From an uncultured Lentisphaeria bacterium (GTDB lineage: Bacteria > Verrucomicrobiota > Lentisphaeria > Victivallales > Victivallaceae): a stretch of DNA of 64,000 bases. Under the pieces are notes generated by a model that saw nothing but the letters and a program-made list of their open reading frames with translations, did not search any database and was not told the origin of the DNA. The DNA lies in contig CASFVA010000013.1 of the NCBI GenBank assembly GCA_949298075.1, forward strand, positions 1 to 64,000, read 5' to 3'. The translations under genes were made by a program, and so were the position numbers. This document shows, piece by piece, positions 1-64,000 of this stretch (within the stretch, counting starts at the first letter, position 1; each line of letters opens with the position of its first letter).

Positions 1-91
1 GTTTGCCGCAGCTGACGCACTCAATCTCCTGACCGGCGAACTGTTCGTCGATCTCATACTTCTGGCGGCAATGCGGACAACGCAATCTCAT
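1..91 (-). CDS. Zinc-ribbon protein, N-terminal fragment (cut by the left edge)
   Basis: Only the first 30 residues are present; the gene runs off the left edge. They contain two CxxC pairs (CPHC at residues 5-8 and CVSC at 25-28) separated by about 16 residues, which is a zinc-ribbon of the MJ0042/FmdB-like type often found at the start of bacterial membrane or regulatory proteins. The start codon at 91 has an AAGGAG Shine-Dalgarno sequence a few bases upstream, so the start is firm. It lies 62 bp downstream of the aldo/keto reductase on the same strand and may belong to that operon. The function of the missing part cannot be judged. Confidence 0.7.
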   Translation of the reverse strand, partial: MRLRCPHCRQKYEIDEQFAGQEIECVSCGK

Positions 92-153
92 GACCACTCT
101 CCTTACGGTCCGCCGTCCCGGTTGACGTCATGTCCCGGAAAACGGCCGTCCCC

Positions 154-1440
154 TCAGCCCCGGCGCTTTCGGGAACGCCTGTAAGCCTGCAGTTCAGACT
201 CCACCCGCTGCAGCTGCTCGGGACTGTTGATCTTCTGCGGACACTTTTTCAGACAGGCCCCGCAGGCAACACAGGCCGCCGCCTTGGAGTCCTCATCCAT
301 CTTGTTGTAAATTTTGAGGAACTGCGACATGGCTCCGGTGGTTTTGTACTGGTTATACAGACCGAAAACACGCGGAATTTCCACTCCGGCCGGACACGGC
401 ATGCAGTAGCGACACTCCGTACACGGAATCACTCCCGCCTTGCGGTAGGCCGCCAATGCCGCCGCAATGGTACCCCGCTCGGCGTCGGTCAGCGGTCGGA
501 AATCGGTAAAGGTCCGGATGTTTTCCTCCAGGTGTTCCGTCAAAGTCATGCCGCTCAGTACGCAGATGACGTTCGGCAGACTGGCCGCGTAACGCAACGC
601 CCACGAAGCAACGCTGGCTTCGGGCGCGGCCTGTTTAAACACCGCCGTGGCTTCCGGATTCAGCCGGGCCAGCGCTCCGCCGCGCAGCGGCTCCATGACG
701 ATTACCGGAATACCCCGGGCAGTCAGAATTTCATACTGCTCCCGCGACCGGTAGATCGTCCAGTCCAGGTAGTTGAGCTGGATCTGAGCGAAATCCCACG
801 CCCGGTAACCGGCGATTTCCGCCAGCACCTCCGGTTCGTCGTGAAAGGAGAATCCAAGTTTGCGGATTTTGCCCTCTTTCTGTTTCTGCTCCAGAAACTC
901 GCAGACCTTGAAGCGTTTTGCATCCTCCCAGCGCTCCCGGTTGAGATTGTGCAGCAAATAGAAGTCAAAATAATCCGCCTTGCAGCGCTCAAGCTGTTCA
1001 TTCCAGATGCGTTCGACGTCCGCGGCCTTTTTCAGTGCGCGCACCGGCATTTTGTCGGCCAGGTAATAGGAATCCCGGGGATATTTTGTCAGCAGTTTCC
1101 CGGCGCACACCTCGCTCTGGCCATCGTGATAGAAATAGGCGGTGTCGAAATAATTGAGTCCGACCTCCATCGCCCGGGCAATCTGCTTTTCGACGGTCGC
1201 GTAATCAATGTCCGGCCGGTCCGGCGACAACCGCGGCAGCCGCATCATGCCAAAGCCGAGCAATGGCAAAGTCAGTCCGGTGTTCTTGTAGCGCCGCCGG
1301 GTGATCGGAGCACCCCGCAGTTCCGGAATCTTGTCGCCGTCCCCGGCTTCGCCCCCGGCCCGGTCGCCGGCCGCCAGCCGGGTGAGCGGAGCCAGCGCAG
1401 CCACCGTCAATGCGCTTTTCAGAAAATCCCGTCGGTTCAT
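154..1440 (-). CDS. Tat-exported aldo/keto reductase with C-terminal 4Fe-4S module
   Basis: 428 residues. The N-terminus (MNRRDFLKSALTVAALAPL) is a twin-arginine signal. The start at 1440 is chosen over a longer frame opening at 1512 because it puts the RR motif at the very N-terminus and follows a GGGGGATAG ribosome site. Residues about 40-330 are an aldo/keto reductase barrel with the usual pattern (FDTAYFYHDGQSE, LGFSFHDEPEVL). The C-terminal 90 residues carry two ferredoxin cysteine clusters, CTECRYCMPCP and CVACGACLKKCP. This architecture is a known family of exported iron-sulfur AKR-like proteins with unproven substrates. It lies in a minus-strand run downstream of tatA, tatC and a NapGH-like ferredoxin, so it is a plausible cargo of that Tat system and an electron partner of the ferredoxin. 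Confidence 0.9.
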   Translation of the reverse strand: MNRRDFLKSALTVAALAPLTRLAAGDRAGGEAGDGDKIPELRGAPITRRRYKNTGLTLPLLGFGMMRLPRLSPDRPDIDYATVEKQIARAMEVGLNYFDTAYFYHDGQSEVCAGKLLTKYPRDSYYLADKMPVRALKKAADVERIWNEQLERCKADYFDFYLLHNLNRERWEDAKRFKVCEFLEQKQKEGKIRKLGFSFHDEPEVLAEIAGYRAWDFAQIQLNYLDWTIYRSREQYEILTARGIPVIVMEPLRGGALARLNPEATAVFKQAAPEASVASWALRYAASLPNVICVLSGMTLTEHLEENIRTFTDFRPLTDAERGTIAAALAAYRKAGVIPCTECRYCMPCPAGVEIPRVFGLYNQYKTTGAMSQFLKIYNKMDEDSKAAACVACGACLKKCPQKINSPEQLQRVESELQAYRRSRKRRG

Positions 1441-1573
1441 TCTATCCCCCCATTTCATTCCAGCACTCCGGAAACAGACCTGGCCGTCCCGGGATGCTGT
1501 GCTTAACTTCAACCCCGTCCACCCATGTTTATGACTGCGTCCGTGCCGAGAAAAGCCGTTTCGGACCGCCAGT

Positions 1574-2305
1574 TCATTTCGATTCCGCCTTTCCAGCCGG
1601 CGTTTCCAGCCGCGAAGCCAGTACCAGCCCCAGCTCGAACAGCAGCCAGGTCGGCACCGCCAGCATGAGCTGACTCACCACGTCCGGCGGAGTCAGAATC
1701 GCCGCAACAATCAGAATCACCGTCATGACGTACGGCCGCTTCTGTTTCAGCGACTGCACCGAAATCACACCGAAGCGCACCGCCAGCAGCACCGCCACCG
1801 GCGCCTGAAACATCACCGCGAAAGCCAGCGTCAGCCAGCCGGCCAGATTCAGGAAGTTCGCCAGTCCCAGCACCGGCTGGAGCTCCGGAGTGGCGAATCC
1901 GCCGGAAAACCGCATCAGCATCGGCAGAATCAAGCCGATACAGAACCCCGCCCCGCAGAAAAACAGCAGCGAGGAAAACGCGATCCACCACCCCAGCGCC
2001 TTGCGTTCTTCCCGGTACAGCGCCGGCAGCAGAAACCGCCAGACCTGCACGATGTTCCACGGATATGCCAGCACCAGCGCCAGTATCAGGGCCAGTTTGA
2101 GCTGGACCCAGAACACCTCCATCGGCGTGAAGTAGTGCAGCCGTCCCACCGAGTCCGGGAAACACCACTGCACCAGCCCCCGGATCACCCACGGTGAAAC
2201 CGCGTACCCCACCGGATAAAGCACCGCCGTCACCGCCAGGCACCGCAGCAGAGTCCGGCGGAGCTCCTCCAGGTGCGCGGTCAGCGTATTCTCGGTATCG
2301 CTCAT
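1574..2305 (-). CDS. tatC: Sec-independent protein translocase TatC
   Basis: 243 residues, a normal TatC length, with six hydrophobic segments. The N-terminal HLEELRRTLLRC is the conserved cytoplasmic signal-recognition region of TatC, and FTPMEVFWVQLKLALILA is the conserved stretch leading into helix 2. TatC binds twin-arginine signal peptides in the inner membrane and recruits TatA. The start at 2305 overlaps the end of tatA by four bases (ATGA), so the two are translationally coupled. The downstream gene encodes a protein with a twin-arginine signal, which supports a working Tat pathway. Confidence 0.95.
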   Translation of the reverse strand: MSDTENTLTAHLEELRRTLLRCLAVTAVLYPVGYAVSPWVIRGLVQWCFPDSVGRLHYFTPMEVFWVQLKLALILALVLAYPWNIVQVWRFLLPALYREERKALGWWIAFSSLLFFCGAGFCIGLILPMLMRFSGGFATPELQPVLGLANFLNLAGWLTLAFAVMFQAPVAVLLAVRFGVISVQSLKQKRPYVMTVILIVAAILTPPDVVSQLMLAVPTWLLFELGLVLASRLETPAGKAESK

Positions 2306-2526
2306 GCCCGGTTTTCCGGTTCCCCGCTCTGCTTATCCTCTTTTTCCGCAGCCTTTTCCGCCTTGTCCATCAGATCGCGGCCCTCTTCCGAAAGCGCCTC
2401 CTTCGCCTTTTTAAACTCATACGATGCCCGTCCCATGGCCCGGGCCAGTTCCGGAATGCGTTTCGCGCCGAACACCAGCAACACAAAAAGCACAATCAGC
2501 AGAATCTCAGTAAATCCCAGCGACAT
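2302..2526 (-). CDS. tatA: Twin-arginine translocase subunit TatA/TatE-type
   Basis: 74 residues: one N-terminal transmembrane helix (residues 5-19), the hallmark FGAKRIPELARAMG hinge and amphipathic helix, then a charged lysine/glutamate-rich tail. TatA forms the protein-conducting assembly with TatC. The start at 2526 is preferred over an in-frame ATG at 2553 because it follows a GGAGGTG ribosome site and gives the short N-terminus usual for TatA. It overlaps tatC by 4 bp. No separate TatB is seen in the window, so this may be a two-component TatAC system, though a tatB elsewhere cannot be excluded. Confidence 0.95.
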   Translation of the reverse strand: MSLGFTEILLIVLFVLLVFGAKRIPELARAMGRASYEFKKAKEALSEEGRDLMDKAEKAAEKEDKQSGEPENRA

Positions 2527-2604
2527 ATCACACCTCCATTGGTTCAAATGCATTACTTCCGGCTTCAGCCGCGGCCCGGAATGACGCTCCGACTCTTTGT
2601 GCGC

Positions 2605-3934
2605 TCACTCCGCCGCCTCCAAATCCAGCCGCGTCTGCCGGTCAACCGGAGTCAGCGTCATCGCTTTTTCCGGAGCCGGACAGACCTGCCGGCAGGCTCC
2701 GCAGCCAATGCAGAGCCGGACATCAAGCCGGGGCGCACCGGTTTTGCGGAGCGTCACCGCTCCGGTCGGACACACCGCGGCACACTTGTCGCACGGGATG
2801 TCGTCCTGGAACACGATGCAGCGACGCGGATCCAATCCGGCCAGCGCAATACGGGTTCGCTGCTTGACCTCAAGGGGCAGCGGCCGCAGCGCACCGGTCG
2901 GGCACACCTGCGAACAGCGATTGCAATCATACTGACACGCCCCCCGGGAGAAATCCAGAGATACCGGTCCGGTTCCGCCGGGCGCCGGCACAATGATTCC
3001 TGCCGGGCAATTCGCCGTGCAGAGCTGACAGGCCGTGCACCGGGCCGCGAAGCGCTCCGGCGTTTCCGCGCCGGGCGGCAGAAACCGGAACCGCCGCGCC
3101 CAGTCGGTGATCTTCGTCAGTCCGGCCCGGGCCAGTACGGCGCCGGCGGCCAGTCCGCCCAGCAGCAGACCGCCGCTGATCAGAAACGCCCGGCGCCCCG
3201 GATCTGCCGGCGCGGCCGCCGGAATCGGACGGCCGAACTTCACCGCGTGGAACCGGCAGGCCGCCACGCAGTTGAGGCAGCGGAGACACCGTCCGTTGTC
3301 CAGGGTTCCGGCAACGGGATCAATGCAACCGGCCGGACAGACTTTCACACAGGCGCCGCACTTCACGCAACGCTCCGAGAGCGTCAGCCGGAACACTCCC
3401 CGTCCGGCCAGCAGTCCGAGCAAAGCTCCCACCGGACACACCGTCGTGCAGAACACCCGCTTCTTCCAGATTGCCAGTCCGGCGATCACCACCAGCGGAA
3501 TCACGCCGCCCAGGGTGAAGCTCCCGGCCAGCCGACCGAAGTCGGAATAGGGATCCAGCAGCAGAAACAGCACCGGCCAGCCGCCCAGCAGGGTTCCGAA
3601 TGCCAATCCGGCAATCAGGCAGCGGATTTTTCCGGAAATCCGGTACCGGCCGCCCCCCGCGCCGGACCAGAAAGCCGATGACGTCCTGTACGATTCCCAA
3701 CGGGCACCACACAGCACAGTAGACCCGCCCGAAAAGCACCGTAATCGCCGCAATCACCAGAGCGGCCGCCAGAGTTCCCAGCGAAAACGCCGCCAGACAC
3801 TTCAGCAGCACCGGTCCGAATTGAACATGCAGAAATCCGGCCACTCCGCCAATGCCGGCAAAGGCGGCAACCACCACCGCCATGACGACAGCGGCGACCG
3901 CCACTCTGAACCATTTTACACTTAATTTCATCAT
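2605..3934 (-). pseudogene. NapH-NapG-like polyferredoxin membrane protein, interrupted by a +1 frameshift
   Basis: Two overlapping frames together make one protein of about 440 residues. The first part (from 3934) has membrane helices and the NapH-type motif GRVYCAVWCPLG. The second part (to 2605) continues with KKRVFCTTVCPVG, two ferredoxin clusters (CVKCGACVKVCP, CLRCLNCVAAC), then GRRAFLISGGLLLGGLAAG, which looks like an internal twin-arginine signal-anchor, then four more cysteine clusters as in NapG. The frames join at a run of six C (G on the coding strand) at 3653-3658. Removing one G restores VRRGGGRYRISGK without a break. The cause may be a sequencing error in the homopolymer or a true disabling mutation. 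The start at 3934 follows AAGGTG. It heads the tatA-tatC-AKR run and would pass electrons from the membrane to the periplasmic side. Confidence 0.8.
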
Positions 3935-3962
3935 GCCGCACCTTTTTCAACGTCACAGTCAA

Positions 3963-3992
3963 AACATAACCTTGTTCCTGGCGGTAATGCAA
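3963..3992 (-). promoter_or_regulatory. Possible promoter of the NapGH-like/tat operon
   Basis: On the minus strand TTGCAT and TATGTT are separated by 18 bp, about 30 bp upstream of the start at 3934. Each box matches the sigma-70 consensus at four positions, so this is a moderate call. Confidence 0.4.
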
Positions 3993-4163
3993 GCTGATTT
4001 CGCTTTTTTTCCGATTTTTCACCGGATTCAGACCGGTTTCCGGCCCCGTTCCGGAAAACCATCCATCCCCGGAAATCCTCCGGATCCGCCGGTCTGGCCG
4101 CACCCGTCCGCCCTGGCCGGAACCGCTCCCGGCGGGGAAAGACGCCGCCGCCACGGGCGTCAC

Positions 4164-4198
4164 AAAAAAGCCGCCATCCGGAATTCCCGGCGGCGGCA
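4164..4198 (-). terminator. Rho-independent terminator after the AhpD-like gene
   Basis: On the minus strand a GCCGCC/GGCGGC stem with an inner CCGG-type pairing is followed directly by six T. It lies 23-57 bp past the stop of the 4221-4604 gene. The rest of 3935-4220 shows no coding sequence; its right-hand part holds this hairpin and its left-hand part the promoter noted above. Confidence 0.75.
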
Positions 4199-4220
4199 TT
4201 CAATTCACGTCCAACCCGGC

Positions 4221-4604
4221 TCACTTCATGGGGGCCTTGAGGTCGATGTTCAATCCGATCGCCTTGTTGTAGGTGTTGAACAGGCTGATCGACGCCGCCA
4301 CCTCAATCGCGGCGGTGATCTCCTCGTCGGTGGCTCCCGCCAGCAGCGCCGCCGCCCGGTGGGCCTCCAGACAATACTGGCAGCCGTTGGCCGCACTCAC
4401 CGCAATGGTGATGAGTTCCCGGGTCTTGGCATCGAGGCCCCTGCCGGCGGCGTCGGCACAGTTCAGCACCGCTTCGAGAAAGTCACCGTTGCGCCCCATC
4501 ACCTGAAAAACTTCGGGAACAAATCCGAATTTCTTCTCGATTGATTCCTGAATCGCCACCGCCTTGGCGTCGCCGGTCCGGTTGTACTTCCTGATTGCCG
4601 CCAT
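4221..4604 (-). CDS. Carboxymuconolactone decarboxylase / AhpD-like family protein
   Basis: 127 residues forming a single CMD/AhpD-type helical domain. The redox motif CQYC followed by LEAH (about residues 75-82) is the AhpD-like CxxC-x3-H active site used for peroxidase or disulfide chemistry. In true decarboxylases this cysteine pair is usually absent, so a peroxiredoxin-partner or alkylhydroperoxidase-like role is more likely. The start at 4604 follows GAAGAGGAG with normal spacing. It is a single-gene unit: a terminator lies downstream, and the next gene upstream is a pseudopilin ending in its own hairpin. Confidence 0.85.
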   Translation of the reverse strand: MAAIRKYNRTGDAKAVAIQESIEKKFGFVPEVFQVMGRNGDFLEAVLNCADAAGRGLDAKTRELITIAVSAANGCQYCLEAHRAAALLAGATDEEITAAIEVAASISLFNTYNKAIGLNIDLKAPMK

Positions 4605-4644
4605 CTTCAGATCTCCTCTTCACACTGACTTTGACACTTATATG

Positions 4645-4691
4645 AAAAAGAGGCGAAACCGCGGAAACAACACCTGCTTCGCCGTTTCGCC
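4645..4691 (-). terminator. Terminator after the minus-strand pseudopilin
   Basis: On the minus strand, GGCGAAAC and GTTTCGCC form an 8-bp perfect stem around a 24-base loop and are followed by TCTTTTT. The long loop lowers confidence. Confidence 0.5.
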
Positions 4692-4709
4692 CCGGGTCGG
4701 GCCCGAGGT

Positions 4710-5447
4710 TTATTCGTCCACCTTGAGCCAGGAACCGGCATTGATCGTTTCGGCCGAATCCGAATTGGCGGCCGGATAGAACTTGTTGTCGGCGAAACTG
4801 TTTTCAGTGAAAGAGTCGCAGTGGCCGTCGAGGAAGAACAAATTGACCATATCGCCATGGATATTCACCGGACGCGCCCCTGTCGCCGTTCCGAGGCTGA
4901 TCGTGGCATCGGCCTTGATCTCTTTATTGGAAATTTCAGCGGAACAACCGCCCAGCACCAGCGCATTGGGCGCCACCCGGTAGGCACTGGTGCCACTGCC
5001 GACCGTCAGCGCCTTGGTGCTGCCGAAGTCCAGTCCGTTGTAGTTGGTACCGCCGATCTTCCTGGTCTTGGTACCGCTCACCATGCCGTAGGCTTCAGCA
5101 CATTGCGTCGCCGGATTCGCGACTCCCGCCAGCGACGCCGGAGTCGAGTACTCCATCGACGGACACCGGAACGCGGTCAAGTCCTGAATCCGGTCCGAAA
5201 CTTTGGGCGACAGGTAGGTGGTCCACAGCGAATCACCGCTCCCGCCGCTCACCAGAAACATGTCGTTGGCCGTCATCGACGGGATCACAATTTTCATGAC
5301 CTGTCCCTGATTGCTGAGGCAGTTGGAGCGCTTCGCCGCCACCCGCGCATAATTGAGGGCGGGCAGAATCATCGCGGCCAGAATCGCGATGATGCCGACG
5401 ACGACCAGAAGTTCAATAAGGGTGAATTTGCTGCTGGAGCTTTTCAT
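4710..5447 (-). CDS. Prepilin-type pseudopilin (type II secretion-like major-repeat family)
   Basis: 245 residues. A short basic leader is followed by [20 protein letters not shown], the class III prepilin signal: cleavage would fall before the F of FTLIELL and the E at mature position 5 is present. A hydrophobic helix follows, then about 200 residues with a single cysteine pair region and a C-terminal stretch around [10 protein letters not shown], the H/DG signature typical of the many pseudopilin-like proteins of Lentisphaerota and Planctomycetota. The start at 5447 (MKSSSSKF) is chosen because AAGGTG is properly spaced from it; a GTG at 5456 would overlap that site. No secretion ATPase or secretin lies beside it. 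It is divergent from another pseudopilin. Confidence 0.85.
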
Positions 5448-5510
5448 GACCGACACCTTGTATTTGTTTTGCCATCCTTGACAGGAAAATTTTGAGACGA
5501 CTTTAATTAT

Positions 5511-5539
5511 AGAATACCGTTTTTACCCCGTTTTGTCAA
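5511..5539 (-). promoter_or_regulatory. Promoter of the minus-strand pseudopilin
   Basis: Minus-strand TTGACA (perfect -35) and TATTCT (-10) are separated by 17 bp. A perfect TATAAT-like hexamer also occurs a few bases farther on. Confidence 0.65.
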
Positions 5540-5590
5540 GTCCCGGGGTTTTCAAACCGGTTTTTTTTGTCAAAAAAAAGTCAGCGGCCA

Positions 5591-5619
5591 TTGAAAAACC
5601 GTCCAAACACGACTAATAT
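5591..5619 (+). promoter_or_regulatory. Promoter of the plus-strand GspG-like pseudopilin
   Basis: TTGAAA and TAATAT with exactly 17 bp between them, about 78 bp upstream of the start codon. Confidence 0.65.
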
Positions 5620-5696
5620 ATCTTATGAGAAACTAAAATTGTCCCGGAATATCCCCCCGGGCGTAATTAAAACTTTTTCCGAGGATGAAGTTTAAA

Positions 5697-6344
5697 ATGA
5701 AAAAGCAAACCCATTTCACCCTGGTGGAAATTCTCGTTGTGGTCGGCATCATCGCGATTCTGGCCAGTCTGATCCTGCCCGCCGTGATGTCCGCTCAGCA
5801 GCAGGGACGCATCACGCAGGCCAAGGCCGACATGTCGGCGATGCTCCAGGCGTTCAAGGGCGTTGAGAACCAGTATCACCGCCTGGTGCGCAAGGACGGC
5901 ACCAACTATTCATTTGACGGACATAATGCGCAAACCGTCACCAACGGCATCCAGCTCGGCAACGCCAGCGGCAACGACAACGCCTACGACGCTTTCATCG
6001 CCGAACTGACGGTTCCGGAAAAAATCGATGCCGACGACCGCAACATCAACACCCGCGGTACCGTGTTCCTGGACCCCAAACCCGGGTTCAACCCGGCTGA
6101 CGATTATGACACCGAGGACAATCAGAAACTGCTGTGGCGTGATCCCTGGGGGCAGCAGTACATCATCCGGATCCGCACGGATTTCGGCAACGACAATTAT
6201 CTGACCGATCCGGCTGACAGCAGTAAAAAACTGGCCGCCAATGTCATCATCTATTCGCTGGGCCCGAACAAATCCGACGACAATGCCAAAAACGTCGAAC
6301 GCACCGGCGACAAGAACACCGACGATATTGTCAGCTGGGAATAA
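5697..6344 (+). CDS. GspG-like pseudopilin
   Basis: 215 residues. The leader MKKQTH precedes [19 protein letters not shown], a prepilin peptidase site with the conserved glutamate at mature position 5. Unlike the neighbouring pseudopilin, the C-terminal half contains the GspG-type pattern DPWGQQYIIR, a GPNKSDDNAKN loop and an ending DDIVSWE, which resembles the calcium-binding end of the type II secretion major pseudopilin. The start at 5697 is preferred to an ATG at 5685 because the GAGG ribosome site abuts the earlier codon; the choice is not certain. It is followed by a strong terminator and has no secretion genes next to it. Confidence 0.85.
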   Translation: MKKQTHFTLVEILVVVGIIAILASLILPAVMSAQQQGRITQAKADMSAMLQAFKGVENQYHRLVRKDGTNYSFDGHNAQTVTNGIQLGNASGNDNAYDAFIAELTVPEKIDADDRNINTRGTVFLDPKPGFNPADDYDTEDNQKLLWRDPWGQQYIIRIRTDFGNDNYLTDPADSSKKLAANVIIYSLGPNKSDDNAKNVERTGDKNTDDIVSWE

Positions 6345-6391
6345 GCTGGATCCAAACGGACGGCAACGACAGCTGCTGAACTTCAGAAAAA

Positions 6392-6424
6392 CGGAACCCG
6401 GGAAAAAACCGGGTTCCGTTTTCT
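6392..6424 (+). terminator. Strong rho-independent terminator
   Basis: CGGAACCCGG and CCGGGTTCCG form a perfect 10-bp stem with a 7-base A-rich loop, followed by TTTTCT. It ends the GspG-like transcript. Nothing further is seen between here and 6588. Confidence 0.9.
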
Positions 6425-6588
6425 GTGCCGCTCCACCTGCGCCGGGACGGAATAAAACTCCGGAGCGGCAGTCATTTTAAACCGGTCCGTTCCGGCCGAT
6501 CCCGGGAGCGTTCCGGGCGCTTCGCCGAGATACCTGAATGCCGGCTCCTCCGCGTCTTTATCCCCGTCCGGAGCCATCCGGAAGCCGG

Positions 6589-7644
6589 TCAGCGGGGCGG
6601 GAGCGCCAGATTGACGGCAAAGGTCCGCAGCGCCAGTTCCTCACCGACGTTGAAGAGCATGGTATAGCGCAGATCCTCCGCCTCCCTGAGGATGGCGGCG
6701 GCCCGTTCCACGGACGGCCGGCGCGGCTCGCCCGGAAACACCTCCGGATTCGGCAGGTCGGCGGGATCGGCCCCTTCCGCCAGCAGAAACACCTGGGAGC
6801 AGAATACTTCAATCGCGGCCAGAAAGGCCCGTCGTTCACGCATATACTCCCCGGCGGCGGCGTCATCCAGCCGCGCCTGCACCCGCTTGAGATAGGCCGG
6901 ATCCTCGGCCCGGGCCGCCGCATCCAGATCGCTCTGAAACAGTTTTTCAACCTTCGCCCGGGCCGCCGCGTTGAGTTCGGACGCAATGCGGATCAGCTCC
7001 GCCGCCCATTCCGCTGCCGCAATCAGATCGCCGTCGGACTCAAAACACAGCCGGTCCAGAACCCGGAACAGTTCCGGCGCGCCTGCAAACTCCAGCCGGC
7101 AGGCGTTGGATGGCAGCGGCACCGTCTGGCAGCGCGACCGGGTCGTCGGCAGCAGCGACCCCGGACTGCCGGTGGCCAGAATCAAAGTGGTGTCCGGCGG
7201 CGGTTCCTCCAGAGTCTTGAGCAGGGCATTCTGCGCCTCGTCGTTCATGCGGTCGGCTTCAAGAATCACCCCGAGCTTGCGCCGCGCCGCCGTAATGCTG
7301 GTGTAGTTGAGCTTCCCGATCAGACTGCGCAGAGTGTTGGGTTCGGGATTGACGCGGTCGCCGACCTTGATCTGATACATTTTTCCCACCGGTGAGAGCG
7401 TATAGTATTCACTGTACACTCCCCGCTCCAACCGGTCGCAGTACGGGCAGTTCACATTGGGTCGTCCGTTCACCGCATCCGGACAGCCCGCAATCTGGGC
7501 CAGCACCACCGGAAACTCACGCCGCACCGTCTCGTCGGAAGACACAATCAGAAACGCGTGGGCAAACCGTCCTCCCGCACGCGCATTCTCCAAACAGCCG
7601 ACCAGCGCCGGAAAACCGGACCGGTATTTCTCGTAAAGCGACAT
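6589..7644 (-). CDS. holB: DNA polymerase III delta-prime subunit
   Basis: 351 residues. It is a clamp-loader AAA-type protein: the zinc module shows as CPDAVNGRPNVNCPYCDRL, and the sensor region reads ADRMNDEAQNALLKTLEEPP, the standard HolB/DnaX signature. The conserved Walker A lysine is not visible, as expected for delta-prime, which does not hydrolyse ATP. It would sit in the clamp loader that opens the beta clamp at replication forks. The start codon at 7644 overlaps the end of tmk, and the tmk-holB order is a classical bacterial arrangement. Confidence 0.93.
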   Translation of the reverse strand: MSLYEKYRSGFPALVGCLENARAGGRFAHAFLIVSSDETVRREFPVVLAQIAGCPDAVNGRPNVNCPYCDRLERGVYSEYYTLSPVGKMYQIKVGDRVNPEPNTLRSLIGKLNYTSITAARRKLGVILEADRMNDEAQNALLKTLEEPPPDTTLILATGSPGSLLPTTRSRCQTVPLPSNACRLEFAGAPELFRVLDRLCFESDGDLIAAAEWAAELIRIASELNAAARAKVEKLFQSDLDAAARAEDPAYLKRVQARLDDAAAGEYMRERRAFLAAIEVFCSQVFLLAEGADPADLPNPEVFPGEPRRPSVERAAAILREAEDLRYTMLFNVGEELALRTFAVNLALPPR

Positions 7645-8339
7645 CAGAGCTTCTCCAGGTAAACCGCAAAATCCGGACTGGCGGCCAGCCGACGCAGCAC
7701 CTCGGCGTGAACCTCCCCGGCCGGACGGTCGGCGTCAATGACCTTGATCCGGTCGGGTTCTGAAGCGGCCAGATCCAGGAACGCCCGCCGGACTTTGCGG
7801 TGAAATTCCATATCCTCCCGCTCAAAACGGTCGAACTTCCCCCGGGTCTCGCTCCGGACGGCGTTGCGCCGGAAACCGACTTCGGGCGGAATATCCAGCA
7901 CAAACGTAAGGTCCGGCCCCCGGCCGCGCGAGGCAAAGCGGTTGATCCGGGCGATGATTTCCCGGTCGATGCCGCGCGCCGCGCCCTGATAGGCCGAAGT
8001 GGAGTCTCCGAACCGGTCGCACAGCACGGTCATGCCCGCTTCCAGAGCCGGATGAATCACCTCCGCCACATGCTGGGCCCGGGCCGCCTCCATGAGCAGC
8101 AGTTCCGTTTCCGGAGCCACGGGCTCGCCACCGTTGAATTCCTTGACCACCGCCCGGATCGCCTCGGCCAGCGGCGTGCCGCCCGGCTCCCGGGTGCAGA
8201 CGCAACGCACGCCGCGCTCCTGCAGCGCCGCGGCAAGCTGCCTCAGCTGCGAACTCTTGCCGGCGCCCTCCGGCCCCTCAAAGGTGATGAAAAAACCGGG
8301 CCCCGCAGCGCCACGCCGGGACTTTTTGCTGTTTTCCAT
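7644..8339 (-). CDS. tmk: Thymidylate kinase
   Basis: 231 residues. It phosphorylates dTMP to dTDP for DNA synthesis. After a short basic extension the P-loop FEGPEGAGKSSQ (about residues 19-30) is intact. DRFGDSTSAYQG matches the conserved DR(Y/F)xxSxxAYQG segment of the family, and REPGGTPLAEAIR is the dTMP-binding region. It is translationally coupled to holB. A minus-strand promoter is found upstream at 8379-8407. Confidence 0.95.
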   Translation of the reverse strand: MENSKKSRRGAAGPGFFITFEGPEGAGKSSQLRQLAAALQERGVRCVCTREPGGTPLAEAIRAVVKEFNGGEPVAPETELLLMEAARAQHVAEVIHPALEAGMTVLCDRFGDSTSAYQGAARGIDREIIARINRFASRGRGPDLTFVLDIPPEVGFRRNAVRSETRGKFDRFEREDMEFHRKVRRAFLDLAASEPDRIKVIDADRPAGEVHAEVLRRLAASPDFAVYLEKL

Positions 8340-8378
8340 GATAATGATGATTGTTTTTCCGTTTTTTTGTTCTTTCTA

Positions 8379-8407
8379 AAGATAGTTGTATTTGCCCAAA
8401 AGTTCAA
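8379..8407 (-). promoter_or_regulatory. Promoter of tmk-holB
   Basis: Minus-strand TTGAAC and TATCTT at 17-bp spacing. The boxes overlap those of the divergent plus-strand promoter, so the two transcription units share one short control region. Confidence 0.5.
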
Positions 8408-8420
8408 ACGGTGATATATT
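8392..8420 (+). promoter_or_regulatory. Promoter of the AICAR transformylase gene
   Basis: TTGCCC and TATATT separated by 17 bp, 44 bp upstream of the start codon. Confidence 0.5.
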
Positions 8421-8464
8421 TAAAAAATGACTTTTTACGTTTTCAATCCGGGAACAGCGCCACT

Positions 8465-9583
8465 ATGAGCAATGAACTTTCACGGGCGAGTTATCTCTCG
8501 CGCAACGTCGGGGATTATCCCGCTGAATTCACCATCGGCAGCCGCCGTTACGTCAAGGTCGACGATCTGCGTTACGGCACCAATCCGCACCAGTGCGCGG
8601 CTTATTACAAGCCCGCCGGAACCCCCTGCACCATCGGCGACATGGAAATCGTCAAGAACGGCAAGAGCGGACTGTCGCAAACCAACCTCGAAGACATCTC
8701 CGGAGCGCTCAATATCGTCAAATTCTGCGACCGGAACGCCTGCGCCGTCATGAAGCATGTCAACCCATCCGGAGCGGCGGTCGCCCGTCCCGGTGAAACG
8801 CTCCGCGACGTCTACCTCAAAGCCCGCGACGCCGACGCCCGGGCCGCGTTCGGCAGCGTCATCGCTTTCAACGCCGAAGTCGACGCCGACACCGCCCGCG
8901 AAATCATGAGCACCTTTGTCGAATGCGTGGTGGCGCCCGGATTCAGCGCCGAGGCGGTGGCGGTTTTCAACGACTCCGCCACCTACAAGCTCAACAGGCA
9001 CATCCGGATCATCAAGTGCGGCGACATCGCCGCTCTGCCGCGCTTTACCGGCGAGGCGGCTCCGGGCGCCGACACCATCAAGGTGCTGGCCGACGGATCG
9101 CTCATTGTTGCCGCTCCGCTGACCACTTCGATCCGGAGCGTGGCCGACCTGATTCCGGCCCGCGGCGAAAACAGCCGCTGCGGGGCGGTGGTGTCCACCG
9201 TGGCCGCCACCCCCGAACAGCTGGATGACCTGCTTTTCGCCTGGCATGTCAACCTCAGCGTACGCTCCAACGGCGTAGTCATCGTCAAGGACGGTCAGAC
9301 CATCTCCGTCGGCACCGGCGAGCAGGACCGCGTCGGCGCCATCGAACAGGCGGTCGCCAAATTCAGGCAGAAATACTCCGGAACCGGCACCCTTGAGGGA
9401 GCCGCCATGTCCAGCGACGGGTTCTTCCCCTTCGAGGACGGCGTCGAAGTCGCCGCCGCCGCCGGAATCCGGGCAATCATCGCCCCCGCGGGTTCACTGC
9501 GCGACGCCGACGTCATCAAGCGCGCCAACGAACTCAATGTGGCGCTCTACCATGCGCCGGAGCGCATATTCTCTCATCATTGA
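8465..9583 (+). CDS. Stand-alone AICAR formyltransferase (PurH C-terminal domain only)
   Basis: 372 residues. It transfers a formyl group to AICAR in the penultimate step of purine synthesis. LRYGTNPHQ (about residues 36-44) is the hallmark opening of the transformylase domain, and VMKHVNPSGAA contains the catalytic Lys-His pair and the NPSG loop. SDGFFPFEDGVE and the final EDxxK-like region near DADVIKRANELN also match. The usual 200-residue N-terminal IMP cyclohydrolase domain of PurH is absent, so ring closure must be encoded elsewhere. The start at 8465 has only a weak GGGAA ribosome site; an open frame extends to 8351 but precedes the predicted -10 box and can be excluded. Confidence 0.88.
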   Translation: MSNELSRASYLSRNVGDYPAEFTIGSRRYVKVDDLRYGTNPHQCAAYYKPAGTPCTIGDMEIVKNGKSGLSQTNLEDISGALNIVKFCDRNACAVMKHVNPSGAAVARPGETLRDVYLKARDADARAAFGSVIAFNAEVDADTAREIMSTFVECVVAPGFSAEAVAVFNDSATYKLNRHIRIIKCGDIAALPRFTGEAAPGADTIKVLADGSLIVAAPLTTSIRSVADLIPARGENSRCGAVVSTVAATPEQLDDLLFAWHVNLSVRSNGVVIVKDGQTISVGTGEQDRVGAIEQAVAKFRQKYSGTGTLEGAAMSSDGFFPFEDGVEVAAAAGIRAIIAPAGSLRDADVIKRANELNVALYHAPERIFSHH

Positions 9584-9642
9584 TTCGCGAACAACATCAA
9601 CCACGATTCCAACAACCTTCAAAAACACAGAGGAGCGACATC

Positions 9643-10347
9643 ATGCCGCCGAAACGCAATGTCAGGAAGATGAATTCCGAATTGAAGCAAGCGCTGTTTT
9701 CCGACACCGAACGCTTTGAGATGTTCTTCGCCGCCCACTGGAAGAAAATTGCCGTCATCGCCGTCGCCGCCGCGCTGCTGGCCGCGATCATCTTCGGCAT
9801 CTGGATGGCCTGGTGCAACGCCCGGAAGCAAGCCGCAGCCGAACTGGCCGACGCCGCCACCGTGACGGAACTGACCGCCGTCCTGCAGAAACATCCGTCG
9901 GAACCCGGAACTCCGGTGGCCCGGTTCAGGCTGGCCCGGCTGTACATCGAAGCCAGAGATTACGACGCCGCCATGGCCGAACTCGGAGCGATCGCGGAGT
10001 TTCCCGGCGTCGATCCGCTGCTGGCCAACTCAGCCCGCCTGACCGGCGCCTACATGCTTGAACTGAAAAACGAACTGGCCAAAGCCGCCGCCGCGTTTGA
10101 CGCCATCGGCGGCGATTCGACGGTGGCCGCCGGAATCCGGGCTGAAGCCGATTACGCCGCCGCCCGGCTTCACATCGCCGGACGTGCGTTTGACGCCGCC
10201 GGGGCCGCGTTGAAGCGCGCCGCGGGTCTGGTGGAAAACGATCCGGCGGTGTTTCACTACAAAAACCTCTGCCGCCAGCTCGAAATTGCACTGGCCAACC
10301 ACGAATTCGACGTTCAGGCGGCCAAGCCGGAACCGGCCGCCAAATAG
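9643..10347 (+). CDS. Single-pass membrane protein with TPR-like repeats (YfgM-like)
   Basis: 234 residues. The cytoplasmic N-terminus is basic, one transmembrane helix spans about residues 31-53 (IAVIAVAAALLAAIIFGIWM), and the rest is an alanine-rich helical region. It contains TPR-like units such as ARFRLARLYIEARDYDAAMAEL. The shape matches the YfgM/BamD-like tetratricopeptide group, inner-membrane proteins that act as chaperone adaptors; the sequence alone does not prove that role. The start at 9643 follows GAGGAG with ideal spacing. It lies between the AICAR transformylase and the TrmH gene in a run of co-directional genes. Confidence 0.75.
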   Translation: MPPKRNVRKMNSELKQALFSDTERFEMFFAAHWKKIAVIAVAAALLAAIIFGIWMAWCNARKQAAAELADAATVTELTAVLQKHPSEPGTPVARFRLARLYIEARDYDAAMAELGAIAEFPGVDPLLANSARLTGAYMLELKNELAKAAAAFDAIGGDSTVAAGIRAEADYAAARLHIAGRAFDAAGAALKRAAGLVENDPAVFHYKNLCRQLEIALANHEFDVQAAKPEPAAK

Positions 10348-10360
10348 GGATGGCCGCGCC

Positions 10361-11164
10361 ATGGCGGTTCCGGGACGCAATTCTCCGCCGGCGGCGCTCA
10401 GCCGCCGGGAGTACTCATTGCTGAACGCCCTGCTGACCCGGGGCGGACGCAAACGTTCCGGACGCTGCCGCTGTGAGGGAGTGCGCGCCGTACGCGAGCT
10501 GCTGGCCCATTGCGGCGGCCTGGTTGATTTTGTCGTGGCCACGGAACGGGGTCTGAAAGCGCTCGACCGCCCGGTGAATTCGCCCCGGATTATCTCCGAG
10601 AAGGAGTTCGAATCCTGTGCCGCCACCGTCAATTCTCAGGGCGTCATCGCGGTGGCCAGGATCCCGGAACCGCCGGACACCGCTCCGGCGGGCGATTACA
10701 TTCTCGCGCTCGACCGGCTCGGTGATCCCGGCAATTTCGGCACCATCGCCCGCACCCTGCTGGCGGTGGGCGGCCGCGAATTGTGGTACACCAAAGGCTC
10801 CATTGATCCCTGGTGTGACAAGGCGATTCGCTCGGGAATGGGGTCGCAGTTCGCTCTGATCCTGCGCCGTTTCGACACGCTGGGCGAGCTCCGGGACACC
10901 GCTCTGCGGTCCGGCTTCCCCAATTTCTTCATCGCCGATCCCCACCAGGGTGAAATCTGCTTTGAATGTCCGGATCTGTTTGCCAAATCGGTGCTCGTAA
11001 TCGGCGGCGAAGCCAACGGCGCCACCGCTCCGCCGCCCGCCGCCCGCCAGGTCATCATTCCCATGCCCGGCAATTATGAATCGTTAAATGCGGCCCAGGC
11101 CGCCACCGTGCTGCTGTTTGAAGCGGTGCGCCGCCGCGGCCGGTTTAAGGAACAGTTGTCATGA
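10361..11164 (+). CDS. TrmH/SpoU-family RNA methyltransferase
   Basis: 267 residues. It is a SPOUT 2'-O-ribose methyltransferase using S-adenosylmethionine on rRNA or tRNA. The three SpoU motifs are visible: motif 1 DPGNFGTIARTLLAVG, motif 2 VIGGEANGA, and motif 3 IPMPGNYESLNAAQAATVLL, which forms the trefoil knot. The N-terminal 90 residues resemble the small L30-like substrate-binding domain. The usual motif-1 asparagine-arginine pair appears as NFG...R; the exact RNA target cannot be read from sequence. The start at 10361 is in frame and follows GGGA. The end overlaps the next gene by four bases. Confidence 0.88.
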   Translation: MAVPGRNSPPAALSRREYSLLNALLTRGGRKRSGRCRCEGVRAVRELLAHCGGLVDFVVATERGLKALDRPVNSPRIISEKEFESCAATVNSQGVIAVARIPEPPDTAPAGDYILALDRLGDPGNFGTIARTLLAVGGRELWYTKGSIDPWCDKAIRSGMGSQFALILRRFDTLGELRDTALRSGFPNFFIADPHQGEICFECPDLFAKSVLVIGGEANGATAPPPAARQVIIPMPGNYESLNAAQAATVLLFEAVRRRGRFKEQLS

Positions 11165-12264
11165 ATCAATGGTATGTCATCTATCTCATCGCATTTCTGG
11201 CCGGAGCCGCGGCGACGCTCGCGCTGACTCCGCCGGTCCGGAAACTGGCTGAAGTCCTGGACTTCATGGACCGCCCCGCCGCCAACCACAAGGGACACCG
11301 GCGGCCGACCCCGCTCCTGGGCGGACTCGTACTCTTTGCCGGCTGGAGCGGCGGCATTGTCGCCGGCATCATTGCCGCCCGTCTGGGCTGGGTGCCGGAT
11401 TTCCGCGACACCATCTTCGTCCACCTGGAGGGACTGGCCCTGGCCTCGCGCCAGCTCGGATTCATCGCCGGAGCGGCCGCCGGCGCCGTGATCCTGGGGC
11501 TGGCCGACGACAAGTTCGCCCTGCCGGCCTCAGCCAAATTCATCGGTCAGTTTGCGGTGGCGGCGATCGCCGTGGCCGGCGGCGGAGTGCGCATCCAGCT
11601 CTGCCCCGAACTCGACGGCATCTCCTGGGCCGTGACGGTTTTCTGGATCATGCTGATGATGAACTCCATCAACTTTTTCGACAACATGGACGGACTCGCC
11701 GTCGGCGTCATCGCCATTGCCATGTTCTTTTTCACCGTCATCTCGGCCCTGAATCACCAGTACTTCGTTGCCGTTCTCGCCGCGCTGAGCTGCGGCGTCT
11801 GCTGCGGATTCTGGTTTTACAACGCCAATCCGGCCACAATCTTCATGGGCGACAGCGGCAGCCATTTTCTGGGATTCATCACCGCGGTGGTCGCCACCCA
11901 GGTAACCTACTATCACGCTGAAAACGCCTCCCGGCTGTCACTGCTGGTGCCGCTGTTCATTCTGGCCCTGCCGCTGTTTGACACCGTAATGGTGGTGGCA
12001 ATCCGGACTCTGAACCGCAAACCGTTCTGGATCGGCGACCACAATCACATCTCCCACCGGTTCGTCCGGCTGGGAATGAGCCGTCGCACAGCGGTCCTGG
12101 TAGTACACCTGCTGGCGCTCACCATCGCGCTGGCCACGCTGCCGATCTACTGGGGAGAACCGCGCACCGCCATTGTGCTGACCATTCAGGCGCTGCTGCT
12201 GATCGCGGTAATCACCGTGCTGCAGTTCACGCTGTCGCACTCGGCCGAAACCCGCGAAAAATAG
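11161..12264 (+). CDS. WecA/TagO-type undecaprenyl-phosphate sugar-1-phosphate transferase (MraY family)
   Basis: 367 residues with about ten transmembrane helices. It transfers a HexNAc-1-phosphate from UDP-sugar to undecaprenyl phosphate at the cytoplasmic face, starting surface polysaccharide or teichoic-type chains. Family motifs are clear: KGHRRPTPLLGGL near residue 45, the DDK aspartates of LADDKFALP, NFFDNMDGLA (the catalytic aspartate region), and FMGDSGSHFLGF. The late GDHNHISHRFVRLG histidine motif fits WecA-type rather than MraY itself. It is translationally coupled to the methyltransferase upstream. No other polysaccharide genes follow, so its pathway is unknown. Confidence 0.88.
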   Translation: MNQWYVIYLIAFLAGAAATLALTPPVRKLAEVLDFMDRPAANHKGHRRPTPLLGGLVLFAGWSGGIVAGIIAARLGWVPDFRDTIFVHLEGLALASRQLGFIAGAAAGAVILGLADDKFALPASAKFIGQFAVAAIAVAGGGVRIQLCPELDGISWAVTVFWIMLMMNSINFFDNMDGLAVGVIAIAMFFFTVISALNHQYFVAVLAALSCGVCCGFWFYNANPATIFMGDSGSHFLGFITAVVATQVTYYHAENASRLSLLVPLFILALPLFDTVMVVAIRTLNRKPFWIGDHNHISHRFVRLGMSRRTAVLVVHLLALTIALATLPIYWGEPRTAIVLTIQALLLIAVITVLQFTLSHSAETREK

Positions 12265-12323
12265 CCGCGCCCCCGTTTCCGGCCAGATCCAGCGAAACGC
12301 CGGAGCGGTTTTGTTCACTCCAT

Positions 12324-13601
12324 TCAGGCGAACCGGTCCGGAAGCACCGCTCCATGTTCGCGCAGCAGGACCCGGAGCCGGTCCAGCGGCACCCGTTTGG
12401 AAGGCACTCCGAGCCGGACTCCCAGCGCCGCCGCCGCTCCCGCTGCCTGCCCCATCGCCATGCAGCTGGGCATGACCCGCAGTCCGGACTGGGCATCGCG
12501 GTCGCTGGAAATACAGCGACCGGCGGCGGTCAGTCCGTCGATGCCGCGAACGGTCAGCGCGCCCAGTGGAATTTCCGGCCAGGCGCCGGGTCGGATGAAT
12601 TCCTGAACGATGCCGGTTTCGCAGTGGCGGTCCACAAAGAAATAGGTCAGTCCGACCGCATCATCAAACTGCCGGCCGGAAAGATAGTCTTCGGCGGTGA
12701 TCATCACATCGCCGGCAATCCGCCAGGTCTCCCGGACTCCGGTGGTCGCCGCGCATCTCTCGACCGTGCAGTGTTCCAGCCCCGGCTGACGGCGCAGAAA
12801 CCGCAGCATCGCCAGCAGCCGCCGCCGGGCCGTAATATCGGTGTGCGCCTGGGTTTCCGCAGTCGAAGAATCAGCGCCGACGATGTGTTGGACATTGGCA
12901 CCGCCGCACCGCAGGTATTCAATCAATCCCCGCCGGTCACAGTAACAGTAATCACTGGCCTGAAGCTCACCGGAAGCCACCGCCGCCCGGAATGCCCGGT
13001 CCAGCCGGTCCGCATCAATTTCATCCAGCTCGTAACCGCCCAGCTTAAACCGCAGCGTACCGGGCTGGCACTCGGATTCCCGCTCGCATTCACCGCCGGC
13101 CAGCCGCACCGCCGAGGCGTCGCCGGTGCAGTCTATGATCTCCCGGGCGTAAATGGTCCGGGCCACAGAGTGACCGACACACTCCACCCGCCAGCGCCCT
13201 TTTTCGCGCTCAATTGCCATCGGAAACTCGGAGTACAGCAGCTGCGCCCCGGCCGCCAGCGCCTTTTCTTCGGCCAGCATGGCGAACACCGCCGGTTTGA
13301 CCACGACACCGTAACTGGGTCGGGTCGGCGGCTTAACCTCCCAATCCGGCATTTCACTGTTGCTCAGCTCCATGGCCTCCTGCACCAGTTCCCAGCCGAT
13401 GCCGCCGACAATCTGACGGCTGCCCACCCGGAAGTAGGTGAGGTAAGTGACCAACCCGTTGCTGATCGTTCCTCCCATCTGAGTGGAAACCTCCAGCAGA
13501 ATGGTTCTGGCCCCGGCCCGGGCCGCCTGAATTACCGCCACTGTGCCGGCGGTGCCGCCGCCTACCACCAGTACATCGCACTCGTTTGTCTGTTTGTTCA
13601 T
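12324..13601 (-). CDS. FAD-dependent oxidoreductase (FAD_oxidored family)
   Basis: 425 residues. The N-terminal Rossmann fold reads DVLVVGGGTAGTVAVIQAAR with the GxGxxG-type FAD site, followed by an acidic residue at the end of strand 2 (LLEVS). MGGTISNGLVT matches the second conserved segment of this family, and DCTGDASAVRLAG the third. The C-terminal RCISSDRDAQSGLRVM is typical of the group. Members are often found with sugar-degradation genes in Lentisphaerota and Planctomycetota; substrates are mostly unknown. The start at 13601 follows AAGGAT; a frame opening at 13625 lacks a site. Two copies of AAGTGTTC lie upstream and recur before the other FAD oxidoreductase unit of this window. Confidence 0.85.
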   Translation of the reverse strand: MNKQTNECDVLVVGGGTAGTVAVIQAARAGARTILLEVSTQMGGTISNGLVTYLTYFRVGSRQIVGGIGWELVQEAMELSNSEMPDWEVKPPTRPSYGVVVKPAVFAMLAEEKALAAGAQLLYSEFPMAIEREKGRWRVECVGHSVARTIYAREIIDCTGDASAVRLAGGECERESECQPGTLRFKLGGYELDEIDADRLDRAFRAAVASGELQASDYCYCDRRGLIEYLRCGGANVQHIVGADSSTAETQAHTDITARRRLLAMLRFLRRQPGLEHCTVERCAATTGVRETWRIAGDVMITAEDYLSGRQFDDAVGLTYFFVDRHCETGIVQEFIRPGAWPEIPLGALTVRGIDGLTAAGRCISSDRDAQSGLRVMPSCMAMGQAAGAAAALGVRLGVPSKRVPLDRLRVLLREHGAVLPDRFA

Positions 13602-13646
13602 GGTAAATATCCTTATGCCGCCCACGTCCCGGTTTATTTTGAAAAT

Positions 13647-13674
13647 AATGTAGACGATTTAAATAAAAATGCAA
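13647..13674 (-). promoter_or_regulatory. Promoter of the FAD oxidoreductase gene
   Basis: Minus-strand TTGCAT and TACATT with a 16-bp spacer, 46 bp before the start codon. The first AAGTGTTC motif lies 16 bp upstream of the -35 box, where an activator would sit. Confidence 0.5.
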
Positions 13675-13689
13675 CATCGGCGTATTACA

Positions 13690-13795
13690 AAGTGTTCCAT
13701 TCAAGAAACTGGCAGCAGCACCACAACCCGGGATTGCACTTCGGGTTATTGAAGGCAACGGCTCTGAAAGCAGTTGTGGTCGGAGTAAAGTGTTC
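13690..13795. promoter_or_regulatory. Pair of AAGTGTTC motifs, candidate operators
   Basis: AAGTGTTC occurs at 13690-13697 and 13788-13795 in the same orientation, 98 bp apart. The same 8-mer occurs twice upstream of the FAD oxidoreductase unit at 41 kb, also in the orientation opposite to the gene. Regulator unknown. Confidence 0.45.
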
Positions 13796-13837
13796 TGATT
13801 TTTTGCATCTGGCATCCGGGAAGCCCGGACCTCAAGA

Positions 13838-13870
13838 AATAAAAAAACACCGGTCCGACGGACCGGTGTT
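13838..13870 (-). terminator. Rho-independent terminator of rpsU
   Basis: On the minus strand AACACCGGTCC and GGACCGGTGTT form a perfect 11-bp stem around a 3-base loop, followed by a T-rich tract. It starts 13 bp after the rpsU stop. Confidence 0.9.
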
Positions 13871-13883
13871 CAAAATCGGGCAA

Positions 13884-14051
13884 TCAGTGGCGGCGCTGTT
13901 TGGCTTCGCGACGCTTGACTTCGCTGGGCTTTTCGTAATGCCGGCGGTTTCGCAGCTCCTTGAGGGTGCCCTCCTTGTCCAGCTTCTTTTTGAGCCGGCG
14001 CAAGGCCCGATCGATAACCTCGCCTTTTTTGACGCGGACTTCGGTATCCAT
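13884..14051 (-). CDS. rpsU: 30S ribosomal protein S21
   Basis: 55 residues, highly basic. The sequence [20 protein letters not shown] followed by a [16 protein letters not shown]-type tail is the S21 signature. S21 binds the 30S platform near the anti-Shine-Dalgarno region of 16S rRNA and takes part in initiation. The start at 14051 follows AAGGGGGTGA with seven-base spacing; an in-frame ATG at 14072 lies upstream of that site. It is a single-gene transcript with its own promoter and terminator. Confidence 0.93.
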
Positions 14052-14099
14052 AAGTTTTTCACCCCCTTTCACAGCGTTTGTGTTGCCAATGATTTGCTT

Positions 14100-14127
14100 A
14101 ATATATCACAAGCCCGAATAATTGCAA
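14100..14127 (-). promoter_or_regulatory. Promoter of rpsU
   Basis: Minus-strand TTGCAA and TATATT separated by 16 bp, 49 bp upstream of the rpsU start. Confidence 0.6.
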
Positions 14128-14285
14128 ACGACATGCGTAATTTTTTCCGGTACCGGAATCAGTCCGGTTTTGAAATATTCGGCATATCAAATGAATTAAA
14201 ATGAAAATCAAAATCGATGGGAGTCCCTTCAATATCTGCGGCTGCAGTTGCTTAAGACGGGCCGAATACGGCACCCTCGCGCTGT

Positions 14286-17631
<3,346 letters not shown>

Positions 17632-17644
17632 GCCGGAACGCCAG

Positions 17645-17670
17645 GCCGGAGCGGAATGATCCGCTCCGGC
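17645..17670 (+). terminator. Terminator-like hairpin after lacZ
   Basis: GCCGGAGCGG and CCGCTCCGGC form a perfect 10-bp stem with a 6-base loop. There is no T tract, so termination would be weak or factor-assisted. Confidence 0.45.
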
Positions 17671-17767
17671 TGGTCCCACCGCGGCACTTGAAATTTCCGG
17701 GGGGAAAAAGTATGTTATGTTTTCGGACAGTCAGGTCCGGAAATCCGGAACGACAAGCGGAGCGGTC

Positions 17768-18934
17768 ATGGGCAGAAAATCGGAATTGCGCCTCAAGATC
17801 ATCGAACTCATCTCATTGTGCGGCCCGCTGACCCGGCCGGAACTGATCCGGCGCACCGGGGTCCGGGCCGCAACCGTGCTTGAAGCGGTGGATGAACTCA
17901 AACGCGCCGGGCTGCTCCATGAACCCGGCCGCAGCGGCGTACGCACCGGACGCAGGGCGCCTGAACTGGATATTCATCCGGATCGTCTGTGGACCGTCGG
18001 CATTGACTTTCAGGAGCACGACACCACCGGAGTTCTGATCGACGGCAGCGGCGCCATCCGCGCCTCGGCCGCCGTGGACGCCGTCAACCGGGAAACCCTG
18101 GCCGCCTGCCGGAATGAAATCCGCTCAGTGGTGCACCAGCTTCATGACGCGGCGGGCGACCGCTGGAACCTGGTTGGGGGGATTGCCCTCGCCGACCCCG
18201 GACTGGTGGACATCGGCAACGGCATTTCGGTGCGTTCGGTCAATGTTCCGGGCTGGGAAAACTCCCGGACCCGCGACTGGCTGGAGGCCGAATACCAGTG
18301 CCGCGCCGCAGTCTGGCCCGGAGTCATGGCCGGAACTTACGCGGAATACATCCGTCACATTGACGACTTCACCGACCGCGGCATCATCTACCTTTCGGCC
18401 GGAGAGGGCATCGGCGCCGGATTCATGAAATCCGGGCGCTATGTCATCGGAGACAGTTTCCAGGCCATGGAGATCGGTCACATCATCCTTGACTCCTCCG
18501 GTCCGCTCTGCCGCTGCGGCCGCCGCGGCTGTCTCGAAGCCTTCGCCGGAGCCGCCGCCATCCGCCGCCGGATCAGTGCCGTTTATGCGGAGTCCGGGGC
18601 TGCGCCGCCGCCTAAATTCAGCTTCGAAAGTTTCATCGCCGCCGCAGAAACCGATCCCGGAATCCGGCAGATTGCCGATGACGTCTGTGAATGCATCGGC
18701 AAAGCGCTGGCAACGGCCGTGACCCTGCTCAACCCCGGGGTCATTGTAATCGGCGGGCGGCTCGCCGGCCTGGGAGGACGGCTGCTCGGGACGATCCGCC
18801 GCCGGCTGACCGCCGACTGCTTTCCGGCCATACTGAGCGATCTCAAACTCGAATTTGCCGATCCGGCCAGGGAAAAAACCGGCCGGGGCGCTGCGCTGAT
18901 GCTCCGCAACCGGATCCTGCTTGAGGAGATCTGA
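17768..18934 (+). CDS. ROK-family transcriptional regulator
   Basis: 388 residues. Residues about 5-70 form a winged helix (RLKIIELISLCGPLTRPELI ... VDELKRAGLLHEPG), as in NagC/XylR repressors. The rest is a ROK sugar-kinase fold with the zinc-binding CRCGRRGCLEA and AEGIGAGF-like phosphate loop (SAGEGIGAGFMKSG). The position of the catalytic aspartate is replaced (ADPGLVD rather than the usual PG-hxxD kinase pattern is not clear), so a sugar-sensing regulator is more likely than a kinase. The start at 17768 follows GGAG. It lies 136 bp downstream of lacZ on the same strand and may control it. Confidence 0.85.
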   Translation: MGRKSELRLKIIELISLCGPLTRPELIRRTGVRAATVLEAVDELKRAGLLHEPGRSGVRTGRRAPELDIHPDRLWTVGIDFQEHDTTGVLIDGSGAIRASAAVDAVNRETLAACRNEIRSVVHQLHDAAGDRWNLVGGIALADPGLVDIGNGISVRSVNVPGWENSRTRDWLEAEYQCRAAVWPGVMAGTYAEYIRHIDDFTDRGIIYLSAGEGIGAGFMKSGRYVIGDSFQAMEIGHIILDSSGPLCRCGRRGCLEAFAGAAAIRRRISAVYAESGAAPPPKFSFESFIAAAETDPGIRQIADDVCECIGKALATAVTLLNPGVIVIGGRLAGLGGRLLGTIRRRLTADCFPAILSDLKLEFADPAREKTGRGAALMLRNRILLEEI

Positions 18935-19024
18935 CTTGATTGCCGGCGGCCCCGTCTCCGGCGTCCGAACCTGATTCTTGCGATAAGTTAATTTCTGATT
19001 TAAACTTCAAACGGAACAAACATT

Positions 19025-19435
19025 ATGGATCACGAAAAAATCGCCGACCATCTCAATCGCAGCGACCGTTTCTGCGCCGTCAACGGAATCCGGATCGTCA
19101 AAATCAGCCCGGGTTACGCGGAAGCCGAACTCACTGTCACCCCCGATCTGCTCAACGGCGTGGGTACCGTGCAGGGCGGAGCGATCTTCACGCTGGCGGA
19201 CTTCGCTTTCGCCGGAGCCGCCAATGCGGGCAACGAAGCAATGGTCACGCTGAGCAGTACCATCAATTTCATCCGCCCCGGAACCGGCGGCAAACTGCGG
19301 GCGGTCGCCCGCGAAGTCTCCCGCGGACGACGCACCGGAGTGTACAATATTGAGGTATTCAACGCCGACGGCAAACTGGTGGCGGACATCGTCAACACCG
19401 GCTTCGCCACCGGCACCCCCCTGCTGCCCGAGTAA
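19025..19435 (+). CDS. PaaI-family hotdog thioesterase
   Basis: 136 residues forming one hotdog fold. The segment [20 protein letters not shown] contains the GG-x-hhTLxD motif of PaaI/YdiI-type acyl-CoA thioesterases, where the aspartate activates water. The following [10 protein letters not shown] strand and the late [12 protein letters not shown] are typical. The substrate cannot be deduced. It begins 90 bp after the ROK gene and ends 41 bp before copA, so the three may be one transcript, though their functions are unrelated. Confidence 0.82.
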
Positions 19436-19476
19436 ATCAGTGCGGTCGACAAGATCCTGGAAAAGGTATTTCAGGC

Positions 19477-21666
19477 ATGAGTAAAACAATCAAAAGAACT
19501 TTCATTCTGCACGGCATGCATTGCGCCGCCTGTGCCGCCGCCATTACCCGCGCCGTCCGGAAACTGCCGGGCGGGGAAGATGCGTACGTGAATTTCGCCG
19601 CCGGCAAACTTACCCTGACCGCGCCGGAGAGCGCATTGTCCGACGACGACGTCATCGCCGCTGTGCAGCGGACCGGATATGGAGCAGAACCGGCGGCCGA
19701 CGGCACCGCAATCCGGACGACGGAACCGGACTCCGGATCCGAATTGCGCCGCTTCGCGGTTGCCGCCGTCTTTTCTCTGCTGCTGATGCTTGGCATGTTG
19801 CCGGTTTTTCCGCTGCCACCTCCGGTCCGGGCCTGGCTCCAGCTGCTTCTGGTCATACCGGTACTCGCCGCCGGACGCGACTTTTTTACGGAAGGATTCC
19901 GCTCGCTGCGGCGGGGCAATCCGGTGATGTCGTCGCTGATCGCCTGCGGGGCCGGAGCAGCGACGCTATACAGTCTCATTGAACTGGCCGCCGGACGTTT
20001 TGCGCCGCTGTATTTTGATGCCGCCGGAATGATCATCACTCTGGTAATGCTGGGCAAACTGCTCGAAGCGCGCAGCCGCCGCAAAGCCTCCGGAGCCGTA
20101 AGGGAGCTGGTGGCGCTCGTGCCCGACACCGCCCGGCTGGTCACGGCGGAGGGGGAACGGGAGATTCCGGCAGATCAGCTCCGGCCCGGCGACCGGTTCC
20201 GGGTCCGGCCCGGTGATCGGATCGCCGCCGACGGCGTGGTGGAATCCGGCGGTTCCTCCGTCAACGAGGCCATGCTGACCGGCGAACCCATGCCGGTGGT
20301 CAAGACGGTGGGCTCTTCGGTCACCGGAGGTTCGGTCAACGGCTCCGGAACCCTGATTGTCCGCACCGGCGCGGTCGGAGACGATACGGTGCTGGCCCGG
20401 ATCATTGCGCTGGTGGAAGAGGCCCAGGGCTCCAAACCACCCGCCGCCCGGCTGGCCGACCGGGTGGCCGGCGTGTTCGTCTGGATAGTGCTCGGCATTG
20501 CCGCCGTGACGTTCACGGGCTGGCTGCTGGCCGGAGCCGGCAGCGCCGGCGCACTGAATTTTGCGCTGGCGGTACTGGTGATCGCCTGTCCCTGCGCCCT
20601 CGGGCTGGCCACCCCGATTGCGCTCATCGCCGGCATCGGCCGCGGCGCCCGGCTCGGAGTGCTCATCAAAAGCGGTGCCGCGCTGGAAACCGCCGCCCGG
20701 GTGAACACGGTTGTATTCGATAAAACCGGCACCCTGACCGTCGGCCGCCCCGAACTGCTGGATGTGGCTCCGGCAGCGGATTTTTCCCGGGAGGAGCTGC
20801 TGCGCCTGGCGGCCTCGGCGGAAATGGCCTCGGAGCATCCGCTCGGCGAAGCGGTAGTCCGGGCGGCCCGCTCCGCCGGACTTGAACCCGCCGTCGCAAC
20901 TGATTTCAAAGCCCGTCCCGGATTCGGCGTCACCGCCCGGATCGACGGCCGACTGTGGGCGTTGGGCAATTCCCGGCTGATGAACGCGGTCGGAGTCACG
21001 CCGCCGGAATATCCGGCATGGCCGGACGCCTCGCTGATTTACGCCGCCTGTGACGGCCGGTTTGCCGGAGCGCTCGCTGTCGGCGACACTGCCAAACCGG
21101 AGGCCGCCGGAGTCATCGCCGCGCTGAAACGCCGACGCATTTGCTGCGTAATGCTGACCGGAGACCGCACCGGAGCCGCCCGGAAACTGGCCGACCGGCT
21201 CGGTCTCAACGAATTCCATGCCGAGCTCCTGCCCGGCGACAAGGCCGGCGCCATCCGCCACATGCAGCGGGAGCAGCACCGGATCTGCGCCATGGTCGGC
21301 GACGGCATCAACGACGCGCCCGCCCTCGCCCAATCTCAGCTCGGCATTGCCATCGGTTCCGGTACTGCGGCCGCCATGGAAGCCGCCGATATCGTATTGA
21401 TCGGCAGCAGCCTGGACGGAGTTGTCCGGGCCGTCGACCTCAGCCGGGCCACCATGCGCATTGTCCGGGAAAACCTCTTCTGGGCATTCTTTTACAATGC
21501 CATCGGCATCCCGGCCGCGGCCGGTCTGTTCGCAGCTTTCGGCGGTCCGCAGATCAATCCGGTTTGCGGCGCCGCCGCCATGGCCGCCAGTTCGCTTACC
21601 GTGGTACTGAACGCCCTGCGTCTTTTCCGGGCGGTCCGTCCGGAGCGGACGGATCAGCAAAAATAA
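19477..21666 (+). CDS. copA: Copper-translocating P1B-type ATPase
   Basis: 729 residues. One N-terminal heavy-metal domain (GMHCAAC, cysteines 16 and 19) is followed by eight predicted membrane helices. The ion-site CPC is at 371-373, MLTGEPMPV is the actuator loop, the phosphorylated aspartate is D415 in DKTGTLTVG, and SEHPLGEAV and [10 protein letters not shown] complete the P1B signature. The CPC plus CAAC pattern indicates Cu(I), exported from the cytoplasm. Zinc/cadmium pumps have DxxxC-type or lysine-containing final helices that are not evident here. No copper chaperone or CueR/CsoR gene is adjacent. Confidence 0.93.
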
Positions 21667-21667
21667 A

Positions 21668-21693
21668 CCGGCGCCGCCTGCCGGCGGCACCGG
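21668..21693. terminator. Hairpin between the converging copA and yhcH-like genes
   Basis: CCGG-C-GCCGCC and GGCGGC-A-CCGG form a two-part stem with a 4-base loop between convergent stops. It may end both transcripts; no strong T tract is seen. Confidence 0.4.
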
Positions 21694-21714
21694 TTGAAAG
21701 TTGAGGAACGCTCG

Positions 21715-22170
21715 TCAGGCCAAACAGGATGCCGCGATTTTGATCACCACTTTTTTGACTGACATGGTTTCCGGGCCGACGCCGGGGGCATGACCCTCTT
21801 CCGGGAACAGCACCGCGAAGTTGCCGGGGACCAGTTTCAGCGCCAGACCGGGCCCTTCCAGACGGCAGAGTCCGGCATCGGGACGGTACTCCCGGGTCAC
21901 GGCCAATCCGTCGATCGGAGCGTAGATGAAATCCTCTTCGCCTTCCAGCAGCAGCTGAATGTCCACATAATCCCGGTGGTACTCCAACCGGTCCGGATTG
22001 AGCGGGGCAATATGGTGGGTGTCGATCGTGGCGAACACCTCGGAACCGGCAATCTCGTAGCGCCCGTCGGGCAGCGCTCCGGCACCGGCAATGAATGTCT
22101 CCACCTTGCCCCAGACGGCCGGAGCCAGCGGAGCATACTTCGCGAAGTTTTTCATTTGGTCGAAAATCAT
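21715..22170 (-). CDS. YhcH/YjgK/YiaL (TabA) family protein, probable sugar anomerase
   Basis: 151 residues in a cupin-type double-stranded beta-helix. The family signature HRDYVDIQLLLEGEE gives the metal-binding glutamine/histidine set, and VLFPEEGHAPG carries the later histidine. YhcH-type proteins act on N-acetylneuraminate and related acidic sugars, and EbgC is a close relative in lactose-type operons, so a role in opening or interconverting a released sugar is reasonable. The start at 22170 follows GGAG with six-base spacing. It lies downstream of the large lyase gene, but a strong terminator separates them. Confidence 0.83.
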   Translation of the reverse strand: MIFDQMKNFAKYAPLAPAVWGKVETFIAGAGALPDGRYEIAGSEVFATIDTHHIAPLNPDRLEYHRDYVDIQLLLEGEEDFIYAPIDGLAVTREYRPDAGLCRLEGPGLALKLVPGNFAVLFPEEGHAPGVGPETMSVKKVVIKIAASCLA

Positions 22171-22191
22171 GTTTTTCTCCAGTTTTTTAAT

Positions 22192-22237
22192 AAAAAGCCC
22201 GGCGCGGAACGGAGTCATTCCGATCCGCGATCCGGGC
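22192..22237 (-). terminator. Strong terminator between the lyase and yhcH-like genes
   Basis: On the minus strand GCCCGG/CCGGGC, CGCGG/CCGCG and CGGA/TCCG stack into a long branched-free hairpin followed by TTTTTATT. It ends only about 20 bases before the yhcH-like start. Confidence 0.8.
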
Positions 22238-22251
22238 ATTGCGGACTCACT

Positions 22252-24654
22252 TCACCGGGCCATCCGAGCCTGCCGGCTGAAAGTCGCGTCCCCGGTGCTG
22301 CCATCGGCATTGATCGGCCACTCGACGGTATCGACCGCATCCGGCCAGGTCACCGTCACTGTAACGCGGTCGGCGTCCCGCCGGGTCTGTACCGCCGGCG
22401 CGGCCTGATTCGCATGCAGGGGCACCAGCACCGCCGCAAAGTAGGGATTGACCGCCCGGACCGTGCTGAACAGCCGCTGCATGCTCAGCGGCGGTCGCGG
22501 ATTGGGCGGGAAATAAACCGCCGTCTCAAACTCCGGAACTTCCGAAGCGGCCGAGGAGAGGAAGATTTCCAGCCGGTCGTCCGCCGACGTCGGCGCCGGA
22601 CAGCTCCGCAGTTCCATGCCGCCCGAAACCGTCGCATCGGCAGGTTTAAGCAGGAATCCGTTCCGGACGGGTGAAAACGGCGTGCTGTTGTCATTGGAGA
22701 GATAAAGACCGTAAAACTCCGCTTCCTTCTCCCGGGTGGACACGACAATGCGATTGCGGCCGGCCCGCAGCCGCACCGGTACCGGCACCGGCTCCGACGG
22801 TGCCAGCGCATTGGCTTCTTTGGGGCGCGACAGCATGAACCACCACTCCTCGTTGGTATCGAGGCAGATCGGCTTCCCGTCGTTGATGGTGACCCAGACT
22901 GAATTGCTGGCCGGCTTGAATGCGCCGCCCGCCCGAATCAGCGCCCAGAGGGCGTAATCGCCATCGGCGGGAACATCAATCGTCCACTCCGCCCGGCCGT
23001 CAGGCCGGTTGGCCGGTGAGAAAAGATAACGGTCGGGAGCCTCGCATTTAGTCAGAACAGCACCGCCGGGACGGGTGGTGATGTACTTGTTGTTCGGCAC
23101 CACGACATTCCAGGTAAATTCGTCCTCTCTGCCGTACCGGAGAAAATCATCCAGCACCACCGCGTAGGCCGGGATATTTCCGGAAGGCCGGGCAAAAATC
23201 GTCTGGCGCACCACCCGCCGGGCTCCGGCGCCGCGTTTCTTGCGCTCGTTGAATTTGTAGGCCCGCGTGATGTCGGACCGCGAATACCCGTAGGCCTCCG
23301 AGTCGGAAAACCGGATCATCCTGCCATCCACCAGTCTGGGAGCCTGTCCCTTGCCGTTGGCCAGCACCAGATTGTGCGCGAAGCTGTTGCACCGGCTCTG
23401 CGGATGCGCGGGATCGTTGCCGTAACCCGAGTCCGGCAGCCACATGTCGCCGAAAGCATAAAGCGCAAAGCTGCCGCGGTCGGACTGCCCGTGACCGGCC
23501 GGCACCCCGGATGGATTCCGGACCGCCGGACCGGATTCAATCGAAAACATCACATCCCGGTCGCTCCAGCCGGTCCGCCACAACGCAAATTCCCGACCCG
23601 GGAAAAATTCGGATTTCGGCAGCCGGTCAAATTCCAGTTTCGCCGGCGGCGTTCCATGGGCCGCGATCAGCACATTGAGCGGAAAAGTCCGCATCTCGCG
23701 TTCGGAATGCTCCCACAGCCACATCGCGACCGGATCCTGATTGGCCACCGCCAGAAACAGGCACTCCAGCCCGGCCGTGGTATAGTCGTTGTCGTTGCGG
23801 GTATCAAAAAGATATGTCCCCGGAATCAGCTTGGCCACCAGGGCTTCCGGCAACTTGGCCAGCCGGGGGTTTTTGAAGATGTCCGGGCCGCCGGCTTCCC
23901 TCAGCAGCCATCCGAAAATCAGCAGACGCGGCGTCATGCCGTACCGGGCGTAACCGTAACCCTCGATGTACATGCCCTTGGGATCAAAAGCATGATTGAG
24001 CCAGCCGATCTGCGTCGACAGCACTTTTTCCAGCCGCTCGGCAAATCCGGGCCGGTCCCGGAAGTACAGCGCGGCCATTCCGGCCGGGGCGCCGTTGAGC
24101 GCGGTATGGTTGGCAGTGTGATAAAGACCCGACTTCGGGTTGTTGAAATGCTTCAGGTAGTCGTCGATGTAGCCGCCCAGCACATCAGCCAGCAGATCCA
24201 GATCGGCTTTGCTCATCAGGTCGCCGAAGAAAATGCAGCCCATCGCCATGCCGTAGGTGATGTGGCCGCGGGCGCCGGGCATACCCCGCTGAATATTGGG
24301 ATGCGACACCGGAAAATCCCGGGCGGTCTGCACCAGCAGCTCGATTCCCTTGTCGGCATATTTGCGGTCCCCGGTGATCATGTAGGCAAATCCCAGCTTC
24401 TCCATCCAATCGCTGAGCGGAATGCCAACCACCCGGGGCCAAAAACCGATGTCCCGTCCCCGGCCGGTGCCGTAGGTTCCCCTGGGATCAATGGCCCGGG
24501 CCGTTTTGAGGTAGTTGTCAGCCCGGCGCATCAGCAACGCATAATCCGGGTCGGCCTTGATTTTGGCAATGGTTTCCGGCGAGGGTTTGAACAACTCCCC
24601 ACCCGCGACGGCCAGAGCCAGCAGCATGGCCGCTATTGTCAGCGTTTTTTTCAT
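22252..24654 (-). CDS. Secreted heparinase II/III-like polysaccharide lyase with C-terminal carbohydrate-binding-like domain
   Basis: 800 residues. A signal peptide (MKKTLTIAAMLLALAVAGG) is followed by an alpha/alpha toroid (about 25-330; HTANHTALNG, DPKGMYIEGYGYARYG with the conserved tyrosines) and a beta-sandwich (about 340-560). The family histidines are present: GHGQSDRGSFALYA and NSFAHNLVLANG. Residues about 570-680 look like an inserted carbohydrate-binding sandwich (WTIDVPADGDYALWALIRAG). Such enzymes cleave uronate-containing glycans by beta-elimination; the exact substrate is unknown. The start at 24654 follows AAGGGG. It has its own promoter and an AraC regulator directly upstream, which is the likely controller. 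Confidence 0.8.
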   Translation of the reverse strand: MKKTLTIAAMLLALAVAGGELFKPSPETIAKIKADPDYALLMRRADNYLKTARAIDPRGTYGTGRGRDIGFWPRVVGIPLSDWMEKLGFAYMITGDRKYADKGIELLVQTARDFPVSHPNIQRGMPGARGHITYGMAMGCIFFGDLMSKADLDLLADVLGGYIDDYLKHFNNPKSGLYHTANHTALNGAPAGMAALYFRDRPGFAERLEKVLSTQIGWLNHAFDPKGMYIEGYGYARYGMTPRLLIFGWLLREAGGPDIFKNPRLAKLPEALVAKLIPGTYLFDTRNDNDYTTAGLECLFLAVANQDPVAMWLWEHSEREMRTFPLNVLIAAHGTPPAKLEFDRLPKSEFFPGREFALWRTGWSDRDVMFSIESGPAVRNPSGVPAGHGQSDRGSFALYAFGDMWLPDSGYGNDPAHPQSRCNSFAHNLVLANGKGQAPRLVDGRMIRFSDSEAYGYSRSDITRAYKFNERKKRGAGARRVVRQTIFARPSGNIPAYAVVLDDFLRYGREDEFTWNVVVPNNKYITTRPGGAVLTKCEAPDRYLFSPANRPDGRAEWTIDVPADGDYALWALIRAGGAFKPASNSVWVTINDGKPICLDTNEEWWFMLSRPKEANALAPSEPVPVPVRLRAGRNRIVVSTREKEAEFYGLYLSNDNSTPFSPVRNGFLLKPADATVSGGMELRSCPAPTSADDRLEIFLSSAASEVPEFETAVYFPPNPRPPLSMQRLFSTVRAVNPYFAAVLVPLHANQAAPAVQTRRDADRVTVTVTWPDAVDTVEWPINADGSTGDATFSRQARMAR

Positions 24655-24743
24655 TTTCCACCCCTTCTGCAATCTGCCTTAAAAACGGAAACCGCCGCAG
24701 AAACCGTGGTTTGATTATCTGCGGAGTTCCCGTGGTTCATGTT

Positions 24744-24772
24744 AAGATAGCATGGACAAAAATGAAAGTCAA
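24744..24772 (-). promoter_or_regulatory. Promoter of the 800-residue lyase gene
   Basis: Minus-strand TTGACT and TATCTT at exactly 17-bp spacing, about 90 bp upstream of the start. The leader contains a CCGCAG/CTGCGG hairpin and two copies of AACCACGG 26 bp apart. Confidence 0.65.
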
Positions 24773-24793
24773 GGCCGGGATCCGGGAAATTCC

Positions 24794-25675
24794 TCAATCG
24801 AAACCGACATGCTTCCGCCGGAACGATTCCGACGGTGTTCCGGCGGACCGTCCCAGCAGTCGCCGCCGGAATACCGACGGAGCGCAGCCGGTGCGCTGCT
24901 TGAAAATCCGGGAAAAATAATACGGATCGTTCCAGCCGCAAGCCGCGGCCACCTCAGCCACACCGGCCGAGCTGCTCAGCAGCAGCCGCCGGGCCGTTTC
25001 AATCCGGCAGTCAAGCTGATACGTCAGCGGGGAACAACCGAAAAACCGGCGAAACAGGGCCGCGAAGCGTTCCGGACTCAGTCCGGCTGAGCGGGACAGG
25101 CGACGGAGGGAAAAAGGTTCGGCACACTGTTCCCGCAGCCGGCGGCGCAATTGCAGAAAATCCGGATAGTGCCGCTGTTCCGACGGCGAAAAAGAATCGG
25201 CCAGACGGGCGTAATTGTCGCCGGCGCGCCGGATCGCCACCAGCAACAGAAACAAACGCGCCTCCAGCTCTGCTGCCAGCAGTTCCCCTCCGAGCTCCAG
25301 ATCGCGCCGCATTTCCAGCAGGAACGGCTCCAGCAGGTTGTCGATGCCGGTTGCCAGGAGTTCATTGGCCGGCAGACCGACTCTTTCCCGCCAGCGTTCG
25401 GCCACGCCGGCTTCCGGCATGACCCAGTCGTTGCAAAATCCCCGCTCCGCCCCCGGCACACTGTAGTGGAAAAATCGGAAATCTGAACTGTGCACAATGC
25501 AATCGCCCGGACGGGCCAGTTCCATGCCGCGAACCGTCATGACCATGGCCTCGCTGCGGAAACACATAATCAGCGCCACTTGCTTGCGCCCGGCGGGGTG
25601 ATCGCAGACAAAATCCAGCGAATGCTCCGTGGCCACGTCAAGCAGTCCGTGCGGAATTATAACCGTATTATCCAT
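24794..25675 (-). CDS. AraC-family transcriptional regulator
   Basis: 293 residues. The N-terminal 130 residues form a cupin-like sensor domain (ARPGDCIVHSSDFRFFHYS). The C-terminal hundred contain the two AraC helix-turn-helix units: FSLRRLSRSAGLSPERFAAL and VAEVAAACGWNDPYYFSRIF, followed by KQRTGCAPSVFRR. These regulators bind paired direct repeats and usually activate on binding a sugar. It lies upstream of the lyase gene and divergent from a Gfo/Idh oxidoreductase, so both are likely targets. The start has a poor ribosome site. Its promoter is among the best in the window. Confidence 0.92.
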   Translation of the reverse strand: MDNTVIIPHGLLDVATEHSLDFVCDHPAGRKQVALIMCFRSEAMVMTVRGMELARPGDCIVHSSDFRFFHYSVPGAERGFCNDWVMPEAGVAERWRERVGLPANELLATGIDNLLEPFLLEMRRDLELGGELLAAELEARLFLLLVAIRRAGDNYARLADSFSPSEQRHYPDFLQLRRRLREQCAEPFSLRRLSRSAGLSPERFAALFRRFFGCSPLTYQLDCRIETARRLLLSSSAGVAEVAAACGWNDPYYFSRIFKQRTGCAPSVFRRRLLGRSAGTPSESFRRKHVGFD

Positions 25676-25695
25676 TTTTTAAAACGCATGATCCA

Positions 25696-25725
25696 TTTTC
25701 AAGAGCAGTTTCGCCGGTATATTAT
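25696..25725 (+). promoter_or_regulatory. Possible promoter of the Gfo/Idh operon
   Basis: TTTTCA and TATTAT with an 18-bp spacer. The -10 box overlaps that of the opposing araC promoter almost base for base. Confidence 0.4.
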
Positions 25726-25749
25726 AGTCATAAATCCAGCTTTTATCAA
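25721..25749 (-). promoter_or_regulatory. Promoter of the AraC-family regulator
   Basis: Minus-strand TTGATA and a perfect TATAAT at 17-bp spacing, 46 bp before the start codon. Confidence 0.7.
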
Positions 25750-25760
25750 GAGGTAATGCT

Positions 25761-26768
25761 ATGAAAACCCTGAAATGCGTTGTGGTTGGCTGTGGAGATC
25801 ATGCCAACCGGTTTATCTATCCTGCGCTTCACACCATGGCCGGAATCGAACTGGCCGCCGTCTGTGCCCGCACCAGCGCCCACGCCGAGGAAAACCGCCG
25901 GCGGCACGGCGTTGAACGTGCTTACACCGATTTTCGCGAAATGTTCCGGCAGGAGAAGCCGGATGCGGCGGTCATCGTCGGCCCGCCTCAACTTCATTAT
26001 GAAGCCGGCCTCGCCTGCGTCGAAGCAGGAATCCCTTTTTTCATCGAAAAGCCGCTGGGAGCCGATTACGCCCAGGCCCGGGAACTGACCGCCGCGGCGG
26101 CCGCCGCCGGAGTTCCCGGTCAGGTCGGATTCATGATGCGGCACAGCGCGGTCGGGCAGCAGATCCGTTTCCACGCCGTGCAGGAGCAGCTGGTTTGCGG
26201 CACGGTACGCTACTTCACCAGCGGACCTTACCGCAGTGATGAAATTTACGGAATGCCGGGCCGCTCCGACGCAGATTTTCTCCGCCGCTACCTGATGGTA
26301 CAGGCCGTGCATCCGGTCAATCTGGCCGCGTCGCTGCTCGGAGAAATCGTCGAAGTCACACCGCAAGTCACTTTTCACGGCGAAAACATCATCGTGAACA
26401 TCACCTTGCGCGATACCGCAGGACGCCGGATGAATGCCGTCCTCCATACCCTGGTCGCGCCGGGATACGGCAATCTGCAATTCAAAACCGAACTTTTTTT
26501 CGCCAGCCGGGCCATGCTGTTTACAGATGCGTTTCACTCGCTGGACTTCTATTCCGGCGAAGCCACCGAAGCCGCCAGCTGCCGGCACTGGCAGTTCGCG
26601 CCGTTCGGCTCCCAACTCGTCCAGATGGGCTACGGGCCGGAACTGGAATACTTCTTCGACTCGATCCGCACCGGCCGGCGCGAACCTGGCCTGACCACGT
26701 TGGAGGACGGGTTGAACACCATGCTGATTCTCGACGAGGTAATACGGATTTTTTCCCTTACGGAGTAA
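25761..26768 (+). CDS. Gfo/Idh/MocA-family NAD(P)-dependent oxidoreductase
   Basis: 335 residues. The N-terminal Rossmann fold shows as CVVVGCGDHANR, with EKPLGADYAQAREL at about residues 95-108, the EKP motif of the family. The C-terminal alpha/beta domain has the HPVNLAASLLGE segment where the conserved catalytic histidine sits. These enzymes oxidise, reduce or epimerise sugars and cyclitols. It is expressed divergently from AraC and is 7 bp upstream of a medium-chain dehydrogenase, so the two are one unit. The start at 25761 follows AGAGGT. Confidence 0.9.
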   Translation: MKTLKCVVVGCGDHANRFIYPALHTMAGIELAAVCARTSAHAEENRRRHGVERAYTDFREMFRQEKPDAAVIVGPPQLHYEAGLACVEAGIPFFIEKPLGADYAQARELTAAAAAAGVPGQVGFMMRHSAVGQQIRFHAVQEQLVCGTVRYFTSGPYRSDEIYGMPGRSDADFLRRYLMVQAVHPVNLAASLLGEIVEVTPQVTFHGENIIVNITLRDTAGRRMNAVLHTLVAPGYGNLQFKTELFFASRAMLFTDAFHSLDFYSGEATEAASCRHWQFAPFGSQLVQMGYGPELEYFFDSIRTGRREPGLTTLEDGLNTMLILDEVIRIFSLTE

Positions 26769-26775
26769 CTTTAAC

Positions 26776-27702
26776 ATGAAACAAAGCATTCTGACTTTTG
26801 AAGGACTGGACAAGGTATATTTCACAATCCGTGAATTGCCGGAATCCGCCGAACGCCGCCTGATGATCGACTACACCACCATCAGCCCCGGCACCGAACT
26901 CTTCAGCATCATCCGGCAGGGAGGAATCCAGCATCCCGGTTACATCATGACCGGACATGACGGAACCGGCCGCCATTATTTTGTCTTCCCTTCGCTTGCG
27001 GAATCGCACTCCGCTCACTGTAACGTCCGCGACTGCGACCAAAACACCATCCTGCTGGAGCTTCCGGACTGCTTTCCGCTCAAATATGCCGGTTTTCTGC
27101 GCTTCATCAACATTGGCATGCACGCGTTCAACCACTGCACCCCTCTGCCGGAGGAGGTTGCGGTCATCGGCCTCGGACCGGTCGGCAACCTCGCCGCCCA
27201 GACCGCGCACTGTTTCGGCTGCCGGACCGTCGGCGTCGACGCCTCGGAAGCCCGGCGGGAACTGGCCCGGGAATGCGGCATCGCCGCCGTCATGGCTCCG
27301 GCGGATTTCGCCCGGATTCGGAATCGCTTCGACCTGATCATCGACACCGTAGCCGCCTCGGACACCCTGGCGACGGCGGCGGCAGCACTCCGCGAAAACG
27401 GCACCTGCAGCATGATCGGCATTATCAAGCCGGGCAACCTCGCCGCCGCCGATCTCTGTCAGAGCATCTGGCAGCGGAACCTGCGCTTCATCTCAGGATG
27501 GGAAATGAAAAATCCACCGGAGTGGACGCTCCGCAACCTCCGGCGCGGACTCAATTACATCCTGGCCGGAGCCTACCGGCTGGACCGCCTGCTCACGGGC
27601 GTTGTCCCGGCCGAACTGCCGGCCATTGAGCGCGTCTACGCCGCGCTGGCCCGGGATCCGGACCACAACTTCACCTGGGCGATCGACTGGCGCGGCCGCT
27701 GA
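26776..27702 (+). CDS. Medium-chain dehydrogenase/reductase (zinc-type alcohol dehydrogenase-like)
   Basis: 308 residues, about 40 fewer than a standard MDR. The N-terminal GroES-like part is shortened and the usual GHE/zinc-ligand pattern is not complete (TGHDGTGRHYF), so zinc dependence is uncertain. The nucleotide-binding domain is intact: VAVIGLGPVGNLAAQTAHCF and GVDASEARRELARECG. It probably oxidises a sugar or polyol together with the Gfo/Idh protein encoded immediately upstream. It ends at a hairpin that mainly terminates the opposite strand. Confidence 0.85.
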   Translation: MKQSILTFEGLDKVYFTIRELPESAERRLMIDYTTISPGTELFSIIRQGGIQHPGYIMTGHDGTGRHYFVFPSLAESHSAHCNVRDCDQNTILLELPDCFPLKYAGFLRFINIGMHAFNHCTPLPEEVAVIGLGPVGNLAAQTAHCFGCRTVGVDASEARRELARECGIAAVMAPADFARIRNRFDLIIDTVAASDTLATAAAALRENGTCSMIGIIKPGNLAAADLCQSIWQRNLRFISGWEMKNPPEWTLRNLRRGLNYILAGAYRLDRLLTGVVPAELPAIERVYAALARDPDHNFTWAIDWRGR

Positions 27703-27724
27703 TCCGGGCGGCCGGAAAGTCCGG

Positions 27725-27759
27725 CAAAAAAAACTCCCGGCTTTCAAACGCCGGGAGTT
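27725..27759 (-). terminator. Terminator at the end of the minus-strand lyase operon
   Basis: AACTCCCGGC and GCCGGGAGTT form a 10-bp stem. On the minus strand the hairpin is followed by eight T, so it ends the operon coming from 37.7 kb; the plus-strand MDR transcript may use the same hairpin. Confidence 0.85.
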
Positions 27760-27805
27760 CAGATGCCACTACAGCCGTTGCGGCCGCTTTCTGCAGGCCG
27801 TCACA

Positions 27806-28339
27806 TCACTTGACCGCCGCCATCGTCACTTCCACCCGATAGGTTTCACCGGCCTGCATTTTGAGGTTGGTGCGCAGATACTGGTCGGGCGAAAACACCA
27901 CGCTTTTCGCGCCGTCAGCCGCCGTGATCACTTTGGGCTGGTTGTCCCGGGGTCCGGTAAAGCCGGCCGGCATGTTGTTCTTGAGGCTGATGTCGGCATT
28001 CGCCAGCAGCTCCCTGCCGTTGACTTTGAACGAAGTCACCGCCAGCGAGTCAGGGCTTTTCTTTTCCAGTCCGACCATGAAGCTGAGCCGGCAATCCGCC
28101 AGCGCCTTGAATTCGGCCACCCGGGTCTCAGGCTCCGCGCCCACTTTGAACGCCACCCACTGGCGGTTCGGATTATCCGGCTGGGATCCCGTCAGCCCGA
28201 AAGTTACCAGTCCCTCACCCTGAACCGCTTCATACTGTGCCGCCCCCTTGCTCCGGGTATCAATGATAAAACGGGTGCCGGCGTCAGCATGCAATCCCGC
28301 CGCCGCCAACGCCGCAACTGCAAAAAGCAACAATTTCAT
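27806..28339 (-). CDS. Small secreted protein, copy 3 of a tandem family of unknown function
   Basis: 177 residues. Signal peptide MKLLLFAVAALAAAGLHA, then about 160 residues predicted to be all-beta. Shared family landmarks are TRFIIDTRSKGAAQYEAV, GLTGSQPDNPNRQW, EFKALADCRLSFMVGL, SLAVTSFKVNGREL and a final QAGETYRVEVTMAAVK. I do not recognise the family; the shape is compatible with a carbohydrate-binding sandwich, which is inference from context. It is the last gene of the lyase operon, 21 bp after copy 2, and is followed by a terminator. Confidence 0.85.
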   Translation of the reverse strand: MKLLLFAVAALAAAGLHADAGTRFIIDTRSKGAAQYEAVQGEGLVTFGLTGSQPDNPNRQWVAFKVGAEPETRVAEFKALADCRLSFMVGLEKKSPDSLAVTSFKVNGRELLANADISLKNNMPAGFTGPRDNQPKVITAADGAKSVVFSPDQYLRTNLKMQAGETYRVEVTMAAVK

Positions 28340-28360
28340 GGTATTCCCTCCAGTTCTGGT

Positions 28361-28891
28361 TTATTTGCCCGGTTCTTCAGCCATGACAGCTTCCAGCCGG
28401 TAAGTCTGGCCTGCCTTCAGGTTAATTCCGGTAAGCAACGGTTTGTTGGCGAAAATCTTAAGGTATTTCGCACCGTCGGCCCCGGTGACCAGCAGTTCCT
28501 TGGCGCCATAGGCCCCGACCGGCAGACCGGTCTTGAGATTGATTTTGTCAAAGTTCAACATTTCCCGGCCGTTGACCTTAAGCGAAGTGACAGCCACCGA
28601 ATTGGTGACATCCTTGTTCAGGTCAATCAGCAGCCTCAGCCGGCAGTCCGATACAGCCTTGAATTCGGCAACATAGGTTCTGGCCTCCGGGGTCACATTG
28701 AACACCGCCCACTGCCGGTTGGGGTTGTCCGGTTGCGAATCCGTCAATTTGAATGTGACCAGTCCGTCGCCTTTGACCGCTTCAAACTGCGCCTCGCCTT
28801 TCTGCATGGTGTCGACAATGAAGCGCGTAACCACGTCAGCATGCAATCCCGCCGCCGCCACCACCGCCAGTGCAAACAACCAGAATTTCAT
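28361..28891 (-). CDS. Small secreted protein, copy 2 of the tandem family
   Basis: 176 residues. Signal peptide MKFWLFALAVVAAAGLHA, nearly the same as in copy 3. It keeps TRFIVDTMQKGEAQFEAV, SQPDNPNRQW, EFKAVSDCRLRLLIDL, VTSLKVNGREML and ends with a longer acidic tail (VMAEEPGK). It is the most diverged copy: the glycine/proline loop after the conserved lysine differs (INLKTGLPVGAYG) and the central asparagine-rich segment is changed. Function unknown. It lies 30 bp downstream of copy 1 and must be co-transcribed with it. Confidence 0.85.
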   Translation of the reverse strand: MKFWLFALAVVAAAGLHADVVTRFIVDTMQKGEAQFEAVKGDGLVTFKLTDSQPDNPNRQWAVFNVTPEARTYVAEFKAVSDCRLRLLIDLNKDVTNSVAVTSLKVNGREMLNFDKINLKTGLPVGAYGAKELLVTGADGAKYLKIFANKPLLTGINLKAGQTYRLEAVMAEEPGK

Positions 28892-28921
28892 GATAGCTTC
28901 TCCTGCCTGTTATAATTTTAT

Positions 28922-29455
28922 TTACTTGACCGCCGCCAATGTGACTTCCACCCGGTAGGTCTGGCCATTCTGCATTTTAATTGAGGTACTTAACATCTGT
29001 TCCAGGGCAATAACGACCCCGACAGCACCATCCGTCCCCTCAATTGCCCGCGGCGGATTGGCGCGCGGGCCATAGAATCCGACCGGCAATGAAGTCTTGG
29101 GATTGATTTCAGCATCGGCCAGCAATTCCTTGCCGTTGACTTTGAACGAAGTCACTGCCAGCGACTCCGGGGTATTCTTGTTGAGTCCGATCATGAAGCT
29201 CAGCCGGCAGTCCGCCAGCGCCTTGAATTCGGAAACCAGGGTGGTCGCCACAGATCCTACTTTGAAGCTCGACCACTGCCGATTCGGATTATCCGGCTGG
29301 GAACCGGTAAGTCCGTAAGTTACCAGTCCATCGCCGGTGACCGCCTCATACTGCGCCACTCCCGGTTTCCGGGAATCAATGATGAAACGGGCGCTGGCAT
29401 CCGCGTACACCGCCGTCGCCACCAATACTGCAACCGCCATCAGAAAAGCTTTCAT
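28922..29455 (-). CDS. Small secreted protein, copy 1 of the tandem family
   Basis: 177 residues. Signal peptide MKAFLMAVAVLVATAVYA; then ARFIIDSRKPGVAQYEAV, GLTGSQPDNPNRQW, EFKALADCRLSFMIGL, SLAVTSFKVNGKELL, and a C-terminus QNGQTYRVEVTLAAVK. It is closer to copy 3 than to copy 2. The start at 29455 follows AGGAGGTG; an open frame to 29509 lacks a site and would bury the signal peptide. It lies 50 bp after a lyase paralogue, so dosage and timing follow that enzyme. Function unknown. Confidence 0.87.
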   Translation of the reverse strand: MKAFLMAVAVLVATAVYADASARFIIDSRKPGVAQYEAVTGDGLVTYGLTGSQPDNPNRQWSSFKVGSVATTLVSEFKALADCRLSFMIGLNKNTPESLAVTSFKVNGKELLADAEINPKTSLPVGFYGPRANPPRAIEGTDGAVGVVIALEQMLSTSIKMQNGQTYRVEVTLAAVK

Positions 29456-29505
29456 GCTCACCTCCTGTTTGATATTTACCCCAGCCGCAACATGCGGATC
29501 CGGAC

Positions 29506-31521
29506 TCACTTGAAATTAAGTTCATCAACCCCGCCGCCGATGTCGGCGGTCAGCCGATTGCCGTTCAGGCTGATCCGGTCGGTGCGGCCGGCCAGCTCGA
29601 CGGTCACGGCATCCGGACCGCCGGAACACTTGAACTGCGCGCCGGCTCCCGCCTTTTCCGGGAAAAACACGGTAGCCACGTTCCAGTCCGGAATCTTCTC
29701 CTTCGGATAAAGCTGCAGCTCAAAGCTGCTCCCCGGTTTGCCCTCATTGGCGCCGCCCGGCTCGTAGGAGTAGCGGGAATGGAAAATCGACGGCGAAATC
29801 CTGCTCTGCATCTCCCCGTCGCCGAAGGCGAAAATCCGCATTGTGGCCCGGGGCCGCGTCAGCTGCCAGGCATTGTCGCCGACCGCCTTGAATTGCGCCT
29901 TGCCGTCGAAGTTGTTGAAGTGGAAATAGCTGTCGAACCGGTGCGGTTTGTTTCCGGCAATCCGGTCAAACACCACAAAATAGCCGGGATCACGCACGTA
30001 AACCACCGCCCTCAGTGCGGTCGATAATTTCGGTTTGTAGCACTGAGCCGCTTCGGAGACAATCATGTCACAGTTTTTGCCGCTCTGCTCTCCGACTACC
30101 TCGGAGTGAGGCTTGCCGACCTCGCCGAAACTCCCCACCCGGTGGAAGAACAGCTGATTGCGGCCATCCACCGTGATGGCGTTGTTTGCTCGGGTAGTGA
30201 CATTCCAATCTTTGTGGACCTTGCCGCGGTAACTGGAGTGGCCGGGGGCCACCAGCAGATATTCGCCGTGAGCCGCCATGGCAATGCCGTTGCGAGCCGC
30301 CCGGTCGTGACCGAAGGGAACAACGGTGTCGCCGGAAAGCAGCACAAACACCGTACTGTCCGGAGTCCAGCCGCTGCGGATATAGTTTTCGCCGTTGTCA
30401 AAGCAGCGCAGCAGCGGCAGTTTTGCCGGATCCTCGCCCTTGGGCAGCTTCGAGGAAAGCATCAGCAACGTGAAATCCAGCGTCATCGGATTTACCTTGA
30501 AACCATGCTGTTCGGCAAAACCGACCGCGTACGGATTGCCGGTCAGAAACGCCAGCGTGTAAGACTCCGTGCCGCCAGGATTGACTTTCTGCTGACCGTC
30601 GCGCAGCATGATTTTCCAGATGAAGTCATCCTTGCTGGAAAACACCTGCGGGTAGACAATGTACTCAGCGGATTTGCCCATCGCGCTTTGGGTGAACACC
30701 GCTTTACGTTCTTCCGGACTCATCGCCGCCGCCGCTCCGCGCAACACTCCGGCCGGGTAGGAAAAATACTGGGGACCCTCGCCATAGCTGCCGTCTTTTT
30801 CAAAGCAGACGTCAAGATAGTTTTTGAGATGCATGGCCATACGGTCGGTGGTTTTGGGATCTTTCACAAACTTGGAAGCCAAATAAACCCCGTCGCCGAT
30901 TACCGCATACCAGTTGTTGATGTCTTTGCTCCGATACTTTTTTTCAATGAATTTCAGGCACGGACCAATGCCCTTTTCCTTAATGGCGGCATCGAGCCTG
31001 GCCCGCTCTTCAGCAGTAAAGCAGCGGTTGGCCAGGTCGAGGCCGGGAATGATCCGGTTGAGCATGTCCCCGGTCTGAAGCGATCCCATGCCCAGTTTGG
31101 CCATCTCAGGAAAACGCTCGATATGCAGCCAGTAGTTCAGCGGCCGGTCGGCCAGCTCCAGCGCCTTGTCGCGGATGAATTTGCCGACCTCCGGGTTGCC
31201 GGTCAGAAAATAGACCAGTCCGCTCGACTGGAACGTCACCCGGAAAATTTCTTCGGTGTAGTTACCGTTGCCACGCGGGAAAGAATTGGTATTGACCTGC
31301 TTCACCACTCCGCCGGCCATGCGCCGGAACAGTGCCTGCCCGGCCGGATCATTGGCACAGAAGTCCGCCAGCTTGCGCAGAAGTTCCGGTGTGTAAACCC
31401 GCGTTCCCTCCGCCGAAGCGTAAGCGTGCTTGAGGTCGATCTTGAGGTCTTTCTGCGACAGAGCCGAAGCGGTGAAAACCAGCCCCAGAACCATCAGCGC
31501 AGCCACAATGCTTTTTCTCAT
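29506..31521 (-). CDS. Secreted heparinase II/III-family protein, paralogue D
   Basis: 671 residues. Signal peptide MRKSIVAALMVLGLVFTASA, toroid domain to about residue 330 (NNWYAVIGDGVYLASKF; EKDGSYGEGPQYFSYP with the conserved DGSY...EG..Y), then a beta-sandwich. The sandwich has PFGHDRAARNGIAMAAHGEYLL and TTRANNAITVDGRNQ. In typical members the last segment reads HN.(V/I).VDG; here the histidine is replaced by asparagine, as in the other three paralogues, so the catalytic set may differ. The C-terminal 100 residues are almost identical to paralogue C, showing recent duplication. The start at 31521 follows AAGGTGG. Substrate unknown, probably a uronic-acid glycan. Confidence 0.85.
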   Translation of the reverse strand: MRKSIVAALMVLGLVFTASALSQKDLKIDLKHAYASAEGTRVYTPELLRKLADFCANDPAGQALFRRMAGGVVKQVNTNSFPRGNGNYTEEIFRVTFQSSGLVYFLTGNPEVGKFIRDKALELADRPLNYWLHIERFPEMAKLGMGSLQTGDMLNRIIPGLDLANRCFTAEERARLDAAIKEKGIGPCLKFIEKKYRSKDINNWYAVIGDGVYLASKFVKDPKTTDRMAMHLKNYLDVCFEKDGSYGEGPQYFSYPAGVLRGAAAAMSPEERKAVFTQSAMGKSAEYIVYPQVFSSKDDFIWKIMLRDGQQKVNPGGTESYTLAFLTGNPYAVGFAEQHGFKVNPMTLDFTLLMLSSKLPKGEDPAKLPLLRCFDNGENYIRSGWTPDSTVFVLLSGDTVVPFGHDRAARNGIAMAAHGEYLLVAPGHSSYRGKVHKDWNVTTRANNAITVDGRNQLFFHRVGSFGEVGKPHSEVVGEQSGKNCDMIVSEAAQCYKPKLSTALRAVVYVRDPGYFVVFDRIAGNKPHRFDSYFHFNNFDGKAQFKAVGDNAWQLTRPRATMRIFAFGDGEMQSRISPSIFHSRYSYEPGGANEGKPGSSFELQLYPKEKIPDWNVATVFFPEKAGAGAQFKCSGGPDAVTVELAGRTDRISLNGNRLTADIGGGVDELNFK

Positions 31522-31541
31522 GTTGACCACCTTGTTTTATA

Positions 31542-33563
31542 TTATTTTTGAGGGAAAGTCACATCATCAACCGTCCCGCCGATGTCGGCGGTCAGCCGGT
31601 TGCCGTTCAGACTGATCCGGTCGGTGCGGCCGGCCAGCTCGACGGTCACGACATCCGGACCGCCGGAACACTTGAACTGCGCGCCGGCTCCCGCTTTTTC
31701 CGGGAAAAACACGGTCGCCACGTTCCAGGCCGGAATCTCCTCCTTCGGATAAAGCTGCAGCTCAATGCCGGTTCCCGGCTTGGAGGCGTCGCCCACCTTC
31801 GGACTGTATGCGTAACGGGTGTGAAAAATCGACGGCGAAATCCTGCTCTGCATCTCCCCGTCGCCAAAGGCGAAAATCCGCATCGCGGCCCGGGGCCGCG
31901 TCAGCTGCCAGGCGTTGTCGCCGACCGCTTTGAACTGCGCCTTGCCGTCGAAGTTGTTGAAATGGAAATAGCTGTCGAACCGGTGCGGTTTTTCACCGAC
32001 CATCCGGTCAAACACCACAAAATAGCCGGGATCGCGCACGTAAACCACCGCCCGCAGCGCGGTCGAGAATTTCGGTTTGTAGCACTGGGCCGCTTCGGAG
32101 ACAATCATGTCACAGTTTTTGCCGCTCAGCTGACCGACCACTTCCGAGTGCGAGGGTCCCTCTTCACCGAATTTGCCGACCTTGCGGTAAAACAGCTGGC
32201 TGCGCCCATCCACCGTAATGGCGTTGTTGGCCCGGGTGGTGGCATCCCAGTCGGTATGCACCCGGCTCCGGTAGCTGGTGTGACCGGGGCCGACCAGCAG
32301 GTATTCGCCGTGTGCGGCAAAAGCAATGCCGTTGCGCGCCGCCCGGTCGTGGCCGAACGGCACAATGGTGTCACCGGAAAGCATCACGAACACCGTGCTG
32401 TCCGGCCCCCAGCCGCTGCGGATGTAGTTTTCACCGTTCTCAAAGCAGCGCAGCAGCGGCAGCGTCTCCAGCGGACGGGCTTCAGGGACCTGCGAGGAGA
32501 GCCGGATCAACGCAAAATCCAGCGACGACGGACGGAGTTCGAAGCCATGGGCCTCGGCAAAACCGACCGCCACCGGGTGGCCGGCCACCAGAGCCAGCAT
32601 CCAGGCGTCGCCGCTGCTGCCGCGTACCCGCTGCTGACCGTCGCGGAGCATGATTTTCCAAATGCTTTTCTCACCGCTCACAAAAACCTGCGGATAGGGG
32701 AAATATTCCGCAGACTTTGCCAGCGCGCTGGATTTGAACACCGCGTCCCGTTCCGCCGGCGTCATCGCCCCCGCCGCTCCCTTGAAGACCGAGAGCGGAT
32801 AGGTGAGGTACTGGGGACCCTCGCCGTAGCTGCCGTCTTTTTCAAAGCAGACTTCCAGATAATTTTTGATGTGCATAATGGCGCGTTCGGCGGCCTTTGG
32901 GTCGCGGATGAATTTGGCGCCGAGATAGACGCCGTTGCCGACGACAGCGTGATGGTTCTGCACGGACTTCTTGCGGTAGCCCTCCTCAAGGAACTTCAGG
33001 CAGGGGATCACCGCCTTGTCCCGGATGGCGGCATCGAGTTTGGCGCGTTCCTCCGGAGTAAAGCAGCCGTTGGCCAGATCAAGGCCGGGAACGCCCCGGT
33101 TGAGGATTTCACCGGTCTGCAGCTCACCCACGCCCCGCCGGGCGGTATTGGGATAACGCTCTTCATGCAACCAGTAGCCCAGCGGTTTGTCCGCCAGTTC
33201 CAATGCCTTGTCATGGATGAATTTGCCGACCTCGGGGTTGCCGGTCAGAAAATAGATCAGTCCGGTCGCCTGAAACGTCACCCTGAAAATTTCCTCGGTG
33301 TAGTTGCGGTTGGGAGGATAATCCCAGCTGTTCACCTGTTTTGCCGCGTCGGCCGCCATGCGCCTGAAAAGCGCCTGACCGGCGGGATCATTCGCGCAGA
33401 AATCCGCCAGTCTGCGCAAAAGTTCCGGCGTATAGACCCGCGTGCCTTCCGCCGCCGCGTACGCGTGCTTGAGATCAATTTTCAGCTCTTTGGGATTGAC
33501 CCGCTGAGCCGCCGTCAGACTCAATGCCGTCAGCACCGAACAGAACAACAGCAGTTTTTTCAT
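31542..33563 (-). CDS. Secreted heparinase II/III-family protein, paralogue C
   Basis: 673 residues. Signal peptide MKKLLLFCSVLTALSLTAA; toroid domain with NHHAVVGNGVYLGAKF and EKDGSYGEGPQYLTYP; sandwich domain with PFGHDRAARNGIAFAAHGEYLL and TTRANNAITVDGRSQ. As in its neighbours the HN motif is NN. It is the closest relative of paralogue D throughout, and nearly the same from the FHFNNFDGKAQFKAVGDNAW segment to the end. The start follows AGGAG. It sits 20 bp upstream of paralogue D and 28 bp downstream of paralogue B. Confidence 0.85.
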   Translation of the reverse strand: MKKLLLFCSVLTALSLTAAQRVNPKELKIDLKHAYAAAEGTRVYTPELLRRLADFCANDPAGQALFRRMAADAAKQVNSWDYPPNRNYTEEIFRVTFQATGLIYFLTGNPEVGKFIHDKALELADKPLGYWLHEERYPNTARRGVGELQTGEILNRGVPGLDLANGCFTPEERAKLDAAIRDKAVIPCLKFLEEGYRKKSVQNHHAVVGNGVYLGAKFIRDPKAAERAIMHIKNYLEVCFEKDGSYGEGPQYLTYPLSVFKGAAGAMTPAERDAVFKSSALAKSAEYFPYPQVFVSGEKSIWKIMLRDGQQRVRGSSGDAWMLALVAGHPVAVGFAEAHGFELRPSSLDFALIRLSSQVPEARPLETLPLLRCFENGENYIRSGWGPDSTVFVMLSGDTIVPFGHDRAARNGIAFAAHGEYLLVGPGHTSYRSRVHTDWDATTRANNAITVDGRSQLFYRKVGKFGEEGPSHSEVVGQLSGKNCDMIVSEAAQCYKPKFSTALRAVVYVRDPGYFVVFDRMVGEKPHRFDSYFHFNNFDGKAQFKAVGDNAWQLTRPRAAMRIFAFGDGEMQSRISPSIFHTRYAYSPKVGDASKPGTGIELQLYPKEEIPAWNVATVFFPEKAGAGAQFKCSGGPDVVTVELAGRTDRISLNGNRLTADIGGTVDDVTFPQK

Positions 33564-33591
33564 GTTTCTCCTGATGGTTGAGGTTTTATGG

Positions 33592-35625
33592 TTAAGGCAA
33601 ATTCAAATCGACATATTCCGCCGCGCCGCCGATATTGGCGGTCAGTCGGCGACCGGTCAGGTCGAAACGGTCCGTGCGGCCGGCCAGCTCCACCTGCAGC
33701 GAAACACCGTCACCCCGGCATTTGAAAGGAGCGTCCCTGCCGGCCTTCTGCGGAAAAAACGCCGTGACGACGTTCCACTTTCGGGATTTGTCCACCGGGG
33801 AAAGCTGCAATTCAAAACTGCTGCCGGGCTTGCCGGTCCGCGGACCGTCCGGACGGTATTCGTAAACGTGGTGCAGGATGCCGGGGTTGATCCGAACTCC
33901 GGTCGGCTCTCGGGCGGCAAAATAAGTACGCAGCGAGGCCCCGGGCCGGCTGTGCAGAAAATTGTTGGAATCCAGCTGGAGAAACCTGCCCTGATTGAAA
34001 AGGTTGCTGAAATGGAAATAGCTGTCAAACCGGTGCGGTTCCGGAGTTTCAATCCGGTCAAACACCACATAATATCCCGGATCACGCACGTAAACCACCG
34101 CCCGCAGCGCGGTTTCCACCGCCGGCTTGTAACATTTCGCCGCCTCGCTGGCCAGAAAATCAACCTTGTCCCCCATCCGGGCGGCCGCTACCCGGGCCAC
34201 CGGCGTGCCGATTTCGGAAAACGGCCCCTGCCGCACCGGATATAGCTGGCTGCGGCCGTCAATGGTGATGCAGTTGCTCCCCCTCGTGGTGTGATCCCAC
34301 TCCCGGCAGGTACGCCCGCGATAACTGGAGTGACCGGGATTGACCAGCAGATATTCACCGTAAGCGGCGATGACAATGCCGTTGCGAACCGGCCGGTCGT
34401 GGCCGAAACCGGGCTTGCCCGGTCCGCCGGAGAGCAGGGCGAACACCAGGCCGCCGTTGTCGAAATTTTCCCGCAGATAGACTTCGCCATTGGAAAAACA
34501 GCGCAGCCGGGGCAATTGATCGAGGCTGACCGGAACTATGTCGTTGTCGGCCTCGGCCCGCAGCAGATTCAGCAGCGGATTGAAGACCACCGCGCCGCGC
34601 CCGAACTTTCTGAAATACCCCGCCAGCACCGGATCCCGGCAGATCAGCATGAGCGCAGCCAGCGAATCGTTGGCGTGAGCGCGAAACTGGGCGTTGTCCC
34701 GGAAATGGGGACGGATGTAAAGGTCATCCTTTCCCCCGTTGAACACCATCGAATAGAGCGCATAGGTTCCGATTTTGCGGATCGGCCCCCGGTTGAACAG
34801 CTCATCGCGTTCCGCCGGAGTCAGCAGCACCGCCGCCCGTGTGAAATTGCTGACCGGATAAAGCAGATACCCCGGTCCCTCGTAATAACTGCCGTCGTCT
34901 TCCACACTGTGTTCAATCCAGCGCTCCAAATAGCCCACGGCCTCGTCAAACGCCGCCCGGTCTCCGGTGAATTTCGCCGCGTACATCATGCCGGTGGCAA
35001 TGTTGACCAGCCAGTTGTTGAATTTCCCCGGCTTCAGACAGCGTTCCCGGTAATAGCGCCGGCTCGGCTCAATGCCTTTAGCCTTCACCGCCCGGTTGAC
35101 CGCCTCCAGCTCAGATGCGGTGAAAGCGTCGCGGGCGAGATCGACCCCGCCGAGCAGGGAATAGAGCAGCTGCCCGGTCCGCAGGGTGGCAATGCCCTTT
35201 TCTGCATCATGGGGGAACCGTTCCTCGTGCAGCCAGAATCCCAACGGCCTGGCGACCACGGCCATGGTGCGTTCGCGGATGAAGCGGCCCAGCTCCGGAT
35301 TGCCGCTGAAGAGATAGATGAAGCCCGGCCGAATCAGATTCACCGCATAAATATATTCCTCGCCGTTCCGGGGAGTGAAATCCCCCCGATTGACCAGCTC
35401 GGCCGTCTCCTGACACCAGCGCCGGTAAATACGCCGGCCGGCCGGATCTTCAAGATAGAAGCGGGCGACCTTGCGAAGCGCGTCAGCCGGATAGAGGCGC
35501 GACAGCTCCGCCATTTTATCCGTCCGGTCAAGCCGGATCGCCAGATCCTCCGGGCAAAGCGCTGCCGCCGCTCCCAGCAGCGGCAGCGCAAGCATCGCCG
35601 CGATCAGACTGGCGCCAAATCTCAT
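33592..35625 (-). CDS. Secreted heparinase II/III-family protein, paralogue B
   Basis: 677 residues. Signal peptide MRFGASLIAAMLALPLLGAAAA. The toroid has FNNWLVNIATGMMYAAKF and EDDGSYYEGPGYLLYP; the sandwich has GFGHDRPVRNGIVIAAYGEYLL and TTRGSNCITIDGRSQ, where the usual histidine position is serine. It is more distant from C and D than they are from each other. The start codon overlaps the end of paralogue A by four bases (ATGA), which couples translation of the two. A secreted glycan lyase is the best call, with substrate unknown. Confidence 0.83.
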   Translation of the reverse strand: MRFGASLIAAMLALPLLGAAAALCPEDLAIRLDRTDKMAELSRLYPADALRKVARFYLEDPAGRRIYRRWCQETAELVNRGDFTPRNGEEYIYAVNLIRPGFIYLFSGNPELGRFIRERTMAVVARPLGFWLHEERFPHDAEKGIATLRTGQLLYSLLGGVDLARDAFTASELEAVNRAVKAKGIEPSRRYYRERCLKPGKFNNWLVNIATGMMYAAKFTGDRAAFDEAVGYLERWIEHSVEDDGSYYEGPGYLLYPVSNFTRAAVLLTPAERDELFNRGPIRKIGTYALYSMVFNGGKDDLYIRPHFRDNAQFRAHANDSLAALMLICRDPVLAGYFRKFGRGAVVFNPLLNLLRAEADNDIVPVSLDQLPRLRCFSNGEVYLRENFDNGGLVFALLSGGPGKPGFGHDRPVRNGIVIAAYGEYLLVNPGHSSYRGRTCREWDHTTRGSNCITIDGRSQLYPVRQGPFSEIGTPVARVAAARMGDKVDFLASEAAKCYKPAVETALRAVVYVRDPGYYVVFDRIETPEPHRFDSYFHFSNLFNQGRFLQLDSNNFLHSRPGASLRTYFAAREPTGVRINPGILHHVYEYRPDGPRTGKPGSSFELQLSPVDKSRKWNVVTAFFPQKAGRDAPFKCRGDGVSLQVELAGRTDRFDLTGRRLTANIGGAAEYVDLNLP

Positions 35626-37658
35626 TTCAATTCCTTTCCGGGCCGGAGCATTCCCGACGGAAAGTCAACTGTCTCGATTTTTCCGCCAATATCGGCAGTC
35701 AGCCGGCCGCCATCCAGCGTGAAACGGTCGGTACGGCCGGGCAGCCGGACGGTGAGAGTACGGCCGTCGCCGTCGCATTCGGCATTCAGGGACTGCCCTT
35801 TGGGCGCCGGGAAAAACGCGATCACGCCATCGAGCCTTCCGGCCGTCGGGTCCGGCGTCAGGCCCAGCTCAAAACTGGTTCCCGGCCGGTTGATCCGCGG
35901 GTCGTCCGGGCGGTAGGTCGGTTCGCGATGCATGACGCCGGGATTGATCTGCGAAGAGAAAGGCTGGGCGGCGGCGAAAAACACCTCCAGATCCGCCTTC
36001 GGCCGCTCCAACCGCCAGCGCCGGCGGTCCACGGCGGTAAACTTGCCCTTCTTGTCGACGTTGTTGAAATGGAACCACGAGGCAATCTCACTGCCGGGCG
36101 CCGCCGCAAACCGGTCGAACACCACAAAATAACCGGGATCGCGCACAAAAACCACCGCCCGCAGCGCCTCCCGTACCGGTTTCGGATAGCAACCGGTGGC
36201 GTCCGAGACGATGAAATCACAAAGCCGTCCGGTTTCCGCGACCAGCACCCGGGCTTCGGGAATCCCCTTCACACCGATATCCGCCACCGCTTCCGGAAAC
36301 AGCTGATTGCGGCCGTTCAAGGTGATGCAGTTGTTGGCCCGGGTGGAGGTGTCCCAGTGTGAATAGGTCCGGCTCCGGTAACTGGAACTGCCCGGCGACA
36401 CTACCAGATATTCACCGCAGGCGGCCAGCATGATGCCGTTGCGGGCCGGCCGGTCATGGGAGAAACCGGTGCGGTTGCGGCCCCCGGAGAGCAGGCCGAA
36501 GACCGCGCCGTCATCCTCCCAACCGCTGCGCAGATAGGTCTCGCCGTTGTTGAATGCCCGCAGCCGCGGCAGGCCGGTCACGGAACCGGCTTCCGGCAGC
36601 GGCAGCGCCGCCTCGAACAGGGCGAGATCCAGGGATATGTTGGGACGGGACTTGAACTTCCGGAAAAATCCGATGGCGGCAGGTTCCTGATACATAATTC
36701 CGAGCAGCCAGCTCGCCGCGCTGGCCGGCGGACCGAACTGCATTCCATCCCGGAACATGAGGCGGATGTAAGTGTTCTCAAACCGCGACAGCACCGCATT
36801 GTAGCAGAGATATTCCCAGGACCGGGCCAGATTGCTGTTTTCCAACACGTCGCGGCGCTGCTCCGGAGTCATGATCGTCACTGCCTGGGACAGCACCGAC
36901 ACCGGGTAAGTCAGATAAGAGACGCCTTCACCGTAACTGCCGTCGTCTTCGATGCATTCCGAAGTATAGCGCCTGATGTGGCCGACCGCCTCTTTCACGC
37001 CGGCCCCGTCGCCGAGCAGTTTGGCCGTGTACAGCATTCCGGAACCGACCACCAGATACCAGTTGTTGATGCTCCTGGCCCGGGAACGGGCCTTGAAGAA
37101 ATTCCGGATCGGCATCAGGCCCTTGGTGCGGAGCGTCTCCTCCAGAAACCGCTGTTCCGCCGGAGTGAAAAGTTCGCGACCCAAGTCCAGTCCCATCGCG
37201 AAGTTGTGCACCAGATGCCCCGTGATCAGTGTGGCGATCGGATGTTCGGGGTTGAACTTGAACCGGCTTTCATGCATCCAGAATCCCATCGGCCGCCGGG
37301 CGATGTCGAGCATCTTGTCGTGCAGGAATTTTCCGATTTCGGGGTCTCCGGTCAGAAACCAGATCCACGCCGGCCGCTGAAACAGCAGCGCCGAGATGTA
37401 GTCCTTGGTGTTTTTGCCCATCCGGAAATCGCCGGCGGCGGCATCCCGGGCGGCGGCGGCGGCCAGCGACCGGAACGCCTTCTGCCCGGCCGGATCCTCG
37501 GCATAAAACCGGGCCGCTTTCCGCAGTACCTCGGGTTCAAACAATTTCGACTGTTCCGCCAGCCGGTCCGCCCGCTGCAGATCGATTTTCCACTCTTTGG
37601 CCGACGCCGCCGCAAGAGTCAGCAGCATGGCGGCCAAAAATACAGTCAGAAGTTTCAC
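35622..37658 (-). CDS. Secreted heparinase II/III-family protein, paralogue A (operon head)
   Basis: 678 residues, starting with GTG at 37658 (or the GTG directly before it) after GGGGAGGG; the frame is open to 37799 but the extra residues would hide the signal peptide (VKLLTVFLAAMLLTLAAASA). Toroid: INNWYLVVGSGMLYTAKL and EDDGSYGEGVSYLTYP. Sandwich: GFSHDRPARNGIMLAACGEYLV and STRANNCITLNGRNQ, again lacking the usual histidine before the asparagine. It opens a run A-B-C-D followed by three small secreted proteins, all on one strand with gaps of 50 bp or less. No clear promoter is seen in the 65 bp before it, so it may be read from the regulator gene. Confidence 0.83.
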   Translation of the reverse strand: MKLLTVFLAAMLLTLAAASAKEWKIDLQRADRLAEQSKLFEPEVLRKAARFYAEDPAGQKAFRSLAAAAARDAAAGDFRMGKNTKDYISALLFQRPAWIWFLTGDPEIGKFLHDKMLDIARRPMGFWMHESRFKFNPEHPIATLITGHLVHNFAMGLDLGRELFTPAEQRFLEETLRTKGLMPIRNFFKARSRARSINNWYLVVGSGMLYTAKLLGDGAGVKEAVGHIRRYTSECIEDDGSYGEGVSYLTYPVSVLSQAVTIMTPEQRRDVLENSNLARSWEYLCYNAVLSRFENTYIRLMFRDGMQFGPPASAASWLLGIMYQEPAAIGFFRKFKSRPNISLDLALFEAALPLPEAGSVTGLPRLRAFNNGETYLRSGWEDDGAVFGLLSGGRNRTGFSHDRPARNGIMLAACGEYLVVSPGSSSYRSRTYSHWDTSTRANNCITLNGRNQLFPEAVADIGVKGIPEARVLVAETGRLCDFIVSDATGCYPKPVREALRAVVFVRDPGYFVVFDRFAAAPGSEIASWFHFNNVDKKGKFTAVDRRRWRLERPKADLEVFFAAAQPFSSQINPGVMHREPTYRPDDPRINRPGTSFELGLTPDPTAGRLDGVIAFFPAPKGQSLNAECDGDGRTLTVRLPGRTDRFTLDGGRLTADIGGKIETVDFPSGMLRPGKELK

Positions 37659-37723
37659 CACGTTCCCTCCCCGTTGTAAGCGCCCGGAAAATCGCTGGAA
37701 TCCGCCGGGCCGTTTGCGGTTGA

Positions 37724-38704
37724 TTAAATCGAATAGATTTTCGGACTCATGTAAATCCGGCGGGCCGCCCGGCCCGGATAACGAACCCGACGCATACACT
37801 CCTCCGCGGCCAGCGCTCCGGCCAGCCGCCAGTTGATGGCAATTGTCGGCATGTCGATGTTGCGGGCATCGTAGGAGAACATGGTCTTGCCGTCGATGCT
37901 GAGCAAGGTGAGATCGTCTGCCATCCGGACCCCGGTGATCCGTTCATATTTAGCGAGACTGGCGACGGTGCTGTTGCCGTCGACAAAGAGATAGCCCGAC
38001 GATTTGTCGTAGGGCATGTCGCCGTCTTCATCGCAAAAATCGACTTCTCCGCCGAGACTGCGCCAGCGTTCAGCAAAAAGTTCGGCACGCAGCCGGAAAT
38101 TCTGCCGGTCGCCGGGTATCACCATCACCCGTTCAAAACGTTTTTTGCGGAAAAAGTCGCACGCCAGTTCCGCCGCCCGGAAGGGATCAATGTCAATGAG
38201 CGAGAACAAGCCGTCATACGAGTTGTGCATGCCCAAACCGACACAGGGTACGCCCAGCGCCGGCGCGGTCATGTGCGCGTCATAGCCGCCCAACATGATC
38301 AGCCCTTCAAGTCCTTTGGAAAATTCCTCAATGTAGGCGTCATTGATGAACCTCACCATGACATTCCGGATCTGAAAGCCGAGATCCGCCGCCCGGTCCT
38401 CGACACCGAGCAGAGCCAGTCCGGAGTAGGAATGCTCCGCCGCCCGATGGTCGATGGAACATACCACCCCGATCACGCAGGGATCCGGCAGCCGCTGAGA
38501 GGTCGCCACATAGGTTCCGGAGCCGTGCCGGAACTCCAGCAGTCCACGCTGCACCAGCCGGTCAATGCCGCGCCGGGCGGTGTTCATCGAAACCCCGAAG
38601 CGGTTCATGAGTTGGCGAAGCGACGGTATTTTCTGTCCGGGCGCATAGCTCCCGCAGATAACCCTCGCCTCGATGGAACGAATCATCTTGTCGCCTTTGT
38701 GCAT
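37724..38704 (-). CDS. GntR-type regulator with LacI-like sugar-sensing domain
   Basis: 326 residues. Residues 1-70 form a GntR winged helix (IRSIEARVICGSYAPGQKIP, SLRQLMNRFGVSMNTARRGI, LVQRGLLEFRHGSGTYVA). From about 77 onward it is a periplasmic-binding-protein fold as in LacI/GalR (CVIGVVCSIDHRAAE, GLEGLIMLGGYD, VPCVGLGMHNSYDG, and a DDLTLLSIDG segment). This combination (AraR-like) typically represses sugar genes until a sugar binds. It lies directly upstream of the lyase operon on the same strand and very likely controls it. The start at 38704 follows GAGGAG. A terminator sits just upstream of its ribosome site. Confidence 0.88.
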   Translation of the reverse strand: MHKGDKMIRSIEARVICGSYAPGQKIPSLRQLMNRFGVSMNTARRGIDRLVQRGLLEFRHGSGTYVATSQRLPDPCVIGVVCSIDHRAAEHSYSGLALLGVEDRAADLGFQIRNVMVRFINDAYIEEFSKGLEGLIMLGGYDAHMTAPALGVPCVGLGMHNSYDGLFSLIDIDPFRAAELACDFFRKKRFERVMVIPGDRQNFRLRAELFAERWRSLGGEVDFCDEDGDMPYDKSSGYLFVDGNSTVASLAKYERITGVRMADDLTLLSIDGKTMFSYDARNIDMPTIAINWRLAGALAAEECMRRVRYPGRAARRIYMSPKIYSI

Positions 38705-38733
38705 GAAAGCCACTCCTCTCTGGTGGAACCCGC

Positions 38734-38757
38734 AAAAAGGCCGGTTTCCCACCGGCC
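38734..38757 (-). terminator. Terminator between the FAD oxidoreductase and the GntR-type gene
   Basis: On the minus strand GGCCGGT and ACCGGCC-like arms close a 4-5 base loop and are followed by TTTTTGCG. It leaves only about 30 bp before the regulator start, with no room for a full promoter. Confidence 0.7.
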
Positions 38758-38777
38758 CGGTTTGCTGTCAGTCGGAT

Positions 38778-40565
38778 TTATCGGATCACGCCAAGCCGCT
38801 CGGCCAAATCGCGCTCGTAAGCGTCAGGATGGTTGGCCAGCAGGGCTTCGGCGATGTGGTTTTCGACTCCCCAGCCGCGGAGTTCACAGGCCGCCGCACA
38901 CCTGAAAACGGCATCCATCCGCTTGAGCGTATCGGTCGTTCCCTTGAGCCGGGAGCTGATCTGCCAGGCGGGGTCCTCCAGCGTGGCGCGGATGATTTCC
39001 GACACCCGCCGCCGGGTTTCAGGATGATGCCGCCCGATCTTGAACAGGGCAATCAGCGCATTGCTGTGGTACTCGTATTTGTGGTTGATCTCCTGATCCG
39101 CCAGCACTTCAGCACACAGTTCCACCGCCTCCGGATCGGCCAACTTGCCGAGGAAATACAGCGCCACGTAACCGCGGAAATGATTGTACTTGCGGCTGTG
39201 GGTCGGCTGGAATTCATCCCGCTCGCGCACTGCGTCCCGCAGCTCAGCCGCACCGTAGGCGCTGTCTTTGAGTGCGAGGGTGAACGCCAGATGCCGCCGG
39301 AGATTGCCGCCGGGCGCGGCGGAATCATACCATTTTTCCAGTTTTTCCACTGGAACATTCCGGCGGGCCGCCCACATCGCGTAGCCGGGCTTGTCGGAAT
39401 CCAGTCCGGCGCGGATGGCGTCGTCGTCGAGCGCCCACAGCGACGCGTTGTATTCCAGAGGTTTCTCCGGCAATTCGAGCTTGCCGGCGAAATCGGCATA
39501 GGGCACCGCAATCGGATCGACTCCGCGTTTGGCCGCCAGCGCGGCAATGTAACCGGCCGCTTCGCCAATGAATCCCATCAGGGTGTTCATGCGCAGCGCA
39601 TAAGCCATGTCGTGGCCGACGCCAAGATGGCGGGCCGCTGCCATCAATCCCTTGACGCCCTTGGGAATCAGGGCGTTGCGCGGCACGGCGAACCACAGCT
39701 GAATGCCCCACATCGAAGCCCCGATCATCCAGTCCTGGATAAGTTCGCTCTCCAGCGGCATGTCATTGGCATGGGTGTCGAGGTTGCTCCAGACAAAACC
39801 GATCGCCTCCGAAGCGTCCTGCTCGCCGTCGAGCACGTCAGCCAGGGTGGCCATGCGGCCTTCCGGAACGATCTTGTGCCCTTCGCGGATGCCGGGCAGG
39901 TCCGAGGGCGCACAGAGGCTCCGGTGCTCACTGTAGTCATCGTGCAGATGCACCAGCACCGTGTTCAGCATGGTGCGGGAAAACTCCGGCTCGCGGGTCT
40001 GATCGATCCGCCCGGCGTCAAAATTGGCGACATAAGTGCCGCGGCGTTCGCTGTTGCTGCGGCAGAAAGAGTTGGTGAATGGCATGAACTGCCCATCCCG
40101 GGTCCGGCCGGCCCGGGTTTCGCAACCGGCCATCCGGCAAACAATGGCGTCGGCGGTACAGTCGATCACCACCGCAGCGGAATATTCGCTGATTTCGCCG
40201 TTGCATACACAGCGCACACCGGTGACCCGGTCACCGGTCTTGAGCACGCCGATCACCGCCGTCTCATAACGGATTTCCACACCGCGCTCCACCGCCAGCT
40301 TCTCCAGCTCATGCTTCTTGATTTCAGTCAGCGACTGCCAGTAGCCGTCCTGGGGATAATCAGTGTGCGCAAGTTCGTCAATCCGCTTCATGAGTCCCAC
40401 CGGCTGCTGAATATAGTAGCTCGGCACAAAACCGCCGGTATGCGAACCGCCGGCATAAGTGTTGCGTTCCACCGCCAGCACACTCGCGCCCTCGCCGGCG
40501 GCGGCGATGGCGGCCACGGCTCCGGCGGTACCGAAACCGGCGACAATTACATCATATTTTTTCAT
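38778..40565 (-). CDS. FAD-dependent oxidoreductase with C-terminal helical extension
   Basis: 595 residues. The N-terminal YDVIVAGFGTAGAVAAIAAA is an FAD-binding Rossmann motif; YAGGSHTGGFVPSYYIQ and VVIDCTADAIVCRMAG are the second and third segments of the FAD_oxidored family, related to the 12324-13601 gene. From about residue 430 the protein continues as about 160 residues of paired helices (VALYFLGKLADPEAVELCAE, NALIALFKIGRHHPETRRRV) that look like HEAT-type repeats. The start at 40565 is chosen over 40571 because the ribosome site GGAGGGG abuts the earlier ATG. It follows a partner gene by a few bases. The substrate is unknown, presumably carbohydrate-derived. Confidence 0.82.
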   Translation of the reverse strand: MKKYDVIVAGFGTAGAVAAIAAAGEGASVLAVERNTYAGGSHTGGFVPSYYIQQPVGLMKRIDELAHTDYPQDGYWQSLTEIKKHELEKLAVERGVEIRYETAVIGVLKTGDRVTGVRCVCNGEISEYSAAVVIDCTADAIVCRMAGCETRAGRTRDGQFMPFTNSFCRSNSERRGTYVANFDAGRIDQTREPEFSRTMLNTVLVHLHDDYSEHRSLCAPSDLPGIREGHKIVPEGRMATLADVLDGEQDASEAIGFVWSNLDTHANDMPLESELIQDWMIGASMWGIQLWFAVPRNALIPKGVKGLMAAARHLGVGHDMAYALRMNTLMGFIGEAAGYIAALAAKRGVDPIAVPYADFAGKLELPEKPLEYNASLWALDDDAIRAGLDSDKPGYAMWAARRNVPVEKLEKWYDSAAPGGNLRRHLAFTLALKDSAYGAAELRDAVRERDEFQPTHSRKYNHFRGYVALYFLGKLADPEAVELCAEVLADQEINHKYEYHSNALIALFKIGRHHPETRRRVSEIIRATLEDPAWQISSRLKGTTDTLKRMDAVFRCAAACELRGWGVENHIAEALLANHPDAYERDLAERLGVIR

Positions 40566-40567
40566 AG

Positions 40568-41272
40568 TCATCCCCTCCGGGCCAGCCCGCAGTCCAGAGC
40601 CTGGACCGGGTTGTCAAAATGTTTGAAGGCGAAACGCGCCGCGGTCAGCACCAGCCTGGCGTCGGCCAGCGCCGCGCCGCGCCGGTTCCAGCAATCGATG
40701 AAACGGCGGCGGGCCTCAACCCAGCCGGTGGCGGCCGGAACCGCCAGCCCGACGCCGCACTGATTTTCCGGCAGCAGAGGATAGAGTTCAAAGTCGCCGC
40801 AGCGGCCGCCGGTCGGAGCCGTCGCGCCGGGACCGAAGTCAACCAGAGCGGTGATGAACTTGTCGGTTCCGACCCGCGGTCTGGCGTCAACAACCCGGTC
40901 GCAGGTCACGGTATGGAAGCCGTCCACGGCCTGGAAAGTCACTTCCCGGGCCGACGCGGCGATGAGGTCGGTGGAAAAGTAAAATTTGATGTCGCGGTCA
41001 ATACACCACTTGGCCAGCACCGGCGTCAACGCCGCAATCTGGACCCGTTCCCCGACCACCACCCGGCGGCGGACCAGTTCGGCGGCCAGTTCCCGGGCGG
41101 CGACCTGTTCCGGCTCGCGGTCATAGCCGAATCCGGGATAGAAAGTCATGGTGAAATCACTGCCGGGCGAAATGGTCTGATCGATGACAAGCACATCCGA
41201 GCCCAGCGCGGCTGCGGTGCCGCAGCCGAACCAGGTGGCCCCCAGAACCACAGTTGAATAATGTTCTTTCAT
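40568..41272 (-). CDS. Rossmann-fold FAD/NAD-binding-like protein, partner of the FAD oxidoreductase
   Basis: 234 residues. It begins YSTVVLGATWFGCGTAAALG, a dinucleotide-binding strand-loop-helix with GxxxxGxG, followed by DVLVIDQT where an acidic residue would bind ribose. After that it resembles the middle of an FAD oxidoreductase (VVDARPRVGTDKFITALVDF). It is about half the length of the family and lacks a full catalytic domain, so it may be a truncated or split subunit that works with the 595-residue protein encoded right after it. I do not recognise a named family. AAGGAG lies 14 bases before the ATG, a long spacing. Confidence 0.75.
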   Translation of the reverse strand: MKEHYSTVVLGATWFGCGTAAALGSDVLVIDQTISPGSDFTMTFYPGFGYDREPEQVAARELAAELVRRRVVVGERVQIAALTPVLAKWCIDRDIKFYFSTDLIAASAREVTFQAVDGFHTVTCDRVVDARPRVGTDKFITALVDFGPGATAPTGGRCGDFELYPLLPENQCGVGLAVPAATGWVEARRRFIDCWNRRGAALADARLVLTAARFAFKHFDNPVQALDCGLARRG

Positions 41273-41302
41273 GATCGAAGCAAAACTCCTTATTCTGTTT
41301 CA

Positions 41303-41320
41303 ATGCTGTCGCGCCAGCAT
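41303..41320. promoter_or_regulatory. 18-bp palindrome, candidate operator
   Basis: ATGCTGTCGCGCCAGCAT has six-base arms (ATGCTG/CAGCAT) around a CGCG centre, symmetric at 16 of 18 positions, about 30-50 bp upstream of the 41272 start codon. LacI-type and GntR/LacI-type regulators use sites of this size with a central CG. No regulator is proven. Confidence 0.45.
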
Positions 41321-41377
41321 TTGTTACGTTGTTTACAATAACTTAAAACAAACATTTTTCAACACCGATTCGACACA

Positions 41378-41452
41378 AAGTGTTCTCTGGGATTTTCCCG
41401 ACTGATCCCGGATATCTACCAAATAATTTCCGTTTAAAACCGCCAAGTGTTC
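41378..41452. promoter_or_regulatory. Second pair of AAGTGTTC motifs
   Basis: AAGTGTTC at 41378-41385 and 41445-41452, 67 bp apart, in the 418-bp space between the FAD oxidoreductase unit and a pseudopilin. Orientation and distance to the gene resemble the pair at 13690-13795. The rest of this space shows an A-run (41453-41463) and no coding sequence. Confidence 0.45.
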
Positions 41453-41597
41453 TAAAAAAAAAACGTTTTGCGGATTCCCCTGTTTGCTTGAATTTTCCGA
41501 CGACTTCCGATGCCGGGCAATCCAGCGGAAACGGCGGCGGAGTCCCCGTTGAATCCACTGTCCGGAAAAGAATTTTCGTCGAATTGCCGCTTTTTTC

Positions 41598-41624
41598 TTG
41601 ATTTTTTCCATTTATCGGTATAAA
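41598..41624 (+). promoter_or_regulatory. Possible promoter of the third pseudopilin
   Basis: TTGATT and TATAAA at a short 15-bp spacing, about 70 bp before the start codon. Confidence 0.4.
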
Positions 41625-41690
41625 TTAGCAGTGGATCTGAACGTGCGGCGTCACACTGCCGCAAACTGTAATTTATGAAAGGCAACGCAT

Positions 41691-42431
41691 ATGAAAACCA
41701 CACGGTTCTCTCTTGCTGAACTTCGGGCGGAGACTCCCCGCTGTCGCTTTACTCTGATCGAGCTGCTGGTGGTGATCGCAATCATCGCGATTCTGGCCAG
41801 CATGGTCATGCCGGCGCTGGGTTACGCCCGGGCTTCCGGACGCCGGGCCGAATGCATCAACAACAAACACCAGCTCGGGCTGGGCGCACTGCAGTACGCC
41901 CAGGACAATGCCGGACTGCTGGGCTATGAAATTGACGGTAATCCCTATGCCTACGCGCTCAATGGCAAAAAAACTGATTCCAAGCAGTATCTGCCGGACA
42001 AAACGCTGATCTGCAACCTCGCCACCGAGCAGAAACTCGACGCTACCGGATCCAACGCCGTGGGCATGCTCAACGCCACCGAGACCGGCGGCTGGTACAC
42101 CACCGAAGTCATCGGTGACTTCGGGCGGTTCCGCCACGTCAAAGACACCACCACCGCTTATTCGCTGGAAAAAATGAAGAATCAGAGCAATCTGGTGCTG
42201 TTCGCCGATACCTATAAACAGGCCAGCGGAACAGATTCCGGCAGCACTTACTGGAGCTTCATTCCCAATGCCGGCGACAACGACGCCTATGTCACTACGA
42301 TTCACCTCGACACCTCGGTGGTGGCCTTCGCCGACGGCCGGGCCGAAGCGCTTTCGCCCGGACAGCTTGAACAGAATGCCACCAAAATCACCAAGACGCT
42401 CAAAGAGAGTCTGGCTGAACTCAACAAATAA
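41691..42431 (+). CDS. Prepilin-type pseudopilin with H/DG C-terminal domain
   Basis: 246 residues. An unusually long leader (about 18 residues) precedes [20 protein letters not shown], the prepilin peptidase site and hydrophobic helix with the conserved glutamate. The C-terminal part has the [20 protein letters not shown] segment, the H-x9-DG signature of the DUF1559-type pseudopilin-like proteins. These are exported via a type II/IV pilus-like pathway and are highly expanded in Lentisphaerota. No assembly genes adjoin it, and it is a single-gene transcript with its own terminator. Confidence 0.85.
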
Positions 42432-42458
42432 TTCCACTCCTGCAATCTAAATTCCGAG

Positions 42459-42488
42459 GCGGAGCGTTTCCGGACGCTCCGCTTTTTT
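42459..42488 (+). terminator. Rho-independent terminator of the third pseudopilin
   Basis: GCGGAGCG and CGCTCCGC form an 8-bp perfect stem with an 8-base loop followed by six T. Confidence 0.92.
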
Positions 42489-42598
42489 GCCGACTGACTC
42501 CATCCCGGAACCGGCATCTCCCCTCCGCTGAAAAGTCGTCAAAATCAATCAAATTTTATCATTCCCGGGCTGGCAAAGGACCGGATTCAGTGTTATTG

Positions 42599-42604
42599 TA
42601 TAAT
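42599..42604 (+). promoter_or_regulatory. Probable -10 box of the etfB-etfA-glcD operon
   Basis: Perfect TATAAT 36 bp before the etfB start. No convincing -35 box is seen at 16-18 bp, which would fit activator dependence. Confidence 0.4.
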
Positions 42605-42640
42605 TTGTAGATCAATAGTTATTCCGGAGTCAGCAAAAAC

Positions 42641-43438
42641 ATGCGAATCATCGTCTGCATCAAACAGGTGCCGGGGGCCAGCCAGGTTGAAATTGACGAA
42701 AAAACCGGCACCATGAAGCGCGATGGAGTGGAGTCCAAACTCAACCCCTACGACCTCTACGCGCTGGAAAGCGCCATGCGCTTCAAGGAACAGTACGGCG
42801 CCACCGTTGCCGTCATCACCATGGGGCCGCCCCAGTGCGAGGAAGCCGTGCGCGAAGCGTTCATGATGGGGGCCGATGAGGGGTACATCCTCTCCGACCG
42901 CCGGTTCGGCGGAGCGGACGTGCTGGCCACCAGTTACACCCTGTCGCAGGGAGTGCGCCGGATCGGAGATTTCGACCTGGTCATCTGCGGCAAGCAGACC
43001 ACCGACGGCGACACCGCCCAGGTGGGAGCCGAACTGGCGGAATTTCTGGGAATTCCGCACGTCACCAACGTCTGCCGGATTCACTCGGCCGACACCGGCA
43101 AGGTGACGGTCGACATGGATATGCCGGCCCACATTGAAACCAGCGAGGTGCAGTTCCCCTGTCTGCTCACTGTCGAAAAAGGCATCTACGAGCCGCGGCT
43201 GCCTTCGTACAAACTCAAAATCGCCACCGCGGACCGCGCCGTCAACTGGATCAAACTCGACGATCTGCCCGACCGCGATGCCAACCATTACGGACTCAAC
43301 GGCTCACCGACCCAGGTCAAGCGGATTTTTCCGCCGGAAAACCATCAGGAGCACGTCATGCTCGAAGGCCGGGGAGCAGAACTGGGCGACCGCCTTTTTG
43401 AAGTGCTTGACGAACGTAAATTTCTCCAGAAACTCTGA
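42641..43438 (+). CDS. etfB: Electron transfer flavoprotein beta subunit (LctB-like)
   Basis: 265 residues. MRIIVCIKQVPGASQVEID is the canonical EtfB opening. The segment GADEGYILSDRRFGGADVLA and the DLVICGKQTTDGDTAQVG stretch form the nucleotide site that, in bifurcating Etfs, holds a second FAD rather than AMP. With the following etfA and glcD it matches the lactate dehydrogenase/Etf complex LctBCD of Acetobacterium woodii, which couples lactate oxidation by NAD to oxidation of reduced ferredoxin. The start follows GGAG. Confidence 0.93.
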   Translation: MRIIVCIKQVPGASQVEIDEKTGTMKRDGVESKLNPYDLYALESAMRFKEQYGATVAVITMGPPQCEEAVREAFMMGADEGYILSDRRFGGADVLATSYTLSQGVRRIGDFDLVICGKQTTDGDTAQVGAELAEFLGIPHVTNVCRIHSADTGKVTVDMDMPAHIETSEVQFPCLLTVEKGIYEPRLPSYKLKIATADRAVNWIKLDDLPDRDANHYGLNGSPTQVKRIFPPENHQEHVMLEGRGAELGDRLFEVLDERKFLQKL

Positions 43439-43452
43439 GGAACGCCGCGAAC

Positions 43453-44640
43453 ATGGCCGAAATCATCATTCATCAGGAAAAAATCACCGACCTCGATGCG
43501 GTGCTGAACCTCTGCCCCTTCCGGGCGATTGAAGTCAATGACGGCAAGGTGAGCCTCAACGCCGCCTGCCGCATGTGCCGGATCTGCATCAAGAAAGGGC
43601 CTCCGGGCGCCTTCGAATTTGTGGAAAGCCGTGACCCCGGCGTGGACAAAACCAAGTGGCGCGGCATTGCGGTGGTTGCCGAAGCCACCGCCGGCAAATT
43701 GCATCCGGTCAGCTTCGAACTGCTGGGCAAGGCCCGCGAACTGGCGGACAAAACCGCTCAGCCGGTCTACGCGGTAGTGCTGGGCCACCGGCTCGACACC
43801 GCCGTGGAGGAGCTGCTCGACTACGGTCCGGACCGGGTGTTCGTCTACGACCGGCCGGAACTCGAACACTTCCGGATTGAACCCTACACGGCGGCACTGG
43901 AGGACTTCATACGCACCTACCAGCCCTCGGTTCTGCTGGTAGGCGGCACCACCGTGGGGCGTTCGCTGGCCCCCCGGACCGCAGCCCGGTTCCGGACCGG
44001 TCTGACCGCCGACTGCACGGTGCTGGACATCCAGCCCGACACCGACCTCGATCAGATCCGGCCCGCCTACGGCGGCAACATCATGGCTCACATCAACACC
44101 CCCCGGCACCGGCCGCAGTTCGCGACCGTCCGCTACAAAATCTTTTCGATTCCGGAAAAAGGCCGCCGGCCGGGGGCGGAAGTCGTCCGGCGCAGCGTCG
44201 ATCCGGCCAAACTGGTTTCCGGAATCAACGTGCTCGAGGTGAAGCCCAAGCCGCCGGTCAAGATGCTCGAGGACGCCGAGATCATCGTCGCCGCCGGACG
44301 CGGCATCAAAAAATCCGAGGATCTCGCCATGCTCCAGGAGCTGGCCGATCTGCTCGGCGGCCAGCTGGCCACCAGCCGGGCGCTGGTGGAATGCGGCTGG
44401 GCGCCGGCGGCCCGCCAGATCGGACTGTCCGGACGCACGGTCAAACCCAAACTCATCATCACCTGCGGCATTTCCGGCGCGATCCAGTTTGCGGCCGGCA
44501 TGAACAACTCCGAATTCATTGTGGCGATCAACTCCGATCCCGAAGCCGCGATCTTCAAAATCGCCCATGTCGGAATTTGCGGTGACCTCTACGAGGTGGT
44601 GCCGCGCCTGATTGAACGTATCCGGGAGAACCAGAAATGA
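43453..44640 (+). CDS. etfA: Electron transfer flavoprotein alpha subunit with N-terminal 4Fe-4S domain (LctC-like)
   Basis: 395 residues, about 75 longer than a plain EtfA. The N-terminal extension has C21 (in LCPFRAI) and C39, C42, C45 (CRMCRIC), enough for one 4Fe-4S cluster. This extension is characteristic of the Etf partner of electron-confurcating lactate dehydrogenase and of some Etf/acyl-CoA dehydrogenase complexes. The C-terminal FAD domain is intact: [53 protein letters not shown] and [15 protein letters not shown]. It overlaps glcD by 4 bp. It would take electrons from lactate and reduced ferredoxin and deliver them to NAD. Confidence 0.92.
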
Positions 44641-46046
44641 GCAAATACCAATACAACCCCGTCACCCCGGCCGACATCGAAGCGCTTTGCGACATCATCG
44701 GCGCCGGTGAACGCGTAATCGCCGGACCGGCGGTGGGGGAGGACTACTGCCACGATGAACTGGCCGGAATCCGCCGCCGTCCCGATGTGCTGATCAAGGC
44801 GGCGAGTGCCGAGGAAGTGGCGGCCGTGATGAAATACGCCAGCGCCCGCCGCATTCCGGTGACGCCGCGCGGCCAGGGTACCGGACTGGTGGGCGGGGCG
44901 GTGCCGCTCGAAGGCGGCATTCTGCTCGACCTCAGCGGCATGAATCAGATCCTTGAGCTTGATCCCGACAACATGACGCTCACGGTGGAACCCGGGGTGC
45001 TGCTCATGGAAGCGGCCAAGTTCGCGGAGGACGCCGGCTTCCTCTATCCGCCCGACCCCGGCGAAAAGACCGCGACCATCGGCGGCAACATCAGCACCAA
45101 CGCCGGCGGCATGCGGGCGGTAAAATACGGCGTCACCCGCGATTACGTTCGGGGGCTCCAGGTGGTGACGGCCCGGGGGGTGATCATGGAGCTCGGCGGC
45201 AAGGTCGCCAAAAACAGTTCGGGCTACAGCATCCGCGACCTGATTGTCGGTTCGGAGGGCACGCTGGCGATCATCACCCGCGCCACTCTCAAACTGGTGC
45301 CGCTGCCCAAATACAAAATCAGCCTGCTGGTGCCTTTCCCGGATCTGGTGACCGCTATCCGGACCGTGCCGGAAGTCATCCGCACCGGAGCGACGCCGAC
45401 CGCGGTGGAATTCATGGAGCGCGAGGTGATTCTGGCCGCCGAGGAGTACCTCGGGCGCAAGTTTCCGGATCACAGCAGCAACGCCTATCTGCTGCTGACC
45501 TTTGACGGCGCGAGCAAACACGAGGTTGACCTGGCCTACGACCATGCGGCGCAGACCTGCCTGCGGGCGGGAGCCCTGGACGTTTTCATCTCCAACACCC
45601 TGGAGCGGAATGAATCAATCTGGAGTGCGCGCGGCGCCTTCCTTGAGGCGATCAAGGGCTCGACCACTGAAATGGATGAGTGCGACGTGGTGGTGCCGCG
45701 CCGGTCGGTGGCGGATTTCGTCGGTTTCGCCTCCGGGCTTCAGGATAAATACGGCGTGCGGATCCGCAGTTTCGGTCATGCCGGCGACGGCAACCTGCAC
45801 ATCTATGTGTTGCGCGATGAACTGGATGAGGAACAGTGGCCCCGGGTGTTGGGCGAAGTGTTCGACGAACTTTATGCCCGGGCCCGCGAACTCAACGGCC
45901 AGGTTTCCGGCGAACACGGCATCGGCTACGCAAAAAAGAGCTACCTGGGTGAATCGCTGGCGCCGGAATTGAGCGCAATCATGGCCGGCATCAAAACGGT
46001 GTTCGACCCGGATCACATTCTCAATCCGGGAAAAATTGTCGAATGA
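44637..46046 (+). CDS. FAD-linked lactate/glycolate dehydrogenase subunit (LctD/GlcD-like)
   Basis: 469 residues, a full GlcD-type enzyme: a PCMH FAD-binding domain ([50 protein letters not shown]) followed by the FAD-oxidase C-terminal domain with [12 protein letters not shown] and [14 protein letters not shown], which carry the substrate and metal histidines, and the final NPGKIV. It oxidises a 2-hydroxy acid, most likely lactate given the EtfBA partners directly upstream. A glycolate dehydrogenase role cannot be excluded but would not usually need an Etf with a ferredoxin domain. Confidence 0.92.
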
Positions 46047-46116
46047 AAAATCCAATCCGCTCCCGGCGGCTCCGGCCTTTGGCCGACGCGGTTAAACCAA
46101 AGGAGAAAACAGGCTC

Positions 46117-46902
46117 ATGAAAAAGCGCAAACTGGCAGTAGAACTCTATTCGTTGCGGGAAGCTTCGGAACAGGACTTTCCCGGAGTGTTGAAATTCGTG
46201 GCCGACACCGGATACCTCGGCGTGGAACCGGCGGCCGGCCTCTACGGTCTCTCCCCCCGGGAATTCAAGCATATTCTGGACGATCTCGGGCTGGAAGTCA
46301 AAACCACCCATTTCCCCTATTGCCGCAAGGCCGCAGATGTATCTGAAGCGCTGGACATCGCCCATGAATGGGGCATGAAATCACTCTGCTGCGGTTACGG
46401 CCGGGTGGACTTTCAGGACCTCGACGCAATCCGACGCACCGCCGATCAGGTCAACGAAGTGTACGAACTGGTGCACAAAGCCGGCCTGACCCTGATCCAG
46501 CACAACCACTACTGGGAGTTTGAACGGCTGGACGGCCGGCTCAAATACGACATCTACCTTGATTACTGCCCGAACATCCGGTTCCAGCTGGATGCCTTCT
46601 GGGCGGCGAATTTCGGCGCCGAGGATCCGGTGGCCATGATCAAGCATTTTGCAGACCGGATCGACTCCATTCACATCAAGGACGGCGACATCCGCCCGCT
46701 TCCGGGAACCGAACCCGGCGATGTGCCGCTGCATCCGCTCGGCGACGGCCAATTCGATCTGCCCGGCATCGTCGCCGCGATTCCGGACCGGGTTGACGAT
46801 ATTATCGTCGAACTGGACCGCTGCTCGATTGAAATGCACGAAGGCCTGATCCGCAGTTACCGCTACATGACGGAAAACGGCCTGGGCTACGGCTCCAAAT
46901 AA
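46117..46902 (+). CDS. Sugar phosphate isomerase/epimerase (xylose-isomerase-like TIM barrel)
   Basis: 261 residues. The fold is an AP-endonuclease-2-type TIM barrel: VELYSLREASEQDFPGVLKF at the start, GYLGVEPAAGLYG, then LIQHNHYWEFERLDG and IRFQLDAFWAANFG, SIHIKDGDIR and IIVELDR with the metal-binding glutamate, aspartate and histidines (E/D/H/E set) in the expected order. Members isomerise or epimerise free sugars or inosose; the substrate is not readable. The start follows GGAG. It lies 70 bp after the lactate operon and ends in a very strong terminator. Confidence 0.85.
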   Translation: MKKRKLAVELYSLREASEQDFPGVLKFVADTGYLGVEPAAGLYGLSPREFKHILDDLGLEVKTTHFPYCRKAADVSEALDIAHEWGMKSLCCGYGRVDFQDLDAIRRTADQVNEVYELVHKAGLTLIQHNHYWEFERLDGRLKYDIYLDYCPNIRFQLDAFWAANFGAEDPVAMIKHFADRIDSIHIKDGDIRPLPGTEPGDVPLHPLGDGQFDLPGIVAAIPDRVDDIIVELDRCSIEMHEGLIRSYRYMTENGLGYGSK

Positions 46903-46922
46903 TCTCCGGATGACGACAATCT

Positions 46923-46968
46923 GCGCCCCCCGGTTCCGGAAATCCGGAACCGGGGGGCGCGTTTTCTT
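46923..46968 (+). terminator. Very strong rho-independent terminator
   Basis: GCGCCCCCCGGTTCCGG and its perfect complement form a 17-bp stem with a 4-base loop, followed by TTTTCTT. It isolates the fucosidase promoter region downstream from upstream transcription. Confidence 0.92.
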
Positions 46969-46997
46969 ATGAACGTCACCCCGGGGCGGATACGGAG

Positions 46998-47032
46998 TTT
47001 TATTCATATCATCGCGAATTTTATTCATATCA
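46998..47032 (+). promoter_or_regulatory. Tandem 14-bp direct repeats, AraC-type operator
   Basis: TTTTATTCATATCA occurs twice without mismatch, at 46998-47011 and 47019-47032. The 21-bp period equals two helical turns, which is how AraC-family activators place their two half-sites. The downstream repeat ends 6 bp before the -35 box of the fucosidase promoter. Confidence 0.75.
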
Positions 47033-47038
47033 AACCCA

Positions 47039-47066
47039 TTGTATTTCCACGAAAAGCCGGTAAATT
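47039..47066 (+). promoter_or_regulatory. Promoter of the fucosidase gene
   Basis: TTGTAT and TAAATT at 16-bp spacing. Both boxes are weak, as expected for an activator-dependent promoter. Confidence 0.5.
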
Positions 47067-47134
47067 AAATCGGTGAACAGGAGTGGCAACATTTCCTGAA
47101 CAAACTTTAAATCAGGCAAATAGGAGTTAAAAAA

Positions 47135-48433
47135 ATGGGTAGCTACGGACACGGAGACACTGGTTGGTTCACTCACGATCGCTTCGGAATGTTCATACAT
47201 TGGGGGCTGTATGCAATGCCCGCCCGGCACGAGTGGATCCGGAACCGAGAGAAAATCAACGACGCGGATTATCTCAAGTTTTTCGAGTTGTTCAATCCGG
47301 ACCGCTTTGATCCGCGGCGCTGGGCGAAAGCGGCGGCCGCCGCCGGCATGAAATACTTCGTGTTCACCACCAAGCACCACGAAGGCTTCTGCATGTGGGA
47401 CACCCAGTACACCGATTACAAAATCACCAACACCCCCTACGGCCGGGACATCCTCGCCGAAGTGGTCGAGGCGTTCCGGGCTGAAGGTCTCAAGGTCGGC
47501 TTCTATCATTCGCTGCTCGACTGGCACCATCCGCATTTCACCGTCGACTTCCTGCACCCGCTGGGCATCGACAAAACGCCGGAAGAGATCGCTGAACTCA
47601 ACCGGGGCCGCGACATGGCGGTTTACCGCGAGTATCTCTTCAACCAGACCCGCGAGCTGCTGACCAATTACGGCAAAATCGATATTTTCTGGTACGATTT
47701 CTCCTATAACCGCACCCAGAACGGCGTCCCGGGCAAGGGCGCGACGGACTGGGGTTCGGAAGAGCTGATCAAACTCATCCGGTCGCTCCAGCCCGACATC
47801 ATCGTCGACAACCGCCTCGACCTGCCCGGCAGCGGCGACATCGTGACCCCGGAACAGTGGACCCCGGACGAGTGTGTCATTGACGAAAGCGGCCGGCCGG
47901 CGGTCTGGGAAGGCTGTCAGACCTTCTCCGGTTCCTGGGGCTACCACCGCGACGAAACCTCCTGGAAGAGCGCCAAGCAGTGCATCGACCTGCTGATCAA
48001 CCACGTGTCGCGCTCGGGCAATTTGCTCATGAACGTCGGTCCCACCTCGCGCGGCGAATTCGACTACCGGGCGCTGGAACGGCTTGACGACTACGCAAAA
48101 TGGATGGAACTTCACAGCCGGGCGATCTACGGCTGCGGAGCGGCTCCGGCGGAATTTCCCGAACCCCGCGACTGCCGCTACACCTGGAATCCGGAAACCG
48201 GGCGGCTTTACCTGCACATTATGAACTGGCCGTTCCGGCACATTTTTGTGCGCGGCCTGGCGGACCGGATCCGTTATGCCCAGTTCCTGCACGACGGCAG
48301 CGAAGTTCTTTACTCCAAGGGGCAGGACCACATGCTCTCCTACTGCCGGAATCCGGAGGGAATGCTCTGCTTCGAACTGCCGGTCATCAAACCGCCGGTC
48401 GAAGTGCCGGTGATTGAAATCATCCTCAAATAA
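47135..48433 (+). CDS. Alpha-L-fucosidase, GH29
   Basis: 432 residues. The N-terminal RFGMFIHWGLYAMPARHEW and KYFVFTTKHHEGFCMWDT are the GH29 barrel signatures, with the conserved histidine pair. The nucleophile is D188 in IFWYDFSYN. WGYHRDETSWKSAKQ and SRSGNLLMNVGP follow as in other bacterial fucosidases, and a C-terminal beta-sandwich begins around residue 330. No signal peptide, so it probably acts on imported oligosaccharides. The start follows AGGAG. Expression is likely controlled by the direct repeats just upstream; no AraC gene is adjacent, the nearest being at 24.8-25.7 kb. Confidence 0.92.
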   Translation: MGSYGHGDTGWFTHDRFGMFIHWGLYAMPARHEWIRNREKINDADYLKFFELFNPDRFDPRRWAKAAAAAGMKYFVFTTKHHEGFCMWDTQYTDYKITNTPYGRDILAEVVEAFRAEGLKVGFYHSLLDWHHPHFTVDFLHPLGIDKTPEEIAELNRGRDMAVYREYLFNQTRELLTNYGKIDIFWYDFSYNRTQNGVPGKGATDWGSEELIKLIRSLQPDIIVDNRLDLPGSGDIVTPEQWTPDECVIDESGRPAVWEGCQTFSGSWGYHRDETSWKSAKQCIDLLINHVSRSGNLLMNVGPTSRGEFDYRALERLDDYAKWMELHSRAIYGCGAAPAEFPEPRDCRYTWNPETGRLYLHIMNWPFRHIFVRGLADRIRYAQFLHDGSEVLYSKGQDHMLSYCRNPEGMLCFELPVIKPPVEVPVIEIILK

Positions 48434-48640
48434 CGGCGGATTTTTCTGAATCTCGGAGCGGATTCCGGCTCTGCCGGGGTCCTGCTCCGCCGACTTTCCG
48501 GCCACCGGGCCGTTCCGCCCTGCCGCCGGCCCGTCCGGTCATCGGCGCCGGGACTGTATTTTCCGGAAACTCCATGCCATATTATCTTTCCCGAACCGGC
48601 AGACCAAAACATTTGCAAGTCAGCACTTCAGGAATTCATC

Positions 48641-50644
48641 ATGATCAAGAAAGAACTCCGTTTCCGTCAGATCCACCTCGACTTTCACACCTCGGGCGCC
48701 ATACCGGACGTCGGAACGGAATTCAACCGCCGCGAATGGCAGGAAATCCTTACCGTCGGACGGGTGGATTCCGTAACCTGTTTCGCCACCTGCCATCACG
48801 GCTGGGCCTATTATCCGACCCGGGTGGGGCAAATGCATCCGCATCTCAAATTCAACCTGCTGCGCGCCCAGATGGATGCCTGCCGGGAAATCGGCGTCAG
48901 GACCCCGGTCTATCTCACCGTCGGATACCATACGCTGATGAGCGAACTCCATCCCGAATGGCTGGAAGTTATTCCGGAGCAGCGCAGCAAAGAGGAGTTC
49001 TTCCGGCCCGGCTTCCGGAAACTGTGCTTCAACTCGCCCTACATCGACCACATCTGCGCCATGCTCAAAGAGGTGGTGACCGAATTCCCCGACGCCGACG
49101 GTATTTTTCTGGACATCATCCGACAGGGGCCGTGCTGCTGTCAGTTCTGCATCAACAGCATGACGGCGGCCGGCCTGGACCCCGTCCGTCCGGAGGACCG
49201 GCAGCTTCACGCCGGCCATGTGCTTGCCGACTATTACCGGCGCACGGTGGAAGCCATCCACAGTGTCGATCCTGAAATGTCGGTTTTTCACAACAGCGGG
49301 CACGTCGGAATCGGGTGCCATGACATACTGCCGTATTTCAGTCACCTGGAGCTGGAGTCCCTGCCGACCGGCGGCTGGGGTTACGACCATTTCCCGATGT
49401 CGGCGGCCTACGCCCGCAATCTCGGGCTGGACTTTCTCGGCATGACCGGCAAATTTCACCGGTCCTGGGGCGAATTCGGCGGTTTCAAGCATCCCAATGC
49501 CCTGCGTTACGAATGCGCCGCGATGCTCGCCAACAACGCCAAATGCAGCATTGGCGACCAGTTGCATCCCTCCGGCCGGCTCGACCGCTCCACCTATGAA
49601 ATCATCGGTGCAGCTTATCGCGAGGTGGAAGCCTGCGAGCCCTGGTGCCGCGGGGCGGAATCCGCCGCCGCCATCGCGGTGCTGGCCACTCCCGGCCGGG
49701 ACCGTCTGGCGGCTCACAACACCGGAGCATGCCGTTTTCTGCTTGAAAATCACCTGCCGTTCGACTTCGTGGACGACACCATGGATTGTTCCGGCTACGA
49801 GGTGCTGATCGTCGCGGACGACGCGCCGATGACGCCCGCGGCCCGGAGCCGGGTGGAGGCGTTCATCGCGGCCGGCAAACCGGTGGTCCTCAGCGGCCGT
49901 GCCGCCCTGGATCCGGAAGGGCGGCCGCTGGCAGCGCTGGCCGCCGTGGCGGAATTCGCGGGAGAATCGGAATTCGCGCCAGACTATGTGGCGGCGGCGG
50001 AGCCCTTCGCCGGTTTGGTCCGCACGCCGTTCCTGATGCAGCTGGCCTCGCAGCGGATCCGGGTGAAACATGGAGAAAGCCTCGGTGCGGTTCATTATCC
50101 TTACTTCAACCGGTCGTTCACACATTACTGCTCGCATCAGCACACCCCGTTCCGGCCGGAGTCATCCGGATACGACGCCGGAGTCATCGCCGGCAACGTG
50201 CTTTACTTCGCACATCCGGTATTCCGGATCTACCACGCCTCCGGCGCAGTGATGCACCGCGATTTCATGACCCGCGCCCTGCTGGCGCTGCTGGGCAAAC
50301 ACCGTCAGGTGAGCACGTCCGGTCTGCCCTCGTCCGGTCGGGTTACGCTGATGCGCCAGCCGGAGGAACACCGCTATGTGATGCATGCACTCTATGCGCC
50401 GACCGCAGTGAGGGGTGCCGGTGCCGAGATGCCGAACTTTCAGCGCAGCGGCACGGTTGAAGTCATTGAAGAGCTGGTTCCGCTGGCCTCGACCGGTTAC
50501 GAAGTCATAATTCCGGAACCGGTTGCGGCGGTGCGGCTTCAGCCGGAGGGCCGGGAGCTCCCGTTCGAACAGCGCGACGGCCGGCTCCGGTTTCAGATCG
50601 ACAGTTTCACCTGCCACGCCATGGTGGAAATCGTTTGCGGCTGA
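48641..50644 (+). CDS. GHL6/GH42-like putative glycoside hydrolase with trimerisation-like domain
   Basis: 667 residues. It starts RFRQIHLDFHTSGAIPDVG, the pattern of the hypothetical glycosyl hydrolase 6 group; the barrel continues with VDSVTCFATCHHGWAYYPT, LNLLRAQMDACREIGV-like and PDADGIFLDIIRQGPCCCQF. Residues about 360-560 resemble the GH42 beta-galactosidase trimerisation domain (GYEVLIVADDAPMTPAARSR). The catalytic acid pair is not assignable with certainty (E in LELESLP, D in FLDII are candidates). It begins 207 bp after the fucosidase on the same strand. It has no signal peptide. The substrate is unknown, possibly a fucosylated or galactosylated oligosaccharide. Confidence 0.78.
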   Translation: MIKKELRFRQIHLDFHTSGAIPDVGTEFNRREWQEILTVGRVDSVTCFATCHHGWAYYPTRVGQMHPHLKFNLLRAQMDACREIGVRTPVYLTVGYHTLMSELHPEWLEVIPEQRSKEEFFRPGFRKLCFNSPYIDHICAMLKEVVTEFPDADGIFLDIIRQGPCCCQFCINSMTAAGLDPVRPEDRQLHAGHVLADYYRRTVEAIHSVDPEMSVFHNSGHVGIGCHDILPYFSHLELESLPTGGWGYDHFPMSAAYARNLGLDFLGMTGKFHRSWGEFGGFKHPNALRYECAAMLANNAKCSIGDQLHPSGRLDRSTYEIIGAAYREVEACEPWCRGAESAAAIAVLATPGRDRLAAHNTGACRFLLENHLPFDFVDDTMDCSGYEVLIVADDAPMTPAARSRVEAFIAAGKPVVLSGRAALDPEGRPLAALAAVAEFAGESEFAPDYVAAAEPFAGLVRTPFLMQLASQRIRVKHGESLGAVHYPYFNRSFTHYCSHQHTPFRPESSGYDAGVIAGNVLYFAHPVFRIYHASGAVMHRDFMTRALLALLGKHRQVSTSGLPSSGRVTLMRQPEEHRYVMHALYAPTAVRGAGAEMPNFQRSGTVEVIEELVPLASTGYEVIIPEPVAAVRLQPEGRELPFEQRDGRLRFQIDSFTCHAMVEIVCG

Positions 50645-50673
50645 ACGGATCCGGAATCCGGACGGGGCCGGTC

Positions 50674-50702
50674 TTGATTTCCGGCAGTCGCGGTGCTATG
50701 TT
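50674..50702 (+). promoter_or_regulatory. Promoter of the small lipoprotein operon
   Basis: TTGATT and TATGTT with a 17-bp spacer, 77 bp upstream of the lipoprotein start. Confidence 0.5.
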
Positions 50703-50778
50703 AGCATTGCGGCGTTTTCCGGCGGTCCGCCGCCGGACCTGAACCGCCTGATCATCGGATAACCCGGGAGAATGAACT

Positions 50779-50970
50779 ATGAAAAAATGGATTTGCGGAG
50801 CCGCCCTTCTGCTGCTGGCCGGAGCGGCGCTTTTAACCGCCGGCTGTGACGACACCCCGGCCGTTCCGGAAAAAACGCCGGAACCGGTGGCGCCCCGCCG
50901 CCTGGCCTCACCGGCGCTGGATGCGGCGGAACGGGCAGTTTCACAACAGCAGAAAGCACTCGAACAATGA
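50779..50970 (+). CDS. Small lipoprotein of unknown function
   Basis: 63 residues. The signal peptide ends in a lipobox, LTAGC, so the mature protein begins at a lipidated cysteine at residue 23. The remaining 40 residues are proline- and alanine-rich and end with a short helix (AAERAVSQQQKALEQ). No family is recognised. The gene overlaps the next one by four bases (ATGA), which suggests the two products are made in fixed ratio. Confidence 0.75.
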   Translation: MKKWICGAALLLLAGAALLTAGCDDTPAVPEKTPEPVAPRRLASPALDAAERAVSQQQKALEQ

Positions 50971-51338
50971 GTGCAAAAGTTGATGCGGCAGTGCGCCGGG
51001 CGCTGGAGATCATGAAAAGCGACGCGGTCATCATCACCGCCGCTGAAATCCGGCATGGAGTGCTGGAGCGGGCCCAGCTCTACTTCTGGAGCGACGGTTC
51101 ACCGGTGATGGACGTGGTCAGCAAGGATGATCTGGTTCAGAACTGGCCCGACGCCGGAGTCTATGCACTGTCGGGAGCCGCCGGGAGCGGTGATCCGTTC
51201 AAGGCGGTGACCATGTTTGAAGGCGCTGAAGATATGTATTTCCGGATCGACGGCACCCGCGCTGAAAACGACGACCTCGGGCCGCTGCCAAGTGTATTTT
51301 TCATGGAGGCGGTGGAAAAAATCAGCCAGGGAGGCTGA
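50967..51338 (+). CDS. Conserved-looking protein of unknown function, coupled to the lipoprotein
   Basis: 123 residues with no signal peptide. The sequence is a mixed alpha/beta domain: an N-terminal helix (VDAAVRRALEIMKSDAVIIT), strands such as AQLYFWSDGSPVMDVV, and a final helix (VFFMEAVEKISQGG). I see no catalytic motif. It is translated in coupling with the lipoprotein upstream and faces the convergent glycosyltransferase gene 5 bp away. Function unknown. Confidence 0.72.
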   Translation: MSAKVDAAVRRALEIMKSDAVIITAAEIRHGVLERAQLYFWSDGSPVMDVVSKDDLVQNWPDAGVYALSGAAGSGDPFKAVTMFEGAEDMYFRIDGTRAENDDLGPLPSVFFMEAVEKISQGG

Positions 51339-51343
51339 GCCTT

Positions 51344-52396
51344 TCAGGCCAGGACCCGGTGCAGAAATTCCGTGAGCACTCCGGAGTATTTGCGCATTGA
51401 ATATTCCGGAGCCAGTTCCCGGGCCGCCCGTCCCATGGCCAGCCGGACGGCTGGATCAGTCAAACGCAACAGCGCTTCGGCCCACTCTGCCGGAGTCCGG
51501 GCCGGAAAGGCGGTGCCACCGGGTCGGATCACCCGCGTATTTTCTCCGACCGGAGAGGCGATGGCCGGCAGTCCGGCCGCGAGGTAACGGATCAGCTTGT
51601 ACGCGGACTTACCCCGGGAAAATTCATCGTCGTCCAGCGGCATGATTCCGACATGGGCGCGGCGCAGCAGCCGGTTTTCGGCCGCCTCGCTCCACGGTTC
51701 AAAACGCACCTTAACTCCGGGCAGCCGGGGCGGCTCCCCGGCAGAGAGCACCAGCAGGTCAAAATCCGCCGCCGCGCTCATCGCCCGCAGATGTTCGGCG
51801 TGGCTCAGCAGATAGCGGCAGGTGATCGGCGTACCGGTCCATACCACCGTGAAACGCTCAAACTTTTCCGCCTCGGTTCCGGGCGGAGGCAAACGGTCCA
51901 GATCGACCGCAGTGGGAATTTCCACCACTTCAGGATGGCGGTTTTTCAGCAGTTCGGCCAGTGCGGCGTTGGCGGCGATCACTCCGGCCGCGCCCCGGAC
52001 CAGCCGGTCAAATTTGCCGCCGGCGAATCCGCCGCCCGGAACCTTGGCCCAGACCGCGTCGTCAAACGACAGCACATAACGCCGCCCGGCCAGGCACAAA
52101 GTTTCGATGGCGGCGGGGATTTTCGGCAGCAGCTCGTATTCGATCCACCACCGGCGTCCGGCTGTGGCCGCATCCAGCAGCCGCCGGGAATATGAGCCGA
52201 GCAGCTCCACCGGGTTCCGTCCGCCGCCGGCGTAGAGCCGGTCCAGGGCGGCGGCGCTGAAAAAAGGATGAAACACCGGACGGAAACCGGCGGATTCCAG
52301 CGCCGCGGCATAACGATAATGCCGCAAACGGCTGGAAGCGCCGTTTTCGGCATAACGGGTAAAAATGTCCAATGACGTTTCCGAATTTTCCGGCAT
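51344..52396 (-). CDS. Glycosyltransferase family 4-like protein
   Basis: 350 residues from the ATG at 52396, which follows GGAAAGGG at a long spacing; an in-frame ATG at 52435 would add 13 residues and cannot be excluded. The protein is a GT-B fold: VVWTGTPITCRYL opens the C-terminal domain, and FSRGKSAYKLIRYLAAGLPA with IASPVGENTRVI is the GT4 donor-binding segment containing the K...E-like pattern. SSRLRHYRYAAALESAGF near the N-terminus is typical of GT4 acceptor domains. The sugar and acceptor are unknown. It is a single-gene unit with its own promoter. Confidence 0.83.
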   Translation of the reverse strand: MPENSETSLDIFTRYAENGASSRLRHYRYAAALESAGFRPVFHPFFSAAALDRLYAGGGRNPVELLGSYSRRLLDAATAGRRWWIEYELLPKIPAAIETLCLAGRRYVLSFDDAVWAKVPGGGFAGGKFDRLVRGAAGVIAANAALAELLKNRHPEVVEIPTAVDLDRLPPPGTEAEKFERFTVVWTGTPITCRYLLSHAEHLRAMSAAADFDLLVLSAGEPPRLPGVKVRFEPWSEAAENRLLRRAHVGIMPLDDDEFSRGKSAYKLIRYLAAGLPAIASPVGENTRVIRPGGTAFPARTPAEWAEALLRLTDPAVRLAMGRAARELAPEYSMRKYSGVLTEFLHRVLA

Positions 52397-52483
52397 GACG
52401 GCGCCGCCCTTTCCGCAATCAACCGGCGGGGTCATCGGATTTCGGCCATCTTCAGGCTGCGACGCCGCCGCGATTTATTCGAT

Positions 52484-52512
52484 AAAATAGCCCGGCCGCC
52501 GTTTTTTGTCAA
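52484..52512 (-). promoter_or_regulatory. Promoter of the glycosyltransferase gene
   Basis: Minus-strand TTGACA (perfect) and TATTTT at 17-bp spacing. Confidence 0.65.
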
Positions 52513-52521
52513 CCGGAGCGA

Positions 52522-52550
52522 TTGAAAAAAGCCGGCTCCGGCAGTATTTT
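52522..52550 (+). promoter_or_regulatory. Promoter of the alpha/beta hydrolase operon
   Basis: TTGAAA and TATTTT separated by 17 bp, back to back with the minus-strand promoter 10 bp away. Confidence 0.6.
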
Positions 52551-52640
52551 ATCTGAATAAACAAAACCCGGCTCCGAACCGGAAAATCCGTTGCCGGCCG
52601 GCCCGGAAATCCGGCGCCGGAACACGCTAATATCAAGGCT

Positions 52641-53453
52641 ATGGGAAACAAGTTGGCAAAACCGCTGATCTGGCTGACGACGACGGTCGCCGCCGCCGCA
52701 TTGCTGGCGGCCGGAATCGGTTGTCTGGCCGACCGGATCATATTCCAGCCACCCGATTCCGGCCGGAAATTCACGCCGGATCTCCTCCGGCTGGAAACAG
52801 CTCCGGACGCCTGGATTGCGGTGCGCCACCTCAAGACCGCCACCCCCGGCGCCTTCACCGTGCTCCACAGCCACGGCAACGCGGAAAACCTTGAAAGAAT
52901 CCGCGACCGTCAGCAGGAGTTTGTCCGTCACGGCTACAACAGCATCGCCTATGACTACGAAGGCTACGGAGCCAGCAGCGGCCAACCTTCCGAAGCGGCG
53001 GCCTGCCGCGACATCGAGCGGGTGTGGAAATATCTGACGGAGGAGTGCAGAATTCCTCCCGAACGCATAATCATCCACGGATTCTCGGTGGGCAGCGGGC
53101 CCTCCTGCCACCTCGCCGCCCGGGTAAAACCGGCGGCGCTGGTGCTTGACGCGCCATTCACCAGCACTTTTGCCGTGGTCGGACTCGCCTGGCTGCCGGG
53201 CGACCGGTTCCCCAATCTTGAACACATGAACCGGATCACGGCTCCGGTGCTGATTTTTCACGGCGACTCCGACCGGATCATTCCGCAGCGCCACGGCCGT
53301 CGGCTTTATGAGGCCGCCGGGAGCCCCCGGCGTTTCGTCAGTGTCAGCGGCGCCGGACACAACAACCTGACCGAAAGGGCCGGCGACGCCTACTGGCAGG
53401 AGTGGCAGAACATCACTTCTGCCGATCCGGCCGGCGGAATCCGCAATCTGTGA
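52641..53453 (+). CDS. Membrane-anchored alpha/beta hydrolase (ABHD13/17-like)
   Basis: 270 residues. An N-terminal signal anchor (about 8-28, ending in a GIGCLADR segment where a lipobox-like cysteine occurs) is followed by RIIFQPPDSGRKFTP, the standard opening of this hydrolase subfamily. HSHGNAEN forms the oxyanion region, GFSVGSG the nucleophile elbow, FHGDSDRIIPQ the acid and GAGHNNL the histidine. The serine-aspartate-histidine triad is thus complete. The substrate is unknown. It is followed by two further envelope genes with spacings of 22 and 2 bp. Confidence 0.85.
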   Translation: MGNKLAKPLIWLTTTVAAAALLAAGIGCLADRIIFQPPDSGRKFTPDLLRLETAPDAWIAVRHLKTATPGAFTVLHSHGNAENLERIRDRQQEFVRHGYNSIAYDYEGYGASSGQPSEAAACRDIERVWKYLTEECRIPPERIIIHGFSVGSGPSCHLAARVKPAALVLDAPFTSTFAVVGLAWLPGDRFPNLEHMNRITAPVLIFHGDSDRIIPQRHGRRLYEAAGSPRRFVSVSGAGHNNLTERAGDAYWQEWQNITSADPAGGIRNL

Positions 53454-53475
53454 CTGCAACATCAGAGGAATTTTC

Positions 53476-54111
53476 ATGAACACACGACGCCTTTCAATTT
53501 TCGCGAGCGGACTGCTGCCGGCGATGCTTCTTTTCGCCGCCGGCTGTTCCAAAGCGGAATCCACCGATGCGCCGCTGGAACGCAACGAGCTGGTGATCCG
53601 CTTCTTCGACAGCATCCGCAACGGCAACAGTGAAGCCGCCGCCATCCAGGGCAAAAAAATCTACGAGCTTGATTCCGACAACGATTACGTTATCAACCTG
53701 GTGACGATCCAGGAAAGCAACCGTTTCATCCGCCAGGCGCAGAAACGGCTCAACTCCGGTGACATCCTGGGCGCGATCGAAGAGCTTTCCGCCGGACGCA
53801 AACTTTACCCGGCCAACACCGCGCTGCGCCGCATGCATGCCCGGCTCCGCCAGCTCCGCAATGCCCCGCGGCTGTTCGAAGCGATGCGGCGGGCCGGTTC
53901 GCCGGCGTCGATGACCGCCGCGCTCACCGCCGCCATGACCGGACTTTCAGACAATCTGTCGCCTGAACTCACCGCCTACTTCCGGGAGTACGAACAACGG
54001 ATCGCCCAGCTGGAACAGGCGGAAAAATCCCGCCAGCCGGCCGGGACCGGCACCGAACCGGAGGTGGATCCGAAATCCGTCTCATCCCCGACTGCCAAAA
54101 CCGGAGCCTGA
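53476..54111 (+). CDS. Lipoprotein of unknown function, helical repeats
   Basis: 211 residues. The signal ends with a lipobox (FAAGC), giving a lipidated cysteine at about residue 24. The mature part is helical and TPR-like (ERNELVIRFFDSIRNGNSEA, AQKRLNSGDILGAIEELSAG, KLYPANTALRRMHARLRQL), then a proline/glutamate-rich tail. No known family is recognised. It sits between the hydrolase and the alkaline phosphatase, whose start is 2 bp after its stop. Confidence 0.75.
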   Translation: MNTRRLSIFASGLLPAMLLFAAGCSKAESTDAPLERNELVIRFFDSIRNGNSEAAAIQGKKIYELDSDNDYVINLVTIQESNRFIRQAQKRLNSGDILGAIEELSAGRKLYPANTALRRMHARLRQLRNAPRLFEAMRRAGSPASMTAALTAAMTGLSDNLSPELTAYFREYEQRIAQLEQAEKSRQPAGTGTEPEVDPKSVSSPTAKTGA

Positions 54112-54113
54112 TC

Positions 54114-55874
54114 ATGTTTTCACTTCACTTCTGCCGCCGGTGGTTTTCACTGCTGATTCTGTCGTGCTTCACCTTGCTGACAACGGGGGCCGAGCTGGGC
54201 AATGCCGGCAATTCCGCCCGCAACGGCGGCCAGTGGCTCCGGCTCGGTCTCAGCGATCTCTCCGGAGTTCCGGCGGGAACTCTCAATGCCGCCGGAGTGG
54301 ATTTCAAAATCGGCGACGGCGCCCGCTCCTGCCTGCTGCTCAGCCGCCGCGCCGGCTTTGAGCCCTCCGCCGTTGTGCCCGTCACTCCGCCCGAGGGCGG
54401 ACCGGGGTCGGCGTTATATCTGCTGCACGCCGGAACCGGGCTGCGCGGCACCCCCGGAGAGGTGGTCATCGAGTACGCCGACGGAACCTCGGACAAACGG
54501 CCGGTCCGCGCCGGGGTGGAGCTCTCCGACTGGAAACGTCCCGGCCTGCCCGGAGTCAATGCCGGACGGGGCTGGACTGCATATTCCGGCGACACCCAGA
54601 TTTCGCTGTACGTTTCGGCGTTTCCGCTGAAAAAGGCGGTCAAATCCCTGACATTCCGCCTGAACGAACAACAGAAGCCCGGTCCGGTCTGGTTCATCGC
54701 CGGCATCGCCATTGCTCCGGAACGCCAGCTCGACCCCCTGACTCCGGAATTCCGGATCCGCGGCAGTTACCCGGCTCCGCCGCCGCGGTTCGCCGGACCG
54801 TCCGACTCCGCCGGCATCCCCCGCAACATCATCCTCATCATCGGCGACGGCATGGGCTTCGGCTCCCTGCGGGCGGCTTCGAATTACGCCGCCGGCGAAC
54901 CCGGACGGCTGCTGATGGAGCAGCTGCCGGTTCACGGTCTGGTCGAAACCTACTCCGCCAACCAGCAGATCACCGATTCCGCGGCCTCCGGAACCGCCCT
55001 GGCCTGCGGTTTTAAAACCGACAACGGCAAAGTCGGCGTCAGTCCGGCCGGAATTCCGCTGCGCTCCATCACGGAAGCGGCTCTGGCCGCCGGCCGGTCA
55101 GTCGGAATCCTGACCAGCGACTCGCTCACCGGCGCCACTCCCGCCGCTTTCAGCGCCCATGTCGGCTCCCGCCGGGAACTGGCCGCCATTGCCGCCCAAC
55201 AGGCCCGTTCCGGCATCGACGTTCTGCTGGGGAACGCCGCGTCGGCTGCGGCTTTCCTTCACCGGGGCGAACCCGGATCCATCCGGACCGATGACGACCA
55301 GCCGCTGCGGGAACTGGCCGCCCGGGGCTATACCCGGGTGTCCGATCTCAAGGAGTTTCAGCAGGCCGGTCCGGGCAAGGTGTTCGGTTTTCCGGAACTT
55401 CCGATGGAAGACCCGGAACGTCCCGCCGCTTTTCTCCGGGTAATGTTGGAGCGGCTCAACGCCAATCCCAGGGGCTTTTTCGCCATGATCGAATGCCATT
55501 GGCCTGACTACGGCGGCCACAGCAACAACCCCGACGCCACGGTGGCCGGAGTGCTCGCCGCCGACTTTGTCGTCCAGGCTGCACTGAACTTCGCCGCCGC
55601 CAGCCGGGACACCCTGGTCATCGTCACCGCCGACCACGAAACCGGGGTGGTGACGGCCGCCCGAAATCCGGCAGATCGCCGGGAGACCCTGGTTTACTAC
55701 AGTTCGACCGGACACTCCGCCGCCCCGGTGCCGCTCTTTGCGGCCGGCCCCGGAGCCAACTGCTTCGGCGGACTTCTGAGAAACACCGACATACCGCGCC
55801 GGCTGGAGCGGCTGTGGATCCCGGAAACAGCAAGGCCGGAGGCGACCAACCCGGCAGCGGCAGTGAAAAAATAA
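54114..55874 (+). CDS. Secreted alkaline phosphatase with N-terminal beta-sandwich extension
   Basis: 586 residues. A signal peptide (LLILSCFTLLTTGA) is followed by about 170 residues that are predicted to be a beta-sandwich (WLRLGLSDLSGVPAGTLNAA; SLYVSAFPLKKAVKSLTFRL), not part of the usual enzyme. The phosphatase domain begins at NIILIIGDGMGFG, with the nucleophile S289 in TDSAASGTA, the later metal ligands at MIECHWPDYGGHSN and VTADHETGVV. The domain is complete and should release phosphate from monoesters outside the cytoplasm. The long extension may anchor it to a polymer or surface; that is inference. Confidence 0.88.
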   Translation: MFSLHFCRRWFSLLILSCFTLLTTGAELGNAGNSARNGGQWLRLGLSDLSGVPAGTLNAAGVDFKIGDGARSCLLLSRRAGFEPSAVVPVTPPEGGPGSALYLLHAGTGLRGTPGEVVIEYADGTSDKRPVRAGVELSDWKRPGLPGVNAGRGWTAYSGDTQISLYVSAFPLKKAVKSLTFRLNEQQKPGPVWFIAGIAIAPERQLDPLTPEFRIRGSYPAPPPRFAGPSDSAGIPRNIILIIGDGMGFGSLRAASNYAAGEPGRLLMEQLPVHGLVETYSANQQITDSAASGTALACGFKTDNGKVGVSPAGIPLRSITEAALAAGRSVGILTSDSLTGATPAAFSAHVGSRRELAAIAAQQARSGIDVLLGNAASAAAFLHRGEPGSIRTDDDQPLRELAARGYTRVSDLKEFQQAGPGKVFGFPELPMEDPERPAAFLRVMLERLNANPRGFFAMIECHWPDYGGHSNNPDATVAGVLAADFVVQAALNFAAASRDTLVIVTADHETGVVTAARNPADRRETLVYYSSTGHSAAPVPLFAAGPGANCFGGLLRNTDIPRRLERLWIPETARPEATNPAAAVKK

Positions 55875-55908
55875 TCGTTATTTTTAACGGCGACAGCAGT
55901 TTTGACTG

Positions 55909-55937
55909 TTGAATTTATCAATTTTCATTCTTATATT
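55909..55937 (+). promoter_or_regulatory. Promoter of the LysM lipoprotein gene
   Basis: TTGAAT and TATATT with a 17-bp spacer, 52 bp upstream of the GTG start. Confidence 0.65.
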
Positions 55938-55989
55938 ATATACGAGTTCCTGAATTTTAAACCTTGCTTGGCTAAGGAGGATTTTTAAA

Positions 55990-57018
55990 GTGAAAAAATC
56001 TGCTGTTTTGCTGATCGCCGGAGCCGCGGTCCTGGCCGGATGCCAGAACGAAGTCATGACCAACCGCCAGTACCGTCCGGCGCCGGGCAGTGAAATTCCC
56101 GCTCCGATGATGGAAGTCGAACCTCAGCGCACTCCGGGCGCCACGCTGCCGGTCACTCAGGAGGAACCGGTCAGCGCCACCCCCGGAACCGATGCGGTGA
56201 CGCCTCCGACTTACGCTCCGATGGTCTACACCGGAAAAGCCACCACCGGCATCATTTCCGACACCAAAACCGTCGCTCCCGGTGGAACTTATGTGGTCAA
56301 GGCCGGTGACACCGCCGGCAAAATTGCGCTTGCCCACCGGGTGAAGCTCGCGGATCTCATGCGCGCCAACAACCTCACTGATAAATCCGCCCGCCGGATC
56401 CGGGTAGGACAGAAATTGATTATTCCCGGCGGCAAAACCGTCAAATCCACCGGCGCGGCAACTGCCGCCGCTTCGACCCGCAGTGACGCGGCGGCCACGG
56501 CTGCCGGCGGCATTTATGTGGTCAGGGCCGGCGACACCATCGGCAAGATCGCCTATGCCCACCGGATCAAATCCGCCGATCTCATGCGCGCCAACAACCT
56601 GAATGAACAATCCGCCCGCCGGCTCCAGATCGGCCAGAAACTGGTGATGCCCGGCGCGGCGGCGCCAACGGAAACAACGGCGGCTCCGACCGCGGTAACG
56701 GACCCGGTCACAGCCCCGGTCACGACTCCGGTCACGGACAGTCTTGACGCTGAACTGGATCAGGCCACCACGGTCACGGTGACTCCGGAGTCCGGAACCG
56801 CGACAACGGTTGTCACCACGGACACCGCGGTGACCGTCCCCGCGGACAACATGGTGTCGGTGGCGGACTCCGTCATGGTCGAGGTTGAGGCTGACGTTTC
56901 CATCGAAGACTTCGCCAGACAGAACAACGTCACCGTCGATGAACTGCGTCGGGCCAACGCCGACGTCAAGAGTGACTCGTTCAAGAAGGGCGATCTGGTG
57001 TTCGTTCCCAAAAAGTGA
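55990..57018 (+). CDS. LysM-domain lipoprotein, peptidoglycan-binding
   Basis: 342 residues, starting with GTG after a strong AAGGAGG. The lipobox VLAGC puts the lipidated cysteine at residue 18. Two clear LysM domains follow at about 96-145 (TYVVKAGDTAGKIALAHRVK) and 175-225 (IYVVRAGDTIGKIAYAHRIK), separated by threonine/alanine-rich linkers. A third, diverged LysM-like unit ends the protein (VSIEDFARQNNVTVDELRRA). No catalytic domain is present, so it probably tethers the outer membrane or a partner to peptidoglycan. It has its own promoter and terminator. Confidence 0.9.
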   Translation: MKKSAVLLIAGAAVLAGCQNEVMTNRQYRPAPGSEIPAPMMEVEPQRTPGATLPVTQEEPVSATPGTDAVTPPTYAPMVYTGKATTGIISDTKTVAPGGTYVVKAGDTAGKIALAHRVKLADLMRANNLTDKSARRIRVGQKLIIPGGKTVKSTGAATAAASTRSDAAATAAGGIYVVRAGDTIGKIAYAHRIKSADLMRANNLNEQSARRLQIGQKLVMPGAAAPTETTAAPTAVTDPVTAPVTTPVTDSLDAELDQATTVTVTPESGTATTVVTTDTAVTVPADNMVSVADSVMVEVEADVSIEDFARQNNVTVDELRRANADVKSDSFKKGDLVFVPKK

Positions 57019-57039
57019 GGGACGGAACCGACCAATCAA

Positions 57040-57072
57040 ACCGCCGGGGCGTCATAACTCCGACGGTTTTTT
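57040..57072 (+). terminator. Terminator of the LysM lipoprotein gene
   Basis: ACCGCCGGGG and CTCCGACGGT pair with one mismatch and one G-T pair around an 8-base loop, followed by five T. The 225 bp from here to the PilT start show no ORF, promoter or repeat that I can support. Confidence 0.6.
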
Positions 57073-57297
57073 GATAACCGGGCGGATCCCGCCGGAACCT
57101 CGGCGCTGATCTTTCCCGGTGCCGCCGGAGGGGCGCACACCGGACCTTTCCCGGAACACAACTCGGGGAAGAAGCGGAGGCGTCGCGGCAAACCATCCGG
57201 CTCCCGGAGCGGCCGAGCAGAGGTTATCCGGGGAAAGCCCCCCGAAGTGCGGCGGCCCGATACGCGAACTATCAATTTTCTCAACGGAGGATCATGC

Positions 57298-59493
57298 ATG
57301 GACATCGTTGAACTGCTCAAGTACGCTTTCACTTCCGGAGTTTCCGATCTGTTTCTCACCGCCGGCAAAGCCCCGTCCTACCGGATTAACGGCCAGATCT
57401 GCCAGGGGGAGAACGAGGAACTCATTGACGGCGCGGCCATCGACAGTTTCCGCAGACAAATGCTCTCGCGGGAAAACGAACAGTGTTACGACCGGCAGGG
57501 CAGTTTTGTCACCGCCGCCTCCCTGGACAGCGGCGAACGGTTCCGGCTGAGTTTCATGCTCACCAGTTTCGGCCCCGGCCTGGTGGCGCGTCCGGTGCCC
57601 GCCGGCGACGAACTCTATATCGAACCGCTGGGTCTGCCCGCCGGGCTGGCCGACATCGTCGAACGCCGCAGCGGACTCATTCTGATCGCCGGCGCCGGCG
57701 GCAGCGGCAAGTCAACCACCGTCGCCACTCTGGTCAATCTCATCAACGAAAAATCCAGCCGTCACATCATTTCCATCGCTTCGCCGATCGAATTTCTGCA
57801 CAGTGACCGGGCCGGTTTGGTTTCGCACCGCGACCTCAGCGAAACCGGCGGCAGTTTCGCCGCCGCCCTGACGGAATCCCTGAGGGAGAGTCCGGACGTC
57901 ATCGCCATCGGCAACCTCGACACCCCAGCCGCCATCCGCGCCGCCGTGGAAGCCGCCCGCAACGGCCGGCTGATCATTGCCGAAATTGATTCCGCCAATA
58001 CGGTGGAAGCAGTGGAGCGCGTCGTATCGGCATTCGCTCCGGAAGAACAGGAAAACGCCGCCCGGGAACTGGCGAAGTCCCTGCTCGTGGTCATCGCCCA
58101 GCGGCTGATTCCCCGCAGCGACAATGCCGGAATGGTGGCAGCGGTCGAACTGCTCAGCATCAACTCCATGGTGCGCCGCCTGATTGGCGAACGGGATTTT
58201 GAAGCGTTGTCCGAAGCGCTGCGGCGCGGCCAGGGCGGAGCGCTGGTCACGTTCAACAAGGCGCTGTTCCACCGTTATCAGGAAGGCTTTGTCACGGCCG
58301 AATCCGGTCTGGCCTACAGTGACAATCCCGACGAACTCCAGCTGCTGATCAACGGCAACGCTGAAAATGTTGAAAAACAATACGGTACACCCGAGGACGC
58401 CGAAGACGGCAGCGGGGTGGTCGACCTCAATCTGCTGCTGCGCACCGCGGTGAAAATCGGGGCATCGGACCTGCACTTGTCGGTCAACTCCAAGCCGGTA
58501 ATGCGGGTTCACGGTGAACTGCGCCCGCTGGAGCTGCCGGTGCTGACCCCAAAGGATACCGAGCGGCTGCTCTTCGGCATTCTGACTCCCCGCCAGCGCC
58601 TCAATTTCATTGAAAAACGGGAACTGGATTTCGCCCATGCCGTGACCCTTGATCCGGCAGAATACGACGGCGCCACCGAATGCCGGTTCCGTATGAACGG
58701 CTACTTCCAGCGCAACAACATCGGGGTGGTGGCCCGGGTCATCACCAGCGACGTGCCGTCGCCGGAATCGCTCCATCTGCCGGATGCCGTAATGGAGCTT
58801 TGCGAAAAACAGCAGGGACTGATTCTGGTCACCGGCCCCACCGGCAGCGGTAAATCAACCACGCTGGCCAGTCTGATCAACAAAATCAATCATACCCGGG
58901 CCGAGCACATCATCACCATCGAGGACCCGATCGAGTATGTTCACATCAACGACAAGTCGCTGATCCAGCAGCGCGAAGTTGGCGCCGACACTCTGAGCTT
59001 CTCGACCGCGCTGCGCGAAGCCCTGCGTCAGGACCCGGATGTGATTCTCGTCGGCGAAATGCGCGACCGCGAAACCATTCAGGCCGCGCTGACCGCCGCC
59101 GAGACCGGCCACCTGGTCATGGCGACGCTGCACACCAACAGCGCACCGCAGACCATCGACCGTATCATCGACTCCTTCCCGGAAGGGCAGCAGAACCAGA
59201 TTCGGCTTCAGCTTTCCAGCGTCGTCATCGGCATTGTGTCACAGCGTCTGCTGAGCCGGGCCGACACCGAAGGCCGGATTGCCGCTTTCGAAATTCTGAT
59301 CGGCACGCCGCCGGTTCAGGCGCTGATCCGCGAAGGCAAGTCCAGCCAGCTGCCGTCGGTCCTCGAAACCGGCTACAAGGACGGCATGATCACCATGCGC
59401 CGGTCGCTGGAAAACCTGCTGGCCGACGGCCTGATTTACCAGTCCGAAGCCGACAGCCTTTCGCTCGAGGCGGTCGAAGTCGAGGCATTCTGA
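57298..59493 (+). CDS. Tandem-fused PilT-like ATPase: degenerate N-half, intact C-half
   Basis: 731 residues, twice the length of PilT, and made of two PilT units. The C-half (about 375-731) is complete: ASDLHLS, Walker A GPTGSGKSTT (513-522), Asp box IEDPIEYVH, Walker B ILVGEMRD with catalytic E587, and the His box GHLVMATLHTN. The N-half (1-360) keeps the fold and a Walker A (GAGGSGKSTT, 132-141), but the Asp box reads IASPIEF, Walker B is AIGNLDT with N206 in place of the glutamate, and the His box is GRLIIAEIDS with both histidines gone. It would pull back a pilus or pseudopilus, with pseudo-subunits alternating with active ones. Start 57298 follows GGAGG. Confidence 0.85.
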   Translation: MDIVELLKYAFTSGVSDLFLTAGKAPSYRINGQICQGENEELIDGAAIDSFRRQMLSRENEQCYDRQGSFVTAASLDSGERFRLSFMLTSFGPGLVARPVPAGDELYIEPLGLPAGLADIVERRSGLILIAGAGGSGKSTTVATLVNLINEKSSRHIISIASPIEFLHSDRAGLVSHRDLSETGGSFAAALTESLRESPDVIAIGNLDTPAAIRAAVEAARNGRLIIAEIDSANTVEAVERVVSAFAPEEQENAARELAKSLLVVIAQRLIPRSDNAGMVAAVELLSINSMVRRLIGERDFEALSEALRRGQGGALVTFNKALFHRYQEGFVTAESGLAYSDNPDELQLLINGNAENVEKQYGTPEDAEDGSGVVDLNLLLRTAVKIGASDLHLSVNSKPVMRVHGELRPLELPVLTPKDTERLLFGILTPRQRLNFIEKRELDFAHAVTLDPAEYDGATECRFRMNGYFQRNNIGVVARVITSDVPSPESLHLPDAVMELCEKQQGLILVTGPTGSGKSTTLASLINKINHTRAEHIITIEDPIEYVHINDKSLIQQREVGADTLSFSTALREALRQDPDVILVGEMRDRETIQAALTAAETGHLVMATLHTNSAPQTIDRIIDSFPEGQQNQIRLQLSSVVIGIVSQRLLSRADTEGRIAAFEILIGTPPVQALIREGKSSQLPSVLETGYKDGMITMRRSLENLLADGLIYQSEADSLSLEAVEVEAF

Positions 59494-59517
59494 GTTTTTC
59501 CGACTTCAAAACAATTT

Positions 59518-59551
59518 GCCGGCCAGGCTCCTCCTCGGGCGACTGGCCGGC
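59518..59551. terminator. Hairpin between converging pilT-like and secreted-protein genes
   Basis: GCCGGCCAG and CTGGCCGGC form a perfect 9-bp stem with a 16-base loop. T-rich sequence follows on the minus strand (AAATTGTTTT). It may serve both transcripts. Confidence 0.5.
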
Positions 59552-59588
59552 GAAATCAGATCAGGGGGCGGCGGCAGCCGCTCTTTTT

Positions 59589-59942
59589 TCAACGCAATCC
59601 AGGCAGGTTCGGACGCAACCGGTTGGTGCTGCTGCCGGGCGACGCGCTCCGGCGCTCCACCGTCATCGGACGGGACGGAGTGGTGTCCCGCACCGGACGC
59701 GGCTGGTAAACCACCCGGGTCTGCCGCGGTTCTGGCGCGGTGGAACTTTCCACCGTTCGGGCCGAGGATGCCGGACGAACCGCCGCCGGTTCAATCCGGA
59801 CCGTTGTCGACTGAGGCAGCACCGGAACCTTTTCCACCACCACCACTGCCGGAGCCGTTTCCGCAACCGTGCCCGAAGCGGTTTCCGCCGCCCCGGCAAT
59901 TGCCGACATCACGCAGATGAACCCGGTAATCCAAGTTTTCAT
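59589..59942 (-). CDS. Small secreted Ser/Thr/Pro-rich protein of unknown function
   Basis: 117 residues. The signal peptide (MKTWITGFICVMSAIAGAA) is followed by a low-complexity mature part of about 98 residues, rich in serine, threonine, proline, valine and arginine (ASSARTVESSTAPEPRQT; DTTPSRPMTVERRS). No fold or family is recognised. The ribosome site GGAGGAAGGAG is among the strongest in the window. It is the last gene of a unit with a Nudix hydrolase and a heptosyltransferase, 29 bp after the former, so it could be a glycosylated product of that operon; this is a hypothesis. Confidence 0.7.
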   Translation of the reverse strand: MKTWITGFICVMSAIAGAAETASGTVAETAPAVVVVEKVPVLPQSTTVRIEPAAVRPASSARTVESSTAPEPRQTRVVYQPRPVRDTTPSRPMTVERRSASPGSSTNRLRPNLPGLR

Positions 59943-59971
59943 GACAACTCCTTCCTCCGGACAACACCGGT

Positions 59972-60556
59972 TTACGCCTGGCTGCTCAGCCGCAATGCGG
60001 CGGACAGAGTATAAATTTTGCTGTCAATGCCGACGCCGGCGGCCTCTTCCGCGGCTATCGCCGCATCAAGACCGGCCAGTTTGACCCGCAGCACCTCGAT
60101 GCACTCGTTCTCTTCCGGACAAGGTTCGGGAGCGTGACTCCGGTAATAATCGCCGTCAACAATCATTTCCACCATGGCAATGCTCTCACCGGTCATGCCG
60201 GGAGAACTGTAACCGGGTCGATGGCTGCGCATGATACGCCCCTGATAGCCGGTTTCCTCCAGCAGCTCGCGCCGGGCGGCGGTCTCCGGATCCTCGCCGG
60301 GGTCAATCAGTCCGGCCGGGAATTCCAGCATCAGCCGGCCCGCCGGCGGCCGGAACTGCCGCACCAGCAGAATCTCATCGTCCGGTTCGATCCGGGCCAG
60401 AATAAACACCGCACCCCGGCTGCCGGTACCGCGCCGGTCCACCGCTTCCCAGGTGCGCCGGACGCCACGCTGATCGCGGTAGAACAGTTTTCCCAGCGTG
60501 AGAAAACGCCCCTCGCACATTACCTGCCGTTCCTCAATTTCCGGAGCTTTATCCAT
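59972..60556 (-). CDS. Nudix hydrolase, ADP-sugar pyrophosphatase type
   Basis: 194 residues. The Nudix box is complete: it starts at G of GLIDPGEDPE and continues with the invariant REL-x-EE-x-G (ARRELLEETGY), about residues 81-103. The preceding LVRQFRPPAGRLMLEFPAG matches the ADP-ribose/ADP-glucose pyrophosphatase subfamily rather than the dNTP-cleaving one, as does the later proline-rich loop. It would cleave ADP-linked sugars to sugar phosphate and AMP. It starts 9 bp after the heptosyltransferase stop, whose donor is an ADP-heptose in known relatives. Confidence 0.85.
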   Translation of the reverse strand: MDKAPEIEERQVMCEGRFLTLGKLFYRDQRGVRRTWEAVDRRGTGSRGAVFILARIEPDDEILLVRQFRPPAGRLMLEFPAGLIDPGEDPETAARRELLEETGYQGRIMRSHRPGYSSPGMTGESIAMVEMIVDGDYYRSHAPEPCPEENECIEVLRVKLAGLDAAIAAEEAAGVGIDSKIYTLSAALRLSSQA

Positions 60557-60565
60557 ACACCTTCC

Positions 60566-61801
60566 TCACCGGTTGAAATCCTTCCGGAGCCTTTCAATGG
60601 CGCGGATGACCATGAACGACGTAATCATCACCGAACACTCGAACTGCCGCGGCGTATCCTTGTGTCGGGGACAGGTCCAGAATTCCCAGCCGTCCTTGTG
60701 CTCGGTCGCCCAGCAGCTGTTACAGACATTATAATTGATAACCCGGTACGGCGTCGGAAATTCAATATTGGGATGCGAAAATCCTGAAATCATCACCACC
60801 GGCACGTTGCACCCCCACGCCAGCCATGAGAGTCCGCTGGCCAGACCGATGAAAAACTCCGCGTCCTTGATAATGTCAACCCGCTCCTGAAGCGGCAGAT
60901 TGCCGGTAAAATCCTCAGCCTCTGGCGGGACGCGGTTGTAGATGCCGCAAATACCGACAACCCGGTCACGGTCCATGCAAAGCACCCGGTAGCCCTCCCG
61001 CTTCAGGTAATCAATCACTTCGCTCCAACCGGTCGGATTGTTCCACAACTTGGCAAGACTGACGCTTTGGACGGAAATGCAGACGTATTTTTCCGGAATC
61101 CGTCGCGGCGCCGACAGATTGAGTCGCGGCCGGATCGCTGAGCAGTCGGCGTTCCCCAGGATGTACGCGGCCGTACCGTGCACCCCCGCATAAACCTGAT
61201 CGACCGGCTGCCAATCGAAGCTGTTGATATTGAAAAAGGCCAGGTAATAGGTGGCATACGGCTTGATTTCCGGGGTGACGCACCGGTCGACAAAGGTCAA
61301 ATCCGGATACTGCGGAGCAAGCAGTTCGGCCATGTGTGCTCCAGCGGCGACATACATTTTGCACTGGTGACGCTTCTGAAACTGCTCGATTTGCGGAACC
61401 CAGGCCAGAGTGTCGCCGATGGCGTCGGAATCCAGCTGGCAGACCACCGGCCGTCCCGTCGCATCGTAGTCGTGCACAAACAGCGGCTCCTTGCTGACCG
61501 CGTCGGAAATCATCAGCCGGTACCAGATAAAGTACCGCTTGGTCGAAATGAACAGCTGGCCGGATTTCAGCACCGAATTGTTAAGGCAAAGTCCGGAATT
61601 CAGATCGAAGACCGACAACAGGTAGTCCTTGCCGTTCAAAGGAATCAAAACCCGCAGCCCCAGGTTGAAATCAAAACGAATGCCCTCCACCGCCTCCTGG
61701 GTCGGGATCGCCGGAGGCTCCTCGATCAGACACTTCGGCCGGGAAATGTGTTTTTTCGACACTTTGTCATCTGACTTTTCTGAACTCTGTTCGTGGATCA
61801 T
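60566..61801 (-). CDS. Autotransporter-type protein O-heptosyltransferase (TibC/Aah-like)
   Basis: 411 residues. The N-terminal 100 residues are beta-rich (IRFDFNLGLRVLIP), then a GT-B fold of the GT9/heptosyltransferase group with CQLDSDAIGDTLAWVPQIEQ, YVCISVQSVSLAKLWNNPTGW and FFIGLASGLSWLAWGCNVPV. The C-terminal part has four cysteines, C360, C363, C377 and C389 (CNSC ... CP ... C), the iron-finger arrangement of the BAHT family of TibC and AAH. Those enzymes attach heptose from ADP-heptose to serines of strand-loop-strand autotransporter repeats in the cytoplasm. No such autotransporter is present in this window. The downstream Nudix and secreted Ser/Thr-rich genes make a tight unit. Confidence 0.85.
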   Translation of the reverse strand: MIHEQSSEKSDDKVSKKHISRPKCLIEEPPAIPTQEAVEGIRFDFNLGLRVLIPLNGKDYLLSVFDLNSGLCLNNSVLKSGQLFISTKRYFIWYRLMISDAVSKEPLFVHDYDATGRPVVCQLDSDAIGDTLAWVPQIEQFQKRHQCKMYVAAGAHMAELLAPQYPDLTFVDRCVTPEIKPYATYYLAFFNINSFDWQPVDQVYAGVHGTAAYILGNADCSAIRPRLNLSAPRRIPEKYVCISVQSVSLAKLWNNPTGWSEVIDYLKREGYRVLCMDRDRVVGICGIYNRVPPEAEDFTGNLPLQERVDIIKDAEFFIGLASGLSWLAWGCNVPVVMISGFSHPNIEFPTPYRVINYNVCNSCWATEHKDGWEFWTCPRHKDTPRQFECSVMITSFMVIRAIERLRKDFNR

Positions 61802-61995
61802 GGTCCCAAACTGCTCCTATGTTCCAATCGCCGCCTGCGGCGCGGACTTCCGGCCGCAGGGGAACGGGGTCCGCCCTGCGCTCCGGCCTTTCAGTCCGGA
61901 AAACATCACCGTTTTAATAAAATAATCCTTGCGGAACCAAAATTCAATCTTCCCGGCTTTTTATTTGCGAACAGCGTTTTTTTGCACCGGACGGC

Positions 61996-62024
61996 TTGAT
62001 TATACGCTCAGGAGACGTTATAAT
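61996..62024 (+). promoter_or_regulatory. Promoter of the inositol-phosphatase-like gene
   Basis: TTGATT and a perfect TATAAT with exactly 17 bp between them, 38 bp before the GTG start. It lies in the 260-bp space between divergent genes, which holds nothing else I can identify. Confidence 0.7.
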
Positions 62025-62061
62025 AGACAATGACGTACCATTATCAACCCCGGAGGACAAC

Positions 62062-62859
62062 GTGAGTAGCGGCATCAGCGGATTTCTGGCCGAACTGGCA
62101 GTCGCAGCCGGACGACTCGCCGCTGAACGCCGGCGCGGCCTCTCCCGTGAAGCAATCCATTGCAAACATCACAACCCGGCGGACCTGGTCACCGACGTCG
62201 ACCGCGAGGTTGAAGCCATGCTGACCGCTGAGCTGCGGAAATTCCGGCCGGATTATTCGATTTTCGGCGAGGAAAACGGCGTGAGCGGCGATGGCGAATA
62301 CCAGTTTGTCATCGACCCGATTGACGGCACCACCAGTTTTGTGCACGATCTGCCGCACTACTGCGTTTCGATCGGACTCTGCCACCGTGGGAAAAGCATC
62401 GCCGGAGCAGTGTACGCCCCCCGGCTGGACGAACTCTACACCGCCGAAATCGGCGGAGGCGCGTTTCTCAACGGCGAACGCATCCGGGTTTCGGAGTGCG
62501 CCCGGCTCGACGCGGCGCTTTTCACCACCGGATTCAGCTGCGTCCGCATCGGACTGACGCCGGACAACTTCAGTTATCTGCCCCGACTGGCCCGACTCAG
62601 CCAGGGTTTCCGGTGCGGCGGTTCGGCCGCGCTCGACCTCTGCCACACCGCCGCCGGGAAATTTGAAGCCTGCTGGGAAATCCGGCTCCAGCCTTACGAC
62701 ATTGCCGCCGGAGTCATAATTCTGACCGAAGCCGGCGGCCAGATTACCGATCTGGCCGGAGGCGACGCCTACCCGGAGCGCGGCACCCTGGGCTCCAACG
62801 GACTGCTCCATGCCAAGCTGCTGGAGTTTTTCCACGCTCCACCCGGTTCAACCCTCTGA
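62062..62859 (+). CDS. Inositol monophosphatase-family phosphatase
   Basis: 265 residues from a GTG at 62062, which follows GGAGG; an ATG farther upstream at 61996 lies inside the promoter and is rejected. The metal sites are present: FGEENG (glutamate), VIDPIDGTTSFVH (the DPxDGT motif, about residues 86-98) and a late YDIAAG where the usual tryptophan before DIAAG is tyrosine. These enzymes remove phosphate from inositol-1-phosphate, fructose-1,6-bisphosphate, PAP or related molecules; the exact substrate is not clear. Confidence 0.88.
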   Translation: MSSGISGFLAELAVAAGRLAAERRRGLSREAIHCKHHNPADLVTDVDREVEAMLTAELRKFRPDYSIFGEENGVSGDGEYQFVIDPIDGTTSFVHDLPHYCVSIGLCHRGKSIAGAVYAPRLDELYTAEIGGGAFLNGERIRVSECARLDAALFTTGFSCVRIGLTPDNFSYLPRLARLSQGFRCGGSAALDLCHTAAGKFEACWEIRLQPYDIAAGVIILTEAGGQITDLAGGDAYPERGTLGSNGLLHAKLLEFFHAPPGSTL

Positions 62860-62917
62860 AACACCGCGCCGGGAACGCTGCCCGGACGCTTTAATTTATC
62901 GCAAAACAGGAGAATAT

Positions 62918-63490
62918 ATGGAACTCAAATCAGCCATGACAGCAAGGCGCACCATCCGCCGTTTCCTTCAGCAGCCGGTTTCCGATGAACAGCTCTCCGG
63001 ACTGATTGATCTCGCCCGCCGCGCCTCCTGCGCCGGCAATCTTCAGCGTCTGCGCTATATTGTCATCCGCACGCCGGAGCTGGTTCACGCCGTGTTCAAC
63101 CACACGGCCTGGGGCGCGCTGGTCCGGCCGCGGCGCAATCCGGTCTGGGGGGAATCAGCGCCGCCGGCCTTCATAGCAGTGACGGCGCCGGCCGGATTGC
63201 CGCCCGTCATTCACGCCGATGCCGGGGCGGCAATTCAAACCATCCAGCTGGCGGCCTGCGCCGAAGGACTCGGCTGCTGCTGGCTCGGCGCGTTCGACCG
63301 GACCGCCGTGACGGAGCTGCTGGAACCTGGCCCCGAAACGGAAATCCTCTACCTCGTCGCAATCGGCCATCCCGGCGAAGCGCCGGTGGAGGAACTGGCC
63401 GCGGGAGGCAACGTCAAGTATTATCTCGATGCCGCCGACGTCCTGCATGTACCCAAACTGGGAACCGACGCTCTCGTCACCTGGCGCTGA
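62918..63490 (+). CDS. Nitroreductase-family FMN oxidoreductase
   Basis: 190 residues. The N-terminal MTARRTIRRFLQQPVSDEQL has the RRTIRxF FMN-phosphate-binding arginines, followed by ARRASCAGNLQRLRYIVI (the serine/asparagine segment), DAGAAIQTIQLAACAEGLGC, in which the membrane-like helix and following GCCWLGAF are typical of the family, and ATGHPGE-like AIGHPGEAP near the end. It would use NAD(P)H through FMN. The start follows AGGAG. It is 58 bp after the phosphatase gene and may share its transcript. Confidence 0.87.
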   Translation: MELKSAMTARRTIRRFLQQPVSDEQLSGLIDLARRASCAGNLQRLRYIVIRTPELVHAVFNHTAWGALVRPRRNPVWGESAPPAFIAVTAPAGLPPVIHADAGAAIQTIQLAACAEGLGCCWLGAFDRTAVTELLEPGPETEILYLVAIGHPGEAPVEELAAGGNVKYYLDAADVLHVPKLGTDALVTWR

Positions 63491-63502
63491 CGGAACTCCG
63501 GC

Positions 63503-64000
63503 TTACCTCGGCCGCGCAGTGCCCTGTTTCAGCAATGCGTTGAGACAAAGCAGCGCGGCCGGCAGCAGCGCCGGATCGGGGCTTTCGGAATAACGCAGCT
63601 CCCGCCACAAATGCGGCAGCAGCCATAACACCGTCGCTTCGAAGGTTTCACCGTCAAACTTTTCGTTGTGCAGCAGCTGCCCCCCCGGACTGAACAGCGA
63701 ATCCAGTCCGTTGGGTCCCGGGACAACGCCGTAGCGGGGCAGTGCTTTGATCAGCAGCTTTTCCAACATGGCGGCCGATTGGTTCCGGTCGTATTCCTGG
63801 AGCAGTTCCTCCAACTCCGTTTCAGCCCCGAGGCGGGGCAGAATGAGCCGCAACTGGCTCTCCAAAGTCTGGCCCCGGCTCTGCTCCTCGGTTTCGAAGT
63901 CGGAAAAAATCTGCTCCGGATGCCTGGTCACCGAGCGGCAGACCGCAATCAGCACCTGGCGCCGCGACACCCAGTGGTGTTCGGCGACATACGTCCGGTA
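63503..64000 (-). CDS. Protein of unknown function, C-terminal fragment (cut by the right edge)
   Basis: The last 165 residues of a gene that continues beyond the right edge; the frame is open to the final base. The sequence is helical and acidic, with EELLQEYDRNQSAAMLEKLL, then ATVLWLLPHLWRELRY and LLPAALLCLNALLKQG. An internal GTG at 63970 could be mistaken for a start, but nothing supports initiation there. No motif or family is recognised. It converges on the nitroreductase gene 12 bp away. Confidence 0.6.
   Translation of the reverse strand, partial: YRTYVAEHHWVSRRQVLIAVCRSVTRHPEQIFSDFETEEQSRGQTLESQLRLILPRLGAETELEELLQEYDRNQSAAMLEKLLIKALPRYGVVPGPNGLDSLFSPGGQLLHNEKFDGETFEATVLWLLPHLWRELRYSESPDPALLPAALLCLNALLKQGTARPR

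Follow-up and report, generated by a model that had tools for sequence, protein, structure and literature searches.

Three consecutive genes at the end of a presumed lyase operon in an uncultured gut Lentisphaeria bacterium code for small secreted proteins (A, B and C) that are probably freestanding, circularly permuted carbohydrate-binding modules (CBMs) of the CBM4/9 type, which would aid the lyases in trans. Profile comparisons place them in a family whose two halves stand in the reverse order to those of CBM_4_9 (PF02018). The wider proposal, that a permuted CBM4/9 family occurs in Lentisphaeria and neighbouring phyla on many carbohydrate-active enzymes (CAZymes) and has been freed as tandem, trans-acting operon subunits, stands in our judgement at about even chances.

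Three secreted proteins at the end of a presumed lyase operon

The initial annotation of the window (the whole stretch of 64,000 nucleotides that was analysed) had described three consecutive genes of 176-177 codons for secreted proteins with common landmarks, lying at the end of a lyase operon behind four heparinase-like lyase genes, with gaps of 21-50 bp. This description was confirmed, with the correction that all three lie on the minus strand (Table 1). The three open reading frames (ORFs) share 55-66% pairwise identity, and signal peptides are recognizable by sequence on all three. SQPDNPNRQW is identical in A, B and C; at 10 columns no other invariant run is as long, and its length exceeds the expectation from shuffled columns (P = 0.0125). 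The segment EFKAxxDCRL and a terminal TYR(V/L)E strand were also found. Each protein contains exactly one Cys, at the same position (in DCRL), where most relatives have Gly. The gaps ahead of A, B and C are 50, 30 and 21 bp, and a clear Shine-Dalgarno (SD) sequence precedes every one of the small genes. For protein A, a GTG-initiated ORF reaching 29509 was regarded as an over-extended call, and the shorter frame was preferred. A terminator lies just past the trio.

Table 1. Features of the presumed operon in the window, in order of transcription
Feature	Coordinates	Strand	Remarks
GntR-type regulator	37724..38752	-	PF00392, E 2.2e-16; first gene of the presumed operon, before lyase 1
Heparinase II/III-like lyase 1	35622..37661	-	679 aa; PF07940, E 2.2e-7
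Heparinase II/III-like lyase 2	33592..35625	-	677 aa; PF07940, E 5.6e-12
Heparinase II/III-like lyase 3	31542..33563	-	673 aa; PF07940, E 7.4e-13
Heparinase II/III-like lyase 4	29506..31530	-	674 aa; PF07940, E 2.6e-15; without N-terminal module
Small secreted protein A	28922..29455	-	177 aa; first of the trio; SD AGGAGG; member by family profile
Small secreted protein B	28361..28891	-	176 aa; complete ORF; member by family profile
Small secreted protein C	27806..28339	-	177 aa; AlphaFold2 pLDDT 90.8; member by family profile
Intrinsic terminator	27731..27760	-	11-bp stem and T run; strong; directly 3' of the trio, closes the operon

The lyase genes are spaced by 11 bp, 28 bp and a 4-bp overlap. 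All four of their products score above the curated cut-off of Hepar_II_III_C (PF07940; 31-57 bits vs 24) and, like the trio, carry signal peptides. The start of lyase 1 is probably the GTG at 37661, which is preceded by the SD sequence GGGGAGG. The regulator shows a weak LacI-like sensor domain (PF13377, E 0.0017, below cut-off). Relatives of the lyases in the PDB are weak, an example being the oligo alginate lyase 3a0o (E 9e-9). Assignment of the window lyases to the glycosaminoglycan (GAG) lyases of PL35 was considered from the description in PMC11262172 and was not adopted. A diet of sulfated GAGs seems less likely, because a single sulfatase was found in the whole genome; this is weak evidence. 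The genome contains 19 heparinase II/III matches (E < 1e-7) compared with 0-8 in 40 sampled relatives, an expansion of lyases. One further heparinase II/III-like protein (806 aa, weak PF07940 match of 25.2 bits) is encoded in the window outside the operon, at 22252-24672 on the minus strand.

Retention of three diverging copies had been taken as a sign of different ligand forms. No support was obtained for this idea: the dN/dS values between the copies (0.25-0.37) indicate net purifying selection, that is, ordinary constraint only, and no sign beyond ordinary divergence was seen.

Homologues of the trio

The trio had initially been left without a known family. As single sequences A, B and C indeed gave no significant match in Pfam and NCBIfam, but profiles link them to a wider family, related to CBM_4_9 through circular permutation. 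In the bacterium's own genome (2.3 Mb, 87% complete), the homologues comprise the N-terminal 190 residues of two heparinase II/III-like lyases (865-876 aa) encoded on contig C63 and a second trio on contig C23. The C63 module is 30-31% identical to the trio and by profile its direct homologue, and the lyase part of these fusions is 34-35% identical to window lyase 4 over the catalytic part. The C63 lyases belong to a second operon (L007, 1994-11547) with four heparinase II/III-like lyases, two of them carrying the module. The C23 trio (L008, 9552-11349) consists of small secreted proteins of 191-199 aa; it has no CAZyme neighbours and sits between the genes for a PMT/TPR membrane protein and a PHP-type protein. 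In the tree the eight own-genome members formed one clade (support 99/98) and the window trio a clade of its own (100/100). The branch leading to the trio is long, with 1.82 changes per column, and the C63 modules are its nearest outside rows. Shortened own-genome members, which do not contain the middle NGdFE segment, were seen at L065 9539-10060 and 14321-14869 and at L068 992-1486.

With a profile built from the eight own-genome members, homologues matching over the full length were detected in 13 of the 60 relatives searched. Conversely, a profile made of relatives only, with the own genome left out, recovered the trio at full length and in native order (E 7e-12, 1e-9 and 3e-6), and hhalign aligned the own-genome set with the relatives over the full length with unchanged order (probability 99.6%). 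The family is present in 15 of 115 genomes across the phylum; its named members are from ruminant-gut Lentisphaeria, and MAGs of Verrucomicrobiota, Planctomycetota and Omnitrophota supplied single loci. A search of the PDB sequences with the trio-only profile gave no match. Matches of the family profile to Klotho and beta-klotho covered about 35 residues and were disregarded.

Order of the two halves relative to CBM_4_9

The consensus of the relatives reads W..F.F.P..DG...DDv.v.G and then NGdFE...gW...G...v...Q.i.v.aG..vt.sf, whereas in CBM_4_9 the NGdFE...W half comes first and is followed by the W..F.F.P..DG...DDv half. The chain would thus be permuted, with the C-terminal half of the usual CBM4/9 module first and the N-terminal half second. 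Native sequences of the relatives align to PF02018 as two crossed pieces and score at best at the borderline (28.0 and 25.6 bits, curated cut-off 25.9). Doubling the sequence yielded one continuous match (86-215 to profile positions 2-121, E 1.2e-8), and two other doubled relatives gave E values of 6.7e-12 and 4.2e-12. When relatives were permuted as single copies, their matches to PF02018 followed the usual order, and the scores were much the same or a little higher.

In a circular-cut scan, cuts were tried against a separate in-house CBM_4_9 profile of 28 domains. For the relatives the score peaked at a single boundary (103.4 vs 80.5 for the native order, which aligned as two crossed pieces), with one full-length alignment of 1-135 to 1-126. 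The own-genome set, which included the trio, rose from 33.7 to 50.4 when cut between VTSFKVNG and RELLANA, and the three window sequences alone showed a small gain (34.5 vs 30.9). The solved chain 8xmz_A was matched by the family profile in the same crossed order as PF02018. That the family is a circularly permuted homologue of CBM_4_9 is well supported by these comparisons. As native single sequences the trio gave no PF02018 match at the cut-off of 25.9 bits, nor did protein B, the sole window protein tried in this way, when doubled and permuted. Because of this, and of the weak signal from the trio alone, the homology and the permutation proposed for A, B and C rest on profiles and family membership, not on single-sequence matches.

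Proposed role of the trio

The free proteins would serve the window lyases in trans just as the C63 lyases are served in cis by the fused module: they may bind a uronic-acid polysaccharide, or enzyme and polysaccharide, and so hold substrate and lyase together. Sugar binding, the ligand and a physical or functional partnership with the four lyases are what we infer here. A glycan-binding role, as put forward in the initial annotation, has gained real but indirect support through the fusion of the permuted CBM_4_9-related family to many CAZymes.

The trio sequences show no obvious aromatic binding face of the typical kind. Each protein has one Trp compared with 2-7 in most relatives, NGdFE is replaced by LLANADI-type and gW by AGF/VGA-type sequences. 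Since most of the Trp residues and the NGdFE and gW motifs have been lost, a serious rival is that the proteins have ceased to bind sugar or have turned to docking on proteins, altered or lost binding being the main one. The proteins would then be CBM-derived subunits which no longer bind sugar and which dock on the lyases to stabilise or assemble them, perhaps cross-linked through Cys. Besides the missing aromatics and motifs, the long branch and the single Cys shared by A, B and C are in favour of such a role; the Cys is absent, however, from the fused C63 relatives and from the C23 trio and hence is no general feature of the module. We regard docking without sugar binding as unlikely, though deserving attention, and prefer trans-acting binding modules.

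If the proposed role is true, the C63 lyases and the window operon offer a natural comparison of cis and trans arrangements with homologous lyases, in which the value of tethering could be tested directly.

Enzymes carrying or adjoining the module

Fusions of the module were seen with GH5 cellulase, GH13 amylase, GH28, GH42-like, BNR-repeat and beta-helix proteins and with PcRGLX-type (rhamnogalacturonan lyase-like) proteins; it mostly stands at the N-terminus and in others at the C-terminus. Altogether 22 members in the sampled loci lie inside ORFs of more than 340 aa, many of them recognizable CAZymes. Stand-alone members adjoin GH9 or GH13 enzymes and large secreted proteins, some of the latter with Laminin_G_3. 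A large same-strand neighbour was found for 15 of 34 stand-alone members and for 23 of 110 other ORFs (p 0.013), the background being ORFs of similar size from the same loci, spurious ones included. This pattern of fusions and neighbours matches the behaviour of CBMs and may be taken as indirect evidence of binding; attachment to CAZymes holds for the family and the direct paralogues, while the trio itself is stand-alone.

The initial annotation had named two points to be looked at: occurrence of the family beside lyases in other genomes, and a location of homologues mainly away from polysaccharide genes, which would have spoken against a role on glycans. In other genomes the module is fused to PcRGLX-type proteins and many CAZymes; about half of the stand-alone relatives, like the C23 trio, have no large enzyme-like neighbour. 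The second point applies in part, to the C23 trio and some other members. Several stand-alone members have housekeeping genes as neighbours, and a module triplet in the genome G045 stands alone. These cases would fit surface or envelope proteins of Lentisphaeria (coat, adhesin or attachment proteins) with a CBM-like fold, which came to lie beside lyases by chance as the operon grew. Taking into account the members inside large ORFs, many of them CAZymes, and the excess of large same-strand neighbours, we consider this rather improbable and retain the interpretation as binding modules.

An order-level relative has its own, independent tandem array of three stand-alone module genes (L046 8319-10251). 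Secreted proteins of about 950 aa occur beside the module at L045 844-3774, L047 2939-5779, L048 587-3475, L052 6560-9451 and L059 5919-8849. They share a conserved stretch, EWDEENENT, and some have Laminin_G_3 C-termini; they lack a catalytic Pfam match, the members checked gave no match in NCBIfam or the PDB, and they may represent a glycoside hydrolase family not yet described. Prepilin-type [15 protein letters not shown]-termini were noticed in ORFs at window positions 41748 (+) and 5426 (-), and recur next to module-bearing genes in many related loci.

Predicted structure

The early description of the trio as small secreted all-beta proteins made with the lyases holds. AlphaFold2 predicted a complete all-beta sandwich for protein C (pLDDT 90.8, pTM 0.84) and likewise a complete all-beta domain for one relative (pLDDT 94.1, pTM 0.89). 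The best solved match of both models was 1ajk, an artificially permuted GH16 lichenase with a jelly-roll fold (Z 8.2 over 121 residues at 3.5 A for protein C, a borderline value, and Z 7.8 over 129 residues at 3.6 A for the relative, both within the chance range). It was followed in both cases by concanavalin A-type lectins with Z near 6. Foldseek returned no PDB match with E below 0.001 for either model; its top rows, adaptor and adhesin folds with TM under 0.2, were set aside. The fold check advised at the outset gave confident all-beta models with solved matches of Z 5-8 only, the link to permuted CBM_4_9 coming from the profiles. Because such Z values can arise by chance, being at the level expected of unmatched models, the structural matches are consistent with the assignment but no proof of it.

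The apparent permutation might instead be produced by the alignment, the family being a beta-sandwich of other descent that resembles CBM_4_9 only locally. This reading would suit the modest single-sequence scores (20-30 bits), the weak signal of the window proteins alone and the absence of a clear solved-structure match, but it is slightly less probable still than surface proteins, since two separate alignments each have their highest score at one cut that makes structural sense and the crossed order was obtained independently with Pfam, the in-house CBM_4_9 profile and PDB 8xmz.

Relation to known modules

With CBM_4_9, which covers the jelly rolls of the CBM4, CBM9 and CBM22 type in CAZy, the family has in common that it is a secreted, predicted beta-sandwich located on or beside CAZymes and that both halves of the profile are recognizable. 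It differs in that its termini fall between the usual halves; moreover, the trio remains below the cut-off and is encoded by stand-alone genes rather than as parts of enzymes. The N-terminal module of the C63 lyases is homologous to the trio but fused to the lyase where the trio is separate.

Neither CBMs nor circular permutations that link CBM families are new. Montanier et al. (JBC, 2010) are said to have related the CBM36 and CBM60 families in this way. These are calcium-dependent binders of another group, a precedent by virtue of the permutation and not shown to be homologous to the trio. The CBM36/CBM60 work is cited in PMC4725902. A permuted CBM4/9 family was not found described in the literature searched, most subscription journals being outside the reach of that search. 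If the assignment is true, standard annotation misses a whole family of modules, whose members are held below the CBM_4_9 threshold by the permutation, and the overlooked module sits on cellulase, amylase, pectin-degrading and lyase-type enzymes of ruminant-gut and other Lentisphaeria.

Two further families gave weak matches with relatives of the trio. CBM60 matched one doubled relative (E 0.0002). DUF642 (PF04862) matched two relatives after doubling, at E 1e-6 and 5e-8, which is consistent with a common beta-sandwich ancestry; the trio itself gives no such match, and with the relatives the match improves only on doubling, as was the case with CBM_4_9.

Follow-up and report, generated by a model that had tools for sequence, protein, structure and literature searches.

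A PilT-PilT fusion protein of Lentisphaeria with a motif-degenerate N-terminal half

PilT is a single-domain ATPase that assembles as a homohexamer. Structures of PilT show that T221 extends from one subunit to H230 at the site of its neighbor and that R195 and D161 form a contact across the subunit interface (PMC6858323); PilB has an equivalent contact between T411 and H420 (PMC5424180). In Vibrio, Pseudomonas and Acinetobacter, PilT is accompanied by PilU. Each of the two assembles into its own homohexamer and the hexamers interact; retraction driven by PilU is still possible when PilT is ATPase-deficient (PMC6821130). None of the literature searched described two PilT proteins fused to each other, and we found no chain with two PilT domains among solved structures.

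The stretch of DNA analyzed here (the window; 64,000 nucleotides from an uncultured Lentisphaeria bacterium) carries a gene that the initial annotation had described as two PilT ATPases joined in one chain. The frame begins at an ATG at 57298, seven bases downstream of a Shine-Dalgarno sequence (GGAGG, 57286-57290), and runs to 59493 with no interruption. The architecture of the gene is as follows.

57298..59493, + strand: PilT-PilT fusion gene, an open frame of 731 amino acids with two pilT_fam domains
57298..58332, + strand: N-half (residues 1-345), a PilT fold that is catalytically degenerate
58354..58419, + strand: linker (residues 353-374), predicted to be disordered, with pLDDT below 50 at residues 354-360 and 364-372
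58420..59463, + strand: C-half (residues 375-722), a complete PilT domain

The presence of two PilT folds in one chain was confirmed by two matches to TIGR01420 (pilT_fam) and by an AlphaFold model made with 50 homologues, in which both folds were predicted confidently (mean pLDDT of 89), were separated by about 20 residues (disordered at about 354-372) and were placed relative to one another with no confidence (pTM of 0.53). As to the initial claim that both are complete, the fold bears it out and the family model does not. By score, the whole protein (722 bits; NCBIfam) belongs to TIGR01420, the PilT/PilU family of type 4a pilus ATPases, and the C-half alone (451 bits) also exceeds the curated cutoff of 319.1 bits, but the N-half alone (274 bits) falls below it; the N-half of another fusion, the second of this genome, scored 356 bits. 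The best matches in the PDB, by both sequence and fold, were PilT proteins, each matching one half at a time. Geobacter metallireducens PilT4 (PDB 6OJX-6OLM) resembles each half in fold and the C-half in all motifs, whereas the window chain departs from the single-domain homohexamer in having two domains, one of them degenerate. Given the two domains in its chain, we class the protein as a two-domain variant within the PilT family and not as an ordinary PilT.

All of the residues named in the initial annotation (Walker A, IASPIEF, N206, the His box and E587) read as claimed in the two halves.

57691..57717, + strand: N-half Walker A, GAGGSGKST (residues 132-140), retained
57778..57792, + strand: N-half Asp box, ASPIE (161-165), with the first E and the D lost and the Mg-binding E165 kept
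57913..57915, + strand: N-half Walker B position, where N206 replaces the catalytic Glu
57961..57990, + strand: N-half His box, NGRLIIAEID (222-231), with N, R and D at the equivalents of T221, H223 and H230
58834..58860, + strand: C-half Walker A, GPTGSGKST (513-521), by motif reading
58921..58935, + strand: C-half Asp box, EDPIE (542-546), by motif reading
59056..59058, + strand: C-half catalytic Glu, E587, by motif reading and alignment
59104..59133, + strand: C-half His box, TGHLVMATLH (603-612), with H605 and H612, by motif reading and alignment

The C-half thus contains Walker A, the Asp box, the Walker B Glu and the His box in full; its EDPIEY begins at residue 542, and residues 161 to 166 of the N-half read ASPIEF. 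In the numbering of Geobacter PilT (PMC6858323), the window N-half carries Ser at D161, Asn at T221, Arg at H223 and Asp at H230, such that R224 and D231 stand at the His-box histidine positions. It keeps the Walker A Lys (K138), the Mg-binding Glu (E165) and the equivalent of R195 (R196) and lacks the rest of the catalytic motifs. With these residues, the N-half is probably a nucleotide-binding domain with poor turnover or none.

Related fusions were sought in other genomes, as the initial annotation had proposed, and at least one PilT-PilT fusion was present in 27 of the 34 genomes sampled from this genus. Several families of the order and of the class also had fusions, with named Victivallaceae and Lentisphaeria genomes among the carriers, and the phylum sample contained none in other classes (12 loci with long frames or neighboring matches were inspected). 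Candidates for an independent fusion in an Obscuribacterales genome and in a proteobacterial genome proved to be two adjacent separate genes. In a tree of the separated halves, all 53 N-halves formed one clade (support of 1.0) and the C-halves formed another that included one contig-truncated fusion (support of 0.627), with the two halves of the window protein nested in the respective clades of what we define here as the Lentisphaeria PilT-PilT fusion family. The simplest history that accounts for these two clades is a single ancient fusion of two PilT-type genes, and on this tree the fusion apparently arose once.

The window gene or an orthologue was found in seven of the 34 genomes; a second fusion accompanies it in six of these, the exception being an assembly of only 77% completeness. 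The six orthologues are 60 to 62% identical to the window protein, are motif-degenerate in the N-half and have uninterrupted frames. A stop codon or frameshift between the halves, named beforehand as grounds for discarding the fusion, was therefore not encountered, and the seven open orthologous frames rule out a frameshift, an assembly artefact or a chance origin. The second fusion of the window genome (L002/L010) shares the architecture of the window protein (41% identity in the N-half and 62% in the C-half) but, unlike it, has all catalytic residues in both halves.

Relatives with an intact N-half, the other outcome named beforehand as counting against the initial annotation, are in fact the rule. 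Outside the window's clade, 43 fusions were aligned. All 43 retain the catalytic Glu, the first His, R195 and the Mg-binding Glu in the N-half, and D161 and H230 are each retained in 42. The pairing of a probably non-hydrolyzing N-half with an intact C-half consequently stands for one paralogue in seven genomes but not as a property of the fusion itself. In a tree of whole fusions (FastTree), the window protein and its six orthologues formed one clade (support of 1.0) lying beside intact fusions of a neighboring genus (support of 0.966), and this placement, together with the intact N-halves elsewhere, indicates that the N-half decayed after the fusion. By its sequence relationships, then, the half-dead protein is a paralogue derived from a fused ATPase specific to this class. 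Within the clade, the N-half has lost D161, T221 and H230 in 7/7 members and R195 in 6/7, the window copy being the one that keeps it as R196; the Walker A Lys and the Mg-binding Glu were never lost (7/7 each). The asparagine in place of the catalytic Glu, claimed from N206, is real in the window but is private to this genome, since five of the seven members have Glu and one has Asp. The C-halves of the clade keep the Walker A Lys, the Mg-binding Glu, D161, R195, T221 and H230 in all seven.

Decay of fusions was also observed in another family of the class (genome G131), where one fusion (L105; G131:C50:12500-17665) lacks the catalytic Glu and His in both halves and has Arg for the N-half Walker A Lys, and a second (L138; G131:C84) shows partial losses in both halves. 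Judged by these residues, the G131 fusions are a separate and more extreme decay.

The fusion gene in the window directly follows a LysM lipoprotein gene, which is itself preceded by a gene for an alkaline phosphatase family protein (54114-55874).

55990..57018, + strand: LysM lipoprotein gene, upstream of the fusion and syntenic with the LysM gene that precedes the orthologues in G020 and G005
57045..57062, + strand: terminator-like hairpin with a T tail, 3' of the LysM gene

With this hairpin in place, the fusion is probably its own transcript in the window, although such sites are a weak indicator (12 found against 5.0 expected). In six of the seven genomes with the degenerate fusion, a gene for a PilB-like (T2SSE) ATPase and a gene for a membrane protein of about 200 to 250 residues with several hydrophobic segments lie directly upstream of it, an arrangement seen beside none of the 13 intact fusions compared. 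In G020 and G005, these two genes stand between the LysM gene and the fusion, and the fusion is followed by genes for RcpC/CpaB and an FHA-TadA-like ATPase. The PilB-like ATPase of these two genomes has intact catalytic motifs and hydrophobic segments at its N-terminus. The complete row (LysM lipoprotein, PilB-like ATPase, membrane protein, fusion, RcpC/CpaB and FHA-TadA-like ATPase; L043:4348-12328 and L046:5700-13625) is, from its gene content, an uncharacterized pilus-like gene cluster. Both the ATPase and the membrane-protein gene are absent between the LysM gene and the fusion in the window, and no close relative of the ATPase was found in the window genome's assembly (87% complete). An intact fusion in G108 also has a LysM gene upstream (L133:5594-9562), and the LysM-fusion neighborhood may predate the two genes that now separate its members.

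Elsewhere in the window genome are two PilB-like ATPase genes with a PilC gene after them (C54), a PilM gene (C11), a type II secretion operon (C48) and a further pair of T2SSF genes that are of the Tad kind by arrangement (C49). The PilB-like, PilC and PilM genes imply that a machine exists on which a retraction motor could act, and family membership would assign the window protein a function in retraction. The genome also has a separate pair of PilT genes that overlap by about 80 bases (L011:9184-11914; G000:C41), and in the second of these Met replaces the first His of the His box (AAMGMLVFATLHT).

How the two halves might be arranged was considered in light of the positions that were lost. 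The clade-wide N-half losses fall on the intersubunit network (T221-H230 and R195-D161), and loss of both members of each pair within N-halves, with both kept within C-halves, is what would be expected if N-halves packed with N-halves and C-halves with C-halves. We therefore considered a model in which the C-halves would pack with one another to form a catalytic PilT ring acting on the type IVa pilus at its PilC platform, while the N-halves, binding ATP without efficient turnover, would make up a further ring or cap, tethered to the catalytic ring and regulating or stabilizing it. Such an arrangement would be a covalent version of PilT plus PilU, which it resembles in bringing together two PilT-family motors of which one can be dead; PilT and PilU are separate proteins, however, whereas the window pair is covalently joined and its dead member has been fixed by evolution. 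We favor this model at a probability of roughly 0.45. The co-loss argument for separate interfaces is suggestive only: R196 of the window copy is an exception to the pattern, the contacts of T221 are made partly by the backbone, such that Asn or Ser may be tolerated there, and a relaxation of constraint could by itself account for the loss of all four residues, whatever the geometry.

The initial annotation had instead proposed a ring of three fused chains, with N- and C-halves alternating around six positions to give three hydrolyzing and three binding-only sites. Both halves have the hexamer-forming fold, the linker is long enough to bridge ring neighbors, and C3 (OCOCOC) conformations are known for PilT (PMC6858323). 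Yet in such a ring each C-half site would face an N-half that lacks T221 and, in six of the seven members, R195, even though the partner residues in the C-half are invariant. Firing by C2-related pairs has been proposed for the PilT family, and the fixed alternation would make opposite positions unlike, at odds with that symmetry. We consider the alternating ring disfavored on both counts and unlikely. A different reading holds that the degenerate fusion works in another machine that has a PilB-like ATPase and a membrane protein of its own, and no longer in retraction of the main type IVa pilus. The genes immediately upstream of the degenerate, but not the intact, fusions point in this direction, as do the RcpC/CpaB and FHA-TadA-like ATPase genes downstream in G020 and G005, but the window copy lacks these neighbors and, where they do occur, neither a pilin nor a PilC gene was seen next to them, and we regard a separate machine as quite unlikely.

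It is also conceivable that the N-half is simply a fading remnant whose role as an enzyme became redundant once a second fusion copy existed and which now serves only as a folding or docking aid. The N-half does evolve faster (42 to 49% identity between the window protein and its orthologues, against 73 to 77% for the C-half), the window copy has lost the catalytic Glu in addition to lacking the upstream ATPase and membrane-protein genes, and the decayed fusions of G131 show that such a course is not confined to this family. Nevertheless, all seven frames have stayed open, the Walker A Lys and Mg-binding Glu are invariant, and dN/dS values among four close genomes, to which this argument is limited because the window and its orthologues are near saturation, were 0.06 to 0.09 (near 0.07) for the N-half (dS of about 0.9 to 1.6) and 0.01 to 0.03 for the C-half, implying that the N-half is still under purifying selection. 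A mere remnant thus seems improbable, the least probable of the readings considered. Returning to a C-half ring with a tethered N-half ring or cap, we propose, tentatively and as rather less than an even chance, that the protein is a covalently tethered two-tier motor in which a catalytic PilT ring is coupled to an ATP-binding pseudo-ATPase ring and that it would have arisen when two active motors were fused and hydrolysis was then selectively lost from one tier.

How the PilT ring fires and why many bacteria have two retraction ATPases are standing questions. If its motifs are a guide, the window protein would be a naturally half-dead motor, and in most of its relatives both copies look active. 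The same cell holds matched natural fusions, one complete in both halves and the other in one half only, and with them the question of whether every position must hydrolyze ATP can be addressed without recourse to engineered mixtures.
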